From a virus, in the IMG/VR virus record IMGVR_UViG_3300010938_000354, positions 1 to 32,151 of that record: a stretch of DNA of 32,151 nucleotides; one strand, written 5' to 3'. The notes under the pieces were generated by a model. That model was not told where the DNA came from and did not search any database. It saw only the letters and a list, made by a program, of their open reading frames with translations. How positions within the stretch are numbered: position 1 is the first letter of the stretch; the number at the start of each line of letters is the position of its first letter. Below, piece by piece: positions 1 to 32,151 of the stretch. A program made the position numbers and the translations under genes.

Positions 1-500
1 TGTGGATTGCCATGACGTTTTGGTTCGACCCACTATGGACGAACAATGGTAACTCACAGACGAAGTTTGCCTTCCTAACAATAGCAACAGCAACTGGAGA
101 TATATCAGACTCTAACACGAACCACTTTATCAATCTTGTCAATGGTCAAACAACTTTGAGTGATGCCTTTGGGCTCGTTACACAATTCAATTCTGGTGGA
201 ACGAACAAAAACAATTCTGGATTTTCTGCAAGTCTTATCAATAATGGTCAGTGGCATGTCGTAGAATTTTATCTACAGCTCAATTCCGCACCTGGTGTTG
301 CTGATGGAATATATCGAGTTGCTTTGGATGGTGTTCTTCGCAGGGAGTATCTCAACATTATTTACCTTGGGCCTGGAACTCCTTCAAATGCTAGGTTCAA
401 CGCATTCAAGCTCAACCCGACATATGGTGGTGGAACTAATAGCCCTCCGTACAACCTGTATTGCTACATAGATCATATTCGATTCAAGTCGGTTCCATGA
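1..500 (+). CDS. Tail/receptor-binding protein, C-terminal part (5' end outside window)
   Basis: The reading frame is open from the first base (frame 3: W-I-A-M...), so the gene probably begins left of the window. The ATG at 12 is more likely an internal Met than the true start. The visible 166 or so residues are rich in Asn, Gly, Thr and aromatic residues in short alternating stretches, as in a beta-sandwich. The end (YCYIDHIRFKSVP) resembles the closing strand of LamG/concanavalin-like or polysaccharide-lyase-like carbohydrate-binding domains. It is followed by a four-base ATGA overlap with the next structural gene and sits at the edge of the virion module. I infer a host-surface-binding tail protein; the fold assignment is by eye only. 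Confidence 0.5.
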   Translation, partial: WIAMTFWFDPLWTNNGNSQTKFAFLTIATATGDISDSNTNHFINLVNGQTTLSDAFGLVTQFNSGGTNKNNSGFSASLINNGQWHVVEFYLQLNSAPGVADGIYRVALDGVLRREYLNIIYLGPGTPSNARFNAFKLNPTYGGGTNSPPYNLYCYIDHIRFKSVP

Positions 501-1741
501 TTCACGTTGTCTCGTTCAATATTGACTCGACTAAGACCGCTGGGCAAACTCAAGTCATTGCCCACGGAGCGAGCTTTACACCACAGGTCATCTTGTTTTG
601 GATGTCTGGACCGACGAGCGCGGTAGATGTTGTTGAGGCTGGAAATGCCGTTTTCTCGTTTGGATTCTCAAGTGGATCTGCTAATCGCGTCGTCGCTGGT
701 TATTCAGGAGATGGCCGTGTAACTTCAGCGGCGGCTAGAGCAGGTTTTAGTGATGGTTGTATTTGCGCTCTCAGTCGCTCTGGTGGTGTAACTTCTATTG
801 TCGGTCGAGCCTCAGCCACATTTGATGCTACCGACATCACGCTGACAATGGTAGTCCAGTTCAATGCCAATTATCGAGTCACAGCACTGCTTGTCGGTGG
901 AGGCGAGATTACCAACATTGGGATTGGTACAGCAACCGCACCCATAGCTCCTGGAAATGTTGATGTTACGACAGGCTTTACAGTCACTGATGGCAACGGT
1001 GCTCTTGTCCTATTGAGCGCTAGCAGACCAACAGATAATTCAACTGGAGCAAGCTTGCAACTTTCTGTTGGCACAATGACAGGTAGCTCCAACCAAGCTT
1101 GCTGGAGTGCTTTTAGTCAGGATGCTCAAGGGTTTGCTGTCACGAAGCGCTATGTCTTTTCGGGTGAGAGTCTAGCTCATCCTAATGCTACCGGTGTTGA
1201 GACTCGTGTTCAGAGTTCTTGGATTGCCAATGGATTTCGCCTCAATTTTGTTGAACAAATCAACAACGCTTTTCTAGTATATTATCTTGCAATCAAGGGT
1301 GGCTCTTGGAACACGCTCACATTTTCCACGCCGACTGATACAGTAACAGACCTGATTCTCACGCCAGGGTTTCAGACAAGCGGAGGTTTGGTTGTTTCTG
1401 GAACTTCTTCGCAGTCTGCAAATGACACTACTCAAGACAATTCAATTCTCTCTTGTGGAGCCTTCGCGTCAGCTCAGCACGCTCAGTTCTTCTTCGATCA
1501 ACACAACGCCGATACAACAAACATTCGTCGTGGACTGAATCACTCGAATTGCTTCATGCGTATTTCTTCTGGTGGTACACTTCAGGCTACGATGCAGAAA
1601 ACAGCGATTACTCAGACACAAGCAATATTTCGAATGACGCAAACTGATGGTGTCTCTGATTTCGGCTGGATGCTTTTGCAAGGCAATATTGTTGGTGGCG
1701 GTGATGGGCTTACTCTACTTTCTACTCGGCCTTTCTGGTGA
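497..1741 (+). CDS. Phage virion protein with two similar beta-rich halves (tail/receptor-binding candidate)
   Basis: The protein has 414 residues from the ATG at 497, which overlaps the previous stop as ATGA. An upstream in-frame ATG at 461 would overlap more and is less likely. Composition is Ser/Thr/Gly/Ala-rich with no membrane segments and few charged residues, typical of a beta-structured virion surface protein. Two halves look related: around residues 135-200 a V-T-A-L-L-V-G-G-G strand is followed by TTGFTVTDGNGALVLLSASR, and around residues 265-330 VYYLAIKGGSW is followed by LTPGFQTSGGLVVSGTSSQ, each leading into a similar Ser/Asp-rich stretch. This suggests an internal domain duplication. 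The exact function is unknown; its place between a lectin-like tail protein and the head genes supports a virion role. Confidence 0.6.
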   Translation: MIHVVSFNIDSTKTAGQTQVIAHGASFTPQVILFWMSGPTSAVDVVEAGNAVFSFGFSSGSANRVVAGYSGDGRVTSAAARAGFSDGCICALSRSGGVTSIVGRASATFDATDITLTMVVQFNANYRVTALLVGGGEITNIGIGTATAPIAPGNVDVTTGFTVTDGNGALVLLSASRPTDNSTGASLQLSVGTMTGSSNQACWSAFSQDAQGFAVTKRYVFSGESLAHPNATGVETRVQSSWIANGFRLNFVEQINNAFLVYYLAIKGGSWNTLTFSTPTDTVTDLILTPGFQTSGGLVVSGTSSQSANDTTQDNSILSCGAFASAQHAQFFFDQHNADTTNIRRGLNHSNCFMRISSGGTLQATMQKTAITQTQAIFRMTQTDGVSDFGWMLLQGNIVGGGDGLTLLSTRPFW

Positions 1742-1744
1742 TCT

Positions 1745-2104
1745 ATGATCGAACGACATCTCACAGCTTCTATGGACGCTTTGGCAGAGGCCACAGCAAC
1801 GAACGCAACGGCAACTGCCACTATCAATGCTCCTGCTGATCAGCGCTATACACTCTACATCACGCAGGTGAGCATTTCCTTCTCTGCGGCGCCAGCGACG
1901 AGTTTGCTCGCAGAACTCAAAGATGGAGCGACTAGAAAGTTTGGTTGGCAGCTTCCCGCAGCAGCGCAGAGCCCTTTGGTCGTCAATTTTGGGCTGCATC
2001 CTCTCAAGATCACTCCAGGAAATAATGCTGTGCTTACGGTTCCTGCAGCTGGTGCTGGAGTGACTTCACACATTGTCCTCGCTGGCTTTGTGGCCTCTGC
2101 ATGA
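1745..2104 (+). CDS. Small beta-rich virion protein
   Basis: A 119-residue protein starting three bases after the previous stop. The first 30 or so residues are Ala/Thr-rich (TATNATATATINAPADQRY). Then come alternating hydrophobic strands (YTLYITQVSISF, SLLAELKDG, SPLVVNFGLHPLKI, NNAVLTVPAAG, TSHIVLAGFVASA), which reads as a single beta-sandwich. There are no Cys, membrane segments or catalytic motifs. The layout recalls the small head-fibre, decoration or tail-accessory proteins that phages place beside structural genes, and also the protein at 6825-7280. The role is inferred from position and composition only. Confidence 0.55.
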   Translation: MIERHLTASMDALAEATATNATATATINAPADQRYTLYITQVSISFSAAPATSLLAELKDGATRKFGWQLPAAAQSPLVVNFGLHPLKITPGNNAVLTVPAAGAGVTSHIVLAGFVASA

Positions 2105-2364
2105 CGTTTTTGTGGGTTCTCGTTGCTTTGCTTTGGTGGTGGGACATTCGACGCTGGGTTGATCTGTGGCTTCAGCAAAAACGCCCGACAACTCCTCTCG
2201 AACCGCCGCCAGCTGCCCTTTTGGAACATGCCTTCAACGAGCGAGAATCTTGGGCTCGGGAAGATATGATCCGGCTCATGTACGAACTGTATGACCAATA
2301 CCATGACTGGGATCGAGTTCGAGCTGCCATTCAGCAACGAACCAGAGCACCGAGCAGCACTTGA
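2101..2364 (+). CDS. Small membrane-anchored protein of unknown function
   Basis: An 87-residue protein whose ATG overlaps the previous stop (ATGA). The N-terminus (FLWVLVALLWWW, residues 3-14) is a short, very Trp-rich hydrophobic segment, followed by a positively charged turn (DIRRW). This predicts an N-terminal membrane anchor with the rest in the cytoplasm. Residues 40-80 are helical and charged (ERESWAREDMIRLMYELYDQYHDWDRVRAAIQQR). It sits directly before the portal gene. I do not recognise a family. The gene could be an accessory lysis or assembly factor. Confidence 0.5.
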   Translation: MTFLWVLVALLWWWDIRRWVDLWLQQKRPTTPLEPPPAALLEHAFNERESWAREDMIRLMYELYDQYHDWDRVRAAIQQRTRAPSST

Positions 2365-2368
2365 AGCG

Positions 2369-4360
2369 ATGTACGGAGCTGGGTTCCCCCTAGCGAACGA
2401 GTCAGCTGACGACGATGACTGGGTTCGCTGGGCGGATCAGCTTTGGCAAAAACACGAGTCTGGCGTCCGCTCTCGGCTGCATTTGGTCGAACGAAACCGT
2501 CTAATTCGCAAAGGGATTCAGTGGATTAGCGCTACAGGATTTGGTCCTTGGCGTGAGCCTCCAAAGCCCAAAGATACTGCGCGAGCTGTCTTCAATGTGA
2601 TTGGTCCAGCTCTCGATCAGCGCTGTCAGATCATCGCTGAAAATCGTCCTGGTTTTCGTGTGCGCCCGGAAAATATGAGTTCTGAGCGACGCAAGCGAGC
2701 TGAAGCCGTTCAAGCCGCTCTCGAATACCAATACGATCAGCAAAACATGGAATCAATTCGAGCTGAGATGGCGTATTGGGCTGGGACCGATGGGATTTGC
2801 TTTGCCGAGCTGTATTGGGATCCCGACCGAGGCCCTTGGCACGAATTCGATATCGGGCGGCGGATGAAACTCGGAGATATTCGCTGCTGTGTGAGGAGAG
2901 TCGAACAGGTTCGTGTCAGTCCCAATGCAACCATGTCCGACCCTCCATGGTATTGGGTCATTCGAGAATCCATTCCACTTGGCGAAGCTGTCCTCATGTA
3001 CGGAGACGAAGTTGCAGATTCTCCGAGTGAAACACAGCGCGAGGTCCACCAACGCTCGTATGCCAGGCTTGGAATGCTCGAACCTGGCGACGAAGAGCTG
3101 TACAAGGATCAGACTCTAGTCAATCGCACGACAGTCTATTGCGAGCCAAGCGACGCACTCCCGAGAGGCTTGACACTGATCGTTGTTGGGAAAAAGGTCA
3201 TCTTTCTCGGTCCACTTCTCATTGGTGTTGTCCCGGTCTTCTGGATGCGAGATGGGAGCACCGATCCAGCGTTCTTCCCTAGGCCAATCATGGAGGGGTG
3301 GATTGATCAGCAGATGCGGATCAACAGCCTTCTTTCCCGCTGGATCGAGAGCATTCGTCGAAATGCTGGTTCTCGACTGTTGGCAAAGCAGCATGCCATC
3401 GTTCCTGAAACTCTGACTGGCGGCACGCTCGATGTCATCGAAGTCCGTGGGCTTGGCGAGCTGAGTCAGTTGGTTCGTGTTGTAGATGGCTTCTCGCTCG
3501 CGCCGGACGCCAAAGAGCTTATGGATCGAGAGATTCGAGCCTTTGAGATGCTTTCAGGCTGGAATGATGCAAGCCGTGGATCCTTCGCTTCTGACATGTC
3601 AGGCCGCGCGATCCTTGCTATTCGTGAGCAGCTCGAAAGAATCTTTGCTCCTCCTGTTCGTGCCGCGGCTGATGCCATGGTTCAGTGGGCCAAGATTACT
3701 TGCGCTTGGATGTCCTGGGGGTATGACATTCCTCGAACACTTGCTGTGGTTGGCGAGGATCGTCCAGACCTCGCCATTGCGGTTTCTGCTGACGATTTCG
3801 ATGGTGTGACGGACATTACGATTGATCCTGAAACGCTCATGCCTATGCCGCGAGCGCTCAGATTGTTCCTGCTTCAGAGTATGTACCGTGAAGGCGTCAT
3901 TTCGCTTCCAGAGTATCGTCGGAGACTTCCCTTTGCCTACTTGCGGCAGATCAACTCGCCCGACGAAGATCACTCGGCAAGAGCTTTGAGAATTGTCGAA
4001 GCTATCAAGCAAACTGGAATGCCTGTTCCTCCGGACTTCCCCATTTTGTGGATGGACAACGAGGCTATTCATCAGGATGTCCTCGAACGGGAAATCATTC
4101 TTCGAGACGATCTTCCCATGCCCATTCGCCAAGCAGCTTATCAGCGTTGGATGATGCTAGCACAACAGGCTATGACGAAGCAGCCACAAGTTCCAATGCC
4201 AATGCCACAGCCTCAACGAAAATCACAACCAACGCCAATTTCTCCAAAAGAAAGACCTTTACTAGGAACAAACCCTTCGGTGGCGACTTCAACAGTTGCC
4301 AACCTCACCCGCCCGGACGACATGAAAGCCGCCCGGCAATTCGATCAACTTCCAACATGA
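2369..4360 (+). CDS. Portal protein (head-tail connector, P22-like)
   Basis: The dodecameric portal forms the DNA entry vertex of the procapsid, docks the terminase and joins head to tail. At 663 residues it is within the size range of P22-like portals. The features seen fit the family: an N-terminal helical region with ENRPGFRVRP, a central mixed region, a conserved helix-forming DMSGRAILAIREQLE stretch (around residue 410) and a Pro/Gln-rich C-terminal tail. It is followed by scaffold and capsid genes, the usual order. The ATG at 2369 lies just after the previous stop (2362-2364). In-frame ATGs at 2291 and 2303 would add 22-26 residues but overlap the upstream gene by more than 60 bases, so I chose 2369; the start remains uncertain. 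Confidence 0.85.
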   Translation: MYGAGFPLANESADDDDWVRWADQLWQKHESGVRSRLHLVERNRLIRKGIQWISATGFGPWREPPKPKDTARAVFNVIGPALDQRCQIIAENRPGFRVRPENMSSERRKRAEAVQAALEYQYDQQNMESIRAEMAYWAGTDGICFAELYWDPDRGPWHEFDIGRRMKLGDIRCCVRRVEQVRVSPNATMSDPPWYWVIRESIPLGEAVLMYGDEVADSPSETQREVHQRSYARLGMLEPGDEELYKDQTLVNRTTVYCEPSDALPRGLTLIVVGKKVIFLGPLLIGVVPVFWMRDGSTDPAFFPRPIMEGWIDQQMRINSLLSRWIESIRRNAGSRLLAKQHAIVPETLTGGTLDVIEVRGLGELSQLVRVVDGFSLAPDAKELMDREIRAFEMLSGWNDASRGSFASDMSGRAILAIREQLERIFAPPVRAAADAMVQWAKITCAWMSWGYDIPRTLAVVGEDRPDLAIAVSADDFDGVTDITIDPETLMPMPRALRLFLLQSMYREGVISLPEYRRRLPFAYLRQINSPDEDHSARALRIVEAIKQTGMPVPPDFPILWMDNEAIHQDVLEREIILRDDLPMPIRQAAYQRWMMLAQQAMTKQPQVPMPMPQPQRKSQPTPISPKERPLLGTNPSVATSTVANLTRPDDMKAARQFDQLPT

Positions 4361-4370
4361 GATTTGAGCC

Positions 4371-5492
4371 ATGCCCGATCAGGTAGCACAGCCCATCCAG
4401 TCCGCCCTCCGTGATATGGACAATCAGGCTTTCTTGCAGTTTGTTTCCGACGAACCTGCAAAGAAAGAGCCTGAGAAAGCCGAAGTCCAAGAAAAGACAG
4501 AAGACAGTAAGAAAAAGACAGAGGAAGCAAAGAAAGTCTCTGTCAAAGAAGTCAAGACTGAGGCTGAGGAAACAGAGGAATCAGAGGAGCCGGAAGAGAT
4601 CAAAGCTTCCAAGGAAGAGCCAGAAGAGAAGGAAGAGGAAGAGCCTGAAGCCTCAAAGGAAGAATCCGAGGAAGTCAAGGAGTCCAAGCTTCCCTTCCGA
4701 GTCTTTGACAATGAAGGAGAACTCGAACCTCCTCTGGACCTCAAGTTCTCGTACAAAGCCAACGGAAAAGAGTATCACGATGTCCCGCTCGAAAAGCTTG
4801 TACAGCTCGCCCAGATGGGACATTACAATCACGAAAAGCACATCGAAACGCAAAAGATCAAGCAAGAGCACACTCAGGTTACTCAAGCTTATCAGCAGCT
4901 TCAGCAACAGCATCAGCAGACTGTTCAGCGATTCGAGCAGTATCTGAATATGCTCGCGGAAGACCCAACATTTTACGAAGAATTCGTTCGAGAGTATCAG
5001 TCCATCAATACGCCGGAAGCCAAACTCGCGAAGCTCCAACAGGAACGGGAAGCCGAGCGACAGACTTACCAGCGTGCGTACGAGGATTGGCAACTCTCGT
5101 CGTTTGTCAAGGATGTTCTGGCCCCTCAGTATGAACAGCTTCTGAAAGAACATCCGACAGTTACAAAGCATGAGATGCTAGGAAGGTTTACAGAACTCGT
5201 AACCCCGCTTCTCGTGCAGGGCCGCATTCCTCTCTCGAAGCTCCAAGACGTACAGCATTTGGTCGAACATGACCTCTCGACGTGGGCGAAGCAGCTCCAC
5301 ACTGAACGGACCTTGGAAGCTTCAAAACGCGAGAAGGAAGTTATGAAGTCGAAACTCGAAACGACACAGATCAAGAAGTCGCTCGCTCGTGCTGTGGCCC
5401 CACGTGGACGACAGTCTCCTGTGTCCAAACAGAAAGTTGAACCGAAGAGCGCAAAAGAAGCGTTTGAACAGCTCTTCCAAGATTTGGAGTAA
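4371..5492 (+). CDS. Scaffolding-type protein, acidic and helical
   Basis: A 373-residue protein between portal and major capsid genes, the usual place of the scaffolding protein that templates procapsid assembly and later leaves. Residues 30-105 are a low-complexity Glu/Lys tract (EEPEEKEEEEPEASKEE type). A short ordered segment follows around residues 110-145 (LKFSYKANGKEYHDVPLEKL). Next is a long coiled-coil region rich in Gln and Glu (residues 155-330), and a basic C-terminus ends in KEAFEQLFQDLE. The highly charged, helical, capsid-binding-tail layout matches scaffolds of tailed phages generally. No protease motif is visible, so I see no sign that it is a protease-scaffold fusion. Confidence 0.75.
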   Translation: MPDQVAQPIQSALRDMDNQAFLQFVSDEPAKKEPEKAEVQEKTEDSKKKTEEAKKVSVKEVKTEAEETEESEEPEEIKASKEEPEEKEEEEPEASKEESEEVKESKLPFRVFDNEGELEPPLDLKFSYKANGKEYHDVPLEKLVQLAQMGHYNHEKHIETQKIKQEHTQVTQAYQQLQQQHQQTVQRFEQYLNMLAEDPTFYEEFVREYQSINTPEAKLAKLQQEREAERQTYQRAYEDWQLSSFVKDVLAPQYEQLLKEHPTVTKHEMLGRFTELVTPLLVQGRIPLSKLQDVQHLVEHDLSTWAKQLHTERTLEASKREKEVMKSKLETTQIKKSLARAVAPRGRQSPVSKQKVEPKSAKEAFEQLFQDLE

Positions 5493-5495
5493 TCT

Positions 5496-6800
5496 ATGCC
5501 TGATAATCCTCTACTTATCACAGACAGTAATATTTCAGGTGTTCTCAAGAACATCTACGAACGTTTCCGCATTCAGCTCTTTCCGATGCTGACTCCTCTC
5601 CTGGCGAGTATCAAGAAGGCCAAGCCAGGTGGACCAGAGCGGATGGAATGGGGTGGGAACGGTGTTTTCTGGGATGTTGTGCTGACTCGACCTGTTGGTA
5701 TGACCGCGTCCGATACGGGTTATTTCCCTCGGACGGCTGCCGCGGTCGAAAAGCAGGCATCTCTAACCGTGCGTCGGACGTATGTCAACCGGCAGATTGA
5801 TGCACTTGCAATTCAGGGCACTGCGGCCAAGGAAGCGGCTTATGTGTCTCTCGTGAAGAAGATCGTCGAGGAAGCGATGGATGCAGCGACCCTCGGCCAG
5901 CAAGAAATTCTTCATGGTGACGGGCGTGCAATCAAGGCTGTCGTGGCTTCCGTGTCGAATACGACCACGATTGTTGTCAACTCGCCTTACGGCATCTCCG
6001 GTTCTGGCCGCGGTGGGTTGCTCCTCGATGTCGGTATGTATATCGCCGTGCTCGACTCCACTGGGTCTACTCAGCGCGGGAAGGCTACGATCTCGGCGAT
6101 TTCGCACTCCGGTGACAATGCAACGCTCACGCTGGACACTGCCATTTCTGGTATGTCTGCGACGGATATTGTTGTCCCGGCGACCGACAATGACCACTCG
6201 TACAACCAGTATCCGAACGGGCTCCTCAACCTGCTCAATCGTGGCGGTGGCTATTCGACGCTGCATGGACTCAGTGCCTCGACCTATTCTCGCTGGGATA
6301 CGGTCCGCATGGTTGCTGGAACTGATACGCCTTCGCTCAATCCGAATGAGATGGACATTTACGATCTCATTCTGCGTGTAGCGAATCGGTCTGGGAAGAA
6401 TGCTCAGTTGTCGCCTAACGAGTTTCTCTTGATCACGACTCCTGGGCTGGCTAAGAAGATCGGCGAAAGCTTCCTTGGTCAGCGTCAGTGGACGATGGGA
6501 GAGAAGACGCTCAAGGGTGGTTTCAAGGGTATCGAGGTTTGCGGTCTCGCGGCTGTTCCGGATTATTGGACTCCTGCTGGAACCATTTACCTCGTTCACC
6601 TTCCCTCTCTGGCTTGGGTGGATCGGCAGGACTGGGTCAAGCTCTCGTACGAGGGGGCTGGTCCTTGGCGGTTCATTCCTGGGCGTGACGCTTACGAAGT
6701 GCCGTTTGGTGCCTATTGGAACGTGGCGTGTCTTGCGCGTAACTGCCATGGCATGATCACGGGCTACACTGACACCGTGCGGTACGATCACGTTGTCTGA
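5496..6800 (+). CDS. Major capsid protein
   Basis: A 434-residue protein directly after the scaffold gene, with GGAG about 7 bases before the ATG inside the end of that gene. The sequence has the order expected of an HK97-fold capsid subunit: an N-terminal helical arm (ISGVLKNIYERF), a segment rich in Arg and Val around SLTVRRTYVNRQIDALAI, a helix around residues 110-140 (VSLVKKIVEEAMDAATLGQ), and an inserted beta domain. The closing part resembles a P-domain (GLAAVPDYWTPAGTIYLVHLPSLAW). Assignment rests on gene order, length and these segments. It assembles the icosahedral head around the scaffold. Confidence 0.8.
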   Translation: MPDNPLLITDSNISGVLKNIYERFRIQLFPMLTPLLASIKKAKPGGPERMEWGGNGVFWDVVLTRPVGMTASDTGYFPRTAAAVEKQASLTVRRTYVNRQIDALAIQGTAAKEAAYVSLVKKIVEEAMDAATLGQQEILHGDGRAIKAVVASVSNTTTIVVNSPYGISGSGRGGLLLDVGMYIAVLDSTGSTQRGKATISAISHSGDNATLTLDTAISGMSATDIVVPATDNDHSYNQYPNGLLNLLNRGGGYSTLHGLSASTYSRWDTVRMVAGTDTPSLNPNEMDIYDLILRVANRSGKNAQLSPNEFLLITTPGLAKKIGESFLGQRQWTMGEKTLKGGFKGIEVCGLAAVPDYWTPAGTIYLVHLPSLAWVDRQDWVKLSYEGAGPWRFIPGRDAYEVPFGAYWNVACLARNCHGMITGYTDTVRYDHVV

Positions 6801-6812
6801 TCATAACATCCT

Positions 6813-6819
6813 AAAGGAG
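6813..6819 (+). promoter_or_regulatory. Strong ribosome binding site (AAAGGAG)
   Basis: AAAGGAG lies five bases before the ATG at 6825, in a rare 24-base non-coding gap. It is among the best Shine-Dalgarno matches on the + arm, where most genes rely on start-stop overlap. It predicts high translation of the downstream small virion protein, as expected for a decoration protein needed in many copies. Confidence 0.7.
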
Positions 6820-6824
6820 ATTAT

Positions 6825-7280
6825 ATGGATGTTCGTTTCGCCCCAAGCCCAAGTGTTCCGTCTGCGTTCCCCCGCATGCGAGGCATCCATCCTGTGGTCA
6901 CCTCTCGTGTGGCTGGAACGCTCACGGCCAACACTACGACAACGTTCTACATTCCCACACCTGGTCGGTCCTGCGTGCTTTCGCGTGTCTGGGTACACAC
7001 AGCTGTTGTCCCCGTTGACGCGGATGGCACGATTTTGGCGCGATTCAGAAAATGGGATGTCAGTGACAATGCAGCGGTTACACTGACTAGCGACCTCGAC
7101 CTCGAAGCTCTCGTCGCAAAGAAGGCCACTGGTTTTACCATCAGCCCTTCGGTGACAGAATTTCAGTTGTGGTTCGATAGCACAGATGTCGCCTTCATCG
7201 AAGTCACAAACAACTCTGCTGCAATTGACACGCAGCCCTCGGACATGCATTTCGTGGTCGAGTGGCTGCTCATGGAGTAA
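6825..7280 (+). CDS. Small virion protein, capsid decoration candidate
   Basis: A 151-residue beta-rich protein right after the capsid gene with a strong ribosome binding site. After a Pro-rich start (FAPSPSVPSAFPRMRG), hydrophobic strands alternate with polar loops (VAGTLTANTTTTFYIPTPG, CVLSRVWVHTAVV, GTILARFRKW, EFQLWFDSTDVAFIEVTN, MHFVVEWLLME), consistent with a beta-sandwich. Phages commonly encode head decoration or fibre proteins at this spot. I recognise no specific family, so the role is inferred from position, size and predicted abundance. Confidence 0.6.
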   Translation: MDVRFAPSPSVPSAFPRMRGIHPVVTSRVAGTLTANTTTTFYIPTPGRSCVLSRVWVHTAVVPVDADGTILARFRKWDVSDNAAVTLTSDLDLEALVAKKATGFTISPSVTEFQLWFDSTDVAFIEVTNNSAAIDTQPSDMHFVVEWLLME

Positions 7281-7282
7281 CG

Positions 7283-7429
7283 ATGCCTAGCAAGAGTGCA
7301 AAGCAAGCCCGATTCATGGCCGCGTGTGCTCATGGGGCTAAGTATCCAAAATGTCCTCCAAAGGACGTTGCAGAAGAGTTTCACAAAGCTGACCTCCGCA
7401 AACTCAAGAAACGGAGAAAGTCCAAGTGA
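7283..7429 (+). CDS. Phage microprotein of the MPSKSxKQARFMAA type
   Basis: A 48-residue protein starting at the ATG two bases after the previous stop. The N-terminus MPSKSAKQARFMAACAHGAK and the later EEFHKAD match a recurring tiny phage/prophage protein (often written MPSKSKKQARFMAAAAHNP...EFNKAD). Its function is not established as far as I know. The C-terminus is very basic (LRKLKKRRKSK), suggesting contact with DNA or RNA, or a virion-internal location. The stop overlaps the GTG start of the next gene (GTGA). A Cys pair (C15, C24) is present. Confidence 0.75.
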   Translation: MPSKSAKQARFMAACAHGAKYPKCPPKDVAEEFHKADLRKLKKRRKSK

Positions 7430-7869
7430 AATGGGTATGGCTCAGCCTCTTCCCGATTGCTTTGGCAGCGCAAGAGGTTCCGACAGATTCGACGATTCCA
7501 CAATATATCCTGGCCGTAACCTACTGTGATACGAGCCCGGAGCCAAAAACGTGGTATCGAACGAATGTCGAGAAGCATCCGCTCTATGAGGAAGTGAAAG
7601 CCCACGAAGCGATTCACATCCAGCAAATGAAGCGGTTTCCAAACTGCAAAGCTTCGGTGGAGTGGCTGAGCCTCGACCCACAACATCGAATCAACTTTGA
7701 AGCTGAAGCCTATTGTAAGACACTAGACACTTCAGTCAAACTGGGGTTCGACCGACGTGAAAGGCTTTGGCAGTTCATTCAGATGGTTTATTTCCTCTAT
7801 CAAGGTCGAACGACACTCTATAATGTCGCACAAACCTTCAAATCATATTGTCCTTGGGAGTTTCCGTAA
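7426..7869 (+). CDS. Exported HExxH metallopeptidase-like protein
   Basis: A 147-residue protein starting at GTG 7426, which overlaps the preceding stop (GTGA). Residues 1-15 (MKWVWLSLFPIALAA) form a signal peptide with an AxA-type end. H60-E61-A-I-H64 in EVKAHEAIHIQQM is a gluzincin-type zinc motif, and the FEAEAYC stretch 27 residues on (E92/E94) could give the third ligand. Cys34, 74, 97 and 143 could form periplasmic disulfides. I infer a small zinc peptidase acting outside the cytoplasm or carried in the virion. Its place between capsid and head-tail genes is odd. Alternatives are a catalytically dead zinc-binding virion protein or a lysis/entry accessory. Confidence 0.6.
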   Translation: MKWVWLSLFPIALAAQEVPTDSTIPQYILAVTYCDTSPEPKTWYRTNVEKHPLYEEVKAHEAIHIQQMKRFPNCKASVEWLSLDPQHRINFEAEAYCKTLDTSVKLGFDRRERLWQFIQMVYFLYQGRTTLYNVAQTFKSYCPWEFP

Positions 7870-8312
7870 TGCTACCTGTTGCCCCAAGTCCTGAAATCAA
7901 TGACCGACTCGCGAAGATTGATCCTCGGCTTTCCCTTCGCCTCCTTGTCCTCCCAGAAGGTCCGGCTCAGTGGGTTGTTGTCTATCGCTGGGCTCAGGAT
8001 GATGCTCGAAGACAGCTTGTCAAGGAAGGTAAGCTCAGCGATGACATGACCTTCGACATCCTGACGTACCTTCCTGCAGACTGCCCCCCAGATCAAGCTT
8101 TTGGATACATTGTTAATGGGATCAAGTATTTTCCAGCCAATCGAGCCGAGCTAGATAAGATGCTCCTTCGCGTTGACGAGTACAACAAATACAATCAGTC
8201 TCAGCGCAAGAAAGAAATTCTGGAATACGCCGAGGAAGTCACCAGGGCAAATCCAGGACTTTTCGAGACTGAGACTGGCAAACGTGTTACCAAGAGCTTT
8301 CCGAATAAATAA
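7869..8312 (+). CDS. Phage head/tail-module protein of unknown function
   Basis: A 147-residue protein; the ATG at 7869 shares a base with the previous stop (TAATG). It has a folded N-terminal half (LRLLVLPEGPAQWVVVYRWAQDDARRQLV, then DILTYLPADCPPDQAFGYIVNGIKYF) and a helical C-terminal half (AELDKMLLRVDEYNKYNQSQRKKEILEYAEEV). The protein is soluble, with no motif I can name. Located between the capsid region and the head-tail adaptor, it is probably a virion or assembly component. Confidence 0.55.
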   Translation: MLPVAPSPEINDRLAKIDPRLSLRLLVLPEGPAQWVVVYRWAQDDARRQLVKEGKLSDDMTFDILTYLPADCPPDQAFGYIVNGIKYFPANRAELDKMLLRVDEYNKYNQSQRKKEILEYAEEVTRANPGLFETETGKRVTKSFPNK

Positions 8313-8326
8313 ACTTTGGTGACGAT

Positions 8327-9010
8327 ATGGTCCGAGCCGAATACCAAGAAAAGATTTGGCGGCTTCTTGATACGTCGAGCTACTCAACAAGATGGCCTGC
8401 CACATTGATCAATGAAATGCTTGCCGCAGTTCATTGGCGCGAGTGGGCTGGCATCTTGAACGTCAATCGGTATTATCGCTATTCAGTGATCACTGGCCCA
8501 TTGGATAGCAATAGCGCTTTTACTGTTGGAAAATCTGTTGGAACTGGTAACAGCACAGTTTACCCATATCGAATCATAGCTGTCATTCTCAACAACACAC
8601 CTTATCAAGAAGACGAGTTTGCCAACTATCCCTTCAAATCTGGTGTTGGCAAGATGTACATCTATAGGCTCCTGGATGGTGAAACCAATAAGATTCAGCT
8701 TTTACCTCCAACACCGAATGCAGTTATGACTGGGGATGATGGTATCTGGTACAATCATCGTCCGCAGAAAGTCAACTTACTTTCGAACGATGCAGACGAC
8801 GTAACGTTTCCTGAGGGTTATGAGCCTATTCTCTGGTATGAAACAGCGGCCATGCTCCTGAGCTTTGGTGGAGCTGAGACAAATACGGCCTTCGAGTTTC
8901 AGCAGATGGCCGAGCGGTGGCGTCAGGATATGCTCGCTGATGTTTCCCGCAAGACAACCAACCCGCATCGAGTTCTATTTTCTGATCGCGCTTTGGAGTG
9001 GGGCGGATGA
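8327..9010 (+). CDS. Head-to-tail adaptor-like protein
   Basis: A 227-residue protein. The N-terminus is helical (YQEKIWRLLDTSS...LINEMLAAVHWREWAGILN), the centre is beta-rich, and the C-terminus is a long helical bundle (EPILWYETAAMLLSFGGAETNTAFEFQQMAERWRQDML). Helical hairpins closing such small proteins are typical of the connector or adaptor ring that binds below the portal (P22 gp4, T7 gp11 role). Position supports this, because the next gene is a gp10/nozzle-like tail protein. The stop overlaps the next ATG (ATGA). Assignment is from architecture and synteny, not from a clear motif. Confidence 0.55.
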   Translation: MVRAEYQEKIWRLLDTSSYSTRWPATLINEMLAAVHWREWAGILNVNRYYRYSVITGPLDSNSAFTVGKSVGTGNSTVYPYRIIAVILNNTPYQEDEFANYPFKSGVGKMYIYRLLDGETNKIQLLPPTPNAVMTGDDGIWYNHRPQKVNLLSNDADDVTFPEGYEPILWYETAAMLLSFGGAETNTAFEFQQMAERWRQDMLADVSRKTTNPHRVLFSDRALEWGG

Positions 9011-10587
9011 CAAAACGAGTCGTTCGAGATGGTCAGGTAGATTTCCGAGGTGGGATGTACGACAATGAGAATCTCACTTCCTTTGGCACGACCTATCCCC
9101 CGAATAGTGTTGCCTTTCTCAAGAATCTCAGACCTCATGAAGATGGCACGCTGATCACACGTCGCGGTAGTCGTTTCCTCGGAGTTCCAGTAGCAAATAA
9201 CTATTATTACCCACCGTACAGCATTGGGCTCACTACAACACTGTACATGTTCATGCGTAGGCAAAACACTACTACATATGACTTTGTTTCATATGATACT
9301 ATTACAGACACAATTTTTTCAACTCAGTCACAAACAATTCCTACCAGCTTCAACAGTCTTTATTTTGCATCCAAGTATATCTACGGTGGATCCACTTGCG
9401 CTATCCTTGGGCATCGAGATTGGAACTTTGTTTACACAATCAAAGCTACAGGTGGGACAATAACACAAGTCTCTCCGTTTCCGACTGGTGTACTCAGCTT
9501 AGAGTCTTACAATCAAAGACTGTGGGCACTCAAAAGTCCTGGATATGGCCTCAGCGAAATTCTTTGGTCTGCGCCCGATGATATAACATCTTTAGGAAAT
9601 GCGAGTGCTGGTGGCGGTGTTGCTTCGCTGCGACAATACGGTTACTTTTCTGCTATTGCCCACCAGAGCAATGCTTTGTACGCTTTTCATCGTGATGGGA
9701 TTGTTAGAATTCGCGGCTACTCCCAAGACGATATAACAATCGAATCAATGGTCTCTGGATCTCCTGGAATTGGCTATAAAATAATTCCGACAACCCCAAT
9801 TGGTGTGTGCAAAACGCCTTACGGTATTGTTTTTCCTACTGTCTCCGGACTTTATATTCTTCGGCAAGATGAGAGCATTGCTGATTTGTCAACTGGCTTG
9901 AGTAGAAATTTCCGCGATAAGCTGTTTAGTCATCAGATGCTATCCACTCGCCTCGGCAGAATCGCTTACGTGCCTCATTCAGACGAGCTGTGGATAGATC
10001 TAGTAAATGGTGATACTATTTACGTATATTCGTTCAAAACGAAGTCTTGGACAAGTTTCACAGTTGCAACGAATCCAGAGCTTGCAGTCAGTCATTTCGA
10101 GTTCACTGATCGCGGTGCTTGTGTCTTCGTACAAAATAGCTCAAGAGGCAACGTAATCGAGCCAATTCATTTAGATGAGTTCGATACTTCAGGTACTTAC
10201 CTCTACGACTCGTGGGAAAATAACTATGTAAAAGACCTCCTAAATCCTGATTATACAGGAGGTACACCTTATACAGCCCAACTTGTCACGCGGCCATTTA
10301 CCTTTGGAGATCCGCACTCTTGGAAAGTTCTGCGCTTCATTCACGTAAGAACAGACCGACTCAGTGCCCCAGTCACAGCACAGCTTAGGTCAAGTCAATT
10401 CACGACAAGCCCAGTCTCTCTACCAACGCTTACGTATGCCGGCGATGATCGTGTGACTCGGTATGATGCTCCGTGGCATGAACCTTTCCAGAGTGTTCAG
10501 CTCGTGCTTCAGTGGAATCCAACTCAAATGGGACGAATTATCAGCATCGAACTAGAGGCTTTCGATTATGGACACTTCAAACGGTAA
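9007..10587 (+). CDS. P22 gp10-like / tail nozzle (DNA stabilisation) protein
   Basis: A 526-residue protein from the ATG at 9007 (ATGA overlap; the upstream in-frame start at 8998 is not needed). The start DFRGGMYDNENL and the following LKNLRPHEDGTLITRRGSRFLG are the recurring opening of podovirus tail tubular or stabilisation proteins. The rest is a series of beta blades (for example NALYAFHRDGIVRIRGYS, KTPYGIVFPTVSGLYIL, DELWIDLVNGDTIYVYSFKTKSWTSF), as in the beta-propeller of P22 gp10 and the T7 gp12 nozzle. It closes the portal channel after packaging and extends the short tail. Confidence 0.75.
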   Translation: MTKRVVRDGQVDFRGGMYDNENLTSFGTTYPPNSVAFLKNLRPHEDGTLITRRGSRFLGVPVANNYYYPPYSIGLTTTLYMFMRRQNTTTYDFVSYDTITDTIFSTQSQTIPTSFNSLYFASKYIYGGSTCAILGHRDWNFVYTIKATGGTITQVSPFPTGVLSLESYNQRLWALKSPGYGLSEILWSAPDDITSLGNASAGGGVASLRQYGYFSAIAHQSNALYAFHRDGIVRIRGYSQDDITIESMVSGSPGIGYKIIPTTPIGVCKTPYGIVFPTVSGLYILRQDESIADLSTGLSRNFRDKLFSHQMLSTRLGRIAYVPHSDELWIDLVNGDTIYVYSFKTKSWTSFTVATNPELAVSHFEFTDRGACVFVQNSSRGNVIEPIHLDEFDTSGTYLYDSWENNYVKDLLNPDYTGGTPYTAQLVTRPFTFGDPHSWKVLRFIHVRTDRLSAPVTAQLRSSQFTTSPVSLPTLTYAGDDRVTRYDAPWHEPFQSVQLVLQWNPTQMGRIISIELEAFDYGHFKR

Positions 10588-10747
10588 CAAGCTTTGGCTA
10601 CTCAACGTCATGGTCGCAATCCTCTTTGGGTTGGCAAGCTTCATTGGCTACAATATTGACCAAAGACTCAGCCGCGTCGAAGCTCAGACTGTGAAACTCA
10701 CTGAGGCAGTCGCACGACTCGAATCCTATGCAAGCAAACTACACTGA
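10568..10747 (+). CDS. Small single-pass membrane protein, overlapping both neighbours
   Basis: A 59-residue ORF (ATG 10568, TGA 10745-10747). Residues 9-30 (LWLLNVMVAILFGLASFIGY) are a clear transmembrane helix. Residues 31-58 (DQRLSRVEAQTVKLTEAVARL) form an amphipathic heptad-like helix. It overlaps the tail gene by 20 bases and the next gene by 20 bases in different frames. The layout recalls small holin-like or inner-membrane accessory proteins found among phage virion genes. The function is unknown. The well-formed TM plus coiled coil and the tight translational coupling support it being real. Confidence 0.6.
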   Translation: MDTSNGNKLWLLNVMVAILFGLASFIGYNIDQRLSRVEAQTVKLTEAVARLESYASKLH

Positions 10748-11069
10748 CGCTCAGCTTGAGGAGATCGTTCGTAGAGTGCTCCATCGGTTTCAGACTATCA
10801 CAACTTCTACGACACTCAAAGGGTATCCATTTTCTTACCTTATTGATGCATCAGCTGGATCGGTTACTGTGACACTTCCTACGATAATTTCTCCGGACAT
10901 GCCTCTGTTTCTCAAGCGCATGGATAGTTCATTGAATACCGTGACTATTTCTGCTCCATCTGGAAAGAACATCGAAGGATCTGCATCCATAACGCTGACA
11001 GCCATTCCCAAAGGAGCTGTCCAGTTACTCTATAGAGATCCAACGTGGTACATTTTGACAAAGGTTTGA
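10728..11069 (+). CDS. Small beta-structured tail/fibre-associated protein
   Basis: A 113-residue protein with a short N-terminal helix (YTDAQLEEIVRRVLHRFQTI). A repeating-strand domain follows (GSVTVTLPTI, PLFLKRMDSSLNTVTISAPSG, ASITLTAIPKGAVQLLYRDPTWYIL). The pattern VTLP...LKRxD...NTVTI...G...I.G, ending in W-x-I-L, is a recurrent module in phage tail fibres and small trimeric virion proteins. It is probably a virion component. Start codon ATG 10728 lies inside the preceding small membrane-protein gene. Confidence 0.55.
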   Translation: MQANYTDAQLEEIVRRVLHRFQTITTSTTLKGYPFSYLIDASAGSVTVTLPTIISPDMPLFLKRMDSSLNTVTISAPSGKNIEGSASITLTAIPKGAVQLLYRDPTWYILTKV

Positions 11070-11072
11070 TTT

Positions 11073-11777
11073 ATGCCAATTGATCCAGGAATCGGACAAG
11101 CTGCGAGTGGTTTTCTTGGCGGACTTGGTGAGTTTCTTGGCTCCGGTCTTTCTGGCGATATTCAGAAGGACATTGCCAGGGCAGCCCTTCGACAGCGTAT
11201 GCGTGAATTTCTGCTGGGTCTTATTCAGCAGAACACGCAATTCAACCGGACTCAAGGGCTCACTGAGGCTGATCGAGCTATCCAGCTTCAGCGCACGCTT
11301 GGGATGGCCCCACAGCTCGACAAAGCGCAGTATCTCCTCGGGGCTAGACTTGGACTTCCTCCGCAAGCTTTCCAGCCAAGAGACGTCTTCAACTTTTCTG
11401 AGCAGAGCCAGCTTGGTGGAACAGATTTGAACGCACTCCAGCGAGCCAATCAGAATTATACACCTAGTGCTGGCGGGTTCGATCCTTCCGTTATCAAGCA
11501 GGTCTTGTCATTGCTTGGATATGGTGGTTCTTCTGCATCGCCGCTCCTTGGAAAGACTCCTCAGCAGGCTTTCCAAGAAGCTATGCAACAGAATGCTGGC
11601 GTGATGCAGTTCCAGGGATACAATGAGAAACTTCCTAGCGGTTGGTCTGGATATACGCCAACATATTCACAGAAGCCTCCCTCATGGCTCACTCCACCGC
11701 CGCCGAATAATGTTCCTTCTTGGTGGGGCCAAAAGCCAAAACCGCCATCCTATCAAACTGGGATGCCTTGGAGATAA
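11073..11777 (+). CDS. Internal virion (ejection-type) protein, first of five
   Basis: A 234-residue protein with a Gly-rich hydrophobic N-terminus (GIGQAASGFLGGLGEFLGSGLSG), followed by amphipathic helices rich in Gln and Arg (residues 28-80). A Pro/Trp-rich, apparently unstructured C-terminus follows (PPSWLTPPPPNNVPSWW). Such Gly-rich membrane-active starts are common in podovirus proteins that leave the head with the DNA (P22 gp7 type). It begins a run of five helical, low-complexity genes after the tail proteins. Function is inferred. Confidence 0.5.
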   Translation: MPIDPGIGQAASGFLGGLGEFLGSGLSGDIQKDIARAALRQRMREFLLGLIQQNTQFNRTQGLTEADRAIQLQRTLGMAPQLDKAQYLLGARLGLPPQAFQPRDVFNFSEQSQLGGTDLNALQRANQNYTPSAGGFDPSVIKQVLSLLGYGGSSASPLLGKTPQQAFQEAMQQNAGVMQFQGYNEKLPSGWSGYTPTYSQKPPSWLTPPPPNNVPSWWGQKPKPPSYQTGMPWR

Positions 11778-11779
11778 TT

Positions 11780-12799
11780 ATGGCGAAAGCACTTTATTAT
11801 CCGGATGACGAGCCGACGTTTGCACAGCTTCAATACGCAGGAAAGCCTCGGCCTCCTGCACCTCAATATCCTTCTCCGACTTACACCCCAACTCCGCCTC
11901 AGTATACTCCTTCTCCATCTCCTCAGTATACTCCTTACCCGTCTCCTCAGTATACTCCGACTCCTCCGCCGCCATCAATCCCTGCGACTAACTACATTCC
12001 TCAGCCAGCTCTTCCACCCCCCACTCCAAACCTAAGCTCCACTATACTAAGTGTACTGTCTCCATCTACAGTCAATCCTGTTCTTCTACCTTCTCCAAAT
12101 CCCACAGATCAGCCAATTATTCCTCTCCAGAAGCCAGGCATTCCAGCTTCTTCGGTTCCGGACATATTGCCTTCTCCCCCAGTTCCTGCAACTAACTACA
12201 TTCCTCAGCCAGTTATTCCTCCTTCCTCAATTCCTCAGGATACAAGCTATATTCCAGTTCCTCCTTCTCCCCCAGTTCCTGCAACTAACTACATTCCTCA
12301 GCCAGTTATTCCCGGACCTGGGCCATTGACAGAGCCAGCTTCAAACTTCAACCCTCAGCCCACTTGGCAAAACGAGTTTCAGACCGAGCTTCAGCGGCTT
12401 CTTCTCAACCAGCTGAGAAATCCTGGTTCCTATATGCAGCCAGTGATTCAAGCTCAGTTGGATGCTTTTGAGGCTCGGCAAGCTCAAGAGGCAGCTGATG
12501 CAAGACGCAGACTACAAGATGAAATGCTTCGTCGCGGAGTTCTCGATAGTACTATCTACACATCTCGCTATGGTGATCTAGAAGCTGAACTTGCAAGACA
12601 ACAGAAGGAGTTCCAAGCCAACCTCCTTCAGCAGCAAGCACAAGCCTATGCCAATGACGTACAAAACGCTTTGGCTGCTGCAATGGGATTTGGCGAGAAT
12701 CAGTTCCAGCATCAACTTCAGACAGCTATGTTGAATCGGACGTATGACCAAGATTGGCTTCAGTTGATCCTCAACCTCCTAGGTGGTTATGCCCAATAG
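11780..12799 (+). CDS. Proline-rich repeat virion protein with helical C-terminus
   Basis: A 339-residue protein from the ATG at 11780, three bases after the previous stop. Residues 25-215 are Pro-rich and repetitive: three 8-residue PQYTPxPx units, then three copies of a P-A-T-N-Y-I-P-Q-P module (two carried by identical 50-base DNA). Residues 220-339 are helical and Gln/Ala-rich (QTELQRLLLNQLRN, EARQAQEAADARRRLQDEMLRRGVL, AELARQQKEFQANLLQQQAQAYANDV), with a pattern also seen in other phage ejection proteins. The N-terminal half is probably an extended, flexible arm. I infer an internal virion protein; exact role unknown. Confidence 0.55.
   Translation: MAKALYYPDDEPTFAQLQYAGKPRPPAPQYPSPTYTPTPPQYTPSPSPQYTPYPSPQYTPTPPPPSIPATNYIPQPALPPPTPNLSSTILSVLSPSTVNPVLLPSPNPTDQPIIPLQKPGIPASSVPDILPSPPVPATNYIPQPVIPPSSIPQDTSYIPVPPSPPVPATNYIPQPVIPGPGPLTEPASNFNPQPTWQNEFQTELQRLLLNQLRNPGSYMQPVIQAQLDAFEARQAQEAADARRRLQDEMLRRGVLDSTIYTSRYGDLEAELARQQKEFQANLLQQQAQAYANDVQNALAAAMGFGENQFQHQLQTAMLNRTYDQDWLQLILNLLGGYAQ
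11897..11958 (+). repeat. Three tandem 24-bp repeats (PQYTPxPx units)
   Basis: CCTCAGTATACTCC occurs exactly at 11897-11910, 11921-11934 and 11945-11958, a strict 24-base period inside the proline-rich virion gene. Each period encodes eight residues (PQYTPSPS, PQYTPYPS, PQYTPTPP). This can expand or contract by slippage while staying in frame. Confidence 0.9.
12170..12312 (+). repeat. Two identical 50-bp direct repeats
   Basis: The 50 bases at 12170-12219 recur exactly at 12263-12312, 93 bases (31 codons) later and in the same reading frame. Each encodes the module PSPPVPATNYIPQPVIP. A diverged third copy lies near 11975-12015 (IPATNYIPQPALPP). Exact DNA identity implies a recent in-frame duplication within the gene at 11780-12799. 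Confidence 0.9.
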
Positions 12800-13712
12800 A
12801 ACACTTGCTGCGCTTCTCGCTGCTTTGGGCCAAGGTGGTCAGCAGTACTTTGCCTATAAGCAGGCTGATAAGGAGCGCGAAGAAGAGAAAAAGCTTCGTG
12901 AACAGGAGCGCTACGACAGGCTCGGCACGACGCAGGCTCAGTTAGCACTAGAGGTTGGTCGCTTGGAGCAAGAGCGACGACGGGCTGAAGAGCAACAAAA
13001 GCTAGATCAGCAGAACCTTTCGAGCGCAGAAAAGCAAGCCGTTGCTGCTGCATTTGCCAATTTTCTCAATAGAGCTCAGGCAGCTGGATACACCTATGCT
13101 GGCCCGCACCCCTCATCCTGGCAAGAGCTTCAGACTCTTACTCCGCCCTCTCCAGAAGAGCTTGCTCTTGCATTGGCAAAGTCCAGGAAGACGCTCCAGC
13201 CAGTTTCCTTTGGACAGCATTATGTGACACTTCCACCGACACCAAGAGAAATGGAAGTATCGAGTGCTCAGGTAAGACTGACCCCCGAGGAACGTCGAAT
13301 CAAGATTGCCAACGAAGCGATGAAAGTCTTTCTCGATGCCAAGAATGATTTCATTGGTAAGACGCTTCTCAATCCATACTTCGAAAAAGAAAACCTCCCC
13401 GCTGACAAGATTATCGCGATGGCCGAAGAAAGCGCAAAGCAAGCTCGTCGTGAATATCTCAAAATGGTCGGTGCTTTGGACTTGCTTGGTGAATCTGAAG
13501 ATGAACTTTTTAGAAGCCGTTATAAAACGTCGCCAGACATTCAACGGGCTCCTGCCGATCAGTCTATGACGCCAACATCGAACAAATATTACGAGTACCT
13601 AAAGCAGTCTCCAGGTTCAACGTCTAGTGAGTTTCATGGCAGTTCCAATCAGCCTCCAATCTCTGACAGTTCCAAGTACTCTTTGTATTACAAATATCTA
13701 AGGCAGCGATAA
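12789..13712 (+). CDS. Coiled-coil internal virion protein
   Basis: A 307-residue protein from the ATG at 12789, overlapping the previous gene by 11 bases (a GTG at 12783 is an alternative). Residues 10-95 are a long charged coiled coil (QADKEREEEKKLREQERYDRL, LEVGRLEQERRRAEEQQKL). A Pro-containing linker follows, then a second helical segment (residues 150-240) and a Ser/Tyr-rich disordered tail. It has no membrane segments. Its place among Gly/Ala-rich ejection-type genes suggests a structural or chaperone part of the ejection apparatus. Confidence 0.5.
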   Translation: MPNRTLAALLAALGQGGQQYFAYKQADKEREEEKKLREQERYDRLGTTQAQLALEVGRLEQERRRAEEQQKLDQQNLSSAEKQAVAAAFANFLNRAQAAGYTYAGPHPSSWQELQTLTPPSPEELALALAKSRKTLQPVSFGQHYVTLPPTPREMEVSSAQVRLTPEERRIKIANEAMKVFLDAKNDFIGKTLLNPYFEKENLPADKIIAMAEESAKQARREYLKMVGALDLLGESEDELFRSRYKTSPDIQRAPADQSMTPTSNKYYEYLKQSPGSTSSEFHGSSNQPPISDSSKYSLYYKYLRQR

Positions 13713-13714
13713 CT

Positions 13715-14770
13715 ATGACTGTACCATTTCCCAATCCAAGCTTTCACGAACGTGTTCAGCGAAAAGCTCAGGAACTCATGAATGACCCAGAGTTCCGAAG
13801 CGCAGCTGAACAGCTCAAGAAAGAAGGACGAGAAATTTTTCAAGATGATGTCTTCCGTGTCGCGGCAAAGCTTGTCCAAGAGGAAGTCGAAAGCGAAGCT
13901 CAACAGGCCAAAGCGCAGGAAGCTTCACCCATGGAAAAGCTTGGTCGCGGCTTCCAGAGAGGTGCTGCTGAGGGAATCAACGATTTAGCTGGACTTGTAA
14001 GCCCGAAAGGCGCAAAACAGCGGGAAGCTCTCTGGGAAGAGGAAGCGAAAGAAAAACCAGAGAGTCCTGTCGGAAAGTTACTTGGTCGAGTCGCTTATGA
14101 GGGTGCCACAGCTTATGTTGGTGGACCAGTTCTCGGCAAGCTTCCAGGGCTCCAGTGGGCTGGTAGATACGGAAACAAGCTCATCAAGATGGGCGAGGCA
14201 GTCAAAAGCCCCATCTCAAAAGCGATTTACACAGGAGCTGGGCGAGCCTTTCCATTTGTACCCGTAGACGCTCTCCTTGGCTACGCTTCTGAGGGGCCAT
14301 CTGGAGCTATTTCATACCCTGCAGCCGACATTGTAGGCAGCACGGCTTTGGCTGCTCTTTCAGGCGCAGCAGCCAGGAAATTGGGGAAGTATCTGCCAGA
14401 TTTGCAAGGAAAGCCAGATCTTGCTACTCCTGAAGATCTTGGGACTCTATTTCAGGAAAAGTATCCAACTCCCGAAGACCTTGGACTCACAGCACAGGCC
14501 CCTAAGCAATCCAAAGTACAGCTAGAGGTCATTCCAAAGAAACCAGGTGCAAAGAAAGCTTTGAAGGTTGCAGCTGAAGAAGTTGCTACTCCAGAAGGAG
14601 CCGAACGAAAGCTTGTTGTTACACCAAAACTTTCTAAAAAGCAATTAGCTGAAGCAGAAAAGGCTCTAGCTGAGGGAGGTGGACCCACTGAGGCCCGCCC
14701 TTTCACAAAGCGGCAGAGGAAATCGAGCCGATCCTTACCCAAGAGCCGCAAAGGTTCCAAGGAGAAGTAG
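13715..14770 (+). CDS. Internal virion protein, zero-frame product; N-terminal part of a probable frameshift fusion
   Basis: A 351-residue product from the ATG at 13715. Residues 1-75 are charged helices (EFRSAAEQLKKEGREIF, VAAKLVQEEVESEAQQAKAQ). Residues 80-220 are Gly/Ala-rich with hydrophobic stretches (AAEGINDLAGLVSPKG, ATAYVGGPVLGKLPGLQWAG, AADIVGSTALAALSGAAARKL), as in ejected membrane-active proteins. TPEDLG occurs twice near residues 235 and 250. The last 22 residues in this frame are very basic (KRQRKSSRSLPKSRKG), unlike the rest. They overlap the -1 frame that continues as a sensible acidic helix. I infer that most of this chain is also made as the N-terminus of a ~1290-residue fusion. 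Confidence 0.7.
   Translation: MTVPFPNPSFHERVQRKAQELMNDPEFRSAAEQLKKEGREIFQDDVFRVAAKLVQEEVESEAQQAKAQEASPMEKLGRGFQRGAAEGINDLAGLVSPKGAKQREALWEEEAKEKPESPVGKLLGRVAYEGATAYVGGPVLGKLPGLQWAGRYGNKLIKMGEAVKSPISKAIYTGAGRAFPFVPVDALLGYASEGPSGAISYPAADIVGSTALAALSGAAARKLGKYLPDLQGKPDLATPEDLGTLFQEKYPTPEDLGLTAQAPKQSKVQLEVIPKKPGAKKALKVAAEEVATPEGAERKLVVTPKLSKKQLAEAEKALAEGGGPTEARPFTKRQRKSSRSLPKSRKGSKEK
14673..14749 (+). promoter_or_regulatory. Candidate programmed -1 ribosomal frameshift signal (C CCT TTC)
   Basis: In the frame of the gene at 13715, codons CGC-CCT-TTC give the heptamer C CCT TTC at 14698-14704, matching the X XXY YYZ rule; after a -1 slip the codons are CCC-TTT. The -1 frame has a stop at 14689-14691 and is open afterwards, and the zero frame ends at 14768-14770, so the slip must occur between these points. 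An AGGGAGGT run (14673-14680) sits 17 bases upstream, like the stimulatory Shine-Dalgarno of dnaX but further away. Downstream, GCGGC (14710-14714) can pair with GCCGC (14745-14749), with a weaker inner stem 14716-14720/14732-14736, starting five bases after the heptamer. Confidence 0.6.
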
Positions 14771-17589
14771 CCCCATACAAGAGCCCTGACGAGTACATCG
14801 AAACACGTCATCAGCTCACAAAGGGGCCGATCCCGAAATTTTCTTTTGAGGAAGCTTTAGCCCGGGTTCGAGACCGCGCGCGAAAAGCCTTCATCACACA
14901 AGCCGAGCTCAAAAAGAAGGGCACTCGATACTACGCTGGAACTATCGAGGACCGGCGACTGGCTGCGAATATTCGTCGAAATAGCCAGGAGCAAGCTTTT
15001 GCTTTGCTCAAAAACATTCTCGGAAGGCTCAAAGGCCCCGAAGACTATGGTATCTTCGGGAGATATGTTGCTCAGCTTGACGAGGTCGAAACGTTTGTCA
15101 GGAATGAACAGGCTCGTAAACTCGCTCCAGTCAAAGAACAGCTGGAGAAGCGGCTCGATGAGCTTGTCAGGCAAGGGGCGAATACCAAAGACCCACAACA
15201 GCTCGAAGCTATCAGCCGAGAGTATGACGCTATTCGAGAACAACTGCGTGGCATTCCGAGAGAAGTCTATACAGAGCTTGGTTCGACTCCTGAGAAAGCT
15301 GTCGAAGAGCTTCAGCGTCTTCAGACTGTCATTGCTCAGTATCCGCACATCGAGGAAACCTACAGAGACTTCCGGAAGCTCGTTGACTTCATTGGCGATG
15401 AGTTGGTCAACCGAGGGTTACTCCCGGCAGAACATCGGCAACACTATTTCCATCACTATGTCCTAGATTATCTCGACGCTGAACATCTCAAGAACCTTCC
15501 GCGTGGCGTTGGACTTTCTCGACGGCTTTCTCCATCGCTCAAGACTCGACTCGGAACGGGACGCTTCCACAGCCGAGATATCATTACGGTCATGGGGAAT
15601 TATGTCCAGACGCACTTGGAGATGTTTGCCAAGCACGATCTGGTCAACTCGATTGCCAAGCGAGAGCATATTACCATGCGGCCTGGAGCAGTTCCTGAAG
15701 AAGTTCTCCAGGCTTACAAGGAACACCGGGTGATTCCACAAGGTTGGACGCTTTACGGCTTGGATTCAGGAATCACTCGCACTCGTGGATCTTCTTTTGC
15801 CGAGCGACTTTTTGAGACACTCACTGACTTGGCGCCTGTGGATGAGATGGCCCAAAAGCTTCATGTGCCTCTTCAGGAGCTTCTCGACAGACTTCCATAC
15901 TTGCGTGAATCTACTGTCCCGAGAGAGCTCATCAACGACGTGGATCCAACCAAAGGAAAGTTCGTTGTCATTCCTAATGAGGTCGCCCACGAGCTAAAGC
16001 TTATGCTCCAGCAAGAAGCAGATCACCCTCTCATTGCTGGTGTCAATAAGTTCAGTCGTTGGTGGAAGACCATTGCGATCCACCTCAAACCAGTTCGATA
16101 TAACATCACGAACCTTGGTGGCGACCTGGTCCGATACACCATGCAGTTTGGTCATCATATGCTCAATGGTGACTTATGGAATGAGGCTGCTGAGCATGTG
16201 ATTCAAGCGCGACTCGGAAAGCTTTCTCCTGAGTGGCGATATGCTCAGCGACGTGGTGTACTCTCTTCGGGTCGGTTGGCTGTCGAGGCAAAACAATATT
16301 GGGCAACTCCTCAATTCCAACGCCTCCTAGAAAATCCAGCTCCGTTGCGCTTCGAGAACGCCAAGCAAGTTCTCAAGTGGCTCGGTCCTTTTCCGGCACA
16401 GATGCGCGAAGACATCAGTCGTATGTATGTCTTCCTGCTCAATGCTCGTCGCAAGCCTGGAGATCTTCTTGTCGGTGCTGTAGACTCTGAATACATCAAA
16501 GGTCTGCTCGAACAAGAAGGTCACATGGCGGCTGCTGCGGCTATTGCTCGGCGTGCTGGAATTGACTATGGAGATTTTACGCCAGAAGAAGATATCATCA
16601 GAAACAGTGTCGCGTTCTTCTATGCTTGGCTCAAGGGCAATCTCCTCTTCTGGGGACGAGACTATCCAGTTGCCTTGGGCCGGAGCATCAAAAACCTCGT
16701 TCGAGGAAGTGCCACAAGCTCTGATGAAGCTATGCTCACTGGTGCTGCGCTACTTGCCACAGGTCTCACCGGACTCTGGATTTGGAACAATCAGAATGCT
16801 GAGTTCACAAAAGCTTCCGAATCGCTTCCGACGTACATGCACGGACGACGCTTTGTGCTCCTGCCAGACATCAAGGCATACAAAGAGACTGGCGAACTCA
16901 AGCCGATGAAAGACAAGAATGGCAAGTATGTTACGATTTCTATCGCTGACGGGCTCACGGACTTTCTGGAGGCGACGGGTGCCGAGGCGCTGCTCCCAGC
17001 CGTCAAGGCACTTTCGGATGGTAGGATTTCTCTAGACGAGTTCACGAAGATGGCTGCCGACGAATTCACTGGCGAAGGGACTGTTCCATTCGCGCCAGCT
17101 ATCGAGTTCGGTTATCGTCAGCTTTCTCCGTATTTCCATATGCCCATGGCTGCTGCTGGCATCAAGGACTTTCCCTCTGTGCTTCACGCGCAAAAGATTC
17201 CCACAGAACTTTCCAGAATTCCAAGAGTTCTAGGGACTGCTGTTCCTGGATTCGAGCATCCTTTCAAGGATATCGAGGAGGGAGCACCACTGTCGAGCAC
17301 GAAAAAGTTCTTCCTTGACATTCCCAGTCAGCTTGGGATTCAGAGCCACGAGCCTTTGCCGCTTCGTTCGTTTGCTCACAAACTTCTCACAAGAATTCAA
17401 AGTGAGAAAGCTACCATCGAAGACCTCAAGAGTCGTTATCGCAGAGTTGCGTCCAAGCAAGCTGAGCCCAACCTAGAGCCTGAGGAGCGAGAACGGAGAC
17501 TTGATTTGATCAGAACGCAAATGCAAGTTCACGCAAACCGACTTCAAAAACTTGCTCAACGCTATCAAGCTATCAAGCAAACGCCATGA
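14704..17589 (+). CDS. Large internal virion protein, C-terminal ~961 residues, reached by -1 frameshift
   Basis: This frame is open from 14692 to the TGA at 17587-17589, but the first ATG/GTG/TTG is a TTG at 15004. The 100 codons before it are clearly protein-like (FHKAAEEIEPILTQ, DEYIETRHQL, FSFEEALARVRDRARKAF). Translation therefore probably enters from the gene at 13715. Recognisable parts: HYFHHYVLDYLDAEHL, a NKFSRWWKTIAIHLKP-VRYNITNLGGDLVRY segment, an ARRAGIDYGDFTPEED-FFYAWLKGNLLFW segment and a hydrophobic stretch (GAALLATGLTGLWIW). The W/YN..N..GD and YxW patterns resemble the conserved core of very large phage 'polyvalent' ejected proteins. I infer injection into the cell with the DNA. 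Alternative: the gene was split by a real or sequencing frameshift. Confidence 0.7.
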   Translation, partial: HKAAEEIEPILTQEPQRFQGEVAPYKSPDEYIETRHQLTKGPIPKFSFEEALARVRDRARKAFITQAELKKKGTRYYAGTIEDRRLAANIRRNSQEQAFALLKNILGRLKGPEDYGIFGRYVAQLDEVETFVRNEQARKLAPVKEQLEKRLDELVRQGANTKDPQQLEAISREYDAIREQLRGIPREVYTELGSTPEKAVEELQRLQTVIAQYPHIEETYRDFRKLVDFIGDELVNRGLLPAEHRQHYFHHYVLDYLDAEHLKNLPRGVGLSRRLSPSLKTRLGTGRFHSRDIITVMGNYVQTHLEMFAKHDLVNSIAKREHITMRPGAVPEEVLQAYKEHRVIPQGWTLYGLDSGITRTRGSSFAERLFETLTDLAPVDEMAQKLHVPLQELLDRLPYLRESTVPRELINDVDPTKGKFVVIPNEVAHELKLMLQQEADHPLIAGVNKFSRWWKTIAIHLKPVRYNITNLGGDLVRYTMQFGHHMLNGDLWNEAAEHVIQARLGKLSPEWRYAQRRGVLSSGRLAVEAKQYWATPQFQRLLENPAPLRFENAKQVLKWLGPFPAQMREDISRMYVFLLNARRKPGDLLVGAVDSEYIKGLLEQEGHMAAAAAIARRAGIDYGDFTPEEDIIRNSVAFFYAWLKGNLLFWGRDYPVALGRSIKNLVRGSATSSDEAMLTGAALLATGLTGLWIWNNQNAEFTKASESLPTYMHGRRFVLLPDIKAYKETGELKPMKDKNGKYVTISIADGLTDFLEATGAEALLPAVKALSDGRISLDEFTKMAADEFTGEGTVPFAPAIEFGYRQLSPYFHMPMAAAGIKDFPSVLHAQKIPTELSRIPRVLGTAVPGFEHPFKDIEEGAPLSSTKKFFLDIPSQLGIQSHEPLPLRSFAHKLLTRIQSEKATIEDLKSRYRRVASKQAEPNLEPEERERRLDLIRTQMQVHANRLQKLAQRYQAIKQTP

Positions 17590-17834
17590 AAACACTTATT
17601 CGATATATTCTTTGGCCCTTAGATGCTTTGGATAGACTCGGTGAGCCGGATCACGGAAAGCTTGTCGGGTGGGTCGTAACGTTCCTCTTTGGGTGGAAAC
17701 TCGTCACAGTGCCAGAATGGCCCTCGCCTTGGACTACGCTATTCTTCCTCGCCGCTATGTTTGGGCCTAGGATGTTTTACAAAGCCATTCAGAACAAACT
17801 TCCTGAGCCCTCTCTCGTAGACGATGAACGGTAA
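17586..17834 (+). CDS. Holin-like small membrane protein
   Basis: An 82-residue protein whose ATG overlaps the preceding stop (ATGA). Two hydrophobic segments are visible, about residues 25-42 (KLVGWVVTFLFGWKLVTV) and 47-62 (PWTTLFFLAAMFGPRMF), joined by a short Pro-rich turn, with charged ends. It directly precedes the endolysin and spanin genes, the usual place of the holin that opens the inner membrane and sets lysis timing. The class is uncertain because the family was not recognised. Confidence 0.65.
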   Translation: MKTLIRYILWPLDALDRLGEPDHGKLVGWVVTFLFGWKLVTVPEWPSPWTTLFFLAAMFGPRMFYKAIQNKLPEPSLVDDER

Positions 17835-18306
17835 CTGGAATGACTTGAGAGAACCTCGTCAGGGCGTTTTGCTTCATTATGACGGATCTCGCTCTGATGC
17901 TGGAGCTGTAGCGTGGCTTACCAAAGACCCAAGGTGCCGAGTAAGTTACCATTGGCTGATTCTCGATGACGGGCATTCTGTGCTTATTGCTCCTCCGTCA
18001 AAGAGAGCCTGGCATGCTGGCGTCTGTCTTCCCTCTATCCCACAATTGACCTACAAAGATGCCAATTCAGCATTCTATGGGATTGCCATCGCAGCCACGG
18101 ACGGAGATCGAGCTACGCAGGCTCAAATCGCCAAAGTCTTAGAGCTTTGCCGCTGGTGTTTTCTCAAAGAGGGCTGGCCGCTTCAAGAGACATGGAGAAT
18201 TCGAGGGCATTTTGAAGAGGCTTGGCCTAGAGGCAGGAAGCACGATCCCAAAGGCTCCGGTCCTATTCCAGTCCTCGATGTCCAACTTATCCGAGACAAA
18301 CTATGA
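17824..18306 (+). CDS. Endolysin: N-acetylmuramoyl-L-alanine amidase (Amidase_2 type)
   Basis: A 160-residue single-domain enzyme cutting the amide bond between MurNAc and the stem peptide of peptidoglycan. The family's zinc site is visible: H18 (VLLHYDG), H129 (RGHFEEAW) and D141 (RGRKHDP), with Y42 (VSYHWLI) and K139 as likely catalytic residues. SYHWLILDDG, AWHAG and YGIAIA are the usual internal landmarks. It has no signal peptide or cell-wall-binding domain, so release needs the holin next door. The start overlaps the holin gene by 11 bases and the end overlaps the spanin gene (ATGA). Confidence 0.92.
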   Translation: MNGNWNDLREPRQGVLLHYDGSRSDAGAVAWLTKDPRCRVSYHWLILDDGHSVLIAPPSKRAWHAGVCLPSIPQLTYKDANSAFYGIAIAATDGDRATQAQIAKVLELCRWCFLKEGWPLQETWRIRGHFEEAWPRGRKHDPKGSGPIPVLDVQLIRDKL

Positions 18307-18734
18307 AAACGTTCGAGCGCTTTGCCTATCTCGTCGCTATGCTTGTCCTCTTCTTCTGGGGTTGTCAACAGAAGAAGGTAATTCAACAGCAGACAATGAC
18401 TTCACAGCGGTTTGCCGACTCAGTTTCTGTTGTCATTCAGAACTTGAGAAAACAAAAGCAGCGAGTGAGAGTTCAAATCAAAGAACTCCCCCCGCCGCCA
18501 GATACAACCTGTGCCAGCTTACTGCACGCGTGCGAGATCAAGTCCCAACTGTTGCAGACACTAGACTCGCTCAATCAAACAAGTGACACGATTCAGAAAG
18601 CTCAGAGCGACTCGTTAGAGAAATCTGTCAAGGAGCTTCAGCAGTCACTCCTCAAAGAGCGAAAGTCAAAGAAGAGCCCCTGGCCATATCTTGCGCTTGG
18701 GATTATTTTGGGGGCCTTTGCCGCTTCGAGATAA
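18303..18734 (+). CDS. Unimolecular spanin (u-spanin)
   Basis: A 143-residue protein with both anchors of a one-protein spanin. The N-terminal hydrophobic segment ends in a degenerate lipobox (LVLFFWGC, Cys21), predicted to be lipidated and moved to the outer membrane. A C-terminal transmembrane helix (WPYLALGIILGAFAA) would stay in the inner membrane. Between them are a PPPPD turn and charged or coiled stretches (QKAQSDSLEKSVKELQQSLLKERK) spanning the periplasm. U-spanins of the phage T1 gp11 kind fuse the two membranes in the last lysis step. It follows the endolysin with an ATGA overlap. The end overlaps the convergent HTH gene by 32 bases. Confidence 0.8.
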   Translation: MKTFERFAYLVAMLVLFFWGCQQKKVIQQQTMTSQRFADSVSVVIQNLRKQKQRVRVQIKELPPPPDTTCASLLHACEIKSQLLQTLDSLNQTSDTIQKAQSDSLEKSVKELQQSLLKERKSKKSPWPYLALGIILGAFAASR

Positions 18735-19041
18735 TCTTAGGTGTTGCAAGACCTTCCTTGATCGCTTTCACGCGCCAGCCCCAAATCGTTGCTGGAGCTA
18801 CGCCATATTTGATTGCAAGCTGCTTAATAGGCATGCTCAATTCTAGCACGTCCTTGAGTTCTCGCCAGTTGTATTTCGGGAGCTTACCTCCAGTTTTGGG
18901 AACCTTGTGAAGCTCTGGAAAGAGTTGCAAAAGCTCGAACTGTTCCCAGCGGTGCAGTCTAGCCATGCGGTAACAGTGGCGCTTCCTACGGTATTTCTTG
19001 AAACATTCGATGAACTTCTGAATCTTTTCCTTCGTTAGCAT
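18703..19041 (-). CDS. Helix-turn-helix DNA-binding protein
   Basis: A 112-residue protein from the ATG at 19041, overlapping the end of the polymerase gene by seven bases; the frame is open upstream, but that part lies inside the polymerase gene. The N-terminal 50 residues are very basic (KKYRRKRHCYRMARLHRW). Residues 60-95 hold an HTH (WRELKDVLELSMPIKQLAIKYGVAPATIWGWRVKAIKEG) of the homeodomain/Trp-repressor-like kind. This is the last gene of the leftward operon and could regulate early-to-late switching; that is inference. A gene-end to gene-end coding overlap with the spanin implies antisense transcription at 18703-18734. Confidence 0.7.
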   Translation of the reverse strand: MLTKEKIQKFIECFKKYRRKRHCYRMARLHRWEQFELLQLFPELHKVPKTGGKLPKYNWRELKDVLELSMPIKQLAIKYGVAPATIWGWRVKAIKEGLATPKIISKRQRPPK

Positions 19042-21245
19042 ATCTTCTTCATTTCGGACAGGCGTTCTCCAACTTTCAACTCCACTGGGACGACAAGATT
19101 GAGCCCTGGAATAGGTCGGCTCATGATATGAAGAATCCGCTTGGACCATCTCTCGACTGTTTCCTTTGGCCCCCAACCACCGACAGCATCATGAGTCTGG
19201 ATCGCCAAAGTTATTTCCGGGTCTTTTGAAAGTTCTACAATCACTTCGTCTACAAGGTCGGCTACGGTACTTTGAGGCACATACGCCAAAGCCTCCTTCT
19301 TCGTGTGTGTATCATCCAGAGGGCCAAAAAACTCGCGCACGCGGCCAAACGGGTTGACCAGCTTACGTGTCTTCTTGAGTGTCTCCCAAGTTTCATTCTG
19401 CCACTTGGGAATACTCGGGAACGACTCTAGATACGCGCGTTGAAACAGCTTGACTTCGTTCAGAGACAACAGGCGAAGTCCAAGTTGAGCAGCACGTTTA
19501 TTGGCTGTTTCCATTGCGACAGCTGGAGAACCACCATAGTTTGTCAGATGAACCACCTGCTTGGCAATGTAGCGCTCGTCTTCCGTGACATCTTCCATTG
19601 GCTTTTTGAAAACAATGGAAGCGTTGAATTTATGGATGTCTCCACCCGAACGGAAAATCTCAAGCTGGGCTTCTTCTCGGGCAAGGGCAGCAACAATTCG
19701 AGCTTCGATCTGTGAATAGTCGGCGGACCAAAGCATCGTTCCTGGATCTGCGACAATGATCTGCTTGAATTGTGGAGACATCGTTTGGAGATTGATCCCC
19801 TCGACAATCAAGAACCTAGAAGCACTCCAGCGGCCTGTTTCTGTGCCTGCTGGATTGTAGTTTGTACGAATACGACTGTCTGGACTGAGCGACTTACAGC
19901 CATCATCGCCGAGATATGAGGAGATCAGCTTTCTCGCCCTGCGAACTCGAAAGAGGTCATTGATAATAGCTCTGGTGTTTTCATCGGGAATCTTTGACCA
20001 GAGACCAAAGATCGCCTTTTCTGAGGTTGAGTTCACAGGAAAACCCAGGCTCAGAAGGGCTTCTCGCACTTGAGCTGGTGAATACACATTGATCGGCTTA
20101 CCAACTCTAGTGTTGAGCGACTGTTGAGCTTCGTCCCATTCCTTCTTGACAGTATCCTTGAGAGCCTTGGCTGCTGCACGATCAACTAGAAGCCCGCGAC
20201 AGCTCATTTGAATACTCACATCGAGAACTGCAAGCTTTCTTCGATAGACTTTCTGAAGCTTGTTCTCTGTGAGCATCTTGTTGAACACATCCCAAAGCTC
20301 TCTTGTGACTGCGCAGTCTTTGGCGTTGTAGAGATAATTCCTACGAAAGTCTTCTGGGGTCTTCCACTTCCCAAGCCAGTCCTTGTAATACGGTTCCAGT
20401 GTATAGAGACTTGTCAACGTCCCGAGGTCTCTTGGCAATTCAGGGCGCAAAGCTTGGTGTTGAAGCATGGTGTCCTCGAAAGGACCATTGACAGTCAACC
20501 CACAGCGATGTCTCAAGAAGGCAATGTCATACGAGCCGTTGTGGAAAATCTTCGTACTTGGCTTTTCTAAAAGGACCCGAATCCAATCGAGTTTCGAGGC
20601 AGGCAAACAGACAGCGTAAAATGGCGTCGGGGCAAATCCAACGCAAGCCAGTTCATGATTGTTTGCCTCGATATCGCATGCTAGAACTTCGGCTTCAAGA
20701 AGCTTTTGGAAGTCTTCTTCAGAGGGCTCGATCACCAAATCTCTGACAGGAGGATTTGGGAGTTTTCCCTGAGCCATTTCAGAGAACTTGTGTAGATCAG
20801 CGAGGAAAAGTGCTGCTAGAGAAGGCTCTCTCAAAACCGCAGCGGGATGGTATGTCGGGATCATTTGAATATCCTGACACTGATGAATACTCCCGCGGCG
20901 ATTTCCGATTTCAGTATAGCTAGTTAGAGCCCACAAGCCGGTCCTTCCAAGCACGAGGATAGCTTCTGGCTTGAGTTTACAAATAGACTCCAAAAGCTCT
21001 TCTCTTCCTTGTTGAAGTCGAGCTTTTGAGATACGATCTATATCGTTTCCTGGTGGTCTTTCTGTCACAACATTGAGAATGTGAAACTGCTCACGCCTGA
21101 GACCGACTGCTTTGAGCCCACGCATGAGCAGTTCCCCAGACTTCCCCACAAACGGCTTCTGGAGTGCGACTTCCTGAACACCAGGAGCCTCACCCACAAT
21201 GAGCCACTTTGCCCCAGGATTGATTTCTTGAGGGCAGGAGTTCAT
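19035..21245 (-). CDS. Uracil-DNA glycosylase-like domain fused to family A DNA polymerase
   Basis: A 736-residue replicative polymerase with an unusual front end. Residues 10-155 match the family 4 UDG pattern: GEAPGVQEVALQKPFVGKSG (18-37), NVVTERPPGND and TYHPAAVLR (H133). The CxxC and third-Cys positions of the iron-sulfur cluster are not preserved. Residues 185-330 are the 3'-5' exonuclease (D191/E193, D240, Y306/D310). Residues 450-690 are the polymerase: motif A SADYSQIEAR (D509), motif B ERYIAKQVVHLTNYGG (R558, K562, Y570) and motif C THDAVG (H685, D686). His566 occupies the site of E. coli PolA Phe762. The start overlaps the upstream gene (ATGA). Confidence 0.93.
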   Translation of the reverse strand: MNSCPQEINPGAKWLIVGEAPGVQEVALQKPFVGKSGELLMRGLKAVGLRREQFHILNVVTERPPGNDIDRISKARLQQGREELLESICKLKPEAILVLGRTGLWALTSYTEIGNRRGSIHQCQDIQMIPTYHPAAVLREPSLAALFLADLHKFSEMAQGKLPNPPVRDLVIEPSEEDFQKLLEAEVLACDIEANNHELACVGFAPTPFYAVCLPASKLDWIRVLLEKPSTKIFHNGSYDIAFLRHRCGLTVNGPFEDTMLQHQALRPELPRDLGTLTSLYTLEPYYKDWLGKWKTPEDFRRNYLYNAKDCAVTRELWDVFNKMLTENKLQKVYRRKLAVLDVSIQMSCRGLLVDRAAAKALKDTVKKEWDEAQQSLNTRVGKPINVYSPAQVREALLSLGFPVNSTSEKAIFGLWSKIPDENTRAIINDLFRVRRARKLISSYLGDDGCKSLSPDSRIRTNYNPAGTETGRWSASRFLIVEGINLQTMSPQFKQIIVADPGTMLWSADYSQIEARIVAALAREEAQLEIFRSGGDIHKFNASIVFKKPMEDVTEDERYIAKQVVHLTNYGGSPAVAMETANKRAAQLGLRLLSLNEVKLFQRAYLESFPSIPKWQNETWETLKKTRKLVNPFGRVREFFGPLDDTHTKKEALAYVPQSTVADLVDEVIVELSKDPEITLAIQTHDAVGGWGPKETVERWSKRILHIMSRPIPGLNLVVPVELKVGERLSEMKKIC

Positions 21246-21424
21246 AGCTCTAAGAAAAGCTGATTCACTTTTTCTTTGATCATAATAGCGTCCAGGACTT
21301 TGCCTATCGTTTCAGCCAATTCATAGCGTTCCTCTTCGTCAGCCTCCATTACTGAATCCCACAAGCTAAGCCTTAGATCTTGCAGGTCTTCCAGTTCGAT
21401 GTTTAGGAGATCTTCTAGTTTCAT
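21242..21424 (-). CDS. Small acidic protein of unknown function
   Basis: A 60-residue, strongly acidic helical protein (LEDLLNIELEDLQDL, MEADEEERYELAETIGKVLDAIM). Its stop overlaps the polymerase ATG (ATGA), implying coupling. The ATG at 21424 gives a 59-base overlap with the upstream gene and lacks a clear ribosome binding site. An internal ATG at 21349 would avoid the overlap, so the start is uncertain. Small acidic phage proteins can act as DNA mimics or inhibitors, but nothing specific supports that here. Confidence 0.5.
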   Translation of the reverse strand: MKLEDLLNIELEDLQDLRLSLWDSVMEADEEERYELAETIGKVLDAIMIKEKVNQLFLEL

Positions 21425-21653
21425 AATATTCTGGGTCTACAATTTGGAGCACATCCAATCCCCACCACTTGATCCAGGTACTCGCGGCTTGATGTTGTTC
21501 TCTACGATCTAAATCTTTCCACCAACCGTACAGAGTCAGTTGCCTGATTCGCTCGATCGTTTTGGGATCTGGATTCCGATAATACTTTGCGACTAAACCA
21601 TCTACACGCTGTTGGACAGTGACTGGAATGTCAGAGTTCGATGAGGTATCCAC
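21366..21653 (-). CDS. Small protein of unknown function
   Basis: A 95-residue protein. I chose the GTG at 21653 because GGAGG lies six bases upstream. The frame can also be read from a TTG at 21668. The centre (TIERIRQLTLYGWWKDLDRREQHQAASTWIKWWGLDVL) is helical and Trp-rich, and the C-terminus is basic (RRSPKHRTGRPARSK). It overlaps both neighbours in the leftward operon. No family recognised. Confidence 0.5.
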   Translation of the reverse strand: MDTSSNSDIPVTVQQRVDGLVAKYYRNPDPKTIERIRQLTLYGWWKDLDRREQHQAASTWIKWWGLDVLQIVDPEYYETRRSPKHRTGRPARSKA

Positions 21654-21870
21654 CTGGAACCTCCGCAATGATACGATCTTCTGAAGTTACTTGTTCGCAC
21701 TCTAAGTAGTTTCTCCACCAATCCTTCGGAGGGTTTGGACCGAGTCTCTCGTAAAGAATCCACAAGGCATCTTCCGAGAACTTGAACTGAGGAACCGTTT
21801 TGCAGAACTCTTCGAATCTCATAGCGCTATACTCGTAGAATCCCATCCTGAACTCCTCGAACGTCAGCAT
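21631..21870 (-). CDS. Small protein of unknown function
   Basis: A 79-residue protein with GAGG five bases before the ATG. It is rich in aromatic and acidic residues (FEEFRMGFYEYSAMRFEEF, DALWILYERL, DWWRNYLE). It follows a 24-base palindrome that ends 18 bases upstream of the ATG and overlaps the next gene by 23 bases. The Trp/Tyr-rich character resembles the next gene's centre, but I see no convincing alignment. Function unknown. Confidence 0.55.
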   Translation of the reverse strand: MLTFEEFRMGFYEYSAMRFEEFCKTVPQFKFSEDALWILYERLGPNPPKDWWRNYLECEQVTSEDRIIAEVPGGYLIEL

Positions 21871-21888
21871 AAAAGCCTCGAAGGGTCT

Positions 21889-21912
21889 GGGGGTAGCTCA
21901 AGAGCTACCCCC
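21889..21912. repeat. 24-bp palindrome, copy 1 (11-bp perfect stem)
   Basis: GGGGGTAGCTC-AA-GAGCTACCCCC is a perfect inverted repeat with a two-base centre, lying between the SSB-like gene (stop at 21966) and the next ATG (21870). A near-identical palindrome with the same geometry occurs at 29919-29942. No U-run follows on the - strand, so it is not a classical intrinsic terminator. Confidence 0.85.
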
Positions 21913-21965
21913 GTCCATTTTCCTTTCCCTAAACCCTCTACCTCAGCAGGTCTCCTTTCTTAGGT

Positions 21966-22382
21966 TTAGAATGGTGCAATCCACTTCTTGATACGATTTT
22001 CCCGAACCTCATCGTCAAACGAGCCATCGGCATTGCGCTTCGGGCCTTCACTGACATAAGCCACACCCGCAAGCCCAATGACTGTTGACGCACTCACAAC
22101 GCGCTCACGGAATCCAAGTGCTCGAAGATCACGCTTGGTGAAGTATGTGGTATCTTCCTTCCCTTGCGCAGGCCTCAAGACCCAAATCCCAAAAACGCTC
22201 TTTCCACTGTGTGGGCCCTCGATGACGGTCGCTCGATAATTGATATAACGGCCACCGCCCTCACGAGTCTCACGCTCTTCTGCATCAACGACTCTCATCG
22301 TGTACTCACCCTCTGGAATCGTCGGCGCAGCGTCCTTGAGATCGTCCCACAGAATGCCGGAAGCTTCAGTCATGTTCGTCAT
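21966..22382 (-). CDS. Single-stranded-DNA-binding-like protein
   Basis: A 138-residue protein with AGGAG seven bases before the ATG and an ATGA overlap with the upstream ATPase gene. The order IPEGEYTMRVVDAEERE, GGGRYINYRATVIEGPHSGKSVFGIWVL and YFTKRDLRALGF matches a common phage family (DUF669-like) that carries an OB-fold single-strand-binding protein, usually beside a Sak4-like ATPase. The acidic C-terminal tip typical of SSBs is absent; the end is basic/aromatic (RENRIKKWIAPF). Likely role: coating single-stranded DNA during replication and recombination. Confidence 0.65.
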   Translation of the reverse strand: MTNMTEASGILWDDLKDAAPTIPEGEYTMRVVDAEERETREGGGRYINYRATVIEGPHSGKSVFGIWVLRPAQGKEDTTYFTKRDLRALGFRERVVSASTVIGLAGVAYVSEGPKRNADGSFDDEVRENRIKKWIAPF

Positions 22383-23074
22383 TTCTTGTCTCCTGTAAGT
22401 TTGTTCAGCATCGAAACGAAGTTTGGGGTCTCCTCAGCCTGCCACTGACCCCGTGCAGTGTTCTTGAGCAGGCGAAACCTCGGTGTTTTCTCTGTAAGTA
22501 CGACATGCCTCCTTTCTTTGTTGTCCACTACAAACGACATCGCCCAAACATCGTTGAAATAGGCTGCAATCTTGTGTGGCATTTTCTTTCCAGGCATCAT
22601 CGGAAGCCACACAAGACCCTCAGTTTCCGATTGTTCCATTGTCAGATGACACGTCACCATGACATGAAAAGGCAAACCGCGAATGAATAACAGAAACTCT
22701 TCAGTTCGCTTGGCAATCAGGCCCCAATCTGCAATCGTAAGTTGAGGTTTGGCAAAGTCCCGAACCATAATATCGCCAGCAAAGGAAATCGAGTCTATGA
22801 TGAGTGACTCGAATGTGTGTCCTTCCAGTGTAAATTGACCTGGCTTCGCTTCTTTGCCAATAGCCTGAAGATCTGACCAGAAAGACGCCCACTTCTCGTA
22901 TTCCTTGACACCAACATCCTTGCCAGCCAGGGTTTCCTTCGCCTTGAGTTCAAAATCAGCAATGAACGGTTTGGGAAACGTCCCGGCAAACGTCGTTTTA
23001 CCAGAGCCACTTTCGCCAAGGAGCAAGACATGTCGCCTCTGCGTATCCCAAGGAATCTCATTTAGCATCAACAT
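22379..23074 (-). CDS. Sak4/AAA_24-type RecA-fold ATPase (annealing/recombination)
   Basis: A 231-residue P-loop ATPase. Walker A is GESGSGKTT (residues 20-28) and Walker B is SLIIDSISF (near residue 95). The polar motif HVMVTCHLTMEQSE fits the phage nucleotide-binding (AAA_24, Sak4) family, minimal RecA-like proteins that promote single-strand annealing with an SSB. The SSB-like gene directly downstream (ATGA overlap) supports this. The ATG at 23074 has GGAG seven bases upstream; the GTG at 23080 sits too close to it. It overlaps the nuclease gene by 17 bases. Confidence 0.75.
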   Translation of the reverse strand: MLMLNEIPWDTQRRHVLLLGESGSGKTTFAGTFPKPFIADFELKAKETLAGKDVGVKEYEKWASFWSDLQAIGKEAKPGQFTLEGHTFESLIIDSISFAGDIMVRDFAKPQLTIADWGLIAKRTEEFLLFIRGLPFHVMVTCHLTMEQSETEGLVWLPMMPGKKMPHKIAAYFNDVWAMSFVVDNKERRHVVLTEKTPRFRLLKNTARGQWQAEETPNFVSMLNKLTGDKK

Positions 23075-23831
23075 TTTCACTCTCCAGTTTCATACTCTCG
23101 AAAATCAATGTCCGATCCAGCAAGGTCTTTGCACCGCACAACGAGAGGAATTCACAACCCCCAAACATATTACACGATGTCGTTCGCTTTGGCCAGTAGC
23201 CCTGTTCCTGATAACGCTCTCTCGCTTCAATGGAAGACTGAATGTCACAAAGCATTTCATTCCGCTTGAGGTCTGACGTTAGAATCTCTAACTCATAGAA
23301 AGATCCGTTCCTGCGATGAAAGACTTCCATGAGCAAGCCCTTGATGGGACGATTGTCGAGTGCTTCAAGAATCTCAGGACTGTTCTGGACTGAGTTTGCA
23401 AGCTCCAAGTAAATCTGAAACTGCAAGTGAACATCAGCTACATGAGCCCAGGAAGCGTCCAGTCGAGAAACAGTCTTGTAGTCTACCACCCAAAGACCAT
23501 CTGGCCGTTCTACGATAGCATCTACACGGCCTTCTAAGAGTGTCTTGAAGATTTGCGTTTTGAGCGACAATTCAGTGAAAAGCCAACGCCAATCAGTTCG
23601 TTCTGCAAGCCAAAGCTGAGCAGCTTCTTTGAGAACTGGATTGACTTCCGTGAAAGATTCCCAATCCAAGTGCTCTCCACGCATTTGACACTGACCAATC
23701 TTCTCCATCATCGCATGAAAAGCAATGCCCTCCTCGATAGCTGGACGCTCTGGAGGCTTGAGCCCAAGTTCGTAAATGTATTGATACTTCCTCGGGCAAG
23801 CTTCCAGCGTTGCGTACTCAGTGAAGTGCAT
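23058..23831 (-). CDS. PD-(D/E)XK nuclease, Cas4/RecB-like, with probable 4Fe-4S cluster
   Basis: A 257-residue nuclease. The fold's landmarks are C12 (LEACPRKYQYIYELGL), H39 in GIAFHAMME, D104 (LEGRVDAIVE), D117-Y-K119 (LWVVDYKT) and Q137 (LQFQIYLEL). C220, C226 and C232 near the C-terminus, with C12, match the four-Cys iron-sulfur clamp of Cas4/AddB-type enzymes. It probably degrades single-stranded or unwound DNA ends for recombination with the downstream ATPase and SSB-like protein, or helps degrade host DNA. There is no CRISPR or Cas1 here. GAGGA lies about eight bases before the ATG. Confidence 0.85.
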   Translation of the reverse strand: MHFTEYATLEACPRKYQYIYELGLKPPERPAIEEGIAFHAMMEKIGQCQMRGEHLDWESFTEVNPVLKEAAQLWLAERTDWRWLFTELSLKTQIFKTLLEGRVDAIVERPDGLWVVDYKTVSRLDASWAHVADVHLQFQIYLELANSVQNSPEILEALDNRPIKGLLMEVFHRRNGSFYELEILTSDLKRNEMLCDIQSSIEARERYQEQGYWPKRTTSCNMFGGCEFLSLCGAKTLLDRTLIFESMKLESENVDAK

Positions 23832-23991
23832 CGTTCACTTCCTCGACCAGTAGATTGAGAAGCTGGCCCTTGTCATCTAGGATCTCACGAACAACAAGTT
23901 TGGCATCGCAATAAGGACAAGCAAAAAATACATCTTTGTCTGGGACATACTCATCCAGGTTGAGCGAGCACCTCGGGCACGCGAGCCACAT
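23818..23991 (-). CDS. Zinc-ribbon microprotein
   Basis: A 57-residue ORF with two CxxC knuckles: C5-P-R-C8 and C25-P-Y-C28, 16 residues apart, a classic zinc ribbon. A short helical tail follows (GQLLNLLVEEVNDAL). GAAGGAG precedes the ATG. It overlaps the end of the helicase gene by 41 bases and the nuclease start by 14 bases, each in a different frame. It may act as a detached DNA-binding or adaptor module for the helicase or nuclease; this is inferred from position only. Confidence 0.75.
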   Translation of the reverse strand: MWLACPRCSLNLDEYVPDKDVFFACPYCDAKLVVREILDDKGQLLNLLVEEVNDALH

Positions 23992-25351
23992 ATGCCTGAA
24001 CTCCTTCGATGATTTCTTGTTTGTTATTCAAAGCCTGCCACATCATTTTCTCGATTGGTTCACCAGAAAGAACTGTTATGACTTCCACAGGGTGGTCAGC
24101 CCCGAGCCGTGCAAACCGATGCTCCCACTGCTCAACATCTTTGGGAGACCATGGCAAGTCTAGCAAAATAGCGTGCGTTGTTTCTTGGAGATTGAGCCCC
24201 ATGCCCCCAGTTTGAATGGTCATTGCCAGAACTGAGCCTGAAGTCTTGAACCGCTCAATGATTTGCCGGCGCTCTTCCGATGAGCACTCTCCAATGAGAA
24301 GATCGCCACCGACTCCTTTGACAATCTTCTGAAGAGGCTCTATGAAATTGGAGCCAATGACAATCTTGGCCTGGGAAACCTGGAGCTTTTCTTTGATCCA
24401 GTCAACAACAAACTCGACTTTGCCTTTCGCGCAAGATAGCCGGAGGCGCTGTATCAAGTCAAGCCCCGCAGCCGACCGCAAAGGAACAGTGAAAAGCCCA
24501 GTTGGAACCTCGATGGGAATGTCCAATGTGATAGTACGACGCAAGATGTCTGGAATTTTGACACTTCCCTTTGGTCTTGACACAGAAAAAGCCGACAATT
24601 CTTCTCCCAATTCGTCAAGATTCGAGGCTCCTGAAAGATCCCATCCCCATGGAGTTTTTGTCGCATCACAGTATCTCAAAACCCAAGACCAATACTCGTA
24701 CTTCTCACGCTGGCGACAGAGATAGAAGATCGGCCACAAATCCAAGGGCCTGTTGACCATTGGTGTTCCGCTCAAGAGAAGCACCCTAGAAGCTTTCCTA
24801 GCCAAATCGTATGTCAACTTACTGCGACGCGCCTTAGGATTCTTCACCTGAGTTACTTCGTCACAAATGATCGCAAACTCGCCTTCCATACGAACGTACT
24901 GCACGCGCTCGTAGGTCGTGAGAACCCACTGACGGTCTCCATAGCCTACTACTTTTACTACTCCCCCAGGAAGGATCTCCGTAATTGTTCCAGGATCAGC
25001 TAACAGAATCTCGTCTTTCCATTGTGGAATCAGAGACTTCATCGTCACGACAACTGTTGGCATGCCCTGATATTTTGCCCAGACAATCGCCTGAAGTGTT
25101 TTTCCATAGCCAGGCGGGTCAGCTAGAAGAGCATAGGGAAGCGCTAGAAGTCTCGCTACGCCTTCCCTTTGATGCGGCATAAGAACTCTACTTCCGCAAG
25201 TCTCCGGAGCTTCCTTTGTGTCCTGGACAAAGGGAGACATGCCGAGAAGTCGCCTAGTTCTTGGTGTATCAGGAAGGCTCCAAAGATTCTTTCCAACAAA
25301 GCGCCTTCCTTCTAGAGAGGACGCAAGTGGGTTTGCTGTAAGAAACCTCAT
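23951..25351 (-). CDS. SNF2-family (SF2) DNA helicase/translocase
   Basis: A 466-residue protein with all SF2/SNF2 motifs: Q-like LMPHQREGV, Walker A ADPPGYGKT (around 77-85), DEVTQ in place of DEAH (D164-E165) with the SNF2-typical KNPKAR after it, SGTPMVN (194-200), TIQTGGMGLNLQ and QWEHRFARLG (motif VI). Length is that of minimal phage SMARCAL1/HARP-like enzymes, which remodel branched DNA or displace proteins during replication. The ATG overlaps the stop of the accessory gene before it (ATGA), so the accessory cluster and replication genes share one transcript. Confidence 0.9.
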   Translation of the reverse strand: MRFLTANPLASSLEGRRFVGKNLWSLPDTPRTRRLLGMSPFVQDTKEAPETCGSRVLMPHQREGVARLLALPYALLADPPGYGKTLQAIVWAKYQGMPTVVVTMKSLIPQWKDEILLADPGTITEILPGGVVKVVGYGDRQWVLTTYERVQYVRMEGEFAIICDEVTQVKNPKARRSKLTYDLARKASRVLLLSGTPMVNRPLDLWPIFYLCRQREKYEYWSWVLRYCDATKTPWGWDLSGASNLDELGEELSAFSVSRPKGSVKIPDILRRTITLDIPIEVPTGLFTVPLRSAAGLDLIQRLRLSCAKGKVEFVVDWIKEKLQVSQAKIVIGSNFIEPLQKIVKGVGGDLLIGECSSEERRQIIERFKTSGSVLAMTIQTGGMGLNLQETTHAILLDLPWSPKDVEQWEHRFARLGADHPVEVITVLSGEPIEKMMWQALNNKQEIIEGVQAYVARVPEVLAQPG

Positions 25352-26187
25352 AGAACTTTCTTCAGCAGCTTGTCAGCAAACTCTGGGAGCATTTCTACTG
25401 GTTTATCGGAGTAGAAGCTGCCTCGACCAGACACCACAAGCCAATGATCTTGGAATAAAACAACAATCTCCCCCCGCGAATCCCTTCCGACACGCTTTGC
25501 GTTTCCAATTTCTCTAATTGTCTTCATAGCCTTTCCAAAACTCAAGAGCTTTCTTGGCAAGTCAATAGAATAACCTTCAGTCCCAGGCCCTAGAGCCCAA
25601 GTCAAAAGGTTATACGGCATATATAAACCGTGGAACTTCAGTCTATGGTCCGGATACTCAAAGGCACACCTTCCAGGGTCAACAATATCGCCTTCCCAAT
25701 TGATAGCAACCGCTGGAATGCTACTACCAGAGACTTCTAGCGAGAAAACCCAAACAAGTCCGTCATAAATAACCATTGAATCCTTGTGACTCCCTTCGCG
25801 CAACCCATAGCGAGACCTAATACTTTGAGCAAAACCAGGAGAGACTGAACACTTTCTGAGCCACCCCATGCCTATATTACTGATTGTGACGTTGGGGGCT
25901 TTCTCTAAGCGCTTCTTCTCCCGCTCGTATACCTGGAGAAGAAGCTCCTTGTCGTAAGTGTCCTTGTGAACAATTGCATTACAGGAATTGAAAATTACCG
26001 GAGGCCCATACCATGCTTCTGGAAGATACTTCGGATCAAACAAGTACATCAAGCCAAAGGAGTCAGCCCAGTATTTTCTAAATATCTTACTGAGCTTCTT
26101 TTCTTCCAGAGTCTCTCTAAGCTGTTTTTGATCAGTATATATCTTTCTGACTCTTTCCCATCTATATGGAGGCTTTTTGAAAATCAT
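25348..26187 (-). CDS. Unknown protein family, paralogue A (NLLTWALGPG family)
   Basis: A 279-residue protein from the ATG at 26187 (GGAG eight bases upstream; ATGA overlap with paralogue B). It shares with the genes at 26184-27038 and 28980-29897: the start MIFxxxPYxW, TYDKxLxLQV followed by EKKRLEKAPNV, GMGWLR, SRYGLR, YDGLVWVFSLEV, AINWEGDIV, an invariant Cys (C174), then NLLTWALGPG (193-202). The C-terminal KPVEMLPEFADKLL is nearly identical to paralogue B. I see no signal peptide, membrane segment or known catalytic motif. The invariant Cys 19 residues before the signature is a candidate active site. Context links it to an E1-like gene. Confidence 0.7.
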   Translation of the reverse strand: MIFKKPPYRWERVRKIYTDQKQLRETLEEKKLSKIFRKYWADSFGLMYLFDPKYLPEAWYGPPVIFNSCNAIVHKDTYDKELLLQVYEREKKRLEKAPNVTISNIGMGWLRKCSVSPGFAQSIRSRYGLREGSHKDSMVIYDGLVWVFSLEVSGSSIPAVAINWEGDIVDPGRCAFEYPDHRLKFHGLYMPYNLLTWALGPGTEGYSIDLPRKLLSFGKAMKTIREIGNAKRVGRDSRGEIVVLFQDHWLVVSGRGSFYSDKPVEMLPEFADKLLKKVL

Positions 26188-27038
26188 AAAAATTTCTCCA
26201 GCAGCTTGTCTGCAAATTCGGGGAGCATTTCTACTGGCTTGTAGTTTGTTGAATATGTTCCACGGCGGCCGGAGATAACATGCCAATTGTTGTCATAGAA
26301 CGCCACGACTTCACCAAACGGATCCCTACCAACTCTCTTTGCTGAGCCTTTTACAGTAATCTGCTCCAAAACTCTTCCGAGCGCAGCAAGCTTCCTGTCT
26401 CTAGATTCAGTATCATAAAACTCAAGGTAACCGCTATCGTAGAGCCCTGGTCCTAGAGCCCAAGTCAGGAGGTTATGCCGAGTGTAAAGCCCATGGAATG
26501 GCATATTATGATCGTGGTGCTCTAGGACACAGTCAGTGGAGCAGATTACGTCTCCCTCCCAATTGATAGCTATGGTATTTAGAAGCTTACTGTCAACTTC
26601 CAGGTCAAAGAACCAAGCTACACCATCATAGATAATCGAGCGCTGCTTTACACTGTCAACTCGCATTCCGTATCGAGTCCTACACCCAGGATTATACAAG
26701 CCAAACTCTCGAAGCCATCCCATCCCAACTCCTACAATTCTGACATTTGGAGCTTTCTCTAGGCGCCTTTTCTCTCGCTCAAGGACCTGAAGAAAAAGCC
26801 CCTTGTCATATGTTTCTTTGCAGAAGATTCTGTAGCCGTCATAATACATAGGGACTTTAGGGCCTTCTTCAGGAATCTCATCCGGAGCGAAAAGAGCAAC
26901 GCCGTGCTTTGCTGATTCGCATAGCTCACTGAATAGCCTAGACAGTTTCCTTTCCTCAGGAGTCTCTATAAGCTGTTCTTGAGCAGTATATATCTTCCTA
27001 ACTCTTTCCCATCTATATGGAGGCTTGTCGAAGATCAT
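26184..27038 (-). CDS. Unknown protein family, paralogue B (NLLTWALGPG family)
   Basis: A 284-residue protein from the ATG at 27038, preceded by a very strong GGGGAGGGGAG and overlapping the metalloprotein stop (ATGA). It is closest to paralogue A: both begin MIF-K-PPYRWERVRKIYT and end VEMLPEFADKLL-K-L. Shared internal blocks are LEREKRRLEKAPNV, GVGMGWLRE, TRYGMR, IIYDGVAWFFDLEV and AINWEGDV. The invariant Cys (C170) is followed after 19 residues by NLLTWALGPG (189-198). The middle regions differ strongly, so A and B are an older duplication rather than an assembly artefact. Function unknown. Confidence 0.7.
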   Translation of the reverse strand: MIFDKPPYRWERVRKIYTAQEQLIETPEERKLSRLFSELCESAKHGVALFAPDEIPEEGPKVPMYYDGYRIFCKETYDKGLFLQVLEREKRRLEKAPNVRIVGVGMGWLREFGLYNPGCRTRYGMRVDSVKQRSIIYDGVAWFFDLEVDSKLLNTIAINWEGDVICSTDCVLEHHDHNMPFHGLYTRHNLLTWALGPGLYDSGYLEFYDTESRDRKLAALGRVLEQITVKGSAKRVGRDPFGEVVAFYDNNWHVISGRRGTYSTNYKPVEMLPEFADKLLEKFL

Positions 27039-27412
27039 CGTACTCCCCTCCCCCAGTTTGTAGTTTGAACACAATGTTGTACAATCTCAGCTCTACGGAG
27101 ATTCTTGTGCCTCTTGTCATAGTCCCTCAGCCAACGAACGACAAGAGGCACAATAGCAGGACGATAGAGAGCCAGGAATGAAGCAGCCCAACAGTCAGCC
27201 CGTTGCTCCGCAAGTCCTGACCCCTCTTTGTCCTGGCTCACGACATGCCCATATTCGTGAGCCAGGACAAACTCCTGCATGTACTTAGGAAGTGACAGAA
27301 ACTTCTTCTCGTCAATGAAGATTATTGACGTGTCGCTTCCAAATTCGGTCCTGGCCACAAATGGCATATCCGCGTGACTCAGGACAACAATCTGCAGGAG
27401 CAGAGGGAGCAT
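27035..27412 (-). CDS. Small HExxH metallopeptidase-like protein
   Basis: A 125-residue protein from the ATG at 27412 (GGAG six bases upstream). H52-E-Y-G-H56 in EFVLAHEYGHVVSQ, followed by LAEQRADCWAA (E69/D73), is the zinc site and third-ligand helix of minimal gluzincin-type peptidases. The first 12 residues (MLPLLLQIVVLS) are hydrophobic and could be a weak signal peptide or a buried strand. The C-terminus is basic (YDKRHKNLRRAE). It lies between a possible Cys-protease/zinc-ribbon gene and paralogue B, with the stop overlapping the latter (ATGA). It probably processes a cluster or host protein; the substrate is unknown. Confidence 0.7.
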   Translation of the reverse strand: MLPLLLQIVVLSHADMPFVARTEFGSDTSIIFIDEKKFLSLPKYMQEFVLAHEYGHVVSQDKEGSGLAEQRADCWAASFLALYRPAIVPLVVRWLRDYDKRHKNLRRAEIVQHCVQTTNWGRGVR

Positions 27413-27415
27413 ATG

Positions 27416-28393
27416 TCACTCCATCCATTCGTAGTCTTCTACTTTCTTCGGACTATATTTGACATGATACTCCTTACCGCACTTGCATCGGCCAAACAAC
27501 TTGTCGCGCTCTGCTGGCCTGGATAGCTCCGGTATGGAGTCTTTGAACTCCACTTTACACTCACTACATCTATAAGCACTCCAAGCTTCCACCCAGCAGG
27601 GAGCGCAGACAAGACTATAGGCACGAGAATTTGCACCACACCGCAAACACATCTTCTTCTTCTTCTTGGGCTTATCCCACCAATTCCAGTTATCACTTCC
27701 CCAATAAGGCCAGCCAGGAAAGGTATACCCAAAGCCGAATGTCGCTGCCCAATCAGGCTCCTCTACTTCAATCTCCTCATTAACTGTCTCTACAGGATCG
27801 GGTTTGCCATATAGCCAGGGATAATCATTGACTCTGCCCACCTGAATTGAGATATGCCAGTCCTTGTCACATGGCGCCCGGGGAGCTAAATACCAGGCAT
27901 GGCCATGAAGGGAAAGCTCTGGAGCCGTGCCAACAATTGACGGCCTTAGAGGCTCGTCTGCAATCTCAAAGCCGAAAAGTTTATCTGCATCCGGATGGTC
28001 AGGCTTAGGATCGGCAAAGCCTAAGAGTCTTTGCCAAACCCGAAGCTGTTGATTGATTGGATACCACTTAGGGACTCTGACTCTGGTAACACGAAGCCCA
28101 TAAGGTTCTACGACTCCCTGTATTGCGAAGGGAGTCAGAGGAACAGGAGTCCCAGCCCCGGCGAGTCCTTTGATTGTCTCGAAGAACTCTCTGTCGTGAC
28201 TGTCCAGAATCCCGAGTCCCAACGCCTTCAGGAACTCCTCCGTGGCGTTGAAGACACAAGAAGCTGGGTTGATCAACTTTTTTCTAAACTTTCTTACTTT
28301 CGCCTCAATCTGCACTACACCATCCTTGATCTCATGTTTCCTGGCATAGTGTATGTAATGCTCTGGAATCTCAAATCCATTCAGGGTTTTCAT
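27416..28393 (-). CDS. Possible Cys-His peptidase domain with C-terminal zinc ribbons
   Basis: A 325-residue protein overlapping the E1-like stop (ATGA). Residues 40-190 look like a papain-like or C39/OTU-like cysteine peptidase: NPASCVFNATEEFLKALGLG (C46 at a helix start), a GTPVPLTPFAIQGVV-PYGLRVTRVRVP segment and HGHAWYLAPR (H165). After an acidic, Trp-rich linker (GWPYWGSDNWNWWDKP) and a KKKKK run come two zinc-binding modules: C249/C252/C263/C266 and C276/C279/C303/C305. Protease plus zinc ribbons beside an E1-like gene resembles the deconjugating arm of ubiquitin-like systems. The peptidase call is by pattern only; a non-catalytic DNA- or protein-binding role is possible. Confidence 0.5.
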   Translation of the reverse strand: MKTLNGFEIPEHYIHYARKHEIKDGVVQIEAKVRKFRKKLINPASCVFNATEEFLKALGLGILDSHDREFFETIKGLAGAGTPVPLTPFAIQGVVEPYGLRVTRVRVPKWYPINQQLRVWQRLLGFADPKPDHPDADKLFGFEIADEPLRPSIVGTAPELSLHGHAWYLAPRAPCDKDWHISIQVGRVNDYPWLYGKPDPVETVNEEIEVEEPDWAATFGFGYTFPGWPYWGSDNWNWWDKPKKKKKMCLRCGANSRAYSLVCAPCWVEAWSAYRCSECKVEFKDSIPELSRPAERDKLFGRCKCGKEYHVKYSPKKVEDYEWME

Positions 28394-28983
28394 AGAGCCC
28401 TCCCAGGAGCTGGCGTTACGACTTGCGCGTGGAAAAGACCGTGATACAACATTTCAGCAGCTTTCACAGCAACCCGGAGCCCCTGTTCCCTCCATTTGAT
28501 CAACTCGCAGGGTGGAAGAATCAAAGGCTGCTCTTCGTACTTCTTCCATGGATCGAACCTGAAAGAAGTGCGGGCTGGGGTTGTCCAGTCTATAAATCCA
28601 ACCCCGTCGGGAGACAAAGCAATGTGACAAATAACGACATCATGTAAGAGGCCATATCTGTGAATAAGCTGACGCGTAGCAATGTTATCCACACAATCCA
28701 GAATAACGTCGCTCTTAGGAACTTGCTCAAGTCTTTCTATCCGTTGAACTAAAGCATTCGCCTTGGCTCCATAGCGGACGGTCAGAGAGTTCGCCAAGAC
28801 CTCTGCTTTCGGTTTCCAGAGATCAGGCTGATAGAACTCCTGTGTGGGCAGGTTTCTCTCTTCAACACGGTCATCATCTACAAGCAAGAACTCTGGAAGG
28901 TGGGCATGATGAGCCAGAAACTGACGACAGAGTTCGTTCACAGCAATCCCACCGACAAAGCCGCAGCCAATTAGGGTAATCAT
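28390..28983 (-). CDS. E1/ThiF-like adenylating protein
   Basis: A 197-residue protein from the ATG at 28983 (GGGAG upstream, ATGA overlap with paralogue C). It is a Rossmann ATP-binding fold of the E1/MoeB/ThiF superfamily: GCGFVGG (6-12), LLVDDDRVEERNL (D36-D38, N44) with K59 in WKPKAEVLA, then VILDCVDNIATRQLI. C159 in LILPPCELIKW could be a thiol acceptor. The Arg of the usual NLxRQ motif is replaced (NLPTQ), and no CxxC zinc pairs are seen. The length is that of a minimal adenylation domain. Family members activate C-terminal Gly carboxylates of ubiquitin-like or sulfur-carrier proteins. The partner here is unknown. Confidence 0.8.
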   Translation of the reverse strand: MITLIGCGFVGGIAVNELCRQFLAHHAHLPEFLLVDDDRVEERNLPTQEFYQPDLWKPKAEVLANSLTVRYGAKANALVQRIERLEQVPKSDVILDCVDNIATRQLIHRYGLLHDVVICHIALSPDGVGFIDWTTPARTSFRFDPWKKYEEQPLILPPCELIKWREQGLRVAVKAAEMLYHGLFHAQVVTPAPGRAL

Positions 28984-29897
28984 GGGAGTCTCCCTTTGAA
29001 CTCCTGCAAGCGCTTGGATATCAGACTGTCCACATAAGCTGGAAAAAAGACTAATGGTCTTGGGAACTTTTCTCCACAACAAGCGCAGCGCCAGATCCCG
29101 AGCCTTGCTTGAATCAAAATCCTATTATCTTCGAACCCAGCCAACTTCGATCCTCCAGAGGGAGATGGAGGTATTTTTTCTAAAACTCTTTGGAGAGGCT
29201 TTACACACTGCAGCCATGCCTCAAGCTTCGGACTCTCTGGAGCTTTTACAAGACCTGAGGCAGCGAGACCAGGACCAAGAGCCCAGGTCAAGAGGTTATA
29301 GGGAGTCCCACCCGTAAAGGTATAGTCCAAGGAGTCCATCTCCCTGATACAGCGTCCAGTATGAACAACATATCCCTCGTAATCAATGGCAACCCATAGA
29401 TGATCAGGCTTGCCATTGTAAGCAAGCCTGAAAGCCCACACAATACCATCAAAGAGAATGGGCAAATTGTCATAACGATTCTCGATAGATCTACGAATTC
29501 CATACCTAGACCTGTAGCCGTTGTCGTTTGCAAAATACTGTTTTAGTCTGAGCCACCACATACCTACTCGGTGGACAGAGACTTCCGGGGCTTGTTCTAG
29601 ACGCTTCTTCTCCTGCTCATAGACCTGCAGGAGGAGTTCCTTGTCGTAAGTATCCCTCCAAAATATGGCCTGTGCAGGATAAGTCGAGACCCTGATCGGA
29701 ATCTCTGGACCTTCGTCAGGAACTCGACCTGGATCGAAGAGCCCAGAGCTCGGATCACCCTCACTACAGATGTTGACAGCGCTTCTCCAGACTTGCGTCA
29801 ATTCTCGCTCTCTAGGAGTTTCTCTCAACTTTGGGCTCTTGGCTTCGACAAACTTGTCCTTGCGTGACCAGTAATAGGGCCGCCGCTTGAAGATCAT
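28980..29897 (-). CDS. Unknown protein family, paralogue C (NLLTWALGPG family) with CxxC C-terminus
   Basis: A 305-residue protein with a G-rich ribosome binding site. It shares MIFKRRPYYW, RDTYDKELLLQVYEQEKKRL, VGMWWLR, YRSRYGIRR, FDGIVWAFRL, AIDYEGYVV, the invariant Cys (C183) and NLLTWALGPG (201-210) with paralogues A and B, here at 18 residues from the Cys. Its C-terminal domain keeps a similar length but has CACCGEKF (C271/C273/C274) where A and B have a Ser-Gly-Arg stretch, suggesting a metal-binding variant. It is immediately upstream of, and overlaps, the E1-like gene, so the two products are probably made together. Confidence 0.7.
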   Translation of the reverse strand: MIFKRRPYYWSRKDKFVEAKSPKLRETPRERELTQVWRSAVNICSEGDPSSGLFDPGRVPDEGPEIPIRVSTYPAQAIFWRDTYDKELLLQVYEQEKKRLEQAPEVSVHRVGMWWLRLKQYFANDNGYRSRYGIRRSIENRYDNLPILFDGIVWAFRLAYNGKPDHLWVAIDYEGYVVHTGRCIREMDSLDYTFTGGTPYNLLTWALGPGLAASGLVKAPESPKLEAWLQCVKPLQRVLEKIPPSPSGGSKLAGFEDNRILIQARLGIWRCACCGEKFPRPLVFFPAYVDSLISKRLQEFKGRLP

Positions 29898-29918
29898 ATG
29901 CCCCCCTTCAAGAAGTTA

Positions 29919-29942
29919 GGGGGTGGCTCTAGAGCCACCCCC
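29919..29942. repeat. 24-bp palindrome, copy 2 (11-bp perfect stem)
   Basis: GGGGGTGGCTC-TA-GAGCCACCCCC has the same length, centre and G5/C5 ends as the palindrome at 21889-21912, differing at one stem pair and the centre. It lies nine bases after the stop of the 29952-30461 gene and 21 bases before the ATG at 29897. As in copy 1, it is just upstream of a ribosome binding site. Confidence 0.85.
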
Positions 29943-29951
29943 TCAGAGTCA

Positions 29952-30461
29952 TCAACCAAGGTATGGGAACAAAGTTACAACCCAGGCAGTCGGCAAGTCC
30001 TCCCTTCTCATCGGAGTCTTGACCAAGATACGGTCTTTGTTCACCTTGTGGCCCTGTGCCTCAACCCAGGAGACAATCTTCTCTGCGAGCCTGGCTCCCA
30101 AACCACCTTTCTGAGTGCGCTCCCAGTCATCCAACTGAACCTGGTACTCCAACTGGAAGGCTGCGGTGATCTCCATGGCCTTTTCTGGAGACTCTTCGAC
30201 TGCCCGCTTCCATTCCTCCACTGGAAATTCCGGCTTCGGAGCTTCCTGCAAACCTTCCAGGTCACGAAGATCCAGGGCAAACTCTTCCTGGACACGACCA
30301 TCCTGAGCCAAGAGATGTCCAGATCCAGAGAACTGAACGACAATGGGTTCGACACTCCGATGGTCCTCAGCTTCTGGAGTGAGGACCACATGGATGGAGT
30401 CTTCAGGGAGAATGGAGACAGCAGGCTTGAGACTCTGAGTTGTGACTTCGTGGGACAGCAT
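29952..30461 (-). CDS. Unknown protein, first gene after the leftward promoter
   Basis: A 169-residue protein from the ATG at 30461, preceded by AAGGAGGG with a four-to-five-base gap, one of the best ribosome binding sites in the window. The N-terminal half has beta-strand character (SIHVVLTPE, EPIVVQFSGSGHLL, QEEFALDLRDLEGL). The C-terminal half is helical (PVEEWKRAVEESPEKAMEITAAFQLEYQVQL, GLGARLAEKIVSWVEAQ), ending AWVVTLFPYLG. There are no Cys, metal or membrane motifs. First position and strong signals predict high early expression. I recognise no family; a double-Gly end expected of a ubiquitin-like tag is absent. Confidence 0.6.
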   Translation of the reverse strand: MLSHEVTTQSLKPAVSILPEDSIHVVLTPEAEDHRSVEPIVVQFSGSGHLLAQDGRVQEEFALDLRDLEGLQEAPKPEFPVEEWKRAVEESPEKAMEITAAFQLEYQVQLDDWERTQKGGLGARLAEKIVSWVEAQGHKVNKDRILVKTPMRREDLPTAWVVTLFPYLG

Positions 30462-30546
30462 AAAACCCTCCTTGACGGTTGAACAACGATGAACCTGCAA
30501 CTGCAAAGAAAGTTTTCGTGGCGCCTCCTGTCAGGGTTTGCCGCGA

Positions 30547-30575
30547 AGTTTACCGCCGTCGCGATCGGCTGTCAA
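30547..30575 (-). promoter_or_regulatory. Sigma70-like promoter driving the leftward operon
   Basis: On the - strand, TTGACA (30575-30570) is followed after exactly 17 bases by TAAACT (30552-30547), a consensus -35 and a 4/6 match to the -10. It lies in the only sizeable gap of the leftward arm (30462-30588). It would start RNA near 30540, giving an ~80-base leader to the ATG at 30461. The promoter suits host RNA polymerase, in line with no phage RNA polymerase being visible. Confidence 0.65.
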
Positions 30576-30580
30576 GTCCT

Positions 30581-31629
30581 CGGCTAAGTCATTGCGCCGC
30601 AACAACTTCCGCATCGCGTTGCAACTTGAAACGTTCGCCGCGTTTCAAAATGCAACCTGCTTCCGCAAAGCGCTTTAGAAGTTTTCTTGTCGAAGCTTCA
30701 GAGCGGTGCCAGAGGTTTGCCGCTTCTTGAGCCGTGAACTCTTCAGGCAATCTTTGTAAAAGCGCCCTATCAGACTGCAAGAGATCTTCCGGGCGCTCTG
30801 TAACCAAGACAAGACTTTCTCCAATCTTCCTCCAGTAGATTTGTCTCGTTGGAACAGGCTCCCAGTCGCGTTGCTTAGAAACTTCGAGAAGCAAACCTTG
30901 AGGACCTGGCTGTAATGAAAGCATAGTGTCGCAAGCTCCTCGGAGGACTGTCGAGCCACGTTCTATTGGTGCGTGCTTTGCAGTGTGGTGAACTACTACT
31001 ACTGCCGCCTGAAAGTGATGTCTTATGATTTCCAGACTGTTGATTGCTTTGTTCATTTGTCCTGCGTCGTTCTCGTCACTTCCTCTAAGAGAGCGACTCA
31101 AAGTATCTATGATGACCAGGGAAGGTTTCTCCGGTACTGCTTGGCACAAATCTACCACTTGTTGCTTATCCAAAAGATCGTAAAAGTCTTGTGTCCAATA
31201 GAAAGGAATCATCTCCAAAGAATCCAAGCCATGAAATTCTTTGAGTGCTCTAACTCTTGACGGCAATCCTACTACTGCCTCTGTTGCAACGTAGAGGACA
31301 GCACCTTTCTGTGTCTCATATCCTAAATACTGCTCACCCAAAGCGACTGACATACAGAGCCCCTGAGCCAAGAAAGACTTCTTACATCCTGGAGGACCAA
31401 ACAGAGTCACTAAGGATTGCTGAGGAATGTACTCCTGCCAAAGCCACTGTACTGCTGGCAGAAGCTCCAAGTCTTTCAGGTGCTGAATTCTCATAAGGAA
31501 GATCGGGGCGAGAATCAGAAAGATACAATGCAAGAATCGGAAAGGAAAACTGGCCTGCCGCAAAACGCAAGAAAAATTGAAAAATGCAAGGCAGTCCGAA
31601 GAAAAACCGAAACGGCTAAGTCATTGCGC
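30581..31629. repeat. 17-bp direct repeat flanking the RepA-like gene
   Basis: CGGCTAAGTCATTGCGC occurs at 30581-30597 and again at 31613-31629, same orientation, with the RepA-like ATPase gene between. Copy 1 includes that gene's stop codon and lies six bases upstream of the -35 of the leftward promoter. Copy 2 lies in the divergent intergenic region upstream of the gene. A shared regulator site is possible. Confidence 0.75.
30589..31494 (-). CDS. RepA/AAA_25-type RecA-fold ATPase with C-terminal winged helix
   Basis: A 301-residue ATPase from the ATG at 31494. Residues 25-210 are a RecA/KaiC-like core: P-loop GPPGCKKS (33-40), LYVATE, Walker B SLVIIDTLSRSL, VVVVHHTAKH and GSTVLRGACDTMLSLQ. 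This is the order of the RepA-like hexameric helicase family (AAA_25) of plasmids and phages. The P-loop is odd: the last Gly of GxxxxGK[S/T] is Lys. The C-terminal 60 residues form an HTH/winged-helix (TAQEAANLWHRSEASTRKLLKRFAEAG) likely to bind DNA at an origin. No other replicative helicase is seen here, so this may fill that role. Confidence 0.8.
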   Translation of the reverse strand: MRIQHLKDLELLPAVQWLWQEYIPQQSLVTLFGPPGCKKSFLAQGLCMSVALGEQYLGYETQKGAVLYVATEAVVGLPSRVRALKEFHGLDSLEMIPFYWTQDFYDLLDKQQVVDLCQAVPEKPSLVIIDTLSRSLRGSDENDAGQMNKAINSLEIIRHHFQAAVVVVHHTAKHAPIERGSTVLRGACDTMLSLQPGPQGLLLEVSKQRDWEPVPTRQIYWRKIGESLVLVTERPEDLLQSDRALLQRLPEEFTAQEAANLWHRSEASTRKLLKRFAEAGCILKRGERFKLQRDAEVVAAQ

Positions 31630-31726
31630 GACAACGGTTTAGCTGTCTCGATAGGCTTGGCCTAATCTTTGCTGCGTTTTTGGCTGGGCAGCGAAAAGCT
31701 TTGGTAAATTTCTTCAGGGGAGCGCC
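31495..31726. other. Divergent intergenic region, 232 bp
   Basis: This gap separates the leftward operon (ATG 31494) from the + strand gene at 31727. It contains the second 17-bp repeat (31613-31629), A-rich stretches (31561-31610) and an AGGGGAG ribosome binding site for the + gene. I found no promoter with a good -35/-10 pair on either strand. A regulatory or origin role is possible from its position only. Confidence 0.5.
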
Positions 31727-32041
31727 ATGTTCATATTCTCAATCGAGCCGGTCATTGAGGAGTTTTTGAGAGTCTCACCCCAGGAGACTTTCAGGGACAA
31801 GTACTTTGTGTGCTGGACTTCTGGAGAGGTGCCGGAGCAAGATGTGCAAATGTGGACTCTTGACGTTGCTCTTGCTCTTTTAGAGGGAGCAAGAGTCCCT
31901 GTTGCCAAATTGAATCATGTTACAGAGTGGAACGACGGGAGCAGGGAACGTGTATTTGTTATCAGGCGCCTGAAGTTTACATCAGGCTCCCTGCTCTTTG
32001 TCGGAGTGAGACAGTCTGCCTTGGAGGCAACAATATGCTGA
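31727..32041 (+). CDS. Small protein of unknown function
   Basis: A 104-residue protein on the + strand, opposite to the neighbouring replication arm, with AGGGGAG four bases before the ATG. It appears as one mixed alpha/beta domain (MFIFSIEPVIEEFLRV, DKYFVCWTSGEVPE, MWTLDVALALLEGARVPVAKL, RVFVIRRLKFTSGSLLFVGVR). No catalytic, metal or membrane motif is visible. It may begin a rightward operon that continues outside the window. No family recognised. Confidence 0.55.
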   Translation: MFIFSIEPVIEEFLRVSPQETFRDKYFVCWTSGEVPEQDVQMWTLDVALALLEGARVPVAKLNHVTEWNDGSRERVFVIRRLKFTSGSLLFVGVRQSALEATIC

Positions 32042-32151
32042 GTCTTTTTGCCGTACTGCTGAGTAGGCGTTTTTCTTTCCGCTCGTTGTTCAGGTTCGGG
32101 ATTTGTTCGGTTTTCGGGATTTGTTCAAGTTCGATTTTCTTTCGGACTTGA
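32042..32151. repeat. Short iteron-like repeats at the right edge
   Basis: TTCGGGATTTGTTC occurs at 32095-32108 and 32113-32126, an 18-base period. Related GTTGTTCAGG-type sequence lies just to the left and TTCAAGTTCG to the right, so about 50 bases are built from GAACAA-like units on the other strand. An ORF of 38 codons (32035-32151) spans it, but its composition (Ser/Phe/Arg) follows the repeats and I do not trust it. It could be an operator or origin iteron array cut by the window edge. Confidence 0.45.

Follow-up and report, generated by a model that had tools for sequence, protein, structure and literature searches.

The window analysed here, comprising 32,151 nucleotides of IMG/VR virus record IMGVR_UViG_3300010938_000354, contains a block of six consecutive minus-strand open reading frames that encode, in order of transcription, paralogue A (305 aa, 28980..29897), an E1/ThiF-superfamily adenylating enzyme (E1, 197 aa, 28390..28983), a protein with C-terminal CxxC pairs (P, 325 aa, 27416..28393), a minimal zincin (M, 125 aa, 27035..27412), paralogue B (284 aa, 26184..27038) and paralogue C (279 aa, 25348..26187). 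All coordinates agree with the first-pass annotation of this DNA, which had counted four ATGA overlaps and one 3-base gap within the block: the overlaps lie at the A/E1 (28980-28983), E1/P (28390-28393), M/B (27035-27038) and B/C (26184-26187) junctions, and the gap (CAT, 27413-27415) separates P from M. A fifth ATGA overlap at 25348-25351 couples paralogue C to an SNF2-type DNA helicase on the same strand (23951..25351; Pfam SNF2-rel_dom, 5e-14; PHROG 62, 2.4e-70), indicating a transcription unit of at least seven genes, and the block is best explained, as part of the overall reading given below, as one transcription unit within the replication/recombination operon of the phage. Its upstream edge is marked by a perfect 24-base palindrome on the minus strand, a short way ahead of paralogue A (29919..29942) and predicted to form an RNA hairpin (fold z = -2.5), of which a second copy with a compensatory pair change lies at 21889-21912. 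Further upstream, also on the minus strand, is a 169-aa protein of unknown kind (U, 29952..30461) that has no family match and ends in FPYLG; it is a weak candidate modifier, with a C-terminal Gly as its only Ubl-like feature and no support from Ubl profiles. The record as a whole, roughly 33 kb, belongs to a small uncultured phage.

Judged by its sequence, the protein encoded at 28390-28983 is a genuine member of the E1/ThiF superfamily (Pfam ThiF, 3.1e-13), as had been proposed, with most adenylation residues kept. It is a short form that begins at Rossmann beta1 without an N-terminal extension, and it carries the Rossmann GxGxxG together with the D, N, Q, K and D adenylation residues. Positions invariant between this protein and 10 relatives are G6/G8/G11, D36, D38, N44, Q48, K59, D99, R104 and C159, the last of which we take to be the equivalent of the ThiF C184-type crossover Cys, and H120, L123 and W133 are common to short phage and cyanobacterial E1s. 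The Arg of the NLxRQ motif is absent, with Thr47 in its place; since this Arg, although usual, is also missing from several cassette E1s (NLNNQ, NLRNQ, NLSTQ), we did not count its loss as exclusion from the superfamily. Among NCBIfam models the best match was PRTRC_ThiF (2.2e-12), at 46.8 bits below its curated cut-off of 144.75, and PADLOC returned E1-E2 (1.8e-5) and BilD (1.5e-4). Solved relatives detectable by sequence in the PDB were limited to E. coli ThiF and MoeB (1zud, 1zfn, 1jw9). In a tree the protein sits on a long branch beside a clade of huge-phage E1s from X6-JAB-Ubl-E1 loci, and its best relative is only 30% identical.

The paralogy of A, B and C, claimed earlier, is borne out by full-length identities of 53% (C-B) and 38% (C-A), and dN remained below dS in both comparisons made (B-C, 0.41 against 1.96; A-C, 0.67 against 1.61, with dS saturated), indicating that the three genes are coding and under purifying selection. 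The invariant Cys reported for them is likewise real: it is C174 of C, C170 of B and C183 of A, and no other Cys lines up across the three copies. A C-terminal CxCC motif is found in paralogue A only. Searches of Pfam, PHROGs, NCBIfam, PADLOC, the PDB, phages, plasmids, viral contigs and, with their conserved segment as query, genome contigs returned no match to A, B or C. Our best reading of these sequences is that A/B/C form an orphan family of putative phage-specific E1 partners.

The two remaining genes had been described as a HEYGH metalloprotein and a possible Cys peptidase with a zinc ribbon. In M, the HExxH motif is present as HEYGH followed by E..AD..AA.FL, and the protein appears weakly M78-like (IrrE/ImmA): Peptidase_M78 matched at E 0.0013 and 19 bits, just under the curated cut-off of 22, and PHROG 87 metallo-protease at 1.2e-4. 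The CxxC pairs of P are plainly visible and zinc-ribbon-like, with Pfam offering only DZR_2 at E 0.068. Visual inspection alone suggests a Cys/His hydrolase in the N-terminal half of P (C46, GHAWYL), with no Pfam Cys-peptidase match and no match of any kind in the PDB, phages or plasmids, and its AlphaFold model is unusable (pLDDT 31).

The canonical partners of an E1 were sought with HMMs built here, and among window ORFs of at least 30 aa we found no Ubl, JAB, E2-D, PRTRC_C or X6, so that the earlier report of neither a ubiquitin-like protein nor a JAB domain is upheld, and no X6, JAB or Ubl gene adjoins E1. A PADLOC scan of the block likewise found neither a CBASS type II set with its cyclase nor a Bil set (BilA-C with E2 and JAB).

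Such partners are abundant around the closest relatives of E1, which reside in Ubl/JAB/E2 or X6 cassettes of huge phages, plasmids and bacteria. In other viruses the family forms a tight cassette with X6, which is a Cys protein of uncharacterised kind, and with a JAB peptidase and a Ubl-like protein; across 21 viral loci with the short-form E1 motif, X6 was present in 19, JAB in 20 and a Ubl-like protein in 20. Relatives on plasmids and in Chloroflexota lie in Prok-E2_D/JAB/E1 cassettes (Prok-E2_D, 1.6e-45), of PRTRC type on plasmids, with dnaN near 4/21 E2-D loci and annotated in locus L006 too. These neighbourhoods make a conjugation role for E1 a reasonable reading. Many cyanobacteria, finally, carry X6 directly upstream of E1, in the position held here by paralogue A, with no Ubl or JAB detected, providing a two-gene precedent for an E1 without detectable Ubl/JAB.

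Comparison with individual systems locates the block more closely. The huge-phage cassettes (L013, L020-L061), which are not named in the literature we searched (for phage E1/Ubl cassettes, mainly a 2006 survey and CBASS/Bil work), share with it a phage-borne short E1 of ~190-220 aa with HxAL...W and Cys and a ~300-aa Cys-bearing protein upstream, but they also encode a JAB peptidase and a Ubl-like protein of 85-90 aa whose C-terminus reads RPKTPFG, and the Cys protein of the window has no detectable kinship to X6. Cyanobacterial X6-E1 neighbourhoods (L095, L117, L121; often with a vWA protein) also place a Cys-bearing orphan directly before E1 with Ubl and JAB undetected nearby, although there the partner is a single-copy X6 rather than A/B/C. 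The PRTRC cassette and related Prok-E2_D/JAB/ThiF plasmid cassettes (cf. Iyer et al. 2006, PMC1779556, table row 6d) resemble the block in adjoining replication genes and in containing PRTRC_ThiF, the NCBIfam model nearest to our E1, whereas the D.GN..GQ segment is missing from this E1 and the PRTRC companions E2-D (protein B), JAB (A) and Ub-like (C) were not found in the window. CBASS Cap2/Cap3 and Bil (BilD) share the E1 adenylation domain but differ in having a cyclase, fused E2, JAB or Ubl, none of which was seen here, and the present E1 is phage-carried; E. coli ThiF and MoeB share the same domain, but no thiamine or molybdopterin genes were recognised here and the window E1 lacks the Zn Cys pairs.

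We tentatively propose, at a probability of roughly 0.42, that the block encodes a divergent E1 of the Ubl type whose partners are specific to the phage and evolve fast, and the presence of an E1-like enzyme beside three orphan copies raises the possibility of a protein-tagging system reduced to few parts. E1 would adenylate a small protein at its C-terminus and form a thioester at Cys159; this small protein, not recognised in the window, may be encoded by the host or may be a phage protein that escaped recognition; at least one of A/B/C would receive, position or be modified by the activated chain, and the M78-like zincin and P might process precursors or conjugates. Supporting this are the five ATGA overlaps, the purifying selection on A/B/C, the residues kept in E1 and the cyanobacterial two-gene precedent, and also the relatives of E1, which nearly always travel with conjugation parts; weighing against it are the missing partners, the lack of resemblance of A/B/C to E2-D and X6 within the power of a three-sequence profile, the long branch and Thr47.

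It is also quite possible that these are unrelated accessory genes sharing one operon, since phage early operons often gather such genes. E1 would then act alone, e.g., on a Ubl or a sulfur carrier of the host, and the roles of A/B/C, P and M would lie elsewhere, e.g., in host-protein inhibition. A/B/C are absent from 51 records with related E1s; two weak whole-record matches, in L065 (E 0.009) and L066 (E 0.036), with E computed over those 51 records, were judged chance. Around the related E1s there is no homologue of A/B/C, P or M, and dozens of loci have an E1 of this family without them, although with partners of its own there; the first-pass annotation had itself named such an occurrence as contrary to its proposal. 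No relatives of the cluster emerged when viral contigs were scanned with E1, paralogue B, alignment A1, a degenerate NLLTWALG DNA pattern (sole match, L005, attributed to chance), DNA polymerase and P, and the cluster was also absent from all seven loci returned by a RepA-like query. No second genome with the same gene set was found among viral contigs, phages, plasmids or genome contigs, so the set cannot be shown to be co-conserved, which also counts against the E1-and-partners proposal. Independent genes are harder to reconcile with translational coupling that is almost unbroken and with paralogue A lying directly against E1, and three retained paralogues flanking E1, P and M on both sides suggest one module.

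The conjugation or deconjugation system of the first-pass annotation is supported as regards its E1, through the cassettes of the E1 relatives, but not as regards E2 enzymes. That A/B/C are E2-like Cys transfer enzymes, with P and M as the deconjugating arm, is in our view unlikely. E1 adjacency and the single aligned Cys favour it, as does the weak AlphaFold model of paralogue C (pLDDT 52.9), whose order of helix (80-94), two long strands (100-113, 139-152), two short strands (160-162, 168-170), Cys and helix is loosely E2-like. One aligned Cys in about 85 identical columns of three sequences is, however, weak evidence of catalysis, and the P model contributes nothing. Sequence comparison showed no similarity to Prok-E2_D, and profile comparison stayed at noise level within the power of a three-sequence profile. 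Despite look-alike strings (IVDPGRC, IVDAGICL), kinship with X6 was not accepted: X6 scored 20.9 in a first profile comparison, below one shuffled profile at 24.0, and 22.3 in a deeper one, hardly above the highest of 60 shuffles (21.9) and with an alignment that misses the Cys. A fold search listed no UBC/E2 among its PDB or viral matches, the model being too weak to exclude an E2 fold.

We give still less credence to E1 as a degenerate decoy or saboteur that binds or mis-activates host Ubl defence proteins (CBASS Cap2-type, Bil) or sulfur carriers in counter-defence; an early-operon location, Thr47 and the lack of an own Ubl would fit, but a pure decoy has no need of the remaining adenylation residues and Cys159, and the Arg loss recurs in cassette E1s. 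ThiF-like enzymes and proteases do occur together in peptide-maturation clusters, but a module in which E1 adenylates a peptide C-terminus (as for microcin C7 MccB or pantocin) and M and P perform protease steps is very improbable, since NCBIfam ranks PRTRC_ThiF and ThiF first with no peptide-maturation model listed and the relatives of E1 reside in Ubl cassettes.

Returning to a divergent E1 with phage-specific partners, its boldest form, which we hold to be a long shot, is a Ubl-like system without recognisable Ubl, E2 or JAB, in which a short E1 charges three Cys paralogues of a new fold family and a zincin replaces JAB, coupled to phage replication/recombination genes. Should E1 be active with A/B/C, the block would represent a protein-activation system in which every classical partner has been lost or replaced, and would show the minimum needed for E1 chemistry; a further consequence would be a link between E1 cassettes and DNA replication, where some plasmid relatives likewise adjoin dnaN.

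The window covers nearly all of its parent IMG/VR virus record, which is linear and 32,859 bases long, and its genes for portal and head proteins, an endolysin (Amidase_2), a DNA polymerase, a PD-(D/E)XK exonuclease, a Sak4-like annealing protein, a DUF669 protein, an SNF2 helicase and a RepA-like ATPase identify it as part of a tailed phage. The six-gene block lies on the - strand among the replication and recombination genes, with the RepA-like gene and a 169-aa protein (protein U, 29952-30461) upstream and the SNF2 helicase (23951-25351) downstream. All six genes sit where the first-pass annotation had placed them: paralogue A (28980-29897), the E1-like protein (28390-28983), the putative peptidase P (27416-28393), the candidate metalloprotein M (27035-27412), paralogue B (26184-27038) and paralogue C (25348-26187). 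Their junctions are likewise as described there: ATGA overlaps at four of them and 3 bases between the genes at the other. A further ATGA overlap, the fifth, couples paralogue C to the SNF2 helicase.

A 24-base hairpin also occurs twice in this - strand operon, each time in an intergenic gap: at 29919-29942, just ahead of paralogue A, and at 21889-21912. The copies (GGGGGTGGCTCTAGAGCCACCCCC and GGGGGTAGCTCAAGAGCTACCCCC) differ by a compensatory change of a G-C to an A-T pair, and both lack a T-run. The C-rich arm of the copy at 29919-29942 could pair with the G-rich ribosome site of paralogue A.

The E1-like protein (197 aa) matches the Pfam ThiF model at 3.1e-13 and, among PDB sequences, E. 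coli ThiF and MoeB; PRTRC_ThiF is its top NCBIfam model, yet the score falls far under that model's cut-off. Alignment with ten relatives showed that it retains GxGxxG, D36, D38, N44, Q48, K59, D99 and C159, and that it lacks the Arg of the NLxRQ motif. Its first residues form the first strand, with no stretch before them. Three short-form features (H120, L123 and W133) are common to this protein and to the E1s of huge phages and cyanobacteria, and in a maximum-likelihood tree it forms a long branch, of unsure placement, beside the short-form clade of those E1s.

For relatives of this protein, we fetched 45 viral and 80 genome loci. Cassette contents were counted in the 21 viral loci that carry the short-form motif, a few of which are near-duplicates: 19/21 encode X6, an uncharacterised Cys protein, while a JAB peptidase and a ubiquitin-like (Ubl-like) protein are each present in 20/21. 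X6 is about 300 aa long, with a GICL Cys followed by D..F.L.SL. The small protein, of 85-90 aa and ending in RPKTPFG, is named Ubl-like on the basis of its size, C-terminal Gly and context; neither it nor X6 matched any Pfam model, and two of the cassette JABs tested gave a Prok-JAB match of 2.2e-5, just short of the cut-off. A compact X6-JAB-Ubl-like-E1 arrangement is common to huge-phage contigs among the fetched loci L020-L061 (for instance L049:3514-6564, L050:4330-6567 and L053:4335-6567). In cyanobacteria, X6 lies directly upstream of the short E1 (L095:5074-6570, L121:5063-6570 and L117:3171-4625), often preceded by a vWA-domain protein, and neither Ubl nor JAB was detected near these X6-E1 loci.

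Other relatives, from plasmids, viral contigs and Chloroflexota, reside within Prok-E2_D/JAB/E1 cassettes, which dnaN sometimes adjoins. Genes for this DNA polymerase III beta subunit (the sliding clamp) stand beside E1 cassettes on some plasmid, phage and Chloroflexota contigs (loci L008, L010, L018, L063, L074, L088 and L089; one is also annotated in L006), and modification of the clamp would be a natural hypothesis.

Proteins A, B and C are genuinely paralogous, and purifying selection acts on them. At the sensitivity used, searches of phages, plasmids, viral and genome contigs, PDB sequences, Pfam, PHROGs, NCBIfam and PADLOC gave no match to them; they were missing from 51 records with related E1s and were not found near the 80 genome E1s. 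The first-pass annotation had suggested that they could be E2-like proteins with an invariant transfer Cys, which found no support: comparison of their profile with Prok-E2_D, as with X6, gave similarity at noise level. An AlphaFold model from the three-sequence input had a low mean pLDDT of 53, and neither PDB nor BFVD yielded a meaningful match to it. The moderately confident core of this model (residues about 50-113 and 140-170) is predicted to run helix, two long strands, two short strands, Cys174, helix, an order that loosely resembles E2 and that we do not count as evidence.

No support was obtained for a deconjugation role of the proposed processing arm. M is weakly M78-like (Pfam, PHROGs), and P contains CxxC pairs beside a putative peptidase half. 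The M coding sequence additionally contains two perfect inverted repeats, at 27227-27271 (17 nt arms) and 27105-27153 (14 nt arms). As the earlier annotation had reported, neither Ubl nor JAB is detectable in the window, nor are E2-D, PRTRC_C or X6. The main limit on this reading is that no second genome with the same block was found, co-conservation being the usual proof of a system.

Collectively, these results partly support a conjugation or deconjugation system, in that E1-based activation is likely. The identity of the E1, its conserved residues, the paralogy of A, B and C and the coupling of the genes are established. The E1-like protein would adenylate a protein C-terminus and form a thioester on it, A, B and C may act as its partners, and M and P might carry out processing. 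The placement of its relatives in X6/JAB/Ubl-like and Prok-E2_D/JAB cassettes leads us to expect that E1s of this lineage activate the C-terminus of a Ubl-like protein.
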